This document shows positions 1 to 64,000 of a DNA stretch of 64,000 nucleotides, one piece after another. Positions within the stretch are counted from its first letter, which is position 1. Each line of letters begins with the position of its first letter. The translations under genes were made by a program, and so were the position numbers. This stretch comes from Phycisphaerales bacterium (GTDB lineage: Bacteria; Planctomycetota; Phycisphaerae; Phycisphaerales; SM1A02), in NCBI GenBank assembly GCA_009691705.1, contig SIAR01000003.1, positions 33,879 through 97,878 on the forward strand, in the 5' to 3' direction. The notes below the pieces were generated by a model. It was not told the origin of the DNA and did not search any database. It saw nothing but the letters and a program-made list of their open reading frames with translations.

Positions 1-273
1 GGCACACGGCGCCTTCAGAACGTCTTGCCCGCTTCTGGAGCGATTGTTGCGATCGAACAGTCGGAGAAAGCCAACGAACCACGTGAATTCGGCCTCAATA
101 GAGCTGCCATTCAGCACTTCGTTCACCGATTTGGATGGGCCGATGGAGGGCGAATCGCGGCCCCCGCGCTCGAAGTCGAATTCAGTGATCCGCGCCTCGA
201 TCGCACGCAACTTCTCGACGGCTGGCTGCTTCTGGGTGGATCGCAAACGACGCTCGCAATTCCGCTTCCCTGA
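1..273 (+). CDS. C-terminal fragment of an uncharacterised protein truncated by the window edge
   Basis: Frame 1 is open from base 1 to the stop at 271-273; no family recognised. Confidence 0.35.
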   Translation, partial: GTRRLQNVLPASGAIVAIEQSEKANEPREFGLNRAAIQHFVHRFGWADGGRIAAPALEVEFSDPRLDRTQLLDGWLLLGGSQTTLAIPLP

Positions 274-351
274 GGGGTTGACATTCCGCGCCTCAGCGGC
301 GATATTCCCCCGCCCGAATCACACTCGCATCTATTGAGGAGTTTCACTCGA

Positions 352-960
<609 letters not shown>

Positions 961-1000
961 GTCGCGCCGCAGTGGCGGCATCCAAAACTTTGGCGCCGTC

Positions 1001-2197
1001 CTATTTCAAGGGCGATTCTGGTTTCCCTGGATCGAGGTCAACGCGTGCAACGTCGAGCCGGCCGTCATGCGGGTGAACAACCAGAAGCGTTGACGTCCCG
1101 CCCCGCCAGATTGGAATCCACAGCGCATCCAAGATGGTTGACGTTCGCTTTGGCTCAGTCGCACTTCCGTCCACAGGCATTGGCTCGGCAGACAAATGCT
1201 CTGCCGATGCCGTCACCAACCGTCCGCCAGAAATCATCGCAGCCGCAGCGCTCTTTGAACTCGCCATGGCAACGCGATTGTTGACTGGATTCCAAACTGC
1301 CATCCTGCCAAAGCGCGGGTGAAAAAACCAGAGGCGTCCATCGCTAGGCAATCCGCCGGTGCGCAGTGGCACCAACATCTGGTACGCGCTACGCGCGTCG
1401 GCGCGCCACGAGAGATCGATTGCCACAGTCGGCACCGTGCTCATCGCTTGCGAAATCGGAAACGCGCAGGCCGCAAGCACTCCATCGCGAAGTCGCAGTG
1501 CATAGAGGTACTTGCCGTCGTTTGAGAAGAGTGGCGCCATCCATGAGCCATCTTCTGGTGGCGGAATCTCTTGCGTCACGCCTGCTTGCCTGATGCAAAG
1601 CCCAAACTGCGCACTCCCGCAAGCGCGCCGGCACCAAGCAATCGAATCGCCATCCCCAAGGGTGGCCAACGCATTGACATCATCACCTTCGATGAGCCAG
1701 ATCGGATCTCGACCATCCCATGCAACTCTCCCGATCCATCGCGCACCATCAATGCGTGGACTCTCGACAAGAAACCCAGCGTCATCGGCACTTCGTCCGA
1801 GCAAGAGGTCTGGACCGTTGACTGCGATTGGGGCATACGTTGATGCCAGCGCGAGCGAGACGATGGAGAGAGTCCCCGCGTTGGGCTGCCCGCCATCGAG
1901 TGCGGCAAGGAGAGTTGGCCAATCAGCAGTGCTCGAGGCTTGGACCGCCGCCCATTGTCCGTCGGGCGAGACCAACGGAAGGGAAAAGCCGTCGTAGTCA
2001 ATCGAACACAATGGCTCAAGACGAAACCTCACATGCGCATCGGTGCCTTCAAGAGGCATCGTTGTCGTGGGAGGGGCCGGCTTGACTCCTAGCGCAACAT
2101 CACCAGACCGAAGTTGCGGTGAGCAACCGGCGATTGCAGCGGCGACCCCGACAGCAAGCACCACAACTCGCAGTCGATCAAGCGGGGGGTGCCGCAT
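1001..2197 (-). CDS. Predicted lipoprotein at the 3' end of the T2SS operon
   Basis: N-terminal signal with lipobox-like AIAGC; start lies 6 nt from the gspD stop. Confidence 0.75.
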   Translation of the reverse strand: MRHPPLDRLRVVVLAVGVAAAIAGCSPQLRSGDVALGVKPAPPTTTMPLEGTDAHVRFRLEPLCSIDYDGFSLPLVSPDGQWAAVQASSTADWPTLLAALDGGQPNAGTLSIVSLALASTYAPIAVNGPDLLLGRSADDAGFLVESPRIDGARWIGRVAWDGRDPIWLIEGDDVNALATLGDGDSIAWCRRACGSAQFGLCIRQAGVTQEIPPPEDGSWMAPLFSNDGKYLYALRLRDGVLAACAFPISQAMSTVPTVAIDLSWRADARSAYQMLVPLRTGGLPSDGRLWFFHPRFGRMAVWNPVNNRVAMASSKSAAAAMISGGRLVTASAEHLSAEPMPVDGSATEPKRTSTILDALWIPIWRGGTSTLLVVHPHDGRLDVARVDLDPGKPESPLK

Positions 2198-2203
2198 GAC
2201 GAA

Positions 2204-5200
2204 CTACGGAGCGATCGACTGTTCGATCGGTGCGAGCGGATCGACGGGCGCACCGCCAGAAGTCTGCGGAAGATTGAGTTTGTGTTTCTCGACCATCGTC
2301 TCGCTGTTGGCGTTCAGTGGCTTCGAGAGCACATCCAATCGTTCACGATCATCGGCGTTGAAGTTCGTGTCATTATCGTCTGGGTTGTCGACCACAGAAG
2401 GCGTGATGAAAATCAGAAGTTCCTTCGTCGATGCAACATCGTTCTTGTTGCTGAAGAAGATGTCAAGGATCGGAATGTTTCCAAGAATTGGGAATCCATT
2501 CTTCTCCTTGGTTTCCGATTCAACGCGAACTCCGCTGATCACAATCGTCTGGTTGTTCTTGACCGTGATCTGCGTATTGGTTTGTCGTCGATCGATCGTT
2601 GGATTATTGCTTCCGCCGACGTTGAGTGTTGAGGCGGTGTTGACGTTCGAAAGCAGCACCTCGATCTCCATCGCAACATTTAGCTCTTTCGTGATGCGGG
2701 GACGAACATTGAGCCCGATTCCGACCTGAATCTGGTCAAAGCTTGAGGTCGTTCCTCCGCCCGTCGAACCACCCGTCGTCTCTCCGGTCAAGAACGGAAC
2801 GTCTTGGCCAGCAAAGAAGACAGCTTCTTTGTTGTCGCTCGTAAAGACTCGTGGCTGCTGAAGAATGCGCACCGATGTATCTCGCTGCAGTGCTTGCAGG
2901 ATCACTGTTGCGTTGACTCCGAATGCGAAGTTCGAGACATTTAGTGCCGACGGGAAGATCTGGTCCTTGCTACCCGTAAACTGCAGCGACTCACCCGCAC
3001 CCGTGCCGCCAGCCCCAATCACGACAGCATTGTTGGGATTGGCAGGAGAGACCTTACCCGTTGGTCCAAACTGAATTCCCATCGCGAACTGATCTCCCAA
3101 CTCGACCTCAGCGAGGATCGCAGCAATCATCACCTGTCGACCTGGTTGGTCGAGTTCGGTGATGAGTGCGATCACCGCCGCCTGGATCTCTGGAGTCGCC
3201 AACACAAGCAGCGAATTCTGCCCCGCGTTTGGAACGACACGACTCTTTCCGATGATCGCACTCACTTCGGTTGACTGGCTGCCATCGGCACCGCCACGCG
3301 CGTTCTGCCAAGGAAACTCGATTGTCGCCGATGTGCTACCGCCACCTGTCGAAGTGCTCGTCGCGCCAGTATCGCCAGAAGTCGATGATCCGCCGCCTGC
3401 ACCGAAGTCGATGCCACCCAACCCTACGTCAGGAGCCTCGATGCCGCTGCCCGAACCGCTCTCGGCGAGCAGGGCGTTCACGATTTCGGCAATGTCGACT
3501 GCGCTCGCGAACTTCAACTGCACGTTTGTTGGCATTCCAACCGTGAGTGGCGTGTCAATCTTTGCGAGCAATTCATCGAGCCAGGTGAAGTTGTCTGGAG
3601 TCTTTGTCACGATAATGAGGCGATTCGAATCGGGATACGCCTCGATGCGAAAGATGTTTGCTACTGCGACATCGGCACCAGAATCTCCGCCGCCTCCACC
3701 CGCACCTCCGCCGCCCGCTAGGCGCGTCGAGTTTCCCCCCCGTCCGCCACTCGAGCGACTCGCCGCGCCCGATTCGAGAAGCGATTGCAGTAAATCTTTG
3801 ACCTTTAGTGGATCGGTGTACTTGAGGTCGTATGACTTGAAAATCGCGCCATTCTTGGTTGGAGGAATATCCCACGAAGTCGTGATGAGGTCTCCGATTC
3901 GTGAGAGCGTGTCGGTATCGGATCGCACCGTGATCGAATTAGTTGCGGCGAGCACAGTGACAATGAGTGTCGGTCCATCGCTGACATCCGTAGCAGCGGC
4001 CGGTGCATTTGGATTCTGGCCCGCGCGGGCGCTCTGTCGATTCTGCGGGCGCGCGGCACTCGCGCCACCAGACGATCCAGAAAAAATCGTGGTGATTGAA
4101 TCAGCGATCACCGTTGCGTCAGCGTTTCGCAGGCGAAACGTCTCAGTGCGCGTGGCAGCGAATGGGGCGACATCGAGCACATTGATGAGTTCCTGGCAGC
4201 TCTTGGCGGTCCCGACGTCACTTTCCAAGATGATCTGGTTTGAGTTGGGGTCGCAGTCCATCTTTGCCCACTCAGGCATCGATTTGCCGAGTCGAGCAAA
4301 CAGGTCCGCCGCGCGCGTATGGGTGATGCCGAAAACCTTGATCACGACCTGTCCGTTTTCTTCTAAGCGAAGCACATCCACCGTTGGACCTAGCACCATT
4401 GCAGGTTGCAATTTTCCGACGCTGTCCCACGGCGCGACCATGATCAGTTCATCGGTCTCAACAACTCCGATGTCGTTCAGACGAAATGCTTGAAAAATGA
4501 GTTCGAGCGCTTTGAGGCGGGTCACGGGTTTGTCGCTGATCACGCTAATTGTCAGGGCGCGCAACTGAGAGAGTCGAGGCAAGACAGCTTTTCCGGTGCA
4601 CTCAACGATGAACGGAAAGAGATCTTCAACTTTGATCTCTTTGAAATTCACTAACACCAATTCAGTCATGTCGATCGGTCGACGATCAGCGCGAAACTGG
4701 CGAATTGGCGGTGTAAACGTATTGCGAACGACCGCCGGACCAGCGGGAGGTTGCGCGTTGTTTACCGCGTCGGTCTCTAGCGCAGTTGGAGTAGTCGCTT
4801 GGGCCTCGGGCGCTGCAACTGGCTCTTCGGCAGGCGCGACCGGCTCGGGCGCGGGTTCGCTCTGCGGTTCAGGCGCAACCTCTGGTTCAGCATTGGGCTC
4901 GGGGGTTGGCTCAACCGCAGGCACTGGCTCTGGAATCGGCTCTGGAATCGGCTCTGGAATCGGCTCTGGAATCGGCTCTGGAATCGGCTCTGGAATCGGC
5001 TCTGGAATCGGCTCTGGAATCGGCTCTGGAATCGGTTGACGTGGGGCGGTCGGTTGCGAACTAGGTTGGATTCCGCGACTCGCAGGCGACTGCACCGCTG
5101 GTGTTGCAAAGCAGGGCGGCGTTGCCGTGAGTGCCCACTCGATTGCGATGATCGCAGCGATGCAAAGAGTGGAGTTCTTTCGAAGTTGCAAATTGCTCAA
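2204..5200 (-). CDS. gspD: Type II secretion system secretin GspD
   Basis: Secretin signatures ([52 protein letters not shown]). ORF extends to ATG 5350, but TTG 5200 preceded by GGAG gives a signal peptide ([32 protein letters not shown]). Confidence 0.92.
4932..5036 (-). repeat. 12-bp tandem repeat (ggaatcggctct on +) encoding (EPIP)n in the GspD N-terminal region
   Basis: About 8.5 consecutive near-identical 12-mers. Confidence 0.95.
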
Positions 5201-5267
5201 AGAGGGTGCTCCAAAAAGAGATCTAGACCGACACGGAACGGCGTTCGCGCATGTGGATTGCCTGAAA

Positions 5268-6335
5268 TCACTGGCCGCCCCCTGCGACTCGTACGCGCAA
5301 GCGAGCGGCATCGTCGCGCAATCGATGCTGAGTTGCCTGGGTGAGACCAACCGATTGGCGCGCTCGACTCACGCGCGCTAGGGCAACTTGAGCCTCGGCA
5401 GGAGTGAGCGCATCGATCTGTGCTTGATTGAGCGATTCTGGAATCGTAGTGGGAGGGTTGATCGTTGGCGAATTACCCAGCGCAACTAGTTGCGCCGACG
5501 CCGGTAGCAGCGGCGCAGTCGGGCGTTCATTCGCGCGCTCTGCCGTGGGCGCGTCAGGATCGGGTGTGTCTGACTCATCGGCCACCGGTTCGATCGGCGC
5601 TGGCGTAACAACTGTCGCCACATCACTTGGGCGGCTCGGCTCGCTGCTCTCAATCACGGGGACCGCGGGCGGCGGCGGGGCAATCTCGGTAGCGCCTTGC
5701 GTAACTGGATTCTGCACGACATCGTTGGCAACGTCAGTGTTGATCGTGGGAGATGCGACCGGCTGAATCACGGAGTGACTCGTTCGCTCTGCCGCCTCTG
5801 AAGAAAATTTTGACCAATCAACAGGCGTCCAAATCGGCACGGAGTACGACCCACGGGCATGTTCGATCAAGACGTTGGATGGCGCCGTGACACCAATGAT
5901 CTTGATGCCGTTCTTCTCTTCACCGACGCGGATCGAAAGAGTCTCGCCGAAGTACACCAAGTCGCCGAGCATTCCCGTCGGCTTTGCTCCTGCGTACTCA
6001 GCAGGCGCGGCTGGCGGCATCGTTATAAGTGGTGGCGGTGGCGGCGGTGGCGGCGGTGGCGGTGGCACGGGGCGCACCGGTGGTGCGGGCATCGTGAACA
6101 AGCTTCGTCCCGAGAATCGATCGTTCGAAGTCTTGACGAGTTCTCCATGTCGCTCACTCGCTCGCGCCATTGACGTGCTCTCCTCGCCTTCGGGGGCGTG
6201 CACGAGGAGTGTGGCGACTGCGGGGATCAATTCGTCCAAGACGATGAATGCACAGAGCAGGAGCGCTGCCGCACTCACCATCAGCGGCGCCGACCATTTC
6301 TGGGCGATTCCTGTCGGCACACTAAGCCGGTTCAT
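5268..6335 (-). CDS. GspC/PilP-like T2SS inner-membrane protein with a Pro-rich linker
   Basis: Single N-terminal TM, poly-Pro ([13 protein letters not shown]), position just upstream of gspD. Confidence 0.6.
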
Positions 6336-6943
6336 GATCCGCCTCGACTTCGGTTGTCACGCGGTGCGATCGCCCACGCTTCTGCAGAGAGCCGAAAATC
6401 GACCTTCTTCTGATCGTCACGCCATCGCAGCGTTACCGAATTGATTGCATCAATGGATGGATTCGCTTCGAAGTCAGCCAGGACTTGGGCAACTTTATCT
6501 GCCGAAGTGCTGAATCCAACATCGCCTCGCAATCGTTCAATTCGTCGCCCCGTTCCAGCGATCGAACTCATCGCGTTACTCGGAAATTTTCCACCGCCGA
6601 GCGCTTCGTAACCAAAGCTTGTGATGTGATGCTTCTTCATCGTTTCATTCACCGCGAGGGCGAGCGATTCAGATGTTCGGGCCTCATCATCGGGAATCTC
6701 TGCATTTCCAAACGCGATCGCCGCACGTTCGACATCATTCGCAAGTGGAACGCGCCTCGCCTCGCCGCGCTCAAGCAATCGTTGCAATCGTGATGCTTCT
6801 TGCGACCACTCGCGGGCGTAACTCCAGCAATAATCATCGAGAAGCAGGTACACACAGCAGACTCCCATACCGGCGATTGCGAAACGCCAAGCAGGGGGAA
6901 GTTGCAAGAATCGTGCCGCAAGAGTTGTCCTTGTCGCCATCAC
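6332..6943 (-). CDS. GspM/PilO-like T2SS assembly protein
   Basis: N-terminal TM followed by a coiled-coil/ferredoxin-like region; operon position between gspL-like and gspC-like genes. Confidence 0.6.
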   Translation of the reverse strand: MMATRTTLAARFLQLPPAWRFAIAGMGVCCVYLLLDDYCWSYAREWSQEASRLQRLLERGEARRVPLANDVERAAIAFGNAEIPDDEARTSESLALAVNETMKKHHITSFGYEALGGGKFPSNAMSSIAGTGRRIERLRGDVGFSTSADKVAQVLADFEANPSIDAINSVTLRWRDDQKKVDFRLSAEAWAIAPRDNRSRGGS

Positions 6944-8913
6944 TTCGACCTCGCTTGGTTGAGAAATTTGATCAACTTGTCGAACTCCACTTTCAGACGC
7001 GCGGCATCGGCGTCGCTGTTACCCATCACGCGCGCCCGAGAGACCTTGCCGAGCGCCTCGCGCGCTTCCGTCGGAGTCATCGCCGCGATCTGTTGGTCGG
7101 TAAGCGGATCGGGAATCGAGACCACTGTGCTATCTGGCGAACCATCTCCTCGGCGCGCTGCCCCTGGCGCCGCTGATCCTCCAGCTGCTCCGCGACGTTT
7201 AGGTGTGCGTGGATCTTCGCCATTCGCCTGAGCAGATTCGATTGCCTTTGCTGCGCCTTCGCTCATCCCCTGGGGCATCGTGGTCGTCGGGGCGGACGGA
7301 ACTGTCGCGGTCGTGACTGTGGATTCTAAATCTCCATTATCGCTCATCGAAGGTGGTGAACTATCGCTCGCTGTTCGTGCCGAAGATGCAGGTGTCTCTA
7401 CGACGCCATAGCGCCGGTCGCGAAGTGTCCGCCGCGCGAAATCCTGCGTCTCGGGGTAATTGGGAACAAGCGTTGGATTTGCAACTGCCGCACTCATGCT
7501 GAACTTGATCACCCCGTTGGCGTTGGGGGGGTCCCAATTCTTTTCGATGCGATCAAAAACACGCGATTCGCGCATTTGTCTTTCCATCAGCAAGATCGCT
7601 TCTGCGGCTCCATTGCCTCCTTGAGGCTTCGCGCTGCCTTCGAGTTTGACAGGAGATCCGTGGGCGATTGCGACCGATTCAATCTCGATTCCTTCGGGAG
7701 TGGTTGATGCGATGTCGCCGAGCAACTTGCTCATTGGCCACGCATACTTCTCATACTCGCGAAACATCGCCGCTTGCTGGTCTGAGCGCTGAAGTGTTCG
7801 CTCAAACGCCTCTGAATCTGGCAACTTCGCCTGCAGCAAGGCAAGCCTTCCACCCGAAATCGCCGGCGGAACCACTGCCGCGACAAGCACAGCAGCGACA
7901 ACGAATCGTATTGCATTTCTTGGTCTGCTCGCAATGTTCACAAAGCGTGCAATGACGCCAACATCGGCCTCGCGCGCGTGCGATTGCAACGAACATATTC
8001 CGCTCAGTGGTCCAGCGAGTGCGATGGCAGTTCCTAAAAGAATGCCGTTGCGCTGCCACCACGACTCGTCGGTCGGGCTCGCCTTCGCGAGCGTCCGAAA
8101 TGGCGCGAGCTCTCTGCGCAGAGGCGCAATGAGCCCATCGGATTTACTTTCGAGTGCCACGCGAAGTTCACTCAGCAGCGACTCGATCGTTGCATCAGGA
8201 ATATCGGCGAGCAATAGGGTCTCGCCCGCGCTTCGAACGATTGACGAACTCCATTCGGTTTGATCGCTTCCGTCTTCGCGCAGCGTTCGAAAGGCACTGT
8301 GGATGCCATCGGAGTATGCGATCGAAATCGATCCAGTTGCGCGTTCTAGATAGAGCGTGAACGCCTCGTGGGCACCCGTCTTGAGCGCCCCCCCGACGAG
8401 CGCAGCGAGTGCCGCGATCGGTGGAGCGAAGGTCGGGCTGAGTGCCGCGGTGAAAGCAGGTGTAATGACAGGGCCAGAACTTGAAACGGGCCATTCGACC
8501 AGCAGCGCAGATCGCACGCGGTCTGGATCGCTCGTTGGAACCAGTGATGCGTTTGTGCGCCACCGCGCAGCGCCTCCAAGCAGCAAGTTTTCGACTTGCA
8601 GGCGCACAGCCATCTCGAGTTGATCCGTTGTAGCGGATGGCATCGTGACCGTCCGACAGATCACATCACACCCGGCGAGCATGATGATCGTTCGCGCCGC
8701 GAGGTTTCGTTCAATCCACGAGCGGGCATCTTCGAGAGTCGTGGCGCCTGTGAACGATTCAGCATCGATCACCTCGGGTCGTTCATCATTTGTCGAGACG
8801 CAGAGCGCCTGGCAGCCCGTCACAGCATCGCCTGAGCTCTCGATCGAGAGCACTACTGCCCGATTCGGATCAGCGGCTGCCTTCGTCTGTCGACTCTTCT
8901 TGGATAGTTTCAT
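6940..8913 (-). CDS. GspL/PilM-PilN-like T2SS protein
   Basis: PilM/actin-like N-terminal half (QLEMAVRLQVENLL), TM and PilN-like C-terminal half; 4-nt overlaps with neighbours. Confidence 0.65.
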   Translation of the reverse strand: MKLSKKSRQTKAAADPNRAVVLSIESSGDAVTGCQALCVSTNDERPEVIDAESFTGATTLEDARSWIERNLAARTIIMLAGCDVICRTVTMPSATTDQLEMAVRLQVENLLLGGAARWRTNASLVPTSDPDRVRSALLVEWPVSSSGPVITPAFTAALSPTFAPPIAALAALVGGALKTGAHEAFTLYLERATGSISIAYSDGIHSAFRTLREDGSDQTEWSSSIVRSAGETLLLADIPDATIESLLSELRVALESKSDGLIAPLRRELAPFRTLAKASPTDESWWQRNGILLGTAIALAGPLSGICSLQSHAREADVGVIARFVNIASRPRNAIRFVVAAVLVAAVVPPAISGGRLALLQAKLPDSEAFERTLQRSDQQAAMFREYEKYAWPMSKLLGDIASTTPEGIEIESVAIAHGSPVKLEGSAKPQGGNGAAEAILLMERQMRESRVFDRIEKNWDPPNANGVIKFSMSAAVANPTLVPNYPETQDFARRTLRDRRYGVVETPASSARTASDSSPPSMSDNGDLESTVTTATVPSAPTTTMPQGMSEGAAKAIESAQANGEDPRTPKRRGAAGGSAAPGAARRGDGSPDSTVVSIPDPLTDQQIAAMTPTEAREALGKVSRARVMGNSDADAARLKVEFDKLIKFLNQARSK

Positions 8914-10361
8914 GGTTCGCGGTACATCAGAATCTGAGCGGGCAGCGTCGAACGATCAACAGTCACGACAATTTCCGAATTCCCTCCGACCGTCTTCGAC
9001 CGACCGCGGCTCGAGATCGTGAAAACAAAACTCTGCACGTCGAGCTGCTTCGCAAGAGGCGAGAGAATCTGTGGAGTGAAGCCAGGAATGTCCAACACTG
9101 CTGAAAGCGAAGTGAGTCCCGAGGGCTTCGCATCGCGTCGGGAGAGGAGGCTATCGACAAGTTTCGGATTGAGGTCGAAGACCTCCCTAAGCACTTCACC
9201 CGAGACAGTATTGACGTTGATCTTTCCAGGGCCGGGGCGCTTGAACTCAGTGGTTGTGCACTCATTCAAGACCCGTCCCTTTGCGGCACTATCGAGGTCG
9301 CCCGGTCCAGCTTGCGTGGCTCCTCCAGTCGCTCCACTGCGACTGCCGCTTGAACGTCCAGTGGAGCCGCCCGTCGATCCACCGCTGCCCGATCCTGAAT
9401 TGCTTCCGTTCATCTGCCTTGCTGCCCCCGCCGCCCCAGCGCCTCCCGATCCCGAGCTGCCGGTTCCCCCTGAACTCAACGTCGAAAGAGGCACCATGAG
9501 CAGTTGTTCGAGCTTTGCATTTGGCAGCTTGGCATACGCAAGCAGCGCGCTCGCTTGCGGAGCCGTAACTCCAGTGCGTTCGATGACCTCTTCTGGAGTC
9601 GCAATCGCAAGGTTCAAGCGCGGCAATCCACTCGGTGCGCGTGATGATGAACGCGAGAGCGCAGTGAGGATGCCAGACCATCCAAGGTCGAGGATGCCGT
9701 CAGACTTATCGTCGGGCCAAGTCTGGTCGCCATCGTCTTCATTTGAATCGATGCGCCCATCGAGATTCCAGTCTTCGCCGCGTGTGTATTCGGGCCAGAC
9801 ACCAGCAACAAGTTCAAGTTCTGCGAAACTTCGAAAATCTGCATTACGTGGTTCGTACGACTTTCCACGGTTTTGATAGTGCGACTTTTCTGCGCCGAGC
9901 ATGCCAGCATCTTCATTGCTGTCACGCCAATCTGTGATCGCCCCCACAACGTCTGGTGTCATGTCGCGAATGTTCATCAACTCACCCGAGAGCAGATTGA
10001 TGTTCGCTTTGCTGTGCTCATCGAGCGGTCCAGCCAGTTCTCTGCCATCGAAGAAGTGGCGGATGTCATACGTGCCGGTCTCGAGTTCGCCGTACGAGTT
10101 GTCTTCGAGGTCGTGAATCATCGCGAGCGCATCTTCGGGATCAGGATTGTCTGTGTGATATTCCATGATCGCGATCATGGTTTCGACACCAGCGCGTGCC
10201 GCCCAGCGCGCTTGCACGCGCGCGATCGCATCACTCCCCAACATCGCCTGTCGAAAGGACGAAATCTGAATTCCGGCCACAATCGCGGCGCCGATTGAGA
10301 CGGCCCAGATCACAATGACGAGCACCGAGCCGCGCCGAGCGTGTCGTGAAGAGAGCGTCAC
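8910..10361 (-). CDS. gspK: Type II secretion minor pseudopilin GspK
   Basis: RRGSVLVIVIWAVSIGAAIVAGI N-terminus; DEHSKANINLL; long C-terminal helix-hairpin-like region. Confidence 0.8.
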   Translation of the reverse strand: MTLSSRHARRGSVLVIVIWAVSIGAAIVAGIQISSFRQAMLGSDAIARVQARWAARAGVETMIAIMEYHTDNPDPEDALAMIHDLEDNSYGELETGTYDIRHFFDGRELAGPLDEHSKANINLLSGELMNIRDMTPDVVGAITDWRDSNEDAGMLGAEKSHYQNRGKSYEPRNADFRSFAELELVAGVWPEYTRGEDWNLDGRIDSNEDDGDQTWPDDKSDGILDLGWSGILTALSRSSSRAPSGLPRLNLAIATPEEVIERTGVTAPQASALLAYAKLPNAKLEQLLMVPLSTLSSGGTGSSGSGGAGAAGAARQMNGSNSGSGSGGSTGGSTGRSSGSRSGATGGATQAGPGDLDSAAKGRVLNECTTTEFKRPGPGKINVNTVSGEVLREVFDLNPKLVDSLLSRRDAKPSGLTSLSAVLDIPGFTPQILSPLAKQLDVQSFVFTISSRGRSKTVGGNSEIVVTVDRSTLPAQILMYREP

Positions 10362-10363
10362 TG

Positions 10364-11389
10364 TTATGGTCCCCCAGATCCTGAACCAATTGGACGAGTT
10401 CCGCCAGCTCCGCCGTTTCCGCCACGGGAACCACCACGACCGCCTTGCGCACCGCGTCCTCCAGAGCTAATTGATCCACCTCCGCGTCCACCAGACATCG
10501 GTCGTCCATCGCCACGACCTCTGTCGCCAAATGTTCCAGCAGCACCGCCGCCTCCGCCAATATCGGCGGGCGCCATACCCGCGGTGGGGTCTGTTGCGGC
10601 ACCAGTACCAGCCACGTCGGTCGACGCTGGGTCGGTCGATGGAGATGCTGCAGGATCACTCTCGTCGGGTAGCGGTTCTTCATACGGAGGAACGATCCGA
10701 TCAATCGGAATGATCGTTCGCAAACTCATCAAGTCGCCCACATTTTCGTATAGATCTTCTCCAACTGCATCGCCACCCGCCGACACAGTCACGCGCAACG
10801 CCCAAGGAAGTCCATCGACATCAGAGTCCCAATTGTCGTACCAAACCGTGCCGTCGTAGGCCTCGACATTGAGTGCGATGATGCCGCCCATTACGGGGTC
10901 GGCGTGTCCTCCTCCGCCTTCGTTATTGTCAGGAACTGCGTCGGAGCGAATCCAAAGCGCGCTTCCGTAGTCGTCGTCCGTCACGCGCACTTGAACTTCA
11001 TGTTCGAGCCCATCACCCTCATAAGTCTTTCCGCGCACGGGCGAGAGTCTGGTGACGTAGGCAAGCACATCATCGCGCTCGAGTTCCCCAACAGGAGTGT
11101 CGAACTTTCCATCCGTGAGCAACAGTCGGGTGTTGATGAGATCGTCGCTGCGAATGATCTCTTGAATGTCTCGTCGCACCCGCTCAAGCGCCGCATTTGC
11201 GCGCAGGTGGGCATTCAATCGCACTTTGCATGTTGCTCGAGCCCGCGCGAGTTGGCTCAATGAACTGCCAAGCGTCGCGACCACGATCACCGCGATAATG
11301 CCAGCGACGATGAGTTCGACCAGGGTGAAGCCTCGACGAAGCGTGGGACGGCGTCTACTTGGTTCCATTCGATTCACTTTCTTTCGCAT
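10364..11389 (-). CDS. Type II secretion pseudopilin, GspJ-like
   Basis: Prepilin signal RRGFTLVELIVAGIIAVIVV; Gly-rich C-terminus; ATG 11368 is an alternative start. Confidence 0.72.
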   Translation of the reverse strand: MRKKVNRMEPSRRRPTLRRGFTLVELIVAGIIAVIVVATLGSSLSQLARARATCKVRLNAHLRANAALERVRRDIQEIIRSDDLINTRLLLTDGKFDTPVGELERDDVLAYVTRLSPVRGKTYEGDGLEHEVQVRVTDDDYGSALWIRSDAVPDNNEGGGGHADPVMGGIIALNVEAYDGTVWYDNWDSDVDGLPWALRVTVSAGGDAVGEDLYENVGDLMSLRTIIPIDRIVPPYEEPLPDESDPAASPSTDPASTDVAGTGAATDPTAGMAPADIGGGGGAAGTFGDRGRGDGRPMSGGRGGGSISSGGRGAQGGRGGSRGGNGGAGGTRPIGSGSGGP

Positions 11390-11819
11390 CGAAGTACGCC
11401 TGTCGATCGGTCGCTACCGATGGTTGCCGATCTGGATCAGGTTCGTCGCCAAGCCGAAGTGCGACGCTGGTTGCACAGCGAAACTCACGCCCAACCGGAT
11501 CACGAACAATCGCCAACACCTCACACGGCGCGCCCGGCTCTGCCTTCTCGATACTCACCTCGTACTCAAAGTCATCCCAGGGTGGATCGCAACTCCCCGA
11601 GAGATTGTGCGATTTCGGCCAAGCTTCAGGACCATCGACGAGCACACTTGCAAGAAGTTCGTCGAGGAGTGCAGCAGCCATGACGGCACGCTCGCCCCGT
11701 TGTTGATCCATGAGGGCGCGCGCTGCGAGCGAGACGATTGATCCAAGCCCGATCGCCAAAATGATGCCAGCGATGACAACTTCCATCAGCGCGAATGCTC
11801 GGCGCGGGCGTGTCACCAC
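11355..11819 (-). CDS. Type II secretion pseudopilin, GspI-like
   Basis: RRAFALMEVVIAGIILAIGL prepilin signal; operon position. Confidence 0.72.
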   Translation of the reverse strand: MVTRPRRAFALMEVVIAGIILAIGLGSIVSLAARALMDQQRGERAVMAAALLDELLASVLVDGPEAWPKSHNLSGSCDPPWDDFEYEVSIEKAEPGAPCEVLAIVRDPVGREFRCATSVALRLGDEPDPDRQPSVATDRQAYFDAKESESNGTK

Positions 11820-12391
11820 TTCTCGCTGCGACTTCCGTACGCATCCAGATTTTGAGACTCGCGCAGTTTCACTTCTGTGTTTCCTGAGTCGATGCGCAGC
11901 GGAGCGGTCGCATTCGAATCGAGTCGCAACACTGTGTTGACCGAGTCAGACGTCAAGTGCATCTCGACCGAGGGTCGCCCTCCTCCAGGCACGGTGGGAA
12001 TGAGCCAGTCGGTTCCTGAGACTTCAATTCCGTCGACGAGCAGGTCAGTGATAGCCATCCCGTTAGGAAGCGCGACCGGCAAGATGCGGCGGTCTGTGAC
12101 CCACTCGAACTTTGTGCGATCACCATCAAAGGCTGCCGCCTCGAGTTCACGATCGGCAACAAGCAGCGCGATCCATTGCGTTTCAGGGTCTTGCCAAATG
12201 GCGATTTGCTGCGACGATGTCGCATCGCGAAAGGCGTACATCGAAAGCAGGTCGAGCATTTGGGAGACCGCGTTCTCGTGTTCAGCTTTCACCGACTTGC
12301 TCATTCGTGGCACAACCATCGCGGCGAGGATCGCAAGAATCACTACGGCGATGATGACTTCGACCAGGGTGAATGCGCGCCTCATGTGCAC
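11813..12391 (-). CDS. Type II secretion pseudopilin, GspH-like
   Basis: RRAFTLVEVIIAVVILAILAAMVVPRMS prepilin signal. Confidence 0.75.
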   Translation of the reverse strand: MHMRRAFTLVEVIIAVVILAILAAMVVPRMSKSVKAEHENAVSQMLDLLSMYAFRDATSSQQIAIWQDPETQWIALLVADRELEAAAFDGDRTKFEWVTDRRILPVALPNGMAITDLLVDGIEVSGTDWLIPTVPGGGRPSVEMHLTSDSVNTVLRLDSNATAPLRIDSGNTEVKLRESQNLDAYGSRSEKW

Positions 12392-12393
12392 TG

Positions 12394-12843
12394 CTACTTC
12401 GCCCCGTTCACGATGTCCTTGTTATCGAGTTCGCCGCCAGGCTGTCCGTCAGCACCATAGGACATGACGTCGAAATCAAAATTTACTTGGCCTGGCACAA
12501 TCAGGATGTAGGCATTTCCCCAAGGATCAAGGAGTGCCGACTTGTTTTCAAGATATGGATCATCTCCCTCGGTGAGTACCTCGAGGTCAAAGTCTTCTGG
12601 GCAGCGACTCATTCCCGCCTCGGTCATGTACAGGCGAACCTGCTGCGCCAACTGCACTGCTTCGGTCTTTGCGCGCTTGTCCTTTGCGCCGCCGATGAAG
12701 CGGGTGAGTCGCGGAACAAAGATCGCAGCCATGATCGCGACGATCGTCACCGCCACGATCACTTCAATCAAACTGAAGGCGCGTCTCGCCGAAGGGATTG
12801 TCGTACGTTTGAGATGTGTTGGATGAAAAGTAGACATTGACAT
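12394..12843 (-). CDS. gspG: Type II secretion major pseudopilin GspG
   Basis: RRAFSLIEVIVAVTIVAIMAAIFVPRL; DPWGNAYILIVPG and YGADGQPGGE motifs typical of GspG. Confidence 0.9.
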   Translation of the reverse strand: MSMSTFHPTHLKRTTIPSARRAFSLIEVIVAVTIVAIMAAIFVPRLTRFIGGAKDKRAKTEAVQLAQQVRLYMTEAGMSRCPEDFDLEVLTEGDDPYLENKSALLDPWGNAYILIVPGQVNFDFDVMSYGADGQPGGELDNKDIVNGAK

Positions 12844-12855
12844 GAGCGCCTCAGA

Positions 12856-14100
12856 TCAGCCGCCGATTGCGGCCTGTAATTGAAGAAGTGGAAGAAGAAT
12901 ACCGAGCAAGACAAAGCCTGCGACCAATCCCATCACGATGAGCAGGATGGGTGGCAGGGCTTTCGTAAAAACCTTGAGTGTTTGATTGACCTGTCGATCG
13001 AACGCGGTCGCGGCGTGCATGAGCATGACTTCAAGTCGCCCCGAGCGCTCGCCGATATTCACGATCTGAATGAGAAGCGGGGGAAAGAAGCCACAGCGTT
13101 CGAGTGGATCGGCGAGCGACGAGCCTGTGGTCACGCGTTCTTGCACCTCATCGATGGCAGAAACCATCGCTGCGTTTCCAAGCGTGTCGCGCACGACGCG
13201 AAGCGCCGGAAGAATCGGAATGCCCGCCGAAACGAGGGTGCCGAGAGTTCGTGTGAACCGAGCGACCGCGACATCGCGAAGCAGTGGTCCAAGAATGGGC
13301 AGTCGCAAGAGTGTCAGATCGACCAACATGCGATTGTTCGGTTTCGCGATCCACCGGCGCCAGCCGATGACTGCAACGATGACGCCGACGATGATCGCCC
13401 ACCACCACATCGTGATGAAGGCGGCAATGCCGAGCAGCACGCGGGTCGGAAATGGCAGCACTGTGCCTGGTTGCCCAGAGATTGGCGCCATGAGTCGTGG
13501 CAGCACAAACGTCACGAGCACAACGACGCTGACCGAAATCAATGCAGCCACAATCATCGGATAGACCGTGGCACCGACGACCTCGCGCTTCAGTTCAACC
13601 GATCGATCGAGCAAATCCGCCAATTGATGCAGCACCTCAGAATTGCGACCCGACGCATCGGCTGCGCGAAACATTCCAACGGTCATGTCATCGAACGGGC
13701 GTCCATACTCCTTCGCCGCTTGATGCAGCGGCACACCCGCCTCAACGCGGTCGATGAGATGATCCAGAATGACTGGAAGTGCGCGACCCGCCGCCTGTCG
13801 GCGAACAGTGCGCAGAGATTGCATCAAGGGGAGTCCAGCTTCTAGCGCGGTCGCAAGTTCACGGATCAGGCTCGTCAACTCTGTTCGTGAAATCGATGGG
13901 CGCGTCAGACCCTTTCTCGCACCAGTCTTGGATTGGTGCGCCCCGCTCCGGACGGGCGACGAACGCGCCGTTGCGTCCTCAACCGAAGTTGCGATGATGC
14001 CTTGCTGGGCGAGCATGCGCAAGGCGTCGGCCCGGTTGATCGCTTGAATCATTCCGCTGTTCGATGTGCCCCCAAGACATTGGTAGTGAAAGGTGATCAT
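12856..14100 (-). CDS. gspF: Type II secretion inner-membrane platform protein GspF
   Basis: Two GspF repeats, e.g. TRTLGTLVSAGIPILPALRVV and LIRELATALEAGLPLMQSL. Confidence 0.93.
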   Translation of the reverse strand: MITFHYQCLGGTSNSGMIQAINRADALRMLAQQGIIATSVEDATARSSPVRSGAHQSKTGARKGLTRPSISRTELTSLIRELATALEAGLPLMQSLRTVRRQAAGRALPVILDHLIDRVEAGVPLHQAAKEYGRPFDDMTVGMFRAADASGRNSEVLHQLADLLDRSVELKREVVGATVYPMIVAALISVSVVVLVTFVLPRLMAPISGQPGTVLPFPTRVLLGIAAFITMWWWAIIVGVIVAVIGWRRWIAKPNNRMLVDLTLLRLPILGPLLRDVAVARFTRTLGTLVSAGIPILPALRVVRDTLGNAAMVSAIDEVQERVTTGSSLADPLERCGFFPPLLIQIVNIGERSGRLEVMLMHAATAFDRQVNQTLKVFTKALPPILLIVMGLVAGFVLLGILLPLLQLQAAIGG

Positions 14101-14108
14101 CGAAGTAC

Positions 14109-15749
14109 TCAGTGTCGCGTGTCGTCAACGTCTTGGGTGGCGCGCAAAACTTCGGAGACCGTCGTTGCGCCTTCCTGAGCCTTGAGCATGCCGTCTTGAC
14201 GCATGTTAAGGAAGTCCCCATCCACGAGATTTTTGAGGTCGCTCAAGGACAAGTTCTTGGTGATCCCTTGTCGCAGCGACGAGTTCATTCGTACGAGTTC
14301 GAAGAATCCCAACCGCGAGCGAAATCCAGACTTCTTGCAGTCATCACATCCGACCGATTTCCATTCGCTTGCGGCGAAAGCGACAATCTCTGCGGGAGTT
14401 AGCCGCGACTTTGTCTCTTCGGTCAGCGGCACTTGTTTCTTGCACGCTGAGCAGAGGCGTCGACCGAGTCGCTGCGCGAGTAGTCCTTCAAGAACGCTTG
14501 CAACAAGGAACGGTTCTGCACCCATGTCGACCAGTCGGCCGATGCTAGAAATCGCATCGTTCGTATGCAATGTTGAGAGGATGAGATGTCCCGTGAGCGC
14601 TGATCGAATCGCAATATCCACTGTCTCGTTATCTCGAATCTCACCCACGAGCACAACGTCAGGATCTTGGCGCAAGATCGCGCGCAGTCCGATTGAAAAG
14701 GTGAGACCGCGCTTTGGATTGACTGGAATCTGATTGACTCCACTCAGTTCATACTCAACGGGATCCTCAATCGTGATGATCTTCTTGCGCGGGTCGTAGA
14801 GTTTGCTGAGTGCCGCGTAGAGTGTTGTGGTCTTTCCAGAACCAGTGGGGCCAGTCACCAAGAGCAATCCGTGTGGTTTCTCGATGAGTCGGTCCATCGT
14901 GTCGCGATGGGGTTTACTCATTCCCAGACTCTGCAAGTCGAGCGGAAGGCTGCTCTTGTCGAGAATACGCATGACAACGCTCTCGCCATAAATTGTCGGC
15001 ACAGTCGAGACGCGAAGGTCAACCTTGCGCCCCTCGAAGCGCAGGGTGATGTGTCCGTCCTGTGGCACATACCGCTCGGCGATATTCATCATCGCCATGA
15101 TCTTCACGCGACCAATGAGCGCCGCTTGCAAGTGCTTTGGAGGTGGAGGTTGCTCGATGAGCACGCCGTCGACGCGGTACTTGATCTTGAGTTCGTTCTC
15201 AAATGGCTCAATGTGAATGTCGCTCGCGCGACCTTGAATCGCCTCGAGAATGAAAAGATTGACGAGATTTATCAGCGTTGGCTGTTCAGCCATCCGATGC
15301 ACATCCGCCGCCTCGATTGCGTCGACATTGTGCTCGGTTTCGTCCGTCGCAGAATCGGCATTTCCAGCGAGCGATTCTGCAATCCGCGCGGCAGTGGTGC
15401 CATAGGCGCGGCGCATCAATTCGCCGAAGGCCTCCGGCTCAACGCCGGTGCGACTCACGGGCAGTCGCGCGATCGTCGCGATCTCATCGGCCGCCCCAAC
15501 ATCGAGTGGATTGAACATCGCCACGAGCAAGCGTCCACGCTCTATGCGAAGAGGAACTGCCCGCACGCGCACCGCAACTTCGGGGGTGAGCAGTGCGATC
15601 GCGGCGGGGTCTGTCTCGGGTGGCTTTTCAAGCCAACCGATGCCAAGCGCTCGGCAACGCTCCCGGATCTTCGCCGCTTCCGACTCAGCAGTCGATTGAG
15701 TGAGATCAGTCGCCTTTGCGCCGATTTGCAATTGCCCAGTTGGCGTCAT
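14109..15749 (-). CDS. gspE: Type II secretion ATPase GspE
   Basis: Walker A GPTGSGKTTTLYAAL; LVGEIRDNETVDIAIRSALTGHLILSTLHTNDA; CxxC zinc motif. Confidence 0.95.
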   Translation of the reverse strand: MTPTGQLQIGAKATDLTQSTAESEAAKIRERCRALGIGWLEKPPETDPAAIALLTPEVAVRVRAVPLRIERGRLLVAMFNPLDVGAADEIATIARLPVSRTGVEPEAFGELMRRAYGTTAARIAESLAGNADSATDETEHNVDAIEAADVHRMAEQPTLINLVNLFILEAIQGRASDIHIEPFENELKIKYRVDGVLIEQPPPPKHLQAALIGRVKIMAMMNIAERYVPQDGHITLRFEGRKVDLRVSTVPTIYGESVVMRILDKSSLPLDLQSLGMSKPHRDTMDRLIEKPHGLLLVTGPTGSGKTTTLYAALSKLYDPRKKIITIEDPVEYELSGVNQIPVNPKRGLTFSIGLRAILRQDPDVVLVGEIRDNETVDIAIRSALTGHLILSTLHTNDAISSIGRLVDMGAEPFLVASVLEGLLAQRLGRRLCSACKKQVPLTEETKSRLTPAEIVAFAASEWKSVGCDDCKKSGFRSRLGFFELVRMNSSLRQGITKNLSLSDLKNLVDGDFLNMRQDGMLKAQEGATTVSEVLRATQDVDDTRH

Positions 15750-15752
15750 CGC

Positions 15753-17093
15753 TTACTCAATACCACGGGGGATGCCGCCAGCAGGTCCGCTGTCGCGTCC
15801 ATCGCCTTGTCGCGAGATGGGGCGCTTGCCGCCCTTGCCATCGCCGCTGGTTGGTGCTGTCCCTGAGTTCAATGTTGGCGAGTCGCGCTCTGGCTTGCCT
15901 GGAATCATCGGGCGCATCGCATCGCTGGCGATCTTCGCCGCGCCTGGCAGGAGCAGCGCGAGTTCTGGCCCTACGATCGCCGCGATATCAGCGCGAAACT
16001 TCTCGTTCAGCGCGTCACGCTCTTCGTGCAGCGACTTGTAGGGATCGAGGTTGGGTTTGACTGCATTCGAAGACCCCTGATTCATCCTGCGCCGCGTCTC
16101 TTCACTCTGCTTCCTCGGTTCTTCGACGCGATGAGCGGCGGCGAGTCGGAGTTCAAGATCGTGATAGCTCACGACGTATGCAACTTCAAGCACATTCAAC
16201 TGATCGATCTGTCCGGGGGATAGTCCAGGAAGTTCACGCGCTGCCGCAACTAACGGAATCATCGGACTTGGACGAAAAACCGATGGGTATGCCGCCGTGA
16301 ACGCGCGGGTGCGAAAGGTCGATCCCCACTGCGCGCCATACGCGACTGCGAGCAACTCGATCGACTGCTCCTGAAGATCGCGAAGTGCAACGCGCTTCGC
16401 CACAATCATCTCGAGTTGGTCCAATCCAGTTGCGAAGTCTTGAGCGACCATCGCATCCTTAATCTTGTCTTGTGATGTAGCCATCTGAGTCGCTCGCGCG
16501 ATGAGTGCCGCATCTAGACCGATCTCATACTGCTCGAGCGCTTCCTTAGCCGCGAGCAATGTTTCTGGGGGAATCTCACAATCGCGTGAAACCTGCCGCA
16601 GATCGATACTTTCGCCGCTCAGAACTCCGCGTGGCAACTCTTTCTCGCGGCGCATCGCCCGTTCAAGTTGTGGCCAGTGCCCCTGCTGCTCGTCGCTGAG
16701 AACCGAACGCAGATTGTCGATGAACCGCTGCTTGAGTCTCGCCTTCTCATGCGACCACTCACCGATTGGTTTCATAATCACGGCAATAGCACCTTGCTCG
16801 CCAGCGCCAAGAATCTGATCCTTCAGTCCCTTCATGCGGTCGCGCAGACCATCAACGCCAACAGTGAAATCGCTCGTGTAGTCGCCAAGGAGACTCTCAA
16901 CCGTTGGCTGCTGCCACTCTTCGAGACCGAGGTAGTCAACGAAGAGCGTCATGTCGCGCTTGAGGTAGTCGGGCTGAAATGCCTCAACGAATCCCGCCTG
17001 CAATCCCATCTGGGCATGGCTTGGCAATACGCAACAAAGCAGCGTGACGAGGGCGGCAACGAACGAGGCACAAAAAAACGAAAGTCGTGTCAT
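15753..17093 (-). CDS. Secreted alpha-helical protein of unknown function, first gene of the T2SS-linked run
   Basis: Signal peptide MTRLSFFCASFVAALVTLLCCVLPSHAQ; 3-nt gap to gspE. Confidence 0.7.
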   Translation of the reverse strand: MTRLSFFCASFVAALVTLLCCVLPSHAQMGLQAGFVEAFQPDYLKRDMTLFVDYLGLEEWQQPTVESLLGDYTSDFTVGVDGLRDRMKGLKDQILGAGEQGAIAVIMKPIGEWSHEKARLKQRFIDNLRSVLSDEQQGHWPQLERAMRREKELPRGVLSGESIDLRQVSRDCEIPPETLLAAKEALEQYEIGLDAALIARATQMATSQDKIKDAMVAQDFATGLDQLEMIVAKRVALRDLQEQSIELLAVAYGAQWGSTFRTRAFTAAYPSVFRPSPMIPLVAAARELPGLSPGQIDQLNVLEVAYVVSYHDLELRLAAAHRVEEPRKQSEETRRRMNQGSSNAVKPNLDPYKSLHEERDALNEKFRADIAAIVGPELALLLPGAAKIASDAMRPMIPGKPERDSPTLNSGTAPTSGDGKGGKRPISRQGDGRDSGPAGGIPRGIE

Positions 17094-17256
17094 TTTGAAT
17101 TCCTGTAAGAGGTAGGGACTTGCGTTAGTGAACGCCGCGCAGTTAGGTTTATGGCAGAATTTTCGGCGTTAGTGCGGCAGGTTACGGTCTTTTCAGCGAG
17201 GGCGGTCTCACCCAAAGTTGCGAGCGTTTTTGGGGGGGGTGACGATGGTCCTATAA

Positions 17257-17970
17257 CTACTTACGGCTCCGCACCGTTCTCTGTTCGATTCGCTTAACCG
17301 AGGCGGTTTGCACGATCCGATCGACAAAAATTCCTGGAGTATGAATCTGATCGCCATCCAATTCGCCGGTTTCGACGAGTTGCTCAACCTCCGCGATGCA
17401 AATCTTCCCGCAGGTCGCGACCATCGGGTTGAAGTTGCGAGCAGTCTTGCGGTAAATCAGATTGCCAAAGCGGTCGCCCTTCCAAGCCTTTACCAATGCG
17501 ACATCCGCGCGGATCGCCCGCTCAAGCACGAAGGTTTCTCCGTCGAAGACTTCGTGAGGCTTGCCCTCGGCGACTACTGTTCCAAGACCCGTGCGCGTGT
17601 AGAAAGCGGGAATCCCAGCACCTCCCGCCCGCAAGCGTTCAGCCAATGTGCCTTGGGGTGTGAACTCAAGTTCTAGTTCGCCGCCCATGAATTGTCGCTC
17701 AAATTCTGCGTTTTCTCCTACATAACTCGAGATCATTTTGCGGATCTGTCGAGTCTGCAAGAGCAATCCAAGCCCCCAATCATCGATCCCCGCGTTGTTG
17801 CTCGCAACGGTCAAGTTTTTCACGCCACTCTCGCGCAGAGCGACGATGAGGTTTTCAGGAATTCCGCACAGCCCAAATCCGCCAACGGCGATGAGTTGGT
17901 TGTCGGCCACGACTCCCTTGAGCGCCTCATTGCAATCTACAAATACTTTGGATGTCGCCATCGATGGCAA
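17257..17970 (-). CDS. scoA: 3-oxoacid (succinyl-CoA:acetoacetate) CoA-transferase subunit A
   Basis: GGFGLCGIPENLI, TVASNNAGIDDWGLGLLL, NFNPMVATCGK motifs. Confidence 0.92.
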   Translation of the reverse strand: MPSMATSKVFVDCNEALKGVVADNQLIAVGGFGLCGIPENLIVALRESGVKNLTVASNNAGIDDWGLGLLLQTRQIRKMISSYVGENAEFERQFMGGELELEFTPQGTLAERLRAGGAGIPAFYTRTGLGTVVAEGKPHEVFDGETFVLERAIRADVALVKAWKGDRFGNLIYRKTARNFNPMVATCGKICIAEVEQLVETGELDGDQIHTPGIFVDRIVQTASVKRIEQRTVRSRK

Positions 17971-19226
17971 GTGTAAACAACTGCGCCCAGATTGATCGTG
18001 GACTAGGCTCGAAGACCTTGCGCGGAATGCTCTTCATCCTGATTTTGCTCTCGGCGATGCCCGACACCATGGCCGCGCCAGTAGTCAAGGAACTCTTCAT
18101 GGACCGGTATGGGGCGACCCCCAGTGCCGCGCAGATGTTCAACGGGATCAATCTGCTTGGAGCGCTGATTGCGATCCCGCTGCTCTGGTTTGCGCGAAAG
18201 CGGGAGCGTTCGGTCGAACTTGTGGTCTGGGGTTCGATTGCCGATGCAATCCTCTTGGCTGCGATGGCGTGTCCCCTCGGGCTCGGTTGGACTCTGATGA
18301 TTCGAGCGCTCGAGGGGGTCACAGACGTCATCGTCTTCGCCGCACTCTTTGAACTTGTGCGCCGATTGGCTCGTGGTCATGTTGCTACAGGACTCGGACT
18401 CGCATCTACACCGTTGCTTCTAGGTCTTGGACTCGGGGCGATGCTCGGCGGTTTCGTCGTTCGCCAAACCGATGGAAGCCTGACATCCGTGTGGCTGTTT
18501 GGCGCATCGGCGGTGCTGAGTCTGCTCGTTGCGCTTGTCGTTCCCATCGCCGGCCGCGCGATTTGTCGCGCTGAGACGCGCGAACCGATTACAGGCGCGC
18601 AGGCCGATGGCGGACTTGCGAGTGCAGGAGGGGCCGATCCCCTATGGCCATCACTGGCAATGACATTTTCTGACCGAGCAAGTGGGGGACTCATCACCGG
18701 CACTCTTCCGATTGCGCTGGCACAAGTGCTCAGCTACTCGGCGATGGAGCGGGGATTGCTCGTGGGATTGCCGCTGCTCTTGATGGCACTCGGGACTGGT
18801 CCAGCGGGATGGCTTTGCGATCGAGTGGGCAGTTTGAAGGTTCGAGTCGCAGCGGGAATTGCGTACGCAACGGGGTTCGCTCTGCTCGCCGTTGTCGGCA
18901 ACCAACCGCTTCCACTCGGATGCGTGATGGTGGTCATCGGCGTCTCGGCGAGCGCGCTCTTTTCGAGTTCGATCACACTCGTCACGCGCTGTGGATCAAC
19001 AACGATGTCACTGGGCGCATTTCGAGGTGCGGGCGATCTTGGGTTTCTGAGCGGCACATTGCTTTCGCTCTTTCTGCTCTCAACGCTTGGAGGCAGTGAC
19101 CCCACCTACAGCGACTACGCGTCGGTGTTGCTTGTTTTTGCCGGATTCCATCTCGTGACGACGATTACCACAAGCGTCACACTGCACGTCGCGCGGCGCA
19201 AAACAACTAGTTCGGCGTGCCGCTGA
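17952..19226 (+). CDS. Major facilitator superfamily-type transporter
   Basis: About 11-12 hydrophobic segments in a two-half layout; 5' end overlaps scoA, so the start may lie downstream. Confidence 0.72.
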   Translation: MSPSMASVNNCAQIDRGLGSKTLRGMLFILILLSAMPDTMAAPVVKELFMDRYGATPSAAQMFNGINLLGALIAIPLLWFARKRERSVELVVWGSIADAILLAAMACPLGLGWTLMIRALEGVTDVIVFAALFELVRRLARGHVATGLGLASTPLLLGLGLGAMLGGFVVRQTDGSLTSVWLFGASAVLSLLVALVVPIAGRAICRAETREPITGAQADGGLASAGGADPLWPSLAMTFSDRASGGLITGTLPIALAQVLSYSAMERGLLVGLPLLLMALGTGPAGWLCDRVGSLKVRVAAGIAYATGFALLAVVGNQPLPLGCVMVVIGVSASALFSSSITLVTRCGSTTMSLGAFRGAGDLGFLSGTLLSLFLLSTLGGSDPTYSDYASVLLVFAGFHLVTTITTSVTLHVARRKTTSSACR

Positions 19227-20274
19227 TCGTTGGCAGCATCGCGCCCGCTGCGGGATTCAGCGAGATAAGTGCCCTGCGAATTTTCTCGAGCGCCTTGTTC
19301 TGGATCTGGCGCACCCGTTCTTTCGTGACACCCACCATGGCTCCAACTTGCTCAAGCGTCATCGGTGCGGCGTGGAGTGGGCGGTCGAGACCGTAACGAT
19401 GAAAGATTACGGTCCGTTCAAGTTCTGAGAGTCCCGCCCGATTCGAATCGAAGAGTTCCTTGACCTCAGCAACGTCTTCTGTCTCGCGGGTCGCTCGCAC
19501 TGCGGCAACGTGATCCGCGCGCTGAAGCGCGGGGTCGAACTCGACAGGAAAGTGTTTGCGATACTTCTGCGTCTTGAGTCCCAGCCGGCTGTACGCCTTT
19601 AGAATCGCACGGCACGCGTAAGTTGAAAACTTGAATCCGCGGCTGAAATCGAATTTGTCGACCGAGCGCATAAGTGCCATATTGCCCTCGCTCAGCAGAT
19701 CGCCAAAGTCCAAGTCGGCCGAGCGAACTCGCTTGGCCATCGCGAGGACAAGCGCGAGATTTGTTTCGGCAAGTTGGCGGCGCACACTCTCGCTCACATC
19801 GTGCCAGTGCAGAATCACCCGAGCACGGTCGGCGGTCCAGCCTGCACTGTTTGCCTCCACTTGCAAACGGGCCAGGCAAAAGCGTGCGTAGTTCAATTGC
19901 GCGAATAGCACGCGTTCTTGTGCCGCGGTGAGCACGACTGACTTTGGCGGGCGCGTCATCGTGGTGGACGTCGTTCGAGTGCGACGCTCGTCAAGGAGGG
20001 GGGCGTACCAGTTCGTGTCGGGTTTCGCGATCGCTAGGGGCTGATCGAGAATTCGACGTTGTGCCCCGGCGCGATGAAAGTCTGCGTTGTCTATGAACTT
20101 GACGACCTCGACCTGGAGCGACTCGATGGTCCGACGCTGCATCGGAGTGAAACTCCCAGGCGGCATTCGGGTCGCCCCGAAACTGATCGAGTCGGCAGAG
20201 CGCCGCACGTTGAGTTTGGAAGATTCAAAGTGCTCGAGCGAGTCCGTTCGGATATTTTTCTCTGAGTGGGTCAT
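19207..20274 (-). CDS. RNA polymerase sigma-70 family factor
   Basis: Region 2 DLLSEGNMALMRSVDKFDFSRGFKFSTYA; region 4 TLEQVGAMVGVTKERVRQIQNKALEKIRRAL. Confidence 0.93.
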   Translation of the reverse strand: MTHSEKNIRTDSLEHFESSKLNVRRSADSISFGATRMPPGSFTPMQRRTIESLQVEVVKFIDNADFHRAGAQRRILDQPLAIAKPDTNWYAPLLDERRTRTTSTTMTRPPKSVVLTAAQERVLFAQLNYARFCLARLQVEANSAGWTADRARVILHWHDVSESVRRQLAETNLALVLAMAKRVRSADLDFGDLLSEGNMALMRSVDKFDFSRGFKFSTYACRAILKAYSRLGLKTQKYRKHFPVEFDPALQRADHVAAVRATRETEDVAEVKELFDSNRAGLSELERTVIFHRYGLDRPLHAAPMTLEQVGAMVGVTKERVRQIQNKALEKIRRALISLNPAAGAMLPTISGTPN

Positions 20275-20476
20275 AGGTCAATTTCCAGCGAACAACTGCT
20301 CAACACACCCACGACTCGTAAACGCGTCTGCTAAACGCGTCTGTCCATACGCACGACTTCGGTGGGACGTTCGAAGAAATCAGAGCAATCTTGATGCCAA
20401 ACGAAAACCCCCGCGCACCGAGTGACTGGGCGAGGGCGAAACATCGAAAAAGTTGGCAAAAAGGCCGTGCGAGCCG

Positions 20477-20947
20477 TTATTCGACTTTGCCGCCACTGGT
20501 GTCGTACACCCACGCATCTGCCGCACGCGTGTACGAAAGCACTTCGCCACTGCCAAAAAATAGCGCGAGCTCACGGGTGGCAGCTTCGGGGCTGTCAGAA
20601 CCGTGGACGAGATTGAATGAGTTTGAGATGCCGAAGTCGCCGCGGATCGTTCCGGCGGCAGCCTTCGATCCAAACGTCGCACCCATGAGGTTGCGGCAAA
20701 CCGCAATCGCGCCAACGCCTCGCAGCGCCAGAACCACCACAGGTTCACTTGTCATGAATCGAACCAGTCCTGCGTAAAAGGGCTTGGAAGCGTGATCCTT
20801 GTAATGCTCGGCGGCAAGAGCATCAGCGATCTTGGTCAACTTCATCCCGACCACTTGCAATCCCTTTTGTTCGAACCGGGCAGTGATTGCGCCGATGAGT
20901 CCCCGTTGAACTGCATCTGGCTTGAGAATGATGAGGGTGGTTTCCAT
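20477..20947 (-). CDS. ndk: Nucleoside diphosphate kinase
   Basis: METTLIILKPDAVQRGLIG; GTIRGDF; NLVHGSDSPEAATRELALFF. Confidence 0.94.
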   Translation of the reverse strand: METTLIILKPDAVQRGLIGAITARFEQKGLQVVGMKLTKIADALAAEHYKDHASKPFYAGLVRFMTSEPVVVLALRGVGAIAVCRNLMGATFGSKAAAGTIRGDFGISNSFNLVHGSDSPEAATRELALFFGSGEVLSYTRAADAWVYDTSGGKVE

Positions 20948-21056
20948 ATGTTTCCTTTGAGAGATGTGAAAGTTGAGGGGAGGGATAGTACAGATCTGCG
21001 AGCGTTTGGTGCACGGCGCGAGGATCATGCGATGTTCGAGTAGGATTTATCGCGGC

Positions 21057-22877
21057 ATGGAAGCCCCCAACAAAACTGCATCCAAGAAGACATCTCCGCG
21101 GAGACAAGGCGCGACCGCTGAGGAGATGTCTGACCAACAGCGTGAAATCTCGGTCAGCGAGTTCTTCGCGAAAAACCGCCATCTCCTGGGATTCGACAAC
21201 CCGCGCAAGGCGCTCTTGACTGCCGTGAAAGAGGCGGTCGACAACGCGCTTGACGCGTGTGAAGAGGCGTGCATCCTTCCAGACATTCACATCGAGTTGC
21301 TTCAGAGATCTGAAACGCGCTTCAAGGTCACCGTGCGCGACAATGGCCCCGGCATCGTTCGCAAGCAGATCGAAAATATTTTTGGACGGCTGCTCTACGG
21401 CTCGAAGTTTCATCGTCTGAAGATGAGTCGGGGCCAGCAGGGAATCGGCATTTCTGCAGCGGGCATGTACGGGCTCATGACGACGGGTCAGCCCGTGCTG
21501 ATCATCTCAAAGACGCACAAGAAAAAACCAGCGGTTGAAGTCTTGCTCAAGATGGACACCTCGAAGAATCGCGCCGACGTTGTGAGCGAAACAGAGCATC
21601 CTGAAGATGATGGACTTTTTCAGGATGGTCACGGAACACAAGTTTCGATCGAGCTTGAGGGTCGCTACCAAACCGGACGACAGTCGGTTGATGAATATCT
21701 CGATCAAACCGCCATTGCCAATCCTCATGCGCGCTTCACATTTGTGACTCCGACTAATGAGACCATTGAGTTCAACCGAGGAACGAATGAACTTCCTCCG
21801 GAAGCGAAAGAGATCTTGCCCCATCCAAGAGGGATCGAACTGGGCACGCTCATTCAGATGATCGAGCGCACCGACCGTTCCCAGATCGGATCATTTTTGC
21901 AGGAAGAGTTTTCGCGGGTGTCGTCAGCGGTTGCGAAGGAGATCTGTGAAAGGGCGGGAATCACGAATCGCACCTGGGTGAAGGCGATCGGGCACAAAGA
22001 AGCCGAGGCGATCTACAAGGCAATTCAAGAGGTTCGCATCACGGCGCCTCAAACCGATTGCCTCGTGCCTATCGGTACAAAGGCCCTTCTCTCGGGACTG
22101 CTCAAAGAGGTCAAGGCAGAGTTTTTCACAGCGTGCACGCGTCCCGCGGATGTCTACCGGGGCAACCCGTTCTTGATCGAAGTCGGTCTTGCATTTGGAG
22201 GGGAACTTCCAAAGGATGAACTCATCCGTGTGATTCGATTCGCCAATCGTGTGCCACTGCTCTACCAGCAGGCGGCGTGTGCCTCGTTCAAGGCAGTGCT
22301 CGAAACGAGTTGGAAGAACTACGGCGTCTCGCAATCGCGCGGATCGCTGCCCGATGGTCCCATCGTCGTCATGGTGCACATGGCGAGTGTGTGGGTTCCA
22401 TTCACGAGCGAATCGAAAGAGGCTATCGCTGACTACGACGAGATCAGAAAGGAGATGAAGCTCGCCCTGCAAGAGGTGGGGCGCAAACTTGGCATGTACG
22501 TGCGCCGCCGGCAGCGCATGCGAAACGAAGGCGAGCGGCGAAGCATCTTTGAGCGGTACATCGGCGAAATCTCGCAAGCAACTGAGGCAATTACAGGTAC
22601 CCCGGCGCAGCGGATCTACGACGCTCTGCTGCGGGTCGCCCAGAGAAAAACTGAAGAGGCTGATGCGGTGCTCAACGACGAAGGCAAACGTGTCAAAGAC
22701 TCCGATCCCTTCAGAAAGGATGAGTCGGTCGTGATTCTCGCGGCGCGCACTCCAGCTGCGCCGATTGAAGATTCTGCGAGCGACACAGAAGAAGTAACCC
22801 AATCCCCATCGGCAGGGACACTCTTCGGAGAGGATGAGTCTCTCTCGAAAGCATCCAAGGGTCGCAAGAAGAAATAA
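21057..22877 (+). CDS. top6B: DNA topoisomerase VI subunit B
   Basis: GHKL motifs EAVDNALDACEEA, DNGPGI, GQQGIGISA; transducer CLVPIGTKALLSGL, RFANRVPLLYQ, VPFTSESKEAIA. Confidence 0.95.
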   Translation: MEAPNKTASKKTSPRRQGATAEEMSDQQREISVSEFFAKNRHLLGFDNPRKALLTAVKEAVDNALDACEEACILPDIHIELLQRSETRFKVTVRDNGPGIVRKQIENIFGRLLYGSKFHRLKMSRGQQGIGISAAGMYGLMTTGQPVLIISKTHKKKPAVEVLLKMDTSKNRADVVSETEHPEDDGLFQDGHGTQVSIELEGRYQTGRQSVDEYLDQTAIANPHARFTFVTPTNETIEFNRGTNELPPEAKEILPHPRGIELGTLIQMIERTDRSQIGSFLQEEFSRVSSAVAKEICERAGITNRTWVKAIGHKEAEAIYKAIQEVRITAPQTDCLVPIGTKALLSGLLKEVKAEFFTACTRPADVYRGNPFLIEVGLAFGGELPKDELIRVIRFANRVPLLYQQAACASFKAVLETSWKNYGVSQSRGSLPDGPIVVMVHMASVWVPFTSESKEAIADYDEIRKEMKLALQEVGRKLGMYVRRRQRMRNEGERRSIFERYIGEISQATEAITGTPAQRIYDALLRVAQRKTEEADAVLNDEGKRVKDSDPFRKDESVVILAARTPAAPIEDSASDTEEVTQSPSAGTLFGEDESLSKASKGRKKK

Positions 22878-22888
22878 GGATCCCACCC

Positions 22889-24064
22889 ATGGCAAAGAAG
22901 TCCATCCGAGAAGAGTCATCAACGGCGAGCGAGGCCGCGCGGGCGCGTGAGAGTCGCATGATGGGTAGCCAAGGGACGCGCGACAAAACGCTTGCCAAGA
23001 TCGGCGAGTTGGGCAAATCGGTTGCGAAATCTGCGCTCGCAGAGTCCGATCCATTTGTCGACGTACCGACGCGCACGATGTCGAATACCACGTACAACGA
23101 GACGCGCCGACTCCTGCAAATGGGTGACGCAACACTGCGGCGCAATCTCTTCAATACTGGTCAAGCGCGCAAGTTCATGCAAACTGTCTTGCTCTCGAAG
23201 GGTTGCAAAGATCTTCTTGAAGCGAAGAAAACCCTCAGTTTGCGCGGTATGTATTACAAGAGCCTGCACACGATTGCGGGCACAAAGGAGAAGACATTTG
23301 ACGACCAAGAAGAGTCGGATGGCATTCTCGAAGACATCGAAGTTGCACTCGCGACACTGCGCGAAAACTTGCACCTCTTCGCGAAGAAGCGCGGAACGAT
23401 GGTGGGCAACATCACCGTCGTCGACAATGGCGATCCAATCGACTGTCGACGGATGGGAACTGGCGGGTATGCGATCCCCTCGATTTGTGAACCATCTGTA
23501 GTGCAGTTTGGAAAGTGCGAAGCGAAGTTTGTGTTGCATGTTGAAAAGGACACCGTCTGGAGTCGCTTCAACGAGGATCGTTTTTGGGAGAAGCACAACT
23601 GCATATTGACCGAGGGCAGCGGTCAACCGCCACGCGGCGTGCGTCGATTGCTCTACCGACTGAACAAGGAACTGGGACTCCCCGTCTACTGTTTGCTCGA
23701 TTGCGATCCGTGGGGGCACTACATCTACTCAGTGATCAAACAAGGTTCGATCAATCTCGCCTTCGAGAGCGAACGCATGGCGATTCCAGATGCAAAGTAT
23801 CTCGGCATCCGCTCGGCAGACTTTCTGCGGTGCGGTCTCTCGGATGATGTCAAAATCGCCCTGAACGATCGCGATATCGAGCGGGCGAAGCAGATCGCCG
23901 AGTATCCGTGGTTCATCAAGAAGAAGCACTGGCAGAAAGAGATTCAGTTGATGGTCAAGAACGGATTCAAGATGGAAGTTGAATCGCTCATCACCAAAGA
24001 CATTTCGTACGTGACTGAGGTGTACGTGCCCGAACGTATGAAGGCGAAGGATTGGATCGACTGA
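22889..24064 (+). CDS. top6A: DNA topoisomerase VI subunit A (Spo11-like)
   Basis: Catalytic Tyr motif SLRGMYY; Toprim VEKDTV and DCDPWGHYIYSVIKQGS; 11 nt after top6B. Confidence 0.95.
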   Translation: MAKKSIREESSTASEAARARESRMMGSQGTRDKTLAKIGELGKSVAKSALAESDPFVDVPTRTMSNTTYNETRRLLQMGDATLRRNLFNTGQARKFMQTVLLSKGCKDLLEAKKTLSLRGMYYKSLHTIAGTKEKTFDDQEESDGILEDIEVALATLRENLHLFAKKRGTMVGNITVVDNGDPIDCRRMGTGGYAIPSICEPSVVQFGKCEAKFVLHVEKDTVWSRFNEDRFWEKHNCILTEGSGQPPRGVRRLLYRLNKELGLPVYCLLDCDPWGHYIYSVIKQGSINLAFESERMAIPDAKYLGIRSADFLRCGLSDDVKIALNDRDIERAKQIAEYPWFIKKKHWQKEIQLMVKNGFKMEVESLITKDISYVTEVYVPERMKAKDWID

Positions 24065-24086
24065 AATCGCACGCGGGCCGCGATCA

Positions 24087-24953
24087 TCACGACTGAGATT
24101 TGCTGTGACCCTGCGGAAGCAAGACCAAGAAGTCGCTTCCCTTGCCCATTTCGCTGAAAACGAGAATCGTCCCGCCATGTTCTTCGACGATTCTGCGAGT
24201 AACGGCGAGACCGAGTCCGCTGCCGCTCTTTCTGCTTGAAATGTAGGGGCGGAAGATCGCTTCACGTTCGGTAGCGGCGATGCCAGGGCCAGTGTCGATG
24301 ACATGGATGGCAACCTCAGGGGTCGATGTCTCGGTGTTCATCCTGTTCTCGACCCTCAGAATGAGTTCGCGGCGGGCGGGCGGGGGAGTTGCCTCCATCG
24401 CCTGAATCGAGTTGAGCATGAGGTTCAGAATCGCCTGCTTCAGAAGTCCTGCATCAACCTCCGCGTACACCGCAACTGCTGGCAGATCGGTGCGTAGGAG
24501 CACTCCGGCGAGCTCGGATTGTGGGTGCACGAAGTCACTGAGTTCTTCGATCAACTCGCGCACATCACGTTTCTCACGGTCGAGGTGCACCCGACCGGCG
24601 TAGCGCAAAAAGTCTTCGAGAATGTCCTTGAGTCGACTTGTCTCACGCGCAAGCGAATCGACGCGGCGCGTCAGTCGGGTCGATTCTTCTTCTGGGAGCG
24701 GCGCGTCGAGAATCCCTTCGCGCAGGAGCTGCGCGTTGAGCACCACGCTCGAGAGCGGATTCTTGATCTCGTGGGCGAGCCCGCTTGTCATTGCTCCAAG
24801 TTCGGCAAGTCGTTCGGCATTGGCGGCGCGTCGTTCTGCTGCCTGCGCACGCCTGTTTCGTCGATGGGAAACAACCAGCAAGAGAATCGCTCCCAGGGCA
24901 CTCCCAAGCGCAATGCCGACAAACAAGCCCGAGATGAATGGGGTAGGAATCAC
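24087..24953 (-). CDS. Sensor histidine kinase (HisKA + HATPase)
   Basis: LGAMTSGLAHEIKNPLSSV H-box; NLMLNSIQAMEA N-box; DTGPGIAATEREAIFRPY; GSGLGLAVTRRIVEEHGG. Confidence 0.9.
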   Translation of the reverse strand: MIPTPFISGLFVGIALGSALGAILLLVVSHRRNRRAQAAERRAANAERLAELGAMTSGLAHEIKNPLSSVVLNAQLLREGILDAPLPEEESTRLTRRVDSLARETSRLKDILEDFLRYAGRVHLDREKRDVRELIEELSDFVHPQSELAGVLLRTDLPAVAVYAEVDAGLLKQAILNLMLNSIQAMEATPPPARRELILRVENRMNTETSTPEVAIHVIDTGPGIAATEREAIFRPYISSRKSGSGLGLAVTRRIVEEHGGTILVFSEMGKGSDFLVLLPQGHSKSQS

Positions 24954-24986
24954 GATTGGGACAATCGCCCCAGAGAAAACTTGCGC

Positions 24987-25241
24987 TTATGTGGCAGAAG
25001 CGGTCGTTCGAGCAAACGCCTTCGCATGAGTTGCAGCCCAACCCTTGGCACCGCTTTGCGCGCTATAGGTCACCTTCTCGCCATCCCGCAAAGTTCGAAA
25101 CCCTTGCTCCTGGTCGATCACGCTGAAGTGCACAAAAATATCTTGCCCCTGAGGACCGACGATGAATCCAAATCCCTTTCGAGCATCAAACCACTTGATG
25201 ACACCGTCGGTATTTAGAATTGTTTCTTCATTTTCAGCCAT
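24987..25241 (-). CDS. Cold-shock (CspA family) protein
   Basis: GVIKWFDARKGFGFIVGPQGQDIFVHFSVI; start trimmed to ATG 25241. Confidence 0.92.
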   Translation of the reverse strand: MAENEETILNTDGVIKWFDARKGFGFIVGPQGQDIFVHFSVIDQEQGFRTLRDGEKVTYSAQSGAKGWAATHAKAFARTTASAT

Positions 25242-25396
25242 TCGAAACCTCCACGGATCGAGAACCCACACCAGACGAACCGAACCAAGCAAATACTCCC
25301 GCGTTGTGCACGATCAGTAGTGACAACTCTAGGGCATTCTGCCTCCAAAATCGGCATTGTGCAAGGCAAACCGTCAAAAGAATGGGCAAATGCAAA

Positions 25397-25432
25397 GAAA
25401 AAAGGCACGATGCCAAAGTGACATCGTGCCTT
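25397..25432 (-). terminator. Rho-independent terminator downstream of pnp
   Basis: Perfect 11-bp inverted repeat AAGGCACGATG/CATCGTGCCTT followed on the minus strand by a T-run. Confidence 0.88.
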
Positions 25433-25462
25433 GAAGCTCACAAACTGATAGTGGGTCAGAGA

Positions 25463-27730
25463 TTACCGTCGGCCGCGTCCACCGCCACCGCCATGCCCGC
25501 CACGACCTCGGTCGCCTCGGTCATCTCGGCGACCATCACCTTCGCCGGAGGGTTCACCACCCTCAGCGCCCACCATGGCTGGATCTGGTGCCTCAAGCAG
25601 TGCCTTGCGGCTCAGTTTGATGCGTCCAGTGTCATCGACGTTGATGACCTTAACTCGCACAATATCTCCGATCTTCACAACTTCGGTGACATTGCGCACG
25701 AAGCCGTGGGCGAGTTCGCTCACGTGCACCATGCCGTCAGTTCCTGGGGCCAATTCGACGAATGCGCCGAACTCTTTGATAGAAACGACGCGACCCTCAT
25801 AGATCGTGCCGACTTTGATCTCAGCTCCAAGCGCTTCGATTTCGGCGCGCGCCTGAGCGGCCGACGCTGCATCGCTGCATGCGATGAAGACGGTGCCGTC
25901 CTCTTCGATGTCGATTTGCGCACCGGTGCGTTCTTGAATGCTGCGAATCATCTTGCCGCCGGGTCCGATGACCTTTCCGATCTTCTCTGGATCGATCTTG
26001 ACGATGGTGATGCGCGGCGCAATCGGTGAGATGTCTTCGCGTGGCTTGGCGAGCACCTTCTCCATCTCGTCGATGAGATAAAGGCGACCTTCTTTGGCCT
26101 GCACGAAGATCGAAGTGATTTCATCGATGAGCAGTCCGCGTGCCTTTAGATCGAGCTGGATTCCAGTGATTCCGTCGCGTGTTCCCGAGACCTTGAAGTC
26201 CATCTCGCCGAAGAAATCTTCTTCACCGATGATGTCTGTGACGTGGGTCACGCGACCATCTGCGCTCGTGAATCGTCCGACCGAGATGCCTGCGCAGGTC
26301 GCCTTGATAGGCACGCCAGCGTCCATGAGCGCCAAGCAACCGCCGCAGACGCTCGCCATACTCGACGACCCGTTGCTCTCGGTAATTTCACTCGTGAGTC
26401 GAACGGTGTACGGGAAATCTTCTGGGCTTGGCAGGATCGCAAGCAACGAACGCTCAGCAAGCGCGCCATGCCCGATTTCGCGCCGGCCAGGACCAGTGAT
26501 TCGACCTGCTTCACCCGTGCAGAATGGAGGGAAGTAATAGTGCAGATAGAACTTCTTGGCGTACTCGGGAAGCAGTCCGTCGACGATCTGTTCATCCTTG
26601 GTTGTGCCAAGAGTGCAGGTGACGATCGACTGCGTTTCTCCGCGCTGAAAGAATGCCGAACCGTGTGTGCGGGGCAGAAGAGCGACGCTCATGTCGAGCG
26701 CGCGAATCTGTCGCAGTGGTCGACCATCCGCTCGAACACCCTTTTCGGCGACGAGATAATGAGTGATCTTCTTCTCAAGAATGCGCAGGCACTCTTTCGC
26801 CTCGCGGGCGCGACGCTCAGCGGCAACGTGATCGGTGTAACTGAGTCCTGCGGGAATCTGAAAGCACGAATCAATCGTCCACTTCTTGACGCGATCAACT
26901 TCGGTGTTTCGGGCGTGCTTGCCGTGAATCTGGCGCGCCGCGAGCAGCGGCTCATATGCCTTCTCTTTCACGGTTGCCATCACTTCAGCGGATGGACTGG
27001 TCGACTCACCAGCCCGTTTCGCCGGGGCACCCGACTTCGCGTGCAGTTCATTGATCAGCGCGAGAATCGGCTTGATGCCTTGCTCGACGCCGAAGTTGAT
27101 TGCCGCGACCATGTCTGCTTCTGAGATTTCTGCAGCGCCGACTTCAATCATGTTGATGCCGTCGGAGTGACCCGATAGCACGAGATCGAGATCGCTGAAT
27201 TCCATCTGCGCCTGGGTTGGATTAATGACGAAGTGCGGTTGGTCATCGATAAAGATGCGCCCAACGCGCACGGTCGCAACGGGACCATTGAACGGCGCAT
27301 CAGAGAGATGCAGTGCGGCGGACGCTGCCGAGCATGCGAGCACGTCTGAATCGTTCTGCCCGTCGTGCGAGAGCACGAGTACCTGCAGTTGCACTTCGTC
27401 GACGAATCCCTCTGGAAAGAGTGGACGAATCGGGCGATCCATCATTCTCATCGTGAGGATCTCTTTCTCGCTAGGTGGACCTTCCTTCTTGCGGAAACCA
27501 CCCGGATACTTGCCAGCAGCAGGTGCCTTTTCGCGGTAGTCGCAGGTCAGAGGAAAGAAGTCGATGCCTGCGCGCGGATTGGCACGCACCGCAGTTGCGA
27601 GAAGAACGGTTTCGCCGAATGTCGCGAGAACCGCGCCTCCAGCTAGCTTGGCGATTTTTCCTGTTTCGAGTCGGAGGATTCGTCCGCCGATCTCTTTTTC
27701 AACCGAAACGTGTGGTCGGTTTGTCATCAT
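25463..27730 (-). CDS. pnp: Polyribonucleotide nucleotidyltransferase (PNPase)
   Basis: RNase PH repeats, KH domain (IGKVIGPGGKMIRSIQERTGAQIDIEEDG), S1 domain, Gly/Arg-rich tail. Confidence 0.97.
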   Translation of the reverse strand: MMTNRPHVSVEKEIGGRILRLETGKIAKLAGGAVLATFGETVLLATAVRANPRAGIDFFPLTCDYREKAPAAGKYPGGFRKKEGPPSEKEILTMRMMDRPIRPLFPEGFVDEVQLQVLVLSHDGQNDSDVLACSAASAALHLSDAPFNGPVATVRVGRIFIDDQPHFVINPTQAQMEFSDLDLVLSGHSDGINMIEVGAAEISEADMVAAINFGVEQGIKPILALINELHAKSGAPAKRAGESTSPSAEVMATVKEKAYEPLLAARQIHGKHARNTEVDRVKKWTIDSCFQIPAGLSYTDHVAAERRAREAKECLRILEKKITHYLVAEKGVRADGRPLRQIRALDMSVALLPRTHGSAFFQRGETQSIVTCTLGTTKDEQIVDGLLPEYAKKFYLHYYFPPFCTGEAGRITGPGRREIGHGALAERSLLAILPSPEDFPYTVRLTSEITESNGSSSMASVCGGCLALMDAGVPIKATCAGISVGRFTSADGRVTHVTDIIGEEDFFGEMDFKVSGTRDGITGIQLDLKARGLLIDEITSIFVQAKEGRLYLIDEMEKVLAKPREDISPIAPRITIVKIDPEKIGKVIGPGGKMIRSIQERTGAQIDIEEDGTVFIACSDAASAAQARAEIEALGAEIKVGTIYEGRVVSIKEFGAFVELAPGTDGMVHVSELAHGFVRNVTEVVKIGDIVRVKVINVDDTGRIKLSRKALLEAPDPAMVGAEGGEPSGEGDGRRDDRGDRGRGGHGGGGGRGRR

Positions 27731-27785
27731 GATGCCTTTCTAAACGAGGTGTGAGCGTCGCAGTCAAAGTGTTCGAGATGCGACA

Positions 27786-27860
27786 TGAAAAACCCCACCG
27801 AGGGCAGAGGCCGAGTCGCACAAAGTGCGTTGCGAATTGGCGACTGCCCCCTCGGGGCAG
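27786..27860 (-). terminator. Terminator/attenuator-like hairpin between rpsO and pnp
   Basis: CCGAGGGCAG (27798-27807) pairs with CTGCCC-CC-TCGG (27844-27855); minus strand continues GGGGTTTTTC. Confidence 0.6.
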
Positions 27861-27867
27861 AGATGGA

Positions 27868-28134
27868 TTACTTGCGTAATCCGAGTTTCTTGATGAGAGC
27901 GGCGTAGCACTCTCGGCGGGTATCGGCGAGATAACGCAAGAGTCTGTTTCGCTTACTCACCATGAGTAGAAGTCCACGCCGTCCGGCATGGTCCTTCTTG
28001 TGTTCCTTGAAGTGTCCCTGGAGTGAGTTGATGCGTTCGGTGAGTACTGCAATCTGAACTTCGGTTGATCCGCAGTCAGTTGCGTGGGCGCGGTTTGCCG
28101 CGATCACTGTTTGCTTGGCTTGTGTTGAAATCAT
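27868..28134 (-). CDS. rpsO: 30S ribosomal protein S15
   Basis: [46 protein letters not shown]. Confidence 0.97.
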
Positions 28135-28344
28135 TATGTTCCTTCTGCGTATCCTGGCGTGATCGTTCGTCACGAACGAGCGTGTTCGATCGGTGAATTT
28201 GAGTCCCGAAGGCTACCAATCTGCCCCAACTCGGTCAACAACCTGTTCGATACGCAGTGTGGGGCGTTGCCAGATAACCGCAAATCTGCTCCCGTGACCC
28301 TTCGTCCCCGCGAGAAGAACCCAAATGCGATCTATCCTCGAGGG

Positions 28345-29982
28345 ATGAAGAGCACTGCCGATGGCTTGCGAGCGAATACCGATGCGTTTGTCGTTCTGAG
28401 CGCGAAGATCGAACAGGGGGGCGGTGCCGGTGGCATAGAACGGCAGCACAGGCATGGAAGGCTGACCGCCCGCGAGCGCATGGGATTGCTCCTCGACCGT
28501 TCATCCCCAAGTTTGGAATGTGGGCTTCTCGCTGGATGGAACATGTACGGCGAGTATGGCGGGGCACCGGGCGCAGGAGTCGTCACCACGATCGGACAGG
28601 TCGAGGGAAGACTTTGCATGGTGGTGGCCAACGATGCCACGGTGAAAGCAGGTGCGTTCTTTCCGATGACCTGCAAGAAGATCATCCGTGCCCAAGAGAT
28701 CGCGCAGCGCGCGCGTCTGCCTCTGATCTACCTCGTCGATAGCGCAGGAGTGTTTCTTCCACTACAAGAAGATGTCTTTCCGGACACCGATGACTTCGGG
28801 CGCATCTTTCGAAACAACGCCGTCATCTCTGCCGCCGGTATTGCGCAGTACGCAGCGATCATGGGAAACTGTGTGGCCGGTGGTGGATACTTGCCTGTTC
28901 TGTGCGACACACTCTTGATGACTGAGGGAAGCGGTCTCTATCTCGCTGGCCCTGCCCTCGTGAAGGCCGCGATCGGTCAAGAGGTATCGAGTGAAGAACT
29001 CGGTGGCGCCACGATGCACGCGCAGATATCTGGAACGATCGACTTTCATGAAAAGGATGATCCAACGTGCATCACGCGATTGCGCCGTCTCATGCTCATG
29101 AATGCATCCGCACCAATGGCGAGCACGCCGCCAATCGACTCAGTCGAGGCAGAGCGCGCGGCAGATGATGTGTACAGCGTCTATTCCAACGAGCCGGGCG
29201 CGCAGTACGACATGCGCGACTTGCTGAAGTCTGTTGTTGATCGTGGTTCATCCGACGAATACCGCAGCGACCATGGACCATCCATCGTTTGTATCTATGC
29301 GCGGATTGGCGGCTTCCCGGTGGGAATTGTGGCAAATCAGCGCAAGATGACCCAGCGCCACCTGCCCGGCGGCAAGGGTGGCCCCACCTCCGCAAAGTGC
29401 ATGCCCGCTGTGATCTACGACGACAGCGCCGAAAAGGCTGCGCGGTTCATTATGGATGTGAATCAGCGCAAGATTCCACTGCTCTTCATTCACGACACGA
29501 CCGGTTTTATGGTCGGTCGCGACAGCGAGCAGGGTGGAATCATTCGCAGTGGTGCCAAGATGGTGAACGCGATGAGCAACTCGATCGTGCCAAAGATCGT
29601 CTTGATCGCTGGCAATTCTTATGGCGCTGGCAATTATGCGATGTGTGGTCGAGCCTTTGATCCGTTCATCACGTTGGCATGGCCGGGAGCTCGCTGTGCA
29701 GTGATGGGTGCAAACCAAGCCGCAAACACACTTCTGCAGATTGATCTCGCAGCGCGCGAGCGCAAGGGAGAGGCAATTGACGAGGCGACCCGCGCGCAAC
29801 TGCTCGCCGCGATCAGTGCGTCGTATCAAGAGCAGCAAGACATTCGGTTTGCGGCAAGTCGGGGATGGGTCGACCGAATCATCGAGCCGCACCGCACCCG
29901 AGAAGAGTTGATACTCGCGTTGCGCATTGCCGCGCAGGCGCCGATTGTGGGATCTTTTCACACTGGGGTCTTTCAAACGTGA
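28345..29982 (+). CDS. Acyl-CoA carboxylase carboxyltransferase (beta) subunit
   Basis: Carboxyltransferase motifs (HGRLTARERMGLLLD; GGYLPVLCDTLLMTEGSGLYLAGPALVKAAIGQ; NSYGAGNYAMCGRAFDP); start ATG 28345. Confidence 0.9.
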   Translation: MKSTADGLRANTDAFVVLSAKIEQGGGAGGIERQHRHGRLTARERMGLLLDRSSPSLECGLLAGWNMYGEYGGAPGAGVVTTIGQVEGRLCMVVANDATVKAGAFFPMTCKKIIRAQEIAQRARLPLIYLVDSAGVFLPLQEDVFPDTDDFGRIFRNNAVISAAGIAQYAAIMGNCVAGGGYLPVLCDTLLMTEGSGLYLAGPALVKAAIGQEVSSEELGGATMHAQISGTIDFHEKDDPTCITRLRRLMLMNASAPMASTPPIDSVEAERAADDVYSVYSNEPGAQYDMRDLLKSVVDRGSSDEYRSDHGPSIVCIYARIGGFPVGIVANQRKMTQRHLPGGKGGPTSAKCMPAVIYDDSAEKAARFIMDVNQRKIPLLFIHDTTGFMVGRDSEQGGIIRSGAKMVNAMSNSIVPKIVLIAGNSYGAGNYAMCGRAFDPFITLAWPGARCAVMGANQAANTLLQIDLAARERKGEAIDEATRAQLLAAISASYQEQQDIRFAASRGWVDRIIEPHRTREELILALRIAAQAPIVGSFHTGVFQT

Positions 29983-30605
29983 TTCAAGAACTCATCATCG
30001 CGACTGGCAATCCACACAAGGTCGATGAGATTCGCGCCGTGCTTGGTGGGTTGGGTATACGGGTGTCGTCACTCGCCGACGTCGGCGGGGAGAATCTTGC
30101 TGAACCTGATGAGAGTGGATCGACTTTCGCACAGAACGCGCGAATCAAGGCGACCCAGTACGCGCGAGAATTGGGGCGAATGGTGCTCGCGGATGATTCG
30201 GGACTGGTGGTCGATGCGCTCGATGGCGCTCCGGGAGTGCACAGCGCGCGGTGGTCTGGGAGTGGTGTAACGCGACAAGAGCGCGACGCAGCTAACAACG
30301 CAAAGCTCGTCGCTGAACTTGCCAAGGTGCCAGAGCGACGGCGCGAGGCGAAGTTCGTCTGCGCGATGTGCGTCGCCGCGGCCGATGGAAGTGTGATTGC
30401 CGAGGCGCAAGGCACCTTCGAGGGAGTGATCACAGTGGTGCCACGAGGATCGAATGGATTTGGATATGACCCTTACCTCATCGTCGACGCAGATGGTCGA
30501 ACGAGTGCCGAACTATCTGCGCAGGAGAAAAATGCGCGCAGCCACCGCGGCGTTGCCACACGCGCGATCGCCCAACTGCTCTCGCGGCGCCTCGCTCTAT
30601 CCTGA
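29979..30605 (+). CDS. rdgB: RdgB/HAM1 non-canonical purine NTP pyrophosphatase
   Basis: IIATGNPHKVDEIRAVL; LADDSGLVVDALDGAPGVHSARWSG; GTG start overlaps previous TGA by 4 nt. Confidence 0.93.
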   Translation: MIQELIIATGNPHKVDEIRAVLGGLGIRVSSLADVGGENLAEPDESGSTFAQNARIKATQYARELGRMVLADDSGLVVDALDGAPGVHSARWSGSGVTRQERDAANNAKLVAELAKVPERRREAKFVCAMCVAAADGSVIAEAQGTFEGVITVVPRGSNGFGYDPYLIVDADGRTSAELSAQEKNARSHRGVATRAIAQLLSRRLALS

Positions 30606-30610
30606 GTCGC

Positions 30611-31879
30611 GTGTCGTTCGCACTTCCCGTCCTTCCTCTGGCGACTCCTGGGCAGCGATACTCGTGTCACGGGTGTGGAAACTGCTGCCGCAATTTCACA
30701 GTGCAATTGCGCGCTGCGGACGTTGCGCGCATCGTTGAGCAGGGTTGGACCGCGCGACTCGGCGCAAGTCCGATTGCCACATTTCGGGGGCGACAGTATC
30801 TGCGTCAGAACACAGATGGCGCCTGCGTATTTTTGATGGATAACGGGCAGTGTCAGGTGCACGCCGAGTTTGGGTTCGAGAAAAAACCAATCGCCTGCCA
30901 GATGTTCCCGTACATGTTGTCGCCTGAAACGAGCCGCGCGCAGATGGGGGTGAGTTTCGCCTGTCAGAGCGTGGTCGAAAACAAGGGACAACTCGTCAAT
31001 GCGCAGGTGCCCGATGCCCTGCGCATCGCCCTGCGCGGACTTCCCGAGGTCTTGCGCCCCGCGCCTGCACTCGCACTTGTGCGCGGCCGTCCAGCGGAAG
31101 TTGGAGAGGTCGAGTGGTTTACGAAGCGGTTGATTCGCTGGCTCGAAAGTGCTGCGCCACTGCGGGTGCGACTCGACGGAGTTGCGTGGATCGCTCAGAC
31201 TCTCGCCGCTGCACGGCTGCGAAATGTCCGCGGCAAAAACTTGAGGGAACTATTCGATCTGCTCTTTGACGCGCTGGGCGCAGAGTTGCCGCTTCATCCG
31301 ATTGATCCACCATCGAGGCGCCAACGGGCGCTACTGCAAGGCGCAATATTCGCCCGGACTGAGGATCCCAAGCCTTTGTCGCAGGTAGTTTCGAGTCGCT
31401 GGCTGTCAATCTTGAATCAGTTGCGCAGAAGCCGCGCTTGGCGAACAGGAAGCGGTGGACAGCTTGTGCCACTAGTTGAATCGGCCGCACCTGGGACTGT
31501 GACGTTTGAGCAAGTTTGGAAAGTATCGGTCGAACAAGACTCCGACGAGAGTGCATCGATTGACGCACTCATGACGCGGTGGCTACGCGCATCCATCGAA
31601 GGGGGACGGGTCTGGGGTTCTGCCTACTACGGATGGAGTGTGGTGGATGGGCTCTGCGCGTTCGCGTTGGCCGCGGCAAGCGTCGGATGGCTCGCACGAT
31701 TCGAAGCGGCGCACGCAGCATGCACGGTGGTGTCACTCGCGCATGTGCAGCATGCCCTTCGGCGCATCGACCGAACCGCGGGTCGCGCTCCATGGCTTGG
31801 TCGCAATTCTGAACGTCTGCGCCTCGCGTTTCTTGTGCGCGACGATGGACTGCGTAGAGTGCTGCTCGGCCACTTCTAG
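30611..31879 (+). CDS. YkgJ-like cysteine-cluster protein
   Basis: CHGCGNCCRNF ... CVFLMDNGQCQVHAEF...KPIACQMFPY. Confidence 0.8.
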   Translation: MSFALPVLPLATPGQRYSCHGCGNCCRNFTVQLRAADVARIVEQGWTARLGASPIATFRGRQYLRQNTDGACVFLMDNGQCQVHAEFGFEKKPIACQMFPYMLSPETSRAQMGVSFACQSVVENKGQLVNAQVPDALRIALRGLPEVLRPAPALALVRGRPAEVGEVEWFTKRLIRWLESAAPLRVRLDGVAWIAQTLAAARLRNVRGKNLRELFDLLFDALGAELPLHPIDPPSRRQRALLQGAIFARTEDPKPLSQVVSSRWLSILNQLRRSRAWRTGSGGQLVPLVESAAPGTVTFEQVWKVSVEQDSDESASIDALMTRWLRASIEGGRVWGSAYYGWSVVDGLCAFALAAASVGWLARFEAAHAACTVVSLAHVQHALRRIDRTAGRAPWLGRNSERLRLAFLVRDDGLRRVLLGHF

Positions 31880-31891
31880 ATCAGGCGATGT

Positions 31892-32896
31892 TTAGGAGCG
31901 TCGCGCATTCATGATGCGCCGCGTCATCCAAATCGAAAGGGGGATGCCACCGATCAGAGCCGCGATCGCTTCGCCAGCTGAATCGATAATCGAAAGTTGG
32001 ACGAACGCCGCGTCGATTCCATCAGCGAAACCCTTCGCAGTCAGCAGTTGCGCCACAAGTGCAAACCCGGCCTCGCGAAATCCCAGTCGCCCCAGTGGTC
32101 CGAGGCTCGCGAGCAGTCCAGTGCAGGCGAGCGCAAAACTGTCGGCATAATCGAGGTGGAGCCCGAGTATCTGGGCGGCGAGAATCGTTCGAACTCCGTT
32201 GAGAGCGAGGTCGACGCAGCGAATCGGAAGACAAATGAGAAGCGCGCGGCCATCACCAACGATGCGTGCGGTTTCGCGAAAGCGCTTTGGAACGATTGAG
32301 AGGCGCGCGATCCACCAAACCAGGAAGGTGAGCAGTGCTGTGAAGCCAATCGCCAATACGATCCATCCCCATCCGAATGAGCGCAGCAGAAAAGTAGCCG
32401 CGATGACTCCACCGATGGGAAGCAGAAAAGTGAGAAGGTCGAGGCCAAACCAGTTGACGATTTCGAAAAAGCGCAGTCGGTCTACGCGCATGTGATAGGT
32501 GACTCGTGCGATCATCCCAAGGCGTAGCGGCGCGAAATTTGCGAGTGTGCAGACCCAGTTCACGGCCGTGACTGCCCCCAATGTGGGAAGCGCAGGCTCG
32601 CGCACCAGGTTGGTGCCAACCGCGCGCGGTCGCACAGGTTCGAGTGTGAGGCGAAAGAGCACGCCATTGAGAATGATGCTCGCCGCGCTCACCGCCACGA
32701 TGGCGGCAACAATCCAAGGGTTGGCGTTTCGCACGCTCGACCAATCGCCATTGGATGACGCGTACCAGACGCACCAGACCAGAATCGCCAGCCCAACCGC
32801 ATACCCAACACCTTGCAGGACTTTCGAGCGCAACGACATCTTCGCCGGCCCATCCGAAGAAAGAGGTGCGTCGGTGCCGTCCATGACAGTGTTCAT
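31892..32896 (-). CDS. Lysylphosphatidylglycerol synthase TM region/UPF0104-like integral membrane protein
   Basis: Polytopic; GLLASLGPLGRLGFREAGFALVAQLL pattern. Confidence 0.65.
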   Translation of the reverse strand: MNTVMDGTDAPLSSDGPAKMSLRSKVLQGVGYAVGLAILVWCVWYASSNGDWSSVRNANPWIVAAIVAVSAASIILNGVLFRLTLEPVRPRAVGTNLVREPALPTLGAVTAVNWVCTLANFAPLRLGMIARVTYHMRVDRLRFFEIVNWFGLDLLTFLLPIGGVIAATFLLRSFGWGWIVLAIGFTALLTFLVWWIARLSIVPKRFRETARIVGDGRALLICLPIRCVDLALNGVRTILAAQILGLHLDYADSFALACTGLLASLGPLGRLGFREAGFALVAQLLTAKGFADGIDAAFVQLSIIDSAGEAIAALIGGIPLSIWMTRRIMNARRS

Positions 32897-32920
32897 CAGG
32901 AAACGACTTCGCAGGTTCGT

Positions 32921-33937
32921 TTACGAAGGGCTCTTGCCAATCGAAGAGCGCATGTCGGTGTCGGCCATCACGTTTTTCATCTTGTAGTAGTCCATCACGC
33001 CGAGGTGACCACTGCGAAATGCCTCGGCAATCGCACGCGGAATGTCTGCCTCCGCGAGGATCACGATGGCGCGATTCTTCTGTGCTTCGGCGAGATGCTC
33101 TGCTTCGAGGGCGACCGCTAGTGCGCGCCGTTGCTCAGCCTGCGCCTGAAAGCGCTTCGTGTCAGCCTCAGCCTGTGCCGCTTGCAGCTGCGCGCCAATG
33201 TTCTCGCCCACGTCGACATCTGCGATATCAATCGAGAGGATCTCAAACGCGGTGCCCGAGTCAAGCCCCTTGGCGAGCACCGTCTTTGAAATGCGATCTG
33301 GATTTTCAAGAACGCTTTTGTGATCCAGCGCCGATCCAATGGTTGAGATGATGCCTTCGCCGACTCGAGCGATGATTGTTTCTTCGGTTGCGCCGCCCAC
33401 GAGGCGCGAGATGTTTGTTCGAACCGTGACGCGTGCCTTCGCACGCAACTGAATTCCATCCTTTGCCACAGCATCAATCGTCTGCTTGCCAGATGCCGGA
33501 TTCGGACAATCGATCACCTTGGGCATGACCGACGTGTTGACGGCATCGACGATGTCGCGTCCCGCAAGATCGATCGCAACGGCGCGATCCCACGGAAGAT
33601 CGATGCCAGCTTTCTCTGCGGCGATCATCGCCCGTACTACGTTGGTGACCCGTCCGCCCGCCAGAAAGTGCGCTTCCATGTGCTGGGTGCTAATGTCGAG
33701 CCCAGTCTTCTTGGCGCTAATGCGATTGAGCACGATGAGGGAAGGGTTGACCTTTCGAAGACGCATCATGATCAAGTCGAGCAGACTCACTGGAGCACCG
33801 CTCAACCACGCCTGGATCCAAAGTTGCAAATACTGCCCGAGAATCAGCAGGAACACGAGGCCGATGACGCCCACAACTGCGAGACCGACCCATGCCCAAG
33901 GTTCAACAACGGCGAGGATGAGAGATGATGGAATCAT
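32921..33937 (-). CDS. floA: Flotillin-like protein FloA
   Basis: [77 protein letters not shown]. Confidence 0.93.
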
Positions 33938-33957
33938 CCCGACAGCCTACAACGCTC

Positions 33958-34575
33958 TCATGAAGTCGGTGGCGACGGCGTGTCGCGCTCACGAACGCGC
34001 AACTGTCCATCGATCGCGTCGATCACAGTTACCGCGACTCCAACTGCGATCACGCCATTCTCGGCGACGGCGTCGATTCGAAGACCGTCGACGCGCACGA
34101 ATCCCACAGGCCGAAGGGTGGTGAGCGTTGTGCCTTCGTGGCCAACAAGCGCGGCAAGTTGCCGCGCAGATGCGGTCGCGATGACCCCGCTTCTCCCAAC
34201 CGCGGGATTGTCGATGCCACGATGATCGTCATCACTCACGCGGCGCGGTCCATCGGCATCCTCTTTCAGAATCATGCGATTGGCGATTGGTGTTTTCGAC
34301 CACAGTTTCACGACGAGCAGTAGAACGATTGGACTCCCCGCGCACATCACCGCGAGATATATGCCGCCCCAATTCACGTCGTACGCAAACATTGAAGCGA
34401 TCGACGCCACAGCGCTAACGCCGGTCATGACCGCGAGCACTCCGCCAGATGGAACAAATAGTTCGAGCAGAAGCAGCGCGATCGCCAACCCCAGCAGACC
34501 CAGCGCAACGAAGAGATAAATTTCTTCGCGCGGAGCTGCTTGCGATAGTTGTGAGAGGTGAAGTGTGAACATCAC
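33958..34575 (-). CDS. NfeD-like short membrane protein with C-terminal OB domain
   Basis: Hydrophobic N-terminus; C-terminal GHEGTTLTTLRPVGFVRVDGLRIDAVAENG. Confidence 0.78.
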   Translation of the reverse strand: MMFTLHLSQLSQAAPREEIYLFVALGLLGLAIALLLLELFVPSGGVLAVMTGVSAVASIASMFAYDVNWGGIYLAVMCAGSPIVLLLVVKLWSKTPIANRMILKEDADGPRRVSDDDHRGIDNPAVGRSGVIATASARQLAALVGHEGTTLTTLRPVGFVRVDGLRIDAVAENGVIAVGVAVTVIDAIDGQLRVRERDTPSPPTS

Positions 34576-36284
34576 GCCGATTCTCCCCGATTTGTCGGCG
34601 CCGTGCCAGTTTCCTCACTGTCGAGCGGCTCGACCTCAACACTCGTGCCGCGATGACGCACGATTCGAACGCGCATGCCAGCTTCGACGAACTCTCCAGT
34701 TGTCTGCGCATCGACTGGACGGTTCTCAAACAGTACGCGACCACTTGGTCGCAAAGTCGTCAGCGCGGTTGCGATGCTCGCCAGTGGCGGCAATTCGCGT
34801 CGGGGTGTGAGCGCATCGCGGCGTTGAGAGGACGCTACTGTTGTGAGAATTGCCCGCTGCGCCAGAGGCGAGTTCGGCAATGACTTCGATGCGAACCAGA
34901 GGATGGTGATCGATCCAAAGATGCCAGCAAGGGTTGATCCGATGCTCATGAAGAGTTGCTGCTGACCGGCGGCAGATGAAAGATCGCGCGTGACAAAACT
35001 CGAAACGAGTCCGCCAAGAACGAGGGCGCCACCGCCGACGGCGACCCATCCACCAGTTGGAAGAATGACAAGGTCGAGAGCAACGAGGCCGAGTCCAACC
35101 ACGACTGCGATGAGTTCCCACCAATCGGAGAGCCCGACAAATGCTGGTGCCCCCACCAGTAGCAGCAACGCGATTGCTGCCATTGTGCCAAAGACTCCAA
35201 AGCCGGGAGTCAACGTCTCGAGTACGAACCCAACGAGCAAGATCACGATGAGCGCGATGCGCACTGGCCAACTCGTGAGGAATCTCACCAACCACTCTGA
35301 CCAGTTTTCATCGAGTCGAGTAAGTGTCGCTGCCCCGAACCATGCGGCAAGTTCTTGGTCTGACGCAATGGGTCCTTTGGCAATTCCAAGTGCAATCGCC
35401 TCGTCGGGGTGCAGAACGAGCAACTGATCTGCTTTCACGATCTGTCCGACAAGTGTCCACTGCCCGCGCTCACTTGCGCTAATTCGCGCCCGAGGTCGAG
35501 GCGCGTGGGATGGGCTGGCAAGCACGTCTTTTGGTGCGAACGGTGCAAACCACGCAATGGGAGCTTCGCTTTCACCGCCATCCGTAGCAACTTCTGGCAA
35601 CAGGATGGCAAGCGCTTGCCGTGGTGGCGCCTCGCCAAAGAGATCGTGATACTCCTGCGCATCCACGAGTGCGCGCCGGTGGGTCGATGCGTTTCGGAGG
35701 AGCCAGAGTTCTCCGCCGAGGCGCACAAATCCCTGCACGAGGTTTTCGTCGTATCCACGCCGCCGTGCACTATCGACGACCTCCGAGATGATGGGTGCCT
35801 CCATCTTTGCGCGCTCCGTGGCAGGAAGTGGAATTAGTCCCGCGCCCGGCATGACTTGAATCGGTGCAGCGTCTCCGAATGCCGATCCAGGTGCGACGAG
35901 AATCTCTCGCGTGGCAAGGGCAAGAATTGTTCCTGCCGAGTACGCATGTGGATGGATCCACGCGACGGTGTTGGCTGGCATCTGTGTCTTGATGTAATTG
36001 CACAGTTGCAGCGTCGCGAGCAGGTCGCCGCCGGGAGTATCGAACTCGAGAACGATTGCCTGCGCGCCATCACTCACGGCCCGTTCGGTACGGCGCATCA
36101 CTGATACGACTGTCACGTCGTCTATCGGTCCTCGCACAGAGATGATCGCAACCGAACTCGCTTGTCGCTCCGCCGGAACTGCGTGCTGTGCGGCATCGCC
36201 ACCGACCCAAGCGATGAGCACAAGAAGAACAAGACGAGCGCAGAGCACAGTCTCGAAATGGTAGAGAAAAAAAGCCCCAGCCAT
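34572..36284 (-). CDS. NfeD-family membrane-bound ClpP-class serine protease (long form)
   Basis: VLEFDTPGGDLLATLQLCNYIK; HAYSAGTILALA; 4-nt overlap with the short NfeD. The ATG lies inside the terminator hairpin; GTG 36248 is an alternative start. Confidence 0.85.
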   Translation of the reverse strand: MAGAFFLYHFETVLCARLVLLVLIAWVGGDAAQHAVPAERQASSVAIISVRGPIDDVTVVSVMRRTERAVSDGAQAIVLEFDTPGGDLLATLQLCNYIKTQMPANTVAWIHPHAYSAGTILALATREILVAPGSAFGDAAPIQVMPGAGLIPLPATERAKMEAPIISEVVDSARRRGYDENLVQGFVRLGGELWLLRNASTHRRALVDAQEYHDLFGEAPPRQALAILLPEVATDGGESEAPIAWFAPFAPKDVLASPSHAPRPRARISASERGQWTLVGQIVKADQLLVLHPDEAIALGIAKGPIASDQELAAWFGAATLTRLDENWSEWLVRFLTSWPVRIALIVILLVGFVLETLTPGFGVFGTMAAIALLLLVGAPAFVGLSDWWELIAVVVGLGLVALDLVILPTGGWVAVGGGALVLGGLVSSFVTRDLSSAAGQQQLFMSIGSTLAGIFGSITILWFASKSLPNSPLAQRAILTTVASSQRRDALTPRRELPPLASIATALTTLRPSGRVLFENRPVDAQTTGEFVEAGMRVRIVRHRGTSVEVEPLDSEETGTAPTNRGESA

Positions 36285-36301
36285 CGTTGGCTGGGGCTTT
36301 T
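36267..36301 (-). terminator. Rho-independent terminator downstream of the pseudopilin pair
   Basis: AAAAGCCCCAGCCA-tcgt-TGGCTGGGGCTTTT near-perfect hairpin with T-run on the minus strand. Confidence 0.92.
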
Positions 36302-36332
36302 GATTCCCGAGAGTGAACTGTGAAGCGCGAAA

Positions 36333-37211
36333 TCAATCCCAGCTGGCGATGTGATGCGCGGGGATCGGGCCAGTGCAGCTCGTGACCAACTGAATGAGCA
36401 TGTCTGCATCCTTTGTTGTGTCATCGCGTTTAAAAACATTGTCGACGATATTGGTCGTGCCCACAGTGACGAGATCGCAGCCTTCTGGCACAAACGTTCG
36501 GCCGAACGTGACGTGGTTGTCGTTGAAACAGAGATTGCCGTCCCATTCGTCTTTCGCACCGTGAATCTCGAGCGTCTTCGAAGTCGCGTAGTCGGCCGGA
36601 GTCAGCGAACCATCTCTGACACCGCGGTTTCCAAGAACAACGACCTTTGAGTTCACTGAGTTACGCCATTCACGAGCGCGGCGAACCGTGTTCGAGAGTG
36701 GCAACGTTGCGTACGAAGTTGCCGAAGCCGTGATACCAGCGGCGGTTCCGGTGATCTTGTAGTTCGTTTCGTCCCAGTAAATGTCTGAGGCTGGACGGTA
36801 TGCGTTGTAGTTGTAGTTCGCGCAGATCGCCATCTTCGAACTGGTCTCGGATGGGCTAATGAGAATCTGTGGCGAAAACATCTGCTTTGCCAAGCAGGCC
36901 GAAAAGAGGCTCTGGTGCGAGTTTCGACTCTCATCTTCCAGGCCGCGACCAGGGAGTTGCGCGCCACCGAATGCCAAGCGATTGATTTCACTGGGAGTTG
37001 GAAAGCGTCCCTGAGTGCTATCGACCGATGCGATCATCCAGCCCTTATGGACCTGCTGAATCTGCGTTGAATCTTTGACCTGTCGTGCCGTTGCACGGGC
37101 CTTTGCCAGGGCGGGCAAGAGGATTCCGAGCAAGAGCGCGATGATCGCCATCACGACCAGAAGTTCGATCAGAGTGAATGCACGTTGTGTCTTTTTCATT
37201 GTGTTATCCAA
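36333..37211 (-). CDS. Pseudopilin-like protein with type IV prepilin N-terminus
   Basis: QRAFTLIELLVVMAIIALLLGILLPALAKARA; C-terminal HGAKDEWDGNLCFNDNHVTF. Confidence 0.85.
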   Translation of the reverse strand: MDNTMKKTQRAFTLIELLVVMAIIALLLGILLPALAKARATARQVKDSTQIQQVHKGWMIASVDSTQGRFPTPSEINRLAFGGAQLPGRGLEDESRNSHQSLFSACLAKQMFSPQILISPSETSSKMAICANYNYNAYRPASDIYWDETNYKITGTAAGITASATSYATLPLSNTVRRAREWRNSVNSKVVVLGNRGVRDGSLTPADYATSKTLEIHGAKDEWDGNLCFNDNHVTFGRTFVPEGCDLVTVGTTNIVDNVFKRDDTTKDADMLIQLVTSCTGPIPAHHIASWD

Positions 37212-37247
37212 AAAATAAATATGCGTGTGTTTGTTGTGCGGGTGTGA

Positions 37248-38186
37248 TTATGGATTCAACGCATCAGTGACGTTGGCACCGGCAAACTCGGTTGGGGATC
37301 CGATTGTGATGCCGAGTGCTGCATCGCCGCTCTTTTGAGTTGCAGGAGTTGCTGCCGTTCCTTGGCCAAGTTGCGATCCCGATGCGGTCGTGCAGTCATA
37401 GTCGCACTTGTAGATGTTGTCCTTGCTCAGGTTGAGTTGGGCGCACTCATACGAAACCTGATTGGGGTAGAAACTCTGGAGAAACTCTGAGTGGTTGTCG
37501 CCGAAGCAGACGTTTCCGGCCCATTCCTTCTTAGGACCATGCAGCTGGAGAGTTGGGCTCTTCTTGAAGTCGTCGCCGGAGAGTGCGCCGTCCTTTGTTC
37601 CTCGGGTACCCACCAGTGGCTTGCTGCTGTCGCTGGTGTTGCGCCACGCGATTTTCTTGCGATCACCAAAGAGGTGCTGGTGGCTGTACGAAGTGTGGCA
37701 GAATGGATTGTTGCCACCCGGCGCGAGGTGAATGTTGGCGTACAGGGTTGTGTCCCAGTACTTGTCAGCCGATGGGTCGTACTGCGTGAAGTCGTAGTCC
37801 TTCTTTTCAACAACGACCGGATTCACTTCGGTTGGTCCGAGGAGGATGTCGGTGTTAAACATCTCGCGCGCAACAGCCGCTGAGTAGAGGCTCGCAGTGT
37901 TGTTCTTGGTGTAATCCTCTTTACCCTGCCCCTGCATCTGCACTGACTGCGTGCCGATGACCGCGGCGAGGCGGTTGATGAGACCAGGGGTTGGAAGCTT
38001 GCCAGCGGCGTCATCGTTTGCAGCGATCATGAACGCTTTGTGAATCTGGGTGACCTGAGTCGAGTCTTTCACCGTCTTGGCGTTCGCCTGTGCTTTGGCA
38101 AGCGCTGGAAGTAGGAGGCCGACGAGAACCGCGATAATCGCAATCACGACGAGCAGTTCGACGAGAGTAAACGCACGTGTTTTCAT
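37248..38186 (-). CDS. Pseudopilin-like protein, paralogue of the adjacent gene
   Basis: RAFTLVELLVVIAIIAVLVGLLLPALAKAQA; C-terminal HGPKKEWAGNVCFGDNHSEF. Confidence 0.85.
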   Translation of the reverse strand: MKTRAFTLVELLVVIAIIAVLVGLLLPALAKAQANAKTVKDSTQVTQIHKAFMIAANDDAAGKLPTPGLINRLAAVIGTQSVQMQGQGKEDYTKNNTASLYSAAVAREMFNTDILLGPTEVNPVVVEKKDYDFTQYDPSADKYWDTTLYANIHLAPGGNNPFCHTSYSHQHLFGDRKKIAWRNTSDSSKPLVGTRGTKDGALSGDDFKKSPTLQLHGPKKEWAGNVCFGDNHSEFLQSFYPNQVSYECAQLNLSKDNIYKCDYDCTTASGSQLGQGTAATPATQKSGDAALGITIGSPTEFAGANVTDALNP

Positions 38187-38676
38187 AGTGTTGTCTCAGG
38201 GGTAGAAACTGGAGTCAAAGTGAGCAAATGGTGGAGTAAGAACGGGGGTAACGACAAAGTTAGAAGCGCAAACAATCATCAAGCCGCAGTGGACCGTCCA
38301 CAACGACCAAAGATCACGGGTAAAGCAAAGATTCCTTCCAAACTGCTCAAGCCAAGCGGTTCAAGACCAGTCGGGTGGTGCGAGTTCAGGATTACTAGCG
38401 AGACGCCAGTAATCGTCATGGTTAGTTATGCAAACCATTCGCAGCAAGTCGACCAATCGAGAGACCCAGCGAGAGGCGTTCAAATTGTCGGCGACTGGGC
38501 GGGAAGAACTGGCCAGAAATACTGGCAAGAAGGACGGGTTGAACTTTCGTTCAGAATCGAGCAAGGCTCAGTCAGCCACTATGAGACGTAAGACCATACG
38601 ACTGTAGTTCGGATTTGGATCGAGTCAAGTTGTTGTTTTCATCAATTCATTTTTTGCGGTCGCTATCCTGCGCCCC

Positions 38677-39156
38677 ATGTCCACTCAAATGACCCATCGT
38701 GCTATGGAAGCCCTTGCCGACCTTGGACTTGCTCTGCCCGTGGCGCCAAAGCCGGTCGCCTCGTACGTTCCTTCGGTCCAGACAGGGAAATTGTTGATTG
38801 TGAGCGGACAATTGCCGTTCCGCGATGGAAAGCTCATTGCCACCGGGAAAGTGCCATCAGTCGTCTCCCTCGAAACTGCCCAGGAATGCGCGCGGCAGTG
38901 CATCTTGAACGCACTGGCGGTTGTGGCGGGAGAGTCACGCTCGCTCGAGCGAGTCGCAAGAATCGTCCGATTGGGTGTGTTTGTTGCATGTGATGATGGA
39001 TTTGCCGACCAGCCCAAGGTCGCCAATGGCGCGAGCGACATTTTGCAGCAGATATTTGGGGAGGCTGGGCGCCATGCCCGCGCCGCCGTTGGCACAAACG
39101 CGCTACCGCTCAACGCGTGCGTCGAAATCGAGATGATGGTCGAGCTCGCCGAGTAG
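38677..39156 (+). CDS. RidA/YjgF-family protein
   Basis: GKLLIVSGQLPFRDGKLIATGKV; ARAAVGTNALPLNACVEIEMMVEL. Confidence 0.9.
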   Translation: MSTQMTHRAMEALADLGLALPVAPKPVASYVPSVQTGKLLIVSGQLPFRDGKLIATGKVPSVVSLETAQECARQCILNALAVVAGESRSLERVARIVRLGVFVACDDGFADQPKVANGASDILQQIFGEAGRHARAAVGTNALPLNACVEIEMMVELAE

Positions 39157-39182
39157 TAGCGAGTATCACTGCTTCTGTGCTA

Positions 39183-40523
39183 TTACCCTTTCAAAAAGAC
39201 GTACAAAAGAATGAGCGTCAGGACGAGGACCCCGCAAAGCACCGAGAGTCCAGCGATCAGCGCCATAGCAAGCCCCGAGAAAGCCGCCTTCGATTTATCG
39301 CTTGTCTGAATCTCAGAGTCTGCGTTGCCCTCAATCTCTGACGCGATTCCGACGACATCGACGGTGCGCGATGCGTATCGCAACGGTTGTCCAGCAAGTG
39401 CGAGGTCAATGTCTTCGAGAAGTTCTTCGGCCGTTTGGTAACGGTCACGAGGCGCCTTCTTCATCATCATCTCGACGATCTCAGCGGCTCCTTCCGAGAT
39501 GCCGCTCACAACTTGATCGGGCGGAATGAGTTCTTTTCGCAGGTGGCTTTGCATCACATCTTTTGGGGTGCGCCCTTCAAACGGAACCCGTCCTGTCAGC
39601 ATGTGATAGAGCGTGGCGCCCAATCCATAAATGTCGGCTGGTGGACCTAGGTCGATCGCACCTCGGATTTGCTCAGGGCTGATGTAATAAGGAGTTCCAA
39701 AGGCTTGGTGTCTTTCGGCTTCGGCAGACTTCTTGTCACTCATCGCCCGCGCCAACCCTAGGTCGGCGAGTTTCACAAGGTTCGCCTTCGTGATCATGAT
39801 GTTTTTTGGCTTGATGTCACGGTGAATGAAGCCCGCGGCGTGCGCGTGCTTCAATGCACTCGCAACCTGCCGAGTGATGGTGAGGGCATCGCGATCCTTC
39901 AGGCGCTTGAATCGCACGATTCTGTCGTAGACCGTCTCGCCATCGACGTACTCCATGACGAAATAGTGCTGATCGCCGACCTGTCCGACGTCAAACGCTC
40001 CCACAATATTGGGATCGGCGAGCTTCGCTGCAGCCTTTCCCTCTTTGTAAAACCGTTCGATGAAGGTGGCATCGGTTGAGTAGCGGTGGGGGAGAATCTT
40101 GACGGCCACGAGTCGGTCAAGACTCAATTGCTTCGCGAGATAGACAGATGCCATCGCGCCAGCGCCGAGTTTGCGGATTATCTGGTAGCCAGGGATTCGC
40201 AACACACTCTTGTCGCTTTCCGACTCAGTGCGCAACCGTGCTAACTGCCGTCGCGTTACGATCTGTCCGTCTATGAGAACATCGGTGAAGGTGCGCGTCT
40301 GATTTGTGGCGGCCCTGAGCGCAGAAAAAGCGGCGTCCACCTCGGCTTGAGTCGCGAGTCCCCTTTCGACCACAAGCCGTCCAAGCAGTGAGTCGGACGC
40401 GCTTCCACTGCGCGATCCACCACTTTCAGAATTGGGGTTGCCGCCGAGTCCGGAATCGCTCTTGGGACCCGATGAGTCGTTCGCAGATGGAACTACTTTG
40501 GATTTTGGATCAGTCTCACTCAC
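39183..40523 (-). CDS. Ser/Thr protein kinase with C-terminal TM anchor
   Basis: Kinase motifs GAGAMASVYLAKQL, VAVKIL, HRDIKPKNIMI, ADLGLA, GTPYYISPEQIRG. Confidence 0.95.
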   Translation of the reverse strand: MSETDPKSKVVPSANDSSGPKSDSGLGGNPNSESGGSRSGSASDSLLGRLVVERGLATQAEVDAAFSALRAATNQTRTFTDVLIDGQIVTRRQLARLRTESESDKSVLRIPGYQIIRKLGAGAMASVYLAKQLSLDRLVAVKILPHRYSTDATFIERFYKEGKAAAKLADPNIVGAFDVGQVGDQHYFVMEYVDGETVYDRIVRFKRLKDRDALTITRQVASALKHAHAAGFIHRDIKPKNIMITKANLVKLADLGLARAMSDKKSAEAERHQAFGTPYYISPEQIRGAIDLGPPADIYGLGATLYHMLTGRVPFEGRTPKDVMQSHLRKELIPPDQVVSGISEGAAEIVEMMMKKAPRDRYQTAEELLEDIDLALAGQPLRYASRTVDVVGIASEIEGNADSEIQTSDKSKAAFSGLAMALIAGLSVLCGVLVLTLILLYVFLKG

Positions 40524-40603
40524 TGAGTTCTCAGCCCCGTCGAAAGGAGGTCATTGCGACAATCACTATACTTCTCTTCGCTATTCGTATGCAGACGGTT
40601 CCC

Positions 40604-41665
40604 ATGCGCATCCTAATTGTGCGCCCAAGCGCTCTCGGCGACGTGTGCCGCACCGTCCCGCTCCTCTGGTCATTGCGAGCGGCCTATCCCAATGCGACGA
40701 TCGATTGGGTGGTTGAAGATACCTGGATGGATGGACTCAAGTCGCACCCCGCACTCAACGAGGCAATCCCCTTTCCGAAGCGAAAGCTCAGGTCTTTTTG
40801 GCGTAATCCGCTGGTCGCACTGCAGGCGGTTAGGTGGTTCTTGGCACTTCGCCGGCGTCGGTATGACCTCGTGATCGACGCGCAGGGGCTCGCCCGCAGC
40901 GGTCTCATGTCCATCGTGACTGGGGCAAGAGTTCGAGTGGCACATCGCGGCGCAAGAGAATTCTCGTGGCTCGCGGCCAATCGCCGGGTCGGATCATCCC
41001 CGACAGAACACGTAGTCGACGCGATGTTGCGATTGGTCGAAGCGGTGGGAGTAACGCCGCTGCCAAAGATGGACCTCGCCCGAGCGCCAGCGGAGGAAGC
41101 GTGGTGGCAGAACGAGCAGCGCATTCGCGGGATCGCGCGCCCGTATCTAGTGGTCGCGTCGGCGAATCAATGGGATGGAAAGCGTTGGATTGCGTCGCGT
41201 TGGCACGAGCTGTTGGCCTCTATCGCACCCGATCTTGCGGCGCGAGGAATTCGCAACATCGTCTGGATCGGCGGTCACAGTGAACGGGCGCAAGTGGCCG
41301 AAAACAAGCCTTCATCCGAGTCGATTGAGCCACTTCGCTCGCACGATCTTTCTGGAGCGACAACTGTGGGAGGGATGATGGCGGTTGTGATGGATGCCGC
41401 GCTGGTCGTAGCGCTCGATTCGGCGCCATCCCACTTGGCGGTTGGATTCGATGTGCCACTTGTCGCGCTCTATGGTGCGACAGCGGTTGCAACCGACGGT
41501 CCCTACAAGCAAGATGGGTGGTGCGCGCACGGCGGGCGCGACGAGACTCTGAGTCGGCACGACTATCGCAACAGCAATCGCGGGCGCCAACTAATGGCAC
41601 GCATCACGGTGTCCGAGGTTGCGACCTTGATTCGCAAGCGTCTGCGAACGGCGGCCCTGCGATGA
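40604..41665 (+). CDS. Glycosyltransferase family 9 (heptosyltransferase-like)
   Basis: MRILIVRPSALGDVCRTVPLLWSLRAAYPNATIDWVVE; ALDSAPSHLAVGFDVPLVALYGAT. Confidence 0.88.
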   Translation: MRILIVRPSALGDVCRTVPLLWSLRAAYPNATIDWVVEDTWMDGLKSHPALNEAIPFPKRKLRSFWRNPLVALQAVRWFLALRRRRYDLVIDAQGLARSGLMSIVTGARVRVAHRGAREFSWLAANRRVGSSPTEHVVDAMLRLVEAVGVTPLPKMDLARAPAEEAWWQNEQRIRGIARPYLVVASANQWDGKRWIASRWHELLASIAPDLAARGIRNIVWIGGHSERAQVAENKPSSESIEPLRSHDLSGATTVGGMMAVVMDAALVVALDSAPSHLAVGFDVPLVALYGATAVATDGPYKQDGWCAHGGRDETLSRHDYRNSNRGRQLMARITVSEVATLIRKRLRTAALR

Positions 41666-42282
41666 CGGCGCGTGTTGTGCTGGCGAGTTCAAGCCTGCGT
41701 CGGCGCGCCTTGCTTGCGTCGGCTGGATTTTCTACCGTTGCCATTGCGCCGCTGGTGGACGATGGTTCGCTGCGCGTTCGCGCCCAAACCGCGAAACGAG
41801 ACTGCGTGGCGCTCGCGTGGTTCAAAGCAGCGCAAGTGATGAACAACAGAGCGCTGCTCGAGTCGGCTGCTCCTCACGCATATGTGCTCGTCGCAGCTGA
41901 CACCGTCTGCGTGTTGGGGACTGAAGTCATGGGCAAACCTGCAACCGCGGACGAGGCCCGCAGGATGCTCACCGCGACGATGGGTCGCACGCAATGCGTA
42001 GTCACAGGAGTCTGCCTGGTCGATTTGCGCAGTGGAGAGCGCACCCTGCTCGCAGACGCAGCTCATGTTCAGTTCGGCGAAATGTCGAAAGCGCAACTCG
42101 ACGACCACATCGCCCATGGCGCCTGGCAGGGTCGCGCCGGTGGCTACAACATCGAAGAGGTTGCAAAACTCGGCTGGCCAGTCTCGTGGACTGGCGATCA
42201 GACCACAATCACTGGATTGCCAATCAGCTTGCTCACGCCCGTCTTGAAAAAGATGCTTCTGCGAGGGATGATGCCAGAGTGA
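41662..42282 (+). CDS. maf: Maf-like nucleotide pyrophosphatase
   Basis: VVLASSSLRRRALLASAGF; VLVAADTVCVLGTEVMGKP; ATGA overlap with upstream gene. Confidence 0.88.
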   Translation: MTARVVLASSSLRRRALLASAGFSTVAIAPLVDDGSLRVRAQTAKRDCVALAWFKAAQVMNNRALLESAAPHAYVLVAADTVCVLGTEVMGKPATADEARRMLTATMGRTQCVVTGVCLVDLRSGERTLLADAAHVQFGEMSKAQLDDHIAHGAWQGRAGGYNIEEVAKLGWPVSWTGDQTTITGLPISLLTPVLKKMLLRGMMPE

Positions 42283-43307
42283 CAGAGTCGACGCACGTGC
42301 TTCCGCGTTGGTGTGCTCCTGCTTCGCGCATTGCAGCGCACGCATATGGGGCGGTCGTCAACCTGCGCAACGCCCGATTTGACCGGGGGATCGGTGTGCG
42401 TCGCGTCGCACGCCCAGTGGTTTCTATTGGCAACATCGTCGCCGGTGGAACAGGCAAGAGCCCGATGGCGCGGTGGATCGCCCAGTGGGCGCTCGAGCGC
42501 GGGATGACCCCACTCATTGCATTGCGCGGCTATCGCAGCAAAGATGGTCGTGCGGATGAAGCGATCGAGCATCAATCGCTCTTGCCCGCCGCGCGTGTTG
42601 TGGTGGGCGCAAATCGATTCAAGACAATCGCGGCAGCACTCGCCCGTGATCCATCCATCGACATTGTTGTGCTCGATGACGGGTTTCAACATCGCGCGCT
42701 CGCGCGTGATCTCGATCTCGTGCTCGTGCATGGATCGCGCCCAAACTTTGATGGTGGACTCCTTCCCATGGGATGGCTTCGCGAGTCGCCGCAGTCACTC
42801 GCCCGCGCGCATGGTGTGATCGTGACGCACGGCGACTGTGTGAATGAACAGCTCGACGCACAGATCGCGATGCTGCACGGGCGCGCTGCCATCGCGTGGT
42901 GCGCGCATGCGTGGGATGGTCTGGACGTCTATCACGCAGTCGACCAACGGCGATGCTCGAGCGAATCAACCGAGTGGTTGCGCGGCCAACGACTCGCCGT
43001 TTGGGCTGGCACCGCGATGCCCACGATCATTGTTGATCAGGTAAGGGCATGCGGAGGTCAGGTTGTCTCGGTGCCGCCTCTTCGTGATCACGCCCACTAC
43101 GGTTGCGCGCTCGTTGGTCGTTTGACCGCAGCCGCGCATGAAGCGAAAGCAACTGCAATCTTCCTCACCCACAAAGACTGGGTTAAGGTGCGCGTTGACT
43201 CTGCGGCGGTCGACTTGCCGATCGTCGTTCCTCGATTGCGACTGCAATTCGCTCACGGTGAAGCCGCGCTTCGCTCGCTGCTCGAGAACCTTTGCCCAAA
43301 GCGGTAG
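42279..43307 (+). CDS. lpxK: Tetraacyldisaccharide 4'-kinase
   Basis: RPVVSIGNIVAGGTGKSPMARWIA; ALRGYRSK; VVLDDGFQHRALARDLDLVLV; GTGA overlap with maf. Confidence 0.93.
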   Translation: MTESTHVLPRWCAPASRIAAHAYGAVVNLRNARFDRGIGVRRVARPVVSIGNIVAGGTGKSPMARWIAQWALERGMTPLIALRGYRSKDGRADEAIEHQSLLPAARVVVGANRFKTIAAALARDPSIDIVVLDDGFQHRALARDLDLVLVHGSRPNFDGGLLPMGWLRESPQSLARAHGVIVTHGDCVNEQLDAQIAMLHGRAAIAWCAHAWDGLDVYHAVDQRRCSSESTEWLRGQRLAVWAGTAMPTIIVDQVRACGGQVVSVPPLRDHAHYGCALVGRLTAAAHEAKATAIFLTHKDWVKVRVDSAAVDLPIVVPRLRLQFAHGEAALRSLLENLCPKR

Positions 43308-43317
43308 TCTCATTGGC

Positions 43318-44850
43318 ATGACTCCCATGGAAGCAAGCGTCTTGGAGTGTGTCCGCTCATGGAAGTCATTTCGATTGCTCGTAGTAGGCGACTTCATGCT
43401 CGACCAAGCCCTATGTGGCGATGCCGAGCGGTTGAGTCCTGATGCGCCTGTTCCTGTGCTCGCGGTGCGAGATTCATCCGCGACCATCGATACTCCGGGC
43501 GGTGCGGGCAACGTCGCAGTCTTTGCCGCCGCGCTCGGCGGAGTCGTGAGTTGCATTGGAGTCGTCGGTCACGATGCCGATGGCGGGCTCCTGCGTGCTG
43601 CCCTGCACCGCGGCGGGTGCGAGACTCGTGGTTTGATCGTTGACCACGCGCGTCCAACAACGACCAAGCGCAGTCTGATCGGTCGCGCTCAGCATCGCCA
43701 TCCCCAGAAAATGTTTCGGATCGACGTCGAAAGTCGTGAGCCACTCAGCGATGCGATGCAAGCGAAACTTGTCACCGCAATCGAAGCGCAATTGAAGGAG
43801 TGTGATGTTGTCTGTCTCGAGGACTACTGCAAGGGTGTCTGCACTCCCGAACTCTGTCGCATCCTGATCGAACTCTGCAAAGCGCGAGAGATTCCGGTGC
43901 TGGTTGATCCCGCTGCGATCGACGATTACAGTCGCTACCGCGGAGCAACGGCGATCACGCCCAATCGGTCTGAGGCAGAACGTGCCACCGGATGCACGGT
44001 CGATCCTGCGCACGTGGTGGATGGATCGCGTGGGATGGCGAGCCAATTGCTCAAAGCGCTCGAGCTTGACGCGGTCGTCATCACGCTCGACAAAGATGGC
44101 GCGCTTCTTGAAACAAGATTGGATGGGGCGTGCCACTTGCCCACGGTCGTGCGACAGGTTTACGACGTGACCGGAGCGGGAGACATGGTGCTTGCGGTGC
44201 TGGCTGGTGCCGTTGCAAACCACATGCCATGGAAGGAAGCGGTCACGCTGGCAAACATCGCAGCGGGCCTCGAGGTCGAAGTCTTCGGAGTGCGAGCATT
44301 TTCACTCGCCGAGATTCAAGCGCAGCTACTGAGAATCGCCCATGTTTCCTCTGGAAAACTTCGCTCGCGCGCCGACCTCATGGTCGAGCTAGCGGTGCAC
44401 CGCGCTGCGCGCCGCACGATCGTGATGACCAACGGATGTTTCGACTTGTTGCACATTGGCCATGCCGCATCGCTTCGAGAGGCGAAAGCGCTCGGCGACA
44501 TTCTTGTGGTGGCGGTGAACTGCGATGCCCAAGTACGCACGGCTAAAGGCCCAGACCGCCCGATCAACGCGCAGGGTGATCGAGCCGAACTACTGGGCGA
44601 ACTCAGCTCAGTCGACTATGTGACGATTTTTGACGAACCGACAGCGGCAGAGTTGCTGCGGGCGATCCAACCAGATGTCTATGTCAAGGGAGGGGACTAC
44701 ATCGGCAAAGAGATCACCGAATCAGCCGTTGTCAAAAGTTATGGCGGAAAAACTGTTTTTGTTGGAGTTCGTGCGGGGTTATCTACGACTGCGCTCGTGG
44801 CGCGTGTGCGCGAGTCGTTTGTAGTCGGTGGAAATTCAATTCCGTCTTGA
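43318..44850 (+). CDS. hldE: Bifunctional heptose-7-P kinase/heptose-1-P adenylyltransferase
   Basis: PfkB-type kinase half (RLSPDAPVPVL; VYDVTGAGDMVLAVLA) and nucleotidyltransferase half (MTNGCFDLLHIGHAASL). Confidence 0.94.
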   Translation: MTPMEASVLECVRSWKSFRLLVVGDFMLDQALCGDAERLSPDAPVPVLAVRDSSATIDTPGGAGNVAVFAAALGGVVSCIGVVGHDADGGLLRAALHRGGCETRGLIVDHARPTTTKRSLIGRAQHRHPQKMFRIDVESREPLSDAMQAKLVTAIEAQLKECDVVCLEDYCKGVCTPELCRILIELCKAREIPVLVDPAAIDDYSRYRGATAITPNRSEAERATGCTVDPAHVVDGSRGMASQLLKALELDAVVITLDKDGALLETRLDGACHLPTVVRQVYDVTGAGDMVLAVLAGAVANHMPWKEAVTLANIAAGLEVEVFGVRAFSLAEIQAQLLRIAHVSSGKLRSRADLMVELAVHRAARRTIVMTNGCFDLLHIGHAASLREAKALGDILVVAVNCDAQVRTAKGPDRPINAQGDRAELLGELSSVDYVTIFDEPTAAELLRAIQPDVYVKGGDYIGKEITESAVVKSYGGKTVFVGVRAGLSTTALVARVRESFVVGGNSIPS

Positions 44851-44975
44851 CTCGCACGGGTTCGACGGCGATACTGTGAGGGTAATCTGCAAGAAGTGTG
44901 CAGGATGGCCGAACGACAATTGACAGATCGAACTCAAACTCGCGCACCGAAAGCAACTTTCTGACGGGACACTCC

Positions 44976-45296
44976 ATGATGACCACAGTTACAAAAAAAG
45001 ACTTCGTTGACCGCATCGCCGAAAAAACTGGGCTGAAGCGCGGCGATGTCAAAGTGACGGTTCAACTTTTTCTCGACGGGATGATCGACGAACTCGCCAA
45101 TGGCAATCGGTTGGAGTTTCGCGATTTCGGAGTCTTCGAAGTGCGTGAACGCGCATCACGTGTCGCCCAAAACCCAAAGACGCTTGAGCAAGTCGTCGTG
45201 CCAGCCCGCAAGGCGGTTCGGTTCAAGGTTGGTCGATTGATGCGTGAGCGCATTGTGGTTAGTGACGCAAACACAGCGACTGCTGCAGCCCACTAA
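44976..45296 (+). CDS. HU/IHF family DNA-binding protein
   Basis: TKKDFVDRIAEKTGLKRGDVKVTVQLFLDGMIDELANGNRLEFRDFGVFEVRERASRVAQNP. Confidence 0.93.
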   Translation: MMTTVTKKDFVDRIAEKTGLKRGDVKVTVQLFLDGMIDELANGNRLEFRDFGVFEVRERASRVAQNPKTLEQVVVPARKAVRFKVGRLMRERIVVSDANTATAAAH

Positions 45297-46783
45297 TGGC
45301 AAAGCGCAGCGGCGCCAACCGTGGTGACTCTGCGCCGAGAGTCGATCCTCAAGAGGCGGCGCGTCTCTTGAAAGCGATGCCACCAAACGCCCCCGAGGCC
45401 GAGATGGCCTTGCTTGGCAGCATGTTGATCGAGCCTGGCGCGATTGGCGACGTCGTGGGAATCGTTCGCAACGCAGACGACTTCTTTCAGGACAAGCATC
45501 GCACGATCTATTCGACGATGGTTGAGATCTACGACCGCACCTCGTCGGTGGATGTCGTTCGGCTGAATCAGACATTGTCAGATCGTCAGGTGCTCGAAGC
45601 GATTGGCGGTCTTGAGTATCTCATCCAACTTTCAGAGAGCGTGCCAAGCGCGCAGTTCGCGACTGAGTATGCCCGCGCCGTGCGCGACAAGGCCACGCTT
45701 CGACAACTGATCGATGCATCTGGGTCAACCGTGCACGACGCCTTTCATTCGACCGAAGAAGCGCAGATGGTGCTCGAGACTGCCGAGCAGCGTATTTTTT
45801 CGATCGCGCAGAATCGTGAGTCAACACCCTTCGCCGATTTGCCGCAATTGCTGCGCGAAACTATGGAGGCGCTGCAGTCGCGTGATGGATCGGGTTTGAC
45901 CGGACTCGCATCGGGATTCGAAGATGTGGATGAGATGACGAGTGGATTGCAGCGCGGAGAGATGTTGATCGTCGCGGCCCGTCCGTCCATGGGAAAGACT
46001 GCGTTGGCGCTAAACATGATGGAGGGTGTCGCACTCGCAGGTCAGCCCGTTGCCATGTTCAGTCTCGAAATGGGTCGTCAACAATTGGTGCAGCGATTGC
46101 TCTGCGCCAAAGCTGGCGTCGATGGACAGCGACTGCGGCGCGGCACACTGCAAGCAGATGACAACCGCCGACTCGTTGCGGCCTGCGACGCATTACAGTC
46201 TTCGAAGATTTTCATTGACGACACCGCTGGTTTGACACTCTTGCAGTTGCGTTCGAAAGCACGGCGCATGAAAGAGAAGTTTGACATCGGATGCATCTTC
46301 ATCGATTACCTGCAGTTGATGAGTTCTGGTTTGCGCAGTGAGAGCCGGCAGGTTGAGGTCAGCGAGATCAGCCGAGGCATCAAGGCGATGGCGCGTGAAC
46401 TGAATGTTCCGGTGGTCTGCTTGTCGCAGTTGAACCGCGCCGCCGAGCAGCGCGAAGGGCACCGTCCCCGAATGAGTGATTTGCGCGAGTCTGGGTCGAT
46501 CGAACAAGACGCAGACGTCATCTTGATGTTGCACCGCGAGGAGTACTACCACCAGGGTGATCCTGAATGGTCTGAGACGAATCTCGATAAGGTCGGGATG
46601 GCAGAACTCATTTTCGCAAAGCAGCGCAATGGACCAACAGGAGTTGTGAAACTCGTGTGGGATCAGAGTTCGACTTGCTTCCGCTCATACTCGCCGCTCT
46701 CTGCGCCGGCAGGGGTTGAGTATCGAAGTTTCGAACCACGGGGTGGCGTGTACGGAAGTAGCGCGGACGATCTCCCAACTTGA
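45296..46783 (+). CDS. dnaB: Replicative DNA helicase DnaB
   Basis: PPNAPEAEMALLGSMLIEPGAI; Walker A ARPSMGKTALALNM; FIDYLQLM; LRESGSIEQDADVILMLHREEYY. Confidence 0.97.
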   Translation: MAKRSGANRGDSAPRVDPQEAARLLKAMPPNAPEAEMALLGSMLIEPGAIGDVVGIVRNADDFFQDKHRTIYSTMVEIYDRTSSVDVVRLNQTLSDRQVLEAIGGLEYLIQLSESVPSAQFATEYARAVRDKATLRQLIDASGSTVHDAFHSTEEAQMVLETAEQRIFSIAQNRESTPFADLPQLLRETMEALQSRDGSGLTGLASGFEDVDEMTSGLQRGEMLIVAARPSMGKTALALNMMEGVALAGQPVAMFSLEMGRQQLVQRLLCAKAGVDGQRLRRGTLQADDNRRLVAACDALQSSKIFIDDTAGLTLLQLRSKARRMKEKFDIGCIFIDYLQLMSSGLRSESRQVEVSEISRGIKAMARELNVPVVCLSQLNRAAEQREGHRPRMSDLRESGSIEQDADVILMLHREEYYHQGDPEWSETNLDKVGMAELIFAKQRNGPTGVVKLVWDQSSTCFRSYSPLSAPAGVEYRSFEPRGGVYGSSADDLPT

Positions 46784-46807
46784 TCGAGACGCATAGACTC
46801 GCTGAAT

Positions 46808-47395
46808 ATGAGTGAGGGTCAGGATGACCAACTTCGCAAAGACCAAATCGCCCAATGGCTTGCCCGCGCAGGTCGGGGCGACGAGCAGGCGTGGAGGCTT
46901 TTGGTTGAAGAGTTTTCCCCCCGCGTCTTTGGACTGCTTCGAGCGCAGCGTATCGATGCAGACCTCGCCGAAGAACTCACCCAATCGGTCTTTGCAACGC
47001 TAGTAGAGAAACTCTCTGGCTATACCGAACAGGGGCAGTTTGAGGCTTGGATCTTTCGAGTCGCAATCAACCGCCTTCGCGATGAGATGCGCCGGCGTTC
47101 TCGCCATGCCCGATCTGGAAGCGAAGATGGCATCGCAGCAGCGAAGAGTTCAGGGATGGGTGGAGAGGGTTATAGGACCGTTGAAGAGTCGCAAGTCGTT
47201 GCCCTAGAAGGGGCAATGGCAGAACTCTCGCGGGCTGACCGAGAGATAATTGACCTTCGTCACACTGGCGGGTTGAGTTTCAAACAGATTGCCCACCTGC
47301 TCAAAGAGCCTGTGGGAACCCTGCTCGCGCGACACCACCGAGCGCTCTCGAGACTGCGCGAGATGATCGAATTGCGTTCAAAGCGGCGAGGATAA
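46808..47395 (+). CDS. ECF RNA polymerase sigma factor
   Basis: Sigma2 and sigma4 regions: DLAEELTQSVFATLVEKL...FEAWIFRVAINRLRDEMRRR; LSFKQIAHLLKEPVGTLLARHHRALSRLR. Confidence 0.9.
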   Translation: MSEGQDDQLRKDQIAQWLARAGRGDEQAWRLLVEEFSPRVFGLLRAQRIDADLAEELTQSVFATLVEKLSGYTEQGQFEAWIFRVAINRLRDEMRRRSRHARSGSEDGIAAAKSSGMGGEGYRTVEESQVVALEGAMAELSRADREIIDLRHTGGLSFKQIAHLLKEPVGTLLARHHRALSRLREMIELRSKRRG

Positions 47396-47436
47396 TTCGT
47401 GCAATCGACCATGCCACACGACGTTCTACACCACGC

Positions 47437-47958
47437 ATGAAGTTCACTGGATTGCATCCGAGCGGTGGGGATGAGTCGGAGGACTTCCACTCAGACCACA
47501 TCAACCATCGACTTCTTGAGCACGCGCTCGAAGCGCGCGGTGTTCAAATGCGTGACCGTGCTGGTCTCGCCGAACGCGTCTTGCGGTCTAACCCACTCAT
47601 TCGGCGTGGTCTGGATCATGCAAGTGTTGGATCGATTGACAGTTGGAAGGATCGCTGGGGAATGGGTCTCGCGATCGCCGCGTCTCTCGCCGCTGCCGTC
47701 TTTGTGATGAATGTCATCGATGTTCGTAGGGCGATCCCTAATCAACAAGTCGTTGCGACGGCCGACTCGGGGGGAACGATGTCTGAACCGGTGCTCGTGT
47801 CACTGCTCGCCGGGAGTGAAGTTGTCACGGATAGCGGTGACCAAGAGTTTGTGGTAGATGAGTGGAGCGCGATGCCGATTCTGAGATTGCGCGATGCATC
47901 CTTCGGCGACTTGAATGCAGAAGTGCAACTCATCCTCGCCTCGGCCGGAACCACCTGA
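47437..47958 (+). CDS. Single-pass membrane protein next to the ECF sigma gene (possible anti-sigma factor)
   Basis: Central TM WGMGLAIAASLAAAVFVMNVI; 42 nt after the sigma stop. Confidence 0.6.
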   Translation: MKFTGLHPSGGDESEDFHSDHINHRLLEHALEARGVQMRDRAGLAERVLRSNPLIRRGLDHASVGSIDSWKDRWGMGLAIAASLAAAVFVMNVIDVRRAIPNQQVVATADSGGTMSEPVLVSLLAGSEVVTDSGDQEFVVDEWSAMPILRLRDASFGDLNAEVQLILASAGTT

Positions 47959-47967
47959 GTAAATGAC

Positions 47968-48711
47968 GTGATGCTTTCAGTGTGCATTCTCTGCTCAGCA
48001 CTCGCCGCACGAGAAGTCGACGCTGAAGCAGGCGTACGGCTTTCGTCCCACGAGTCTGCTGTTGGGTGCGTGATCGCGGTGGGAGACACGACTGCATGCC
48101 AAGCACAGATTGAGTGCCAGACACGAACTGGATGCCCAGAGCCTGATGCGCTCATCGCCGTGGCGCGGGATGTCGCGCCGGAATGGGCCAAAACACTCGA
48201 AGAAGCTCGGGCGAAAGATCCCGCGACCTTTCGAATCGCCGCAGAAAGGATGGGCAAGCGGCTGGCATCGCTGGCAGTCCTACGTCGACACAAACCCGCT
48301 CTCTATGCCCTGCGCGTAGAAGAACTTCGCGTGCAGGGACAACTTGAGGGACTTGGCGCGCAGTGGGGAAGCGCGCAACTTGGCAATCGCCAAGCAGAGG
48401 CGCAGCAGATCGAGTCACAGATCCGAGCGCTTGCTGGAACAATTGTCGATCTCAACCTGCGATCGCGCGCGATGGAGTTGGCAGAGATTGACACGGTGAT
48501 GCGCACGATGCGCTCTGGGCTCGAACAGGATGCCAGGGCGCGCGACGAGACGGTCAGCAAGATTGTGGATGCATATCGCGACGGTCGCGAAGCGCCAGTC
48601 TTGGGCGTGCTCTTGGGCGGCCGTTCGCCTGTTGATTCAGCGACGCCCGCCGCGACGCAGCCTGTGGTGCCATCCGTGCCATCCGTGCCATCCGTGCCAT
48701 CCGCGCCGTAG
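47968..48711 (+). CDS. Alpha-helical exported protein with a C-terminal VPS repeat tail
   Basis: Signal-like N-terminus, charged helical body, 10 nt downstream of the previous ORF. Confidence 0.6.
   Translation: MMLSVCILCSALAAREVDAEAGVRLSSHESAVGCVIAVGDTTACQAQIECQTRTGCPEPDALIAVARDVAPEWAKTLEEARAKDPATFRIAAERMGKRLASLAVLRRHKPALYALRVEELRVQGQLEGLGAQWGSAQLGNRQAEAQQIESQIRALAGTIVDLNLRSRAMELAEIDTVMRTMRSGLEQDARARDETVSKIVDAYRDGREAPVLGVLLGGRSPVDSATPAATQPVVPSVPSVPSVPSAP
48667..48702 (+). repeat. 9-bp tandem repeat gtgccatcc x4 encoding (VPS)4
   Basis: Four consecutive copies. Confidence 0.9.
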
Positions 48712-48722
48712 TCTGTCGGTCA

Positions 48723-49721
48723 GTGAGCGCGAATAAAACAGCACGGCGGATTCCCGGAGGTTTCGGAGTGGCAGTTCTCGCTGTTGTGCTACTTGCCTGT
48801 GCGTGTTCACTTCCATGGACGGTTGGTCGCGTTGATCGAGCAGGGGGTGCACCAGTTCGGAGGTATGAGGCGGGAAATCTCGAGCTGTCGTTGCTTGCTC
48901 CATCCTGGTGGCATGATTCGCCAGCCGTGCAGTCGACCATCGCGGCGCAGCTCGCTGCGGGTGCCTATGTTCCAACGCGCATCCTCGGAACCGATCGGCA
49001 TGGTCGCGATGTCCTGGCACGTTGCTTGATGGGCGGCGCGGTGAGTCTGCTCATCGGTCTCAGTGCAGCGCTCGTGGCAGTGGGATTTGGCACGCTGTAC
49101 GGCGCGGCGAGCGCCGCGTGTGGCGGCCGCGTCGATGGCTCAATGATGCGTGTTGTTGACGTGATGTATGGACTTCCATCGATGCTGTTGGTGGTGCTCT
49201 TTGCGGTCGCTGCCGAGGGAGTGCTCGAGCGGTTGGGCCTCGAGCGCACGGGACCTGGTCATCAATTCTTTGATGTTGCCATCCTGTTGCTTGCCATCGG
49301 TGCAACTAGTTGGCTGACCGTTGCGCGTGTGATTCGCGGTCAGGTGCTGAGCCTGCGCGGTCAACTCTTCATGGAGGCGTGTCGGGCAGTTGGAGTTGGT
49401 CCCTGGCGGCAATTTCGGTTGCATTATCTGCCCAACGTCGTGGCGCCAGTTGCCGTCTATGCCGCACTCGCTGTACCAGCGGCGATTTTGTCAGAGAGTT
49501 TTCTGAGCTTTCTTGGGATCGGTGTGCGCGAACCCCTTCCATCGTGGGGCAATCTCGCGTCGGAGGGACTCGCGGAAGTGAACACAATCCATAGCCGTTG
49601 GTGGCTCTTGCTCTGGCCGTGCATCTCGATCGGGGGCACACTGCTCGCGCTGAACTTTGTTGGCGACACCTTGCGTTCGGCGGTCGATCCTGCCTCGCGT
49701 CGACGCATCCCAACTGCGTGA
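48723..49721 (+). CDS. Peptide-type ABC transporter permease (DppC/OppC-like)
   Basis: ILGTDRHGRDVLARCLMGG; EACRAVGVGPWRQFRLHYLPNV; ILSESFLSFLGIGVREPLPSWG; GTG start. Confidence 0.9.
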   Translation: MSANKTARRIPGGFGVAVLAVVLLACACSLPWTVGRVDRAGGAPVRRYEAGNLELSLLAPSWWHDSPAVQSTIAAQLAAGAYVPTRILGTDRHGRDVLARCLMGGAVSLLIGLSAALVAVGFGTLYGAASAACGGRVDGSMMRVVDVMYGLPSMLLVVLFAVAAEGVLERLGLERTGPGHQFFDVAILLLAIGATSWLTVARVIRGQVLSLRGQLFMEACRAVGVGPWRQFRLHYLPNVVAPVAVYAALAVPAAILSESFLSFLGIGVREPLPSWGNLASEGLAEVNTIHSRWWLLLWPCISIGGTLLALNFVGDTLRSAVDPASRRRIPTA

Positions 49722-49738
49722 TAGGATCCAAATTTCCT

Positions 49739-51673
49739 ATGCAAAATCGATTTGGAATCAAAGATTTCATCGTGATTATTCTGCTTTTGTCGATCCTCGC
49801 AACGCTGTGGCTCTCGATGATTCGGGGCGATCGCCAGTGGCCAGTGCTGCAGACTCTTCTCGAACAGGGGCGCAACATGGAGTCGCGTATGTCGACGTTC
49901 GAAACGCACCTGCAATCTGGTGCAGGAGTCGCCGCGAGCGGTGCGACATCGAACACAGCCACTGCACCCGTAGCCGCAGCGCGCGACGAGTCATGGGCGC
50001 GGGCTGGCGTTGCCATCGCCTGGCAAGCAGCGCCAGCGTTTTCAAACGACCCAGCGCAGGTGGCTGGTTTCAAGCCTGGTGGTGAGTTCGTCGAGATTTT
50101 TGAGGGGCAACCACAGAAGGTCACCCCATATCTCTACGCCGACGTATATGGCAGCCGCGTTGTCGACCGCATTTGCGAATCACTCGCGACATTCGATCCA
50201 AAGACCATGAAGTTGGTTGGATCGCTCTCCGATGCGTGGCAGATCGATCCCGATGGTCTGTGGATTCGCGCCCACATCAACCCCAAGGCGCGCTTCAGCG
50301 ACCGAACGCCCGTCACCGCCGAAGACGTGCGCTGGACATACATGGACTTCATCATGAATCCATCGATTGACGCCGATCGCACGCGCTCGACGCTCGCAGA
50401 CGTATTAACGGGCGTGACGGTCATCGACCCCCTGACCATCGAGTTTCATTTCAAGGACTCGCTTTTTACAAACATACTTGCGGCCATGGGAAATCCGATT
50501 CTTCCCAAGCATTTTTATTCGCAGTTCGAGCCAGCGCAGATCAATCAATCCACTGGTCTATTGATGGGGTCTGGCCCATTCACGATGGAACGCCTTCCAA
50601 CGGGAGCGCAGGATCTCGCGAGTCAGTGGACTCCCGGAACGGACATCGTCATCGTGCGCAATTCGAACTGGTGGTGCGGACGGGCGCCACTCGATCAACA
50701 ACGCTTCCGAACGATCAAGGATGACCTTGCCCGACTCGTCGCATTCCGAAACAACGAGGCATCTATGGTGCTGCCAACTTCACCGCAATTCAACACTGTG
50801 TTGCGCGATGAGCCAGAGTTCGAAAAGAGCAACTACGCGCTGAAGTGGGTGAATATGCGCAGTGGTTACTCATTCATCGCCTGGCAGTGTGGACCGCGCG
50901 GCGAGACTGGGCGATTAACTCCGTTCACCGATGTGCGGGTTCGTCAAGCGATGACACTGCTTCTCGACCGTGAGAAAATGATTCGCGACATCTGGGATGG
51001 CATCGGCACGGTGTCAAAAGGCCCCTTCAACCCGGAGAGTCCTGCGGCAAACGCGGCACTTTCTCCAATGCCATTCGATCCAGATGCTGCGCAAGTGTTG
51101 CTAAAGGACGCGGGCTGGGAAGACCGCAACGCCGATGGAATTCTTGAGAACGCCAAGGGAGAAAAATTCGAGTTTGAATACACCTATGCGACGGGTGGCG
51201 AGATTGGCGAGCGCATCGCGCGGTTTACGCAAGACTCGTACAAGAAGGCTGGAATCGTAATGACGACTCGTCCCATCGATTGGAGTCGCTACCAAGACAT
51301 AATCAAGTCGCGCGACTTTGACGCCCTCACGATGGCATGGAGTGCCTCGGCTCCTGAGAGCGATCCCAAGCAGATCTTTCACTCCGAGAGCATGGCGAAG
51401 GGGCGGGACAATTTTTCGCAGTGGTCGAGCCCTGCCGCGGACGCACTCATCGAGCAGGGGCGCCGTGCGATGGATGAAGAATCACGCATGCTGATTTGGC
51501 ATCAACTCGAGGCGGTCATTGCCAAGGAGCAGCCATACACGTTCATCCGTGTCGCACCTTGGTTGAGGTTTATCAAGCGAGAGTTCGGAAACGTGCGCAT
51601 GTATAAGACTGGACTCTCGCCCGAAGAGTTTTTCTTTGTGTCGCCATCAGCGACTCCGCAGCCCGGTACCTGA
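49739..51673 (+). CDS. ABC transporter substrate-binding protein, peptide/opine family, TM-anchored
   Basis: SBP_bac_5-type features (LSDAWQIDPDGLWIRAHINPKARFSDRTPVTAEDVRWTY; TDVRVRQAMTLLLDREKMI). Confidence 0.9.
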   Translation: MQNRFGIKDFIVIILLLSILATLWLSMIRGDRQWPVLQTLLEQGRNMESRMSTFETHLQSGAGVAASGATSNTATAPVAAARDESWARAGVAIAWQAAPAFSNDPAQVAGFKPGGEFVEIFEGQPQKVTPYLYADVYGSRVVDRICESLATFDPKTMKLVGSLSDAWQIDPDGLWIRAHINPKARFSDRTPVTAEDVRWTYMDFIMNPSIDADRTRSTLADVLTGVTVIDPLTIEFHFKDSLFTNILAAMGNPILPKHFYSQFEPAQINQSTGLLMGSGPFTMERLPTGAQDLASQWTPGTDIVIVRNSNWWCGRAPLDQQRFRTIKDDLARLVAFRNNEASMVLPTSPQFNTVLRDEPEFEKSNYALKWVNMRSGYSFIAWQCGPRGETGRLTPFTDVRVRQAMTLLLDREKMIRDIWDGIGTVSKGPFNPESPAANAALSPMPFDPDAAQVLLKDAGWEDRNADGILENAKGEKFEFEYTYATGGEIGERIARFTQDSYKKAGIVMTTRPIDWSRYQDIIKSRDFDALTMAWSASAPESDPKQIFHSESMAKGRDNFSQWSSPAADALIEQGRRAMDEESRMLIWHQLEAVIAKEQPYTFIRVAPWLRFIKREFGNVRMYKTGLSPEEFFFVSPSATPQPGT

Positions 51674-51688
51674 TTCGGTTCGCACCCC

Positions 51689-53227
51689 ATGCTTCCGTAC
51701 ATCAGTCGACGCCTGCTCTTCATGATTCCAACGCTGATTGGGATGACCTTCATGGTCTATTGCCTCATCGCGTTGGCGCCAGGCGGATTCAGTGCCAGCG
51801 CGTCTGCAGCGGCGGGTGGAGGAAGCCCCGCAGGCGGCGATCCACGCATTGCCGAAGCGCGATTTCGCGATCGTTTTCGCCTCGATGAATCGGTGGTCAT
51901 GCAATACGCACAGTGGCTCGGGCGCATTTCGCCGCTCAAGTTTGGATCGCGCGCGCAAATAGATTCAACCGGTGAGCGCATCTACGCGCCGCGCGATCTG
52001 CCAACGATGCTGATGGCTGCTCCTTGGCAGGCGGGGGATCGATCTGCCGTGGCTGCCGCAACTGCGACTACGTCCTTCGTCGCCGCGGATACCGAGGTCG
52101 GACTTCGCCAGCAGTACCGGGCGTTGGCCCGCGAAAATGGAAGTGCGCGCGAGGCGTTCGTCGGCGCACTCGCGTCTCTGCGCATCGCTCTGGCGCAGTA
52201 TGCCGATGCGACGCAACAGTCGGCGCTCGTCGATCGGCGCGGTGAGTTGCCTGCTTCCAAACTGAGTGCGCTGCGAATCGATGTCGCCTCTGCGCAGTGG
52301 CCGGCAGTGCAGGCCGCCGCTGATGTTGCGCTTGAGGCGCAGGCACGAGCGGCGAGTGCGCGCGCACTGCTCGCATTGTGCTTTCAAGCGCAACCGTTTG
52401 AACAGGCTGGAGTGGGAGTGATTCCTGGGCTCGTCTCGATCGGCGCACCTGACATGGGATGGAGCCGCACGAAGAACCGTCCCGTGGCGAGTCTGATTCT
52501 TGAGGCGCTTCCAGTCACGCTGCTGATCAACCTCATCGCATTCCCACTGATCTATCTCGTGGCGATCCCCACCGGCATGCTCGCCGCCGCGCGACGGGGT
52601 TCGTGGTTCGACGTGCTCAGCGGTGGGTTATTCATCGCGCTTTGGTCGATTCCAGTTGTGTGGGCGGGTGTGCTCGCCGTCGGTTTTCTCGCGAACAAAC
52701 AGTATCTCGGGCTCTTTCCGGTTGCCGGTCTTCATGCCACTAACTCATCGTCAATCGCGTTTCTTCCGAGTTGGAACGCAACTGGGTTTCAACCCGGCTG
52801 GATGTTGGATTTGGGATGGCATCTCGTACTTCCCGTGGTCTGCTTGGTCTACGCGGGCTTCGCAGTGCTTTCGCGTCAGACGCGCGCGGCGATGCTCGAC
52901 AACTTGAATGCCGACTATGTGCGAACAGCAAAGGCCAAGGGAGTCTCGCGCCGCGACATCATCTTGCGCCATGTCTTTCGAAACTCACTCTTGCCGCTGA
53001 TCACGATGTTCGTCTCGATCTTTCCCGCGATGCTCTCTGGCAGCGTCATTGTCGAGAAAATCTTTTCGATTCCCGGAATGGGATCGTTGATGCTCGAGGC
53101 GGTGAGTTTGCATGACTCTGAAGTGATGCTCGCAAACACCATCATGGTTGGCTGCGTGAGTCTGATCGCCTTGTTGATCGCGGACATTCTGTATGCATTG
53201 GCAGATCCGAGAGTCTCCTATGCCTGA
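51689..53227 (+). CDS. Peptide-type ABC transporter permease (DppB/OppB-like) with large insertion
   Basis: MLPYISRRLLFMIPTLIGMTFMVYCLI; DYVRTAKAKGVSRRDIILRHVFRNSLLPLITM. Confidence 0.92.
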   Translation: MLPYISRRLLFMIPTLIGMTFMVYCLIALAPGGFSASASAAAGGGSPAGGDPRIAEARFRDRFRLDESVVMQYAQWLGRISPLKFGSRAQIDSTGERIYAPRDLPTMLMAAPWQAGDRSAVAAATATTSFVAADTEVGLRQQYRALARENGSAREAFVGALASLRIALAQYADATQQSALVDRRGELPASKLSALRIDVASAQWPAVQAAADVALEAQARAASARALLALCFQAQPFEQAGVGVIPGLVSIGAPDMGWSRTKNRPVASLILEALPVTLLINLIAFPLIYLVAIPTGMLAAARRGSWFDVLSGGLFIALWSIPVVWAGVLAVGFLANKQYLGLFPVAGLHATNSSSIAFLPSWNATGFQPGWMLDLGWHLVLPVVCLVYAGFAVLSRQTRAAMLDNLNADYVRTAKAKGVSRRDIILRHVFRNSLLPLITMFVSIFPAMLSGSVIVEKIFSIPGMGSLMLEAVSLHDSEVMLANTIMVGCVSLIALLIADILYALADPRVSYA

Positions 53228-54863
53228 GGCAATTTCAGGGGTTGAAGCGATGCGTGGCATCGGCAGTGCGCAAGCGCGCGGATTCTGGGCGGACGCATGG
53301 GCGCGTGTGTTGAAGGGTCGTCCGGCGCTCTTCGCCATCGGGTGGATCACTCTGGTCGCCCTCGGTGCGGTACTGGCGCCCTTCATCGCCAATGCGAATC
53401 CACTTTGGCTGCAAGTCATCGGCGAGAACGGCGCGGTCATATCCGCCCGCTCGCCGCTCTTCGAATCTCTGACTCCTGCCGACCTTTTACTCTTCTTTGG
53501 TGCGATCGCTGGTGTGGTCTGGCTTGCGATCCCATTGGCAATGGGTCGCGGTGAGCGACTTGGCGTGGTCGTCGTGATGTCGGTCATCGCAGGATTCACA
53601 ATTGTGATCGCATCGTTTGCCGCCGATTGGCTCGACGAACCAGAGCGCATCGGATGGACACGTTCTGTTGCGCAGTGGATTGCCGATCCCACCAATGTCT
53701 GGAGGCGGGTGATCGTGGCTGGAGTCATCGGACTTCCATTCGCACTGATTGCGCTCGCGATTCCATTCTTGCTTGCGGTGCGGGGGCGCCTCATCGTTGT
53801 GACGCTCGCGCTTGCCGCCGTCGCTCTAGCGACGGGTGCGCGTTGGCAGTCGATGCCCGTCGACTTCGATCGATATGTCACGCAAGAAGCTGCGGGACGC
53901 ATTCGCTGTGTCTACACGTTGATTCCTTGGAGCCCCGATCGGCTGCGCAGCGAGTTGATCACTGTGCCACCGATGACAACGGTGGCCAAAGCGTACGAAG
54001 CCAAGGATGCCGCAGCTGGTCGGGAGTTTGAACGCTTCGCCGCGGCAGTGGCAAAGGCGAATCGCGAGGGCAACCAAGAACTCGCAGCGCGTGCGCGCGG
54101 CGATGTCGAACAGGTTGCACGACAGCGGTCGTCGTTACAACGCGAGTGGAAGCCCCTGTTGGTGAGCCCGTTCGCTGCGCATTCTTTCATCCTTGGAACA
54201 GACTCAAATGGTGCGGACGTCTTGGCACAGTTGCTCTGGGCTTGCCGACTCTCGATTTCGGTCGGTTTCGTTTCGACTGGAATCGCCGTCATCATCGGAG
54301 TGACAATGGGATCGATCATGGGCTACTTCGGTGGCAAGATCGACATGCTGCTCTTTCGCGTGGTCGAGATCTTCATGGCCGTGCCGGTGCTCTTCTTGCT
54401 CATCGTTGCCGCAGGAGTATTGCCGCGCAGTACCTACGTGATGATGGCGATCATCGGTTGTCTTTCGTGGACGGGTGCGGCGCGATTCACCCGGGCAGAG
54501 TTCATGAAGTTGCGCCATCAAGACTTTGTGCAGGGGGCACGCGCGTCTGGATTGCCACTGCGATCAATTCTCTTTCGACACATGCTTCCCAATGGGGTGA
54601 CGCCAGTGCTTGTCGATGCCAGTTTCGCGATCGCCGGTGCGATCATCGCTGAGGCGACGCTTTCGTACCTCGGACTTGGTCCGGACAATCAAGCGTCGTG
54701 GGGCAAGTTGCTCTCGAGTGCGACGGGAACGACCGGCACGTTCGTCTGGTGGCTCGCGATCTTTCCTGGTGCTGCGATCTTCTTCTCGGTCTTGGCGTAC
54801 AACATTCTGGGTGGATCGCTGCGCGACGCCATCGACCCCAAACTTCGCAAGGCGGCCCACTAA
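53220..54863 (+). CDS. Peptide-type ABC transporter permease (DppC/OppC-like) with extra TMs and helical insertion
   Basis: FILGTDSNGADVLAQLLWACRLSISVGF; DFVQGARASGLPLRSILFRHMLPNGVTPVLV. Confidence 0.92.
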   Translation: MPEAISGVEAMRGIGSAQARGFWADAWARVLKGRPALFAIGWITLVALGAVLAPFIANANPLWLQVIGENGAVISARSPLFESLTPADLLLFFGAIAGVVWLAIPLAMGRGERLGVVVVMSVIAGFTIVIASFAADWLDEPERIGWTRSVAQWIADPTNVWRRVIVAGVIGLPFALIALAIPFLLAVRGRLIVVTLALAAVALATGARWQSMPVDFDRYVTQEAAGRIRCVYTLIPWSPDRLRSELITVPPMTTVAKAYEAKDAAAGREFERFAAAVAKANREGNQELAARARGDVEQVARQRSSLQREWKPLLVSPFAAHSFILGTDSNGADVLAQLLWACRLSISVGFVSTGIAVIIGVTMGSIMGYFGGKIDMLLFRVVEIFMAVPVLFLLIVAAGVLPRSTYVMMAIIGCLSWTGAARFTRAEFMKLRHQDFVQGARASGLPLRSILFRHMLPNGVTPVLVDASFAIAGAIIAEATLSYLGLGPDNQASWGKLLSSATGTTGTFVWWLAIFPGAAIFFSVLAYNILGGSLRDAIDPKLRKAAH

Positions 54864-56062
54864 TGGCAGACACCCCACTCCTCGAAGTCGCTGACCTCGC
54901 TGTGTCGTTTGACAACAGTGGAGGCGGTCCACGAATTCAGGCTGTTGCTGGGGTGAGCATGACGATTTACCCCAATCAGACGCTCGCCGTAGTGGGCGAA
55001 TCTGGTTGCGGCAAGAGTGTCACTGCGATGACGACGATGCAGTTGGTGCCGTGTCCTCCGGGGCGAGTCGATCGCGGGACGATTCTGCTCGAGGGTCGAG
55101 AGTTGCTCTCGCTCTCTGAACGCGAGATGCTCAAGGTGCGCGGACGCGACATCGCAATGATCTTCCAGGAGCCGATGACGAGTCTGAATCCGGTCTACAC
55201 AATCGGAGATCAGATTCTCGAGGCGATCCTGTTGCATCAGAAGGCAACGCCCGACGAAGCGGTCGAGATTGCGATGCGATCGCTCGATGAGGTCGGCATG
55301 TATCAACCCATTGAAGGACGGCTCACCCGGGAACTTGCCGCGCTGAAAGGCGAAGTTGAGGCGCAGCGCCGTCCTCTCGCTGAGTTGCTGGCCGCAGAGG
55401 GATCGTTTGCGCAGCGCCTGCGCCGGGCGCGCATGCAGCTGCTCTGCGATTATCCCCACCGATACTCGGGAGGCATGCGTCAACGGGTCATGATCGCGAT
55501 GGCGCTCGCGTGCCATCCCAAGTTGTTGCTCGCCGATGAGCCCACCACAGCGCTCGACGTCACGATTCAAGCGCAGATTCTCGAACTGCTCAGCGAGATT
55601 CAACACGCGCGTGGAATGGGCGTGATGCTGATTACACACAATCTCGGTGTGGTTGCTGAAAACGCCGACGTTGTGTGTGTGATGTACGCGGGTCGCGTTG
55701 TCGAGTACGCGCGCGTTGAAGAACTCTTCGCCCGACCGCTGCATCCATACACGCGCGGGCTATTCAAATCGATTCCAGGACTGCGCGACCAACGGTCCCG
55801 CCTGACCACCGTCGAAGATGTGGTCGATGATCCTGCAGAGTTCAAGAAGTTGCCCGGATTTGAGCAAGGGGTGATCCCTTGGTGGCCATTTATGCCGCAG
55901 GCGGATCGTCCGGCAGTTGTCGCTGGTCGCGATGCGTATGCACTGCACGAGATTGAGCCTGATCGCTGGGTGGGATGTTGGCGCACACCGCATGTGGATG
56001 CGCATCCATCGCGGCGAGCCGATCTTTCGTATCGACGAAACGCTGTGACTGCTTCGGCTTGA
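54863..56062 (+). CDS. Peptide-type ABC transporter ATP-binding protein (DppD/OppD-like)
   Basis: Walker A GESGCGKSVTAMT; MIFQEPMTSLNPVYTIGDQI; YSGGMRQRVMIAMALACHPKLLLADEPTTALDVTIQAQIL. Confidence 0.94.
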   Translation: MADTPLLEVADLAVSFDNSGGGPRIQAVAGVSMTIYPNQTLAVVGESGCGKSVTAMTTMQLVPCPPGRVDRGTILLEGRELLSLSEREMLKVRGRDIAMIFQEPMTSLNPVYTIGDQILEAILLHQKATPDEAVEIAMRSLDEVGMYQPIEGRLTRELAALKGEVEAQRRPLAELLAAEGSFAQRLRRARMQLLCDYPHRYSGGMRQRVMIAMALACHPKLLLADEPTTALDVTIQAQILELLSEIQHARGMGVMLITHNLGVVAENADVVCVMYAGRVVEYARVEELFARPLHPYTRGLFKSIPGLRDQRSRLTTVEDVVDDPAEFKKLPGFEQGVIPWWPFMPQADRPAVVAGRDAYALHEIEPDRWVGCWRTPHVDAHPSRRADLSYRRNAVTASA

Positions 56063-56068
56063 CATAAC

Positions 56069-56407
56069 TCAGTAGGGGGAGAGCAGTGCGAGCACGAATG
56101 CGAGTGCAATCACAGCCATCAGTACCGCCGCGAGCACGAGTCGAAATGTTCCAGATCGCGTGCGGGCATTCTTGAGTCGTTCGAGCCAACTGACATCCCA
56201 CTGCGTGCCGCATTCTGGACAGCGCAGTTGACCTTCAGCGAGAAAGTGCCCACACCGTCCGCAAGCGATGGCAGGTGCTCTGGCAAGTTCACGAATCTTG
56301 AGCCCAGATACTGTTAGCCACGCGACGATGGCAAGAAGAATGAGTGAAATCACGGGGCAGATCACCGCGCGAGCATACGAAGATTGCTTTGCGCTCTCTA
56401 CACTCAT
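56069..56407 (-). CDS. Small membrane protein with zinc-ribbon motif
   Basis: CGRCGHFLAEGQLRCPECG; two hydrophobic segments. Confidence 0.65.
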   Translation of the reverse strand: MSVESAKQSSYARAVICPVISLILLAIVAWLTVSGLKIRELARAPAIACGRCGHFLAEGQLRCPECGTQWDVSWLERLKNARTRSGTFRLVLAAVLMAVIALAFVLALLSPY

Positions 56408-56410
56408 GCG

Positions 56411-56854
56411 ATGAACGAAATCGAAATCAAGTTTCGTCGGCTCACGCCGCTCGCAGTTGTGCCCGCCTACCAAAGCGCCCTGGCAGCTGGAATGGATCTG
56501 CACGCGGCGATCTCTGATCCTGTGGTGATTGCAGCGGGTGCAATCGCCATGATTCCCTGTGGATTCGCGGTCGAGATTCCTGCGGGGTTCGAGGGACAGG
56601 TGCGTCCCCGCAGTGGACTCGCATCAAAGTTTGGAGTGTCGATTCCTAACGCGCCCGGAACAGTGGACGCCGACTATCGAGGCGAGATGAAGGTTGCCCT
56701 CATCAATCACGGATGCAGTGCATTCACGGTTGAGCCATCGATGCGTGTCGCACAACTCGTGATCGCTCCAGTTGTTCGGGCGCGCATATGCGAGGTTGTG
56801 GAGTTGACCGAAACAGCGCGGGGGAGTGGCGGATTTGGTTCAACGGGCGGCTGA
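56411..56854 (+). CDS. dut: dUTP diphosphatase
   Basis: AGMDLHAAI; RPRSGLASKFGVSIPNAPGTVDADYRGEMKVALINHG; RVAQLVIAPV; RGSGGFGSTG. Confidence 0.96.
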   Translation: MNEIEIKFRRLTPLAVVPAYQSALAAGMDLHAAISDPVVIAAGAIAMIPCGFAVEIPAGFEGQVRPRSGLASKFGVSIPNAPGTVDADYRGEMKVALINHGCSAFTVEPSMRVAQLVIAPVVRARICEVVELTETARGSGGFGSTGG

Positions 56855-56868
56855 TTTGTCGTGGCGAA

Positions 56869-57546
56869 TCAGCGTGCGAGTTGTGCGAAATCAATCGCCA
56901 CGCATTCGCGGCTGAAGAATGGCTCTGCGCTGTCGGTGCCGATACGACTGCCGAAGTAAACCCCCGCAGCATCGATCCAGTCGGGCACCTTGGTGTTCTT
57001 GGTGTTGCGAACGAATTGACTCTCATAGGCCAGGATCGCGCTGCGTTTCGTTTGCGCGTGACCGCTCGTGTCGGCGATGACCGATGGCTGTGGCACACTT
57101 CGCAAGTGAATGGCGTAGTAATGAAAAAGATGGGGGGCGTGCCAAGGATCGCCCGGCAATTCGCACTTGGTGTACTTGGCCGCAAATCGCGCCGCCTCAA
57201 TGAGTGCGCACGCAGCAATGTGATCGGGATGGGCATCCTCAGGATGGGGTGCGAAGATGATGTCTGGCTGCAACGCGCGAATCGCGCTTGCCACAACAGC
57301 CCGCGAGGCGAGATCAGGAACGAGTTCGCGGTTGATCAGTCCAAGCTGCATCCGCGTTGCCCCCAATATCGCCGCGGCAGCCGCCGCCTCACGCGCACGA
57401 ATCTCAGAAGTTCCGTGCGGTGTGGGTTCTCCGTTCGTCATGTCGACCAGCGTGACTTCATGTCCACCGGCCACGAGCCGCGCAATGGTGCCACCCATGC
57501 CGAGTTCTTGATCATCAGGATGGGGTCCAAAGACGGCGATTCGCAT
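56869..57546 (-). CDS. PIG-L/LmbE-family deacetylase (BshB1-like)
   Basis: AVFGPHPDDQELGMGGTIARLV; VDMTNGEPTPHGTSEIRAREAAAAAAILG; PHPEDAHPDHIAA. Confidence 0.88.
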   Translation of the reverse strand: MRIAVFGPHPDDQELGMGGTIARLVAGGHEVTLVDMTNGEPTPHGTSEIRAREAAAAAAILGATRMQLGLINRELVPDLASRAVVASAIRALQPDIIFAPHPEDAHPDHIAACALIEAARFAAKYTKCELPGDPWHAPHLFHYYAIHLRSVPQPSVIADTSGHAQTKRSAILAYESQFVRNTKNTKVPDWIDAAGVYFGSRIGTDSAEPFFSRECVAIDFAQLAR

Positions 57547-57555
57547 CGGATAACT

Positions 57556-58725
57556 CTACTTGCTCTGCGCCCAGAGGCGCGCATACAACGCATCAAGCTG
57601 ATCGACCATCGTGCGCGAATCGAATTCATGCTGCACAAGTTCGCGCCCTCGTTGACCCATCGCACTGCACTCACTTGGATTGGCAATCAACGCCTCTGCC
57701 GCTGCGCGCAGTGCCGCGACGTCGCCTGCCTTGACGAGGATTCCGGTCACACCGGTCTTGCAAACTTCGCGCCCGCCATCGACGTCGTATGCGATGACAG
57801 GCTTGCCGATGAGCGCACCTTGCACGGCGGCGCGCGGCAATCCCTCGCGGTATGAAGGGTGCACAATCACATCCATCGCTGACATGAGAGCTGGAATCTC
57901 GGATGGATCGACCAGCCCCGCGAGCGCAACCCGATCGGCGATGCCCGCCTTGTTGAGACGGTCGACGAGTCGCTGCCGCCACCATCCATCACCAACCCAA
58001 AGCAGCGCAACTCTCGATTTCGTGTCGGCGCGCAGCAGCGGAGTGAAGGCATCGATCAGGTCGTCGTGACCTTTGAGCTCGGCAAGTCGTGCGACCGTGC
58101 CCAGTACAACTGTTTCGTCGCCCCATCCAAACTGTTTTCTAATGCGCCCGCGATCGCGCTGAGCAACCAGCCATGGAGCGATCTCCATCCCACTTCGGAT
58201 CGTGACGAATTGTTCGGGCCTGCCGATCTTGTGGGCGAGCGCGCCAACCGTCATGGCATCGGCGACGCTCACGATCGCATGGCAACGCTTCGCAGCCCAG
58301 CGTTCTGCGCGTACGTACGCCGCATTCTTGAGCCAACTCTGATAGGGGTGAAACGGAAGTCCGTGAATCGTGTGCACAACGACTCGCACGCGCGCACTCC
58401 ATGCCGCCCCTCGACCCAGAATGCCAGCCTTTGAGGAGTGGGTGTGCACGACATCGGGCCTCCACGCCTGAATCAGGGCGCGAAGTTGTTGTAAGCAGCG
58501 CCAGTCACGAAGTGGATCGACCGACCTGGTGAGGTCTGGAATCTCAAATCGTTCGATGCGACCGTCGGCAACCACGCGCGGCAAGAGCGATCCCTCGGGG
58601 CCGTAGATCGGGCCATACCCAAGCGCGACGGTGTGTCCGTGATCTGCCGCTCCAATGCATGAGAGCAGCGTGTTCTCTTGCGATCCGCCGATGATCAGAC
58701 GGGTCGAGAGATGCAGGATTCTCAC
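57556..58725 (-). CDS. Glycosyltransferase family 4
   Basis: HTHSSKAGILGRGAAW; VVLGTVARLAELKGHDDLIDAF; HPSYREGLPRAAVQGALIGKPVIAYDVDGGREV; GTG 58725 overlaps the truA stop by 4 nt. Confidence 0.9.
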   Translation of the reverse strand: MRILHLSTRLIIGGSQENTLLSCIGAADHGHTVALGYGPIYGPEGSLLPRVVADGRIERFEIPDLTRSVDPLRDWRCLQQLRALIQAWRPDVVHTHSSKAGILGRGAAWSARVRVVVHTIHGLPFHPYQSWLKNAAYVRAERWAAKRCHAIVSVADAMTVGALAHKIGRPEQFVTIRSGMEIAPWLVAQRDRGRIRKQFGWGDETVVLGTVARLAELKGHDDLIDAFTPLLRADTKSRVALLWVGDGWWRQRLVDRLNKAGIADRVALAGLVDPSEIPALMSAMDVIVHPSYREGLPRAAVQGALIGKPVIAYDVDGGREVCKTGVTGILVKAGDVAALRAAAEALIANPSECSAMGQRGRELVQHEFDSRTMVDQLDALYARLWAQSK

Positions 58726-59522
58726 GGCAATTCCTGTCCGCTGTAGTGGATCCACTCGAGGCAGAGTCCCTGCGGAGGCATGGTCTGACCAGCGCGCTTG
58801 CGTTCGCCGGAGGCAATGAGATCACTGATGGATCCCGCGTCGAGTCTGGCGCGTCCAACATCGACCAATGTCCCAACCATGATGCGCACCATGTGATAGA
58901 GGAATCCACTGCCCGCAACATCGAAGCGCAGCAGTCCGGGGCTCAATTCACTCACAGCGCACATGTGCACACTGCGCACTGTTGTTTCGCGTTGTTCTGG
59001 ACAGTGCGCGAATGCCTTGTAGTCGCGGGTGCCAGTCATTTGCGAGGCGGCGAGTTGCATTGCGGCGAGATCGAGTGATTGGTGACAGTGCGCAGTCATC
59101 TCGCGGTCGAAAGGATCTGCGCGACCATTGACGTGGGGTGGACGACCCGCTGACCCGTGCCGCAGGCGGTAGGAGTAACTCTTGCTGAGGCAATCACGCA
59201 CTGGGTCGAATGCATCACAGACAACGCGAGCTTCACGCACCTCAATGTCAGCGGGCAAGCGGGTGTTGATCGCCATTGGCAGTCGTTCGATAGGAACGCG
59301 CGCCTGCCCACTTGAAAAAGCAGCGACTTGTCCACGCGCATGCACGCCAGCATCCGTGCGGCTCGCACCATTGACAGAAATGCGCTCTCCCAAGAGGTCG
59401 CTGACCGCATCGGTTAGTGCTCCTTGGGCAGTGCGTAGCGGCTTGACATCAGGAGGCTCTTGCCTCTGCCAGCCATGAAAATCGGTGCCGTCGTACGCAA
59501 CTCGCAGTAGAAATCGTGGCAC
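58722..59522 (-). CDS. truA: tRNA pseudouridine synthase A
   Basis: RVAYDGTDFHGWQRQ; VNGASRTDAGVHARGQVAAF; GSGFLYHMVRIMVGTLVDVG. Confidence 0.95.
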   Translation of the reverse strand: MPRFLLRVAYDGTDFHGWQRQEPPDVKPLRTAQGALTDAVSDLLGERISVNGASRTDAGVHARGQVAAFSSGQARVPIERLPMAINTRLPADIEVREARVVCDAFDPVRDCLSKSYSYRLRHGSAGRPPHVNGRADPFDREMTAHCHQSLDLAAMQLAASQMTGTRDYKAFAHCPEQRETTVRSVHMCAVSELSPGLLRFDVAGSGFLYHMVRIMVGTLVDVGRARLDAGSISDLIASGERKRAGQTMPPQGLCLEWIHYSGQELP

Positions 59523-59543
59523 GGCGCAGAGTTCTTCGCGCGG

Positions 59544-60677
59544 TCAGTGCCCAAAGAGAGATGTTGGCGCGAGCATCCCTTCGCTGTCGAAGAACGAGAG
59601 CGCCTCATCGACACTGCGAAAGATGCGCGTCGCAGTCTCAGTAATGAATGGACTCGGGTTCTTCTTTGGTTTCCACACGACATAGACCTCTTTGGTGTGT
59701 TCGAACGCATGATGCAATTCACGCTCGACGCCGCTTGAGAGTCCTGGCACGCCCCCCGCCAGTTCAGGGACGAGCGAAACGATCATGTCGCTCTGGTCGA
59801 CGAGCTTAAAGTCGCGCATGTAAATCTGTCCATCGATATCGCCAGCGATGTCGAGCACCTCTCGCACGGGAAGGCGCATCGTTGGATTCCCTTCGCGACC
59901 ACCAAACGCGTGCGGTTGCACTTCGACGAAGTCTTCTCCCTTGCGGGCGGCATCGAGGGCGCGATCCAAGAGAAGTTTCTCATCGACGTCCCCCGGATCG
60001 AACGTGATGAAGTGCTTGGCGAGTTCTGCGCGAAAGTGATTGATCTCAGCCATCACATCGGGCATGTCCATCACGTGGCTCATGGGAAACGATGGATAGA
60101 CCTTGCGCATCTCTGGACGGGTAATAAGCCGTACGCATGTCTCGACCGTGTCTTGTTGTCTCCCGCGACTGAGCACATAGAAATTGTTGCTGCATCCAAG
60201 TGCTTGCGCCATCAACTCGGTGGCGAGAATCTCTTCTTCGCGCCAGACCATGCAATCTTTAAGTGTTGCATCGATGACGTGATCGCGGTGTAATCGATGA
60301 TGAATCGTTTCAACATTGTCGACGAGGCAGATGAAGCAGTTGGGTTCAAGTTTGAGCAGCTGATCGAAATCAAATGCGCTGAATAGTCCGTGGCGCCAGC
60401 GAAAAGTAGCGTGGGTGTTCACCATCACATTGGGGTGGTCGTGCTTGGGTTGCGTCGCCGAGATCACATCCTTGAACGCAGCGCGACGCAGGCTCGTGAG
60501 CCGCGAGAGCGGCAAGTCGAGAATGCGTCCCGGACGCACGTCGGTTGCCTCTGCGTACATGCGGTCGCCAATATTGAAGAGATCGATGCGGTCGCCGCGC
60601 TCGCCTGCAGAGATGACCGTCTTTTGCAGGTAGCTCTTCTTGTCAACACCGACCTGCCCAGTAACGACTGCTCTCAT
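59544..60677 (-). CDS. Two-domain protein: archaeal-type adenylate-kinase-like P-loop domain plus C-terminal nucleoside 2-deoxyribosyltransferase-like domain
   Basis: N-term VVTGQVGVDKKSYLQK, VMVNTHATFRWRHGLFSAFDFDQLLKLEPNCFICLVDNVETIHHRLHRD; C-term MRDFKLVDQSDMIVSLVPELAGGVPGLSSGVERELHHAFEHTKEVYVVW. Confidence 0.6.
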   Translation of the reverse strand: MRAVVTGQVGVDKKSYLQKTVISAGERGDRIDLFNIGDRMYAEATDVRPGRILDLPLSRLTSLRRAAFKDVISATQPKHDHPNVMVNTHATFRWRHGLFSAFDFDQLLKLEPNCFICLVDNVETIHHRLHRDHVIDATLKDCMVWREEEILATELMAQALGCSNNFYVLSRGRQQDTVETCVRLITRPEMRKVYPSFPMSHVMDMPDVMAEINHFRAELAKHFITFDPGDVDEKLLLDRALDAARKGEDFVEVQPHAFGGREGNPTMRLPVREVLDIAGDIDGQIYMRDFKLVDQSDMIVSLVPELAGGVPGLSSGVERELHHAFEHTKEVYVVWKPKKNPSPFITETATRIFRSVDEALSFFDSEGMLAPTSLFGH

Positions 60678-60704
60678 GCAGCCGAGTATAGGGGTCGTTC
60701 GATT

Positions 60705-61199
60705 TCAATCCACCGGATGGAGCAGCGCGACAACGTGCACCTCGATCGCGCGTCCTTCACCAACGGCATCTACTTTCTCATGCGTCTTGCCCTTCACGTT
60801 GATTCGCTGCACATCGCAAGAGAGAAGTTCTGCAAGATGCGCGACGATTTCAGCGCGGCGCGGTCCAATTTTTGGTGACTCACAGATCACCGTGCAGTCG
60901 AGATTGCCCAGTGAGAAGCGCGCGCGGTGCATTCTTTGAATCGCCTCTCGCAGAAAAATCGCCGAATCGCTGCCATCATGCGCCGCATCGGAATCTGGAA
61001 AGAGCTGGCCGATGTCGGGCATCCCAAGTGCTCCCAGAATCGCGTCGGTAATCGCATGCAACAGCGCATCTCCGTCAGAGTGCGCCACCGGTCCGGTGGG
61101 ATGGTCGAATCGAACACCTCCCAAAATGAATGGACGACCTCGTCCAGCGGGGGCGCACGATTCGAGTCGGTGAAGGTCGTAGCCGTGGCCAACCCGCAT
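60705..61199 (-). CDS. ispF: 2-C-methyl-D-erythritol 2,4-cyclodiphosphate synthase
   Basis: RVGHGYDLHRLE; AHSDGDALLHAITDAILGALGMPDIGQLFPDSD; GKTHEKVDAVGEGRAIEVHVVALL. Confidence 0.96.
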   Translation of the reverse strand: MRVGHGYDLHRLESCAPAGRGRPFILGGVRFDHPTGPVAHSDGDALLHAITDAILGALGMPDIGQLFPDSDAAHDGSDSAIFLREAIQRMHRARFSLGNLDCTVICESPKIGPRRAEIVAHLAELLSCDVQRINVKGKTHEKVDAVGEGRAIEVHVVALLHPVD

Positions 61200-61206
61200 G
61201 GCAGCG

Positions 61207-61704
61207 TTAGTCCTTGGGACGATTGGGTGGTTGCGGCCCACCAGCTGGACTGTCGGGACCCGTGGTGGGTATCGCCGAATCAGGCGGAATGATTAGAGTT
61301 GGATCGGCCGGCGGATCTTCAGGCGCGGGGCGATAGGTCACGTCGATTCGTCGACACGAGGCAGGGGGGCAGATGAGTTGGTTGTTGAGCGATCCAAACT
61401 CGGTCTTCGCTTCCCAGACTGCCCACAACATCTTGGTCGGTTCGATGCGCGATCCAGTTCCGGAACCTTCGACGAATTTGAATGTCAACTGCTCGCCCGC
61501 TGGAATGTCGAGACGAAAGAACGCCTCTTGGTTTCGCGTATCGACGAGCGTCACTGTCACAGGACGGGTTGGCGTCGAGATGTACACAAACCCACGGCCA
61601 GTTCCGGGGTTGAAGCCGCCGGAGGGGGTGTAGCAGCCGACGAGCAGTGCTGCGACAGCGCTCGCGGCGATGAAAAAGAGGGTGATCGATTTGGGTGTTT
61701 TCAT
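61207..61704 (-). CDS. Small predicted lipoprotein
   Basis: Signal with lipobox-like LLVGC; Pro-rich C-terminus. Confidence 0.7.
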   Translation of the reverse strand: MKTPKSITLFFIAASAVAALLVGCYTPSGGFNPGTGRGFVYISTPTRPVTVTLVDTRNQEAFFRLDIPAGEQLTFKFVEGSGTGSRIEPTKMLWAVWEAKTEFGSLNNQLICPPASCRRIDVTYRPAPEDPPADPTLIIPPDSAIPTTGPDSPAGGPQPPNRPKD

Positions 61705-61740
61705 AGGTGAAAGGTAGGACTAGCGGTCGTGAGATGGAGT

Positions 61741-63141
61741 CTAGCAGTGGCTCAAAGCGGCACGCGCGCGTACTAGATTCACGAAGAGTCGTCCACGTTC
61801 TTCATAATTGATGAATTGATCCCAACTCGCGCAGCCCGGAGAGAGCAACAGAATGTCGCCCGCCTTGGCGCGAGAAAATGCCTCCTCGACAGCGCGCGTC
61901 AGCGACTCAAATCGCATCGCGGGCGGATGCGCCGCGATCGCGTGCGCCGTCTCACCGATGGCGTAAAGCCCCGCGAGCTTTGGAGCGAGGTCGCGGATCG
62001 CAGACAGGTCGACCTTCTTGTCATATCCGCCAGCGATGAGATGCACGCGCGCGGGGTCGTCAAACGCTGCGATTGCGAGCTGGGTTGCCTCGGGGGTTGT
62101 CGCCTTCGAGTCGTTGAAACACTGCACACCGCCGACCGTCCCAACCGATTGCAATCGGTGTTCGAGTCCGGAGAATGACTTGAGCGCGCAGCGGGCACCC
62201 TCGAGGTTGACACTTTCACCGTCGAACTGCGCACATGCTGCTGTGATGGCAAGTGCCAGCTGCGCGTTGCGCTGTTGATGAGCGCCTGGGATCGAAAGTG
62301 CAATCTCGTTGACCGCGGGAAGCGCTGGTTCGCTGCCATCCATCCACCAAGCGCCACTGCTCGACTCACGAGCGATTTGACTCGATTGTTCTGGACTCTC
62401 GCGCGCGAATGCACTCAAAAAGAGATCAGTTGAACTCTGGTGGCGGCGAATCTGCGCCTTTGATTCGATGTAGTGGGCAATGGTGCCATGCCAATCGATA
62501 TGGTTCGCTGCAATGTTGGTCAACACCGCGATGGTTGGCGACCAACCGTTGTCGCCAGACTCTGGCGAGAGCCACCACAGTTGCGCGCTCGAGAGTTCGA
62601 GCATGGTCCATTCACGCGCTGATCCTGCGGGTGCGCCGAGTAGTGATCCGCCGATGTTGCCGCCGACGCGCACTTCGCGTCCCGATCCGGCGAGGGCACA
62701 TGCCGTCATCGCGGTTGTTGTCGATTTGCCAGCACTGCCGGTTATTGCGATGACCCGATTCGTCGCGAGGCGTTCAATGGCGAGACGAATCTCAGTCGTC
62801 ACGGGAACCCCTGCACTGCGCGCTGCGCACAAAAATGGATTCTCCCACGGGCGTGGCACCGCAGCGTTGGCGATGACTAGGTCAGCCTGCTGAAAGTCAC
62901 GCATCTCGTGAGATCCCAGTCGCAGCGTGATGGCGCCCGCAGTGATCGCGCCAGCAATAGGTTCGAGTGAGTTGTGAAGAGTCTTCTCAGAGGCGAGATC
63001 GGTGATATGCACGCAAGCACCGCGCTGGTGCATCCACTGGGCAACGCCGAGTCCGCCACCGAATTGACCGAGCCCCATGACAGTGACGCGCCGCCCTGCG
63101 AACCAGTCGTCGGAGTGGCTTGGCTTCACCAGAACGCTCAT
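61741..63141 (-). CDS. murD: UDP-N-acetylmuramoylalanine--D-glutamate ligase
   Basis: ITGSAGKSTTTAMTACAL; LELSSAQL; LTNIAANHIDWHGT; NDSKATTPEATQLAI; LLSPGCASWDQFINYEERGRLFVNLV. Confidence 0.94.
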   Translation of the reverse strand: MSVLVKPSHSDDWFAGRRVTVMGLGQFGGGLGVAQWMHQRGACVHITDLASEKTLHNSLEPIAGAITAGAITLRLGSHEMRDFQQADLVIANAAVPRPWENPFLCAARSAGVPVTTEIRLAIERLATNRVIAITGSAGKSTTTAMTACALAGSGREVRVGGNIGGSLLGAPAGSAREWTMLELSSAQLWWLSPESGDNGWSPTIAVLTNIAANHIDWHGTIAHYIESKAQIRRHQSSTDLFLSAFARESPEQSSQIARESSSGAWWMDGSEPALPAVNEIALSIPGAHQQRNAQLALAITAACAQFDGESVNLEGARCALKSFSGLEHRLQSVGTVGGVQCFNDSKATTPEATQLAIAAFDDPARVHLIAGGYDKKVDLSAIRDLAPKLAGLYAIGETAHAIAAHPPAMRFESLTRAVEEAFSRAKAGDILLLSPGCASWDQFINYEERGRLFVNLVRARAALSHC

Positions 63142-63147
63142 ATCAGG

Positions 63148-64000
63148 TCACATGCGTGCGGCAGATGTGCGCCGCCCGACGACTTCGTTTCCATCGGAAT
63201 CGATCCCTAAGAGATCTTCGCGGTAGTCATCGGCGCTGCGGCGGCGGGTGATGGGACCGTTGGCAGCTCCACGAAGAAACTGATAGACGATTTGCTCATC
63301 GAGCGAGAGTTGTGCCGCTTCGCTCTCGGGCAGTTTACGGATGCGGTCAAACTCATCGCGCGTGTCAACCTTGAGCACTCGACCGCCGTCAAGCATCACC
63401 ATGCGGTCGGCGATTGTGAATGCTGAATCCATCTCATGGGTGACGACAACGCTTGTGACGCCAAAGCTTCGCGTAAGTTCGAGAATGAGTTGGTCGATCT
63501 CCGCGCTTGTGACGGGGTCGAGTCCGGCGCTGGGCTCGTCGTAGAAGAGAATCTTGGGGTCCATTGCCATCGCCCGCGCGAGACCCGCCCGCTTCATCAT
63601 TCCGCCCGAGATTTGCGAGGGAAGCTTGTTTGCGTGGGGACGAAGTCCCACGAGTTCGAGTTTCATCTTGACTTGTATATCGATGATCTCTGGCGCCAAG
63701 TCAGTGTGCTCTTGCAGCGGCAACGCGACGTTTTCACCGATGGTCATCGACTGAAACAGCGCCCCCGATTGAAAGAGGATTCCAAACTGTCGCTTGAGTG
63801 CATCGGATGCCGCGTCGTCCAAGGATGCGATGTCCTTTCCAAGAAGTTCAATCGTGCCACTGGATGGTTGGTGCGATCCAATAAGCAGACGCAATAGTGT
63901 CGTCTTTCCGCATCCAGAACCGCCAATGATGACCACGGTCTCGCCGGCGCGAATGTCGAGATTGACTCCCGTCAGAACGGTCTGAGTGCCAAAGGTCTTG
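63148..64000 (-). CDS. ABC transporter ATP-binding protein, MlaF-like (5' end truncated by window edge)
   Basis: GGSGCGKTTLLRLLIGSHQPSSGTIELLGKDI; QISGGMMKRAGLARAMAMDPKILFYDEPSAGLDPVTSAEID; frame stays open to the edge. Confidence 0.9.
   Translation of the reverse strand, partial: KTFGTQTVLTGVNLDIRAGETVVIIGGSGCGKTTLLRLLIGSHQPSSGTIELLGKDIASLDDAASDALKRQFGILFQSGALFQSMTIGENVALPLQEHTDLAPEIIDIQVKMKLELVGLRPHANKLPSQISGGMMKRAGLARAMAMDPKILFYDEPSAGLDPVTSAEIDQLILELTRSFGVTSVVVTHEMDSAFTIADRMVMLDGGRVLKVDTRDEFDRIRKLPESEAAQLSLDEQIVYQFLRGAANGPITRRRSADDYREDLLGIDSDGNEVVGRRTSAARM

Follow-up and report, generated by a model that had tools for sequence, protein, structure and literature searches.

A complete DNA topoisomerase VI at an inherited locus in Phycisphaerales, with A and B subunits of apparently different histories

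The hallmarks of DNA topoisomerase VI (topo VI) are ATP-dependent decatenation and relaxation, and two-nucleotide overhangs. Its identity in planctomycetes is already published. Allen and Maxwell (2024, PMC11302465) describe topo VI in five families of planctomycetes that have gyrase but lack topo IV; the planctomycetes in their study are Pirellula, Lacipirellula, Thermogutta, Sedimentisphaera and Anaerohalosphaera. Bacterial Top6B is reported there to lack the Ig-like C-terminal domain, and triple sets of topo VI, gyrase and topo IV are stated to be confined to Pseudomonadota and Terrabacteria. The enzyme described here belongs to the same protein family and phylum, and it shares the gyrase without topo IV and the Top6B without an Ig-like domain. 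The text of PMC11302465 does not mention Phycisphaerales, and neither discordance between the A and B subunits nor exchange of topo VI and topo IV within an order was found in it. The additions to the published record are the near-universal syntenic occurrence of topo VI in one order, its exchange with topo IV within that order, the discordance between the A and B subunits, and the finding that some planctomycetes have a ParC-like gene in addition to topo VI.

Two archaeal enzymes are the closest solved relatives. Saccharolobus shibatae topo VI (2ZBK) supplies the closest Top6A (269 bits, about 41% identity, indels in common). Its Top6B is distant (287 bits versus 497 for Methanosarcina mazei; RGMYGLG versus RGQQGIG), and S. 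shibatae, unlike the present host, is without gyrase, as implied in PMC11302465. M. mazei topo VI (2Q2E, 9O0G) supplies the closest Top6B (48% identity) and comes from a host that also has gyrase. However, its Top6A is only about 33% identical to the one studied here, and its Top6B carries an Ig-like C-terminal domain. The gene pair analyzed here lies in a 64,000-nucleotide stretch of contig SIAR01000003.1 (the window). The host is a Phycisphaerales-type planctomycete known from a metagenome-assembled genome (MAG) of 1.99 Mb in 46 contigs that is 93% complete. Its named relatives are MAGs of the same type, the nearest of which is 96% identical (contig CAMBOV010000003.1).

The top6B-top6A gene pair

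Two plus-strand open reading frames encode the enzyme, Top6B (606 amino acids; window positions 21057–22877) and Top6A (391 amino acids; 22889–24064). The 11-nt spacer between them (22878–22888) has a GGA stretch right after the top6B stop codon that is a plausible ribosome-binding site for top6A. Both subunits score above the NCBIfam equivalog cut-offs for topo VI. Top6B matches NF003218 at 683.7 bits (cut-off 274) and TIGR01052 at 517.4 bits (cut-off 380.7), and Top6A matches NF003333 at 523.7 bits (cut-off 465). Pfam identifies GHKL ATPase, transducer, TP6A_N and TOP6A-Spo11_Toprim domains in the pair (PF02518/PF13589 and PF09239 in Top6B; PF04406, PF20768 and PF21180 in Top6A). Top6A is thus a separate protein with the winged-helix/CAP domain that bears the tyrosine and a Toprim domain. 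Top6B consists of the GHKL ATPase, H2TH region, transducer, a long C-terminal helix and a tail, and it aligns full-length and by fold to 2Q2E_B and 2ZBK_B through the H2TH region. Topo VI was the only enzyme among the sequence matches of either subunit to solved structures, and the best fold matches of the AlphaFold models (mean pLDDT of 89 for Top6A) were also topo VI. The tail of Top6B past the long helix is disordered in the model, with no Ig-like C-terminal domain.

The catalytic motifs do not vary in alignments of 23–32 relatives. The Top6B residues are Asn63, the N-box Mg/ATP residue (21243–21245); DNGPG at residues 95–99, the G1 box (21339–21353); GQQGIG at residues 126–131, the glycine loop of the ATP lid that is also found in M. 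mazei (21432–21449); and Lys454, the transducer switch lysine as placed by alignment (22416–22418). The Top6A residues are the catalytic Tyr123, equivalent to Tyr103 of Methanocaldococcus jannaschii and invariant in three alignments (23255–23257), together with Glu219 (23543–23545) and Asp271-x-Asp273 (23699–23707) of the Toprim domain. All of these codons are on the plus strand. These data confirm that the window encodes an intact, complete topo VI, with B before A, 11 nt apart and with its motifs preserved, as the first-pass annotation had proposed from the open reading frames. The same annotation credited Top6A with a basic N-terminal extension of roughly 60 residues, which proved too long. 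In the structure-sequence alignment, residues 37 and 50 correspond to residues 19 and 32 of the M. mazei and S. shibatae proteins, an offset of about 18 residues. The model is disordered over residues 1–26 (22889–22966, plus strand; pLDDT below 50) and has a confident helix over residues 27–50, which limits the extra segment to about 18–26 residues.

Related enzymes were considered and rejected. A Spo11/topo VIB-like identity is excluded by a B subunit with complete ATPase motifs and an H2TH region, and membership of Top6A in the Spo11 clade is excluded since Spo11 is only a distant fold match (18–19% identity). Topo VIII, a type IIB enzyme of free or integrated plasmids, is excluded by two full genes at topo VI equivalog scores, by a conserved chromosomal locus, and by scans that found no relative of Top6A on bacterial plasmids or in phages.

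Locus and distribution

Pfam assigns ordinary bacterial genes to both flanks of the pair, in agreement with the bacterial neighbourhood noted at first reading. The divergent neighbour is ndk (20477–20947, minus strand) and the convergent neighbour is a HisKA/HATPase sensor kinase (24087–24953, minus strand), and both are conserved. Most close relatives, down to about 65–75% Top6A identity, have the same succession of genes: sigma factor, ndk, top6B, top6A, sensor kinase, pnp, rpsO, carboxyltransferase. Because gene order is conserved in close relatives and the neighbours are ordinary bacterial genes, top6BA is an inherited chromosomal locus and not a recent import. The archaeal affinity of the protein family could suggest recent lateral import, a topo VIII or other mobile-element enzyme, or contamination of the MAG. 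This is very improbable and is refuted by a syntenic block common to dozens of relatives. The contig carries ordinary bacterial genes, A and B are separate genes with topo VI architecture, and the GC content of the locus (0.55) is near that of the window. A scan of phages gave zero matches, and a plasmid scan for Top6A returned haloarchaeal megaplasmids only. One of 2.9 million viral contigs matched (IMGVR_UViG_3300037657_000197). It carries a top6B-top6A pair of the alpha type defined below at 57–58% identity, and could be planctomycete DNA that was misfiled. The syntenic block also holds a conserved 446-residue protein with zero Pfam matches, encoded at 15753–17093 (minus strand) beside a T2SSE/PilB-type ATPase.

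Of the 201 genomes from the window's order, 142 have the TP6A_N domain, as do about half of those sampled across the phylum (189 of 392). Most of the negative genomes in the order (51 of 59) belong to a single family, f4, in which topo VI occurs in 0 of 51 genomes, compared to 142 of 150 in the rest of the order. The other eight negatives are scattered, have a single PF00521 match each, and may reflect assembly gaps. Top6B was also present in all 30 Top6A-bearing genomes checked. Top6B was absent within about 9 kb of Top6A in the four genomes of families f6–f8, from the same class, whose Top6A region was examined. Identity to the window Top6A is bimodal across the phylum. Sixty-four genomes are at 50% or above (alpha type, which includes the window) and 124 are at 37% or below (beta type), with none between among the matches listed; no family among these matches carries both types.

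Outside f4 the pair behaves as a core gene of the order, being vertically inherited, syntenic and nearly universal. The picture of a sparse, exotic import suggested by the first-pass annotation is therefore not sustained, given these counts and the syntenic block. That annotation also held that ubiquity with vertical inheritance in the phylum would overturn its reading. Such a pattern is largely what the order shows, but the phylum is patchy and has Top6A in two distant types. These data show that topo VI is a normal inherited gene pair within the order and patchy at the phylum level.

Partner enzymes and the role of topo VI

The type IIA genes were surveyed as well, a check that the first-pass annotation had suggested. 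The window genome has one GyrA, with the GyrA-box QSRGGKG, and one GyrB; ParC and ParE were not found in its assembly, which at 93% completeness could miss them in this one genome. Nearly all topo VI-positive relatives in the order likewise have no second type IIA set. Family f4, which is without topo VI, has at least two GyrA/ParC genes in all 33 genomes of at least 90% completeness. One copy carries the GyrA-box and the other is boxless in each of the seven f4 genomes checked, that is, GyrA plus ParC. In four of these seven, and also in a further f4 genome (G410), the boxless copy has a ParE-like gene no more than 20 kb away. Topo VI and topo IV substitute for one another inside a single order. 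Genomes of families f37, f20 and f72 that are without topo VI also combine GyrA with a boxless copy, indicating exchange inside other families. An in-place swap of top6BA for parCE in f4 is without support; ndk, pnp and rpsO are absent around ParC in eight f4 loci (stretches of up to 20 kb).

At least two type IIA A-subunits occur in 19 of 183 topo VI-positive genomes of the phylum versus 106 of 201 topo VI-negative genomes (Fisher p 9e-20, shared ancestry ignored). Because the Fisher statistic ignores shared ancestry, the switches seen repeatedly inside families are the stronger evidence. None of the alpha-type genomes sampled across the phylum carries more than one type IIA A-subunit. Six topo VI-positive genomes of the order sample have two PF00521 matches. 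Four of them look like one split gene, and in the other two (G480 and G522) the second match goes beyond that explanation. Mutual exclusivity with ParC/ParE thus holds for the alpha type and the window's order, except for the second matches in G480 and G522, and is not strict for beta-type planctomycetes. The beta-type families f63, f26, f32 and f71 combine topo VI and gyrase with a short ParC-like protein, a second PF00521 protein in which RYIE replaces the active-site RYTE and the catalytic tyrosine is kept. These families contradict the restriction of triple sets to Pseudomonadota and Terrabacteria (PMC11302465). Both topo VI and a second type IIA gene are missing from f29 and from most genomes of f39 and f49. 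Topo VI and topo IV are therefore not strictly interchangeable across the phylum, given beta-type families with both and families with neither.

Individual genomes illustrate these combinations. The ParC-like proteins of G100, G019, G203 and G025 (families f63, f26, f71 and f32; loci L244–L247) are 637–708 residues long, giving apparently three type II topoisomerases per genome. Genome G300 (loci L133 and L234) has two GyrA-box proteins and a beta-type topo VI in one planctomycete.

The window pair probably forms a functional A2B2 topo VI, a mosaic enzyme with an alpha-type A subunit, that serves as the chromosome decatenase, the part played by topo IV in most bacteria; we infer the activity, the role and the route to the mosaic. 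The role is suggested because the type II enzymes found in this genome are topo VI and gyrase alone, and topo IV occurs in the family without topo VI. On the established biochemistry of topo VI, Top6A would make a staggered double-strand break through Tyr123, with the metal held by Glu219, Asp271 and Asp273. ATP-driven dimerization of Top6B would capture a second duplex and drive its passage, so that the two-gate A2B2 enzyme could pass one duplex through another and resolve catenanes. Topo VI would in this way take on the usual bacterial job of topo IV, the decatenation of replicated chromosomes. Some planctomycete families appear to live on gyrase alone, and gyrase might decatenate here also, leaving topo VI to relax positive supercoils or make programmed breaks, a repurposing of the A fold for which Spo11 is a precedent. 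This division of labour is unlikely. The exchange of topo VI and topo IV in the order is clean, the B subunit has its full ATPase and transducer motifs, unlike the partners of Spo11, and the M. mazei enzyme acts preferentially as a decatenase (PMC8837201). This archaeal topo VI is also reported, as unpublished data, to complement an Escherichia coli parE-ts strain (PMC11302465). Planctomycetes offer a natural experiment on the role of bacterial topo VI, the question left by Allen and Maxwell (PMC11302465). The decatenase role is testable in cultured relatives because gyrase-bearing families of one order carry either topo VI or topo IV.

Histories of the A and B subunits

Alpha and beta Top6A are 29–39% identical to each other (about 34%), compared to 62–64% within the groups. 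Archaea were represented in these comparisons by both subunits of M. mazei and S. shibatae, the A subunit of M. jannaschii, and haloarchaeal proteins (two A, one B). Beta A is 56–60% identical to M. jannaschii A, and alpha A is nearest to S. shibatae A at about 41%. The Top6A tree joins alpha to S. shibatae (support 100/99), with alpha on a long stem, and beta to M. jannaschii (100/96). The AU test rejects a single clade of alpha and beta A (p 4e-6; p 0.03 without S. shibatae). The indels point the same way. In both alpha and S. shibatae A, an insert follows the catalytic tyrosine segment, one residue is deleted ahead of the MVG/VVG motif, the TPEGE-type insert is missing, and the DIERAK region is preceded by an additional segment. 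NCBIfam gives independent agreement. The best and second-best models are NF003333 and NF003336 for alpha A and the reverse for S. shibatae A, and the best model for both beta and M. jannaschii A is NF003337. The A types cannot be separated by fold similarity. The window Top6A has its best TM-score with DNA-bound M. mazei A and its highest identity in the fold comparison with S. shibatae A (39% versus 30%).

The Top6B subunits differ far less. Alpha and beta B are 45–58% identical (mean 53%), and identity within the groups is 60% and 57%. At a matched B identity of 0.50–0.55, A identity is 0.59 and 0.63 within the groups and 0.34 between them. The view that the A and B subunits have different histories is well supported because A identity collapses between the types and B identity barely falls. 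In the B trees, alpha B groups next to beta B from the class of the window genome (families f6–f8; support 92/72 and 93/91). A single beta B clade, however, withstands the test (p 0.29) in a set where archaeal B is represented by M. mazei, S. shibatae and one haloarchaeon. Judged by these sequence affinities, the window enzyme looks like a mosaic of an alpha A affiliated with Sulfolobus and a B of the general planctomycete, euryarchaeal-like kind.

Three histories could account for this pattern. We give not quite an even chance to a planctomycete ancestor that kept its resident Top6B but had its Top6A displaced by a TACK-like one, after which the hybrid operon would have spread between classes and one family would have swapped it for topo IV. 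The A and B subunits of planctomycetes might instead have descended together, with no separate acquisition of alpha A and very fast evolution of A on the alpha stem. That stem is long, the B tree unites alpha and beta B against the M. mazei and halophile proteins, and the AU rejection is weak once S. shibatae is left out. Fast evolution is nevertheless improbable. It does not fit an alpha A that is closer to S. shibatae A than to beta A (about 41% versus about 34%) and shares the indel states of S. shibatae, a beta A so close to M. jannaschii, the bimodal identity to the window A, or the NCBIfam pairing of alpha with the Sulfolobus model and of beta with the Methanocaldococcus model.

The third history has two whole-operon transfers, beta A and B from a Methanococcales-like donor and alpha A and B from another archaeon, for example DPANN or euryarchaeal, in which they were already mixed. 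It is a substantial possibility, tentatively held and somewhat short of even. Bacterial sequences are reported to form two clusters in the A tree and again in the B tree, the second of the A clusters lying close to DPANN and Euryarchaeota (PMC11302465), and the p of 0.29 for a single beta B clade, obtained without M. jannaschii B or DPANN sequences, is compatible with it. The best B tree, however, nests alpha B by the beta B of the window's class (93/91). In archaea, the tree of either subunit is reported to track taxonomy (PMC9348778), so a mismatched archaeal donor would itself be somewhat unexpected. If the discordance holds with denser sampling, the cleaving and ATPase subunits would be exchangeable between distant lineages and still cooperate, which would matter for understanding the A-B interface and how Spo11 arose.

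Top6B also varies locally within the phylum. An insert of about 200 nt splits the Top6B transducer match at four loci (L186–L189; families f72, f81 and f98) and looks like the extra alpha-helical bundle of Pirellula staleyi.
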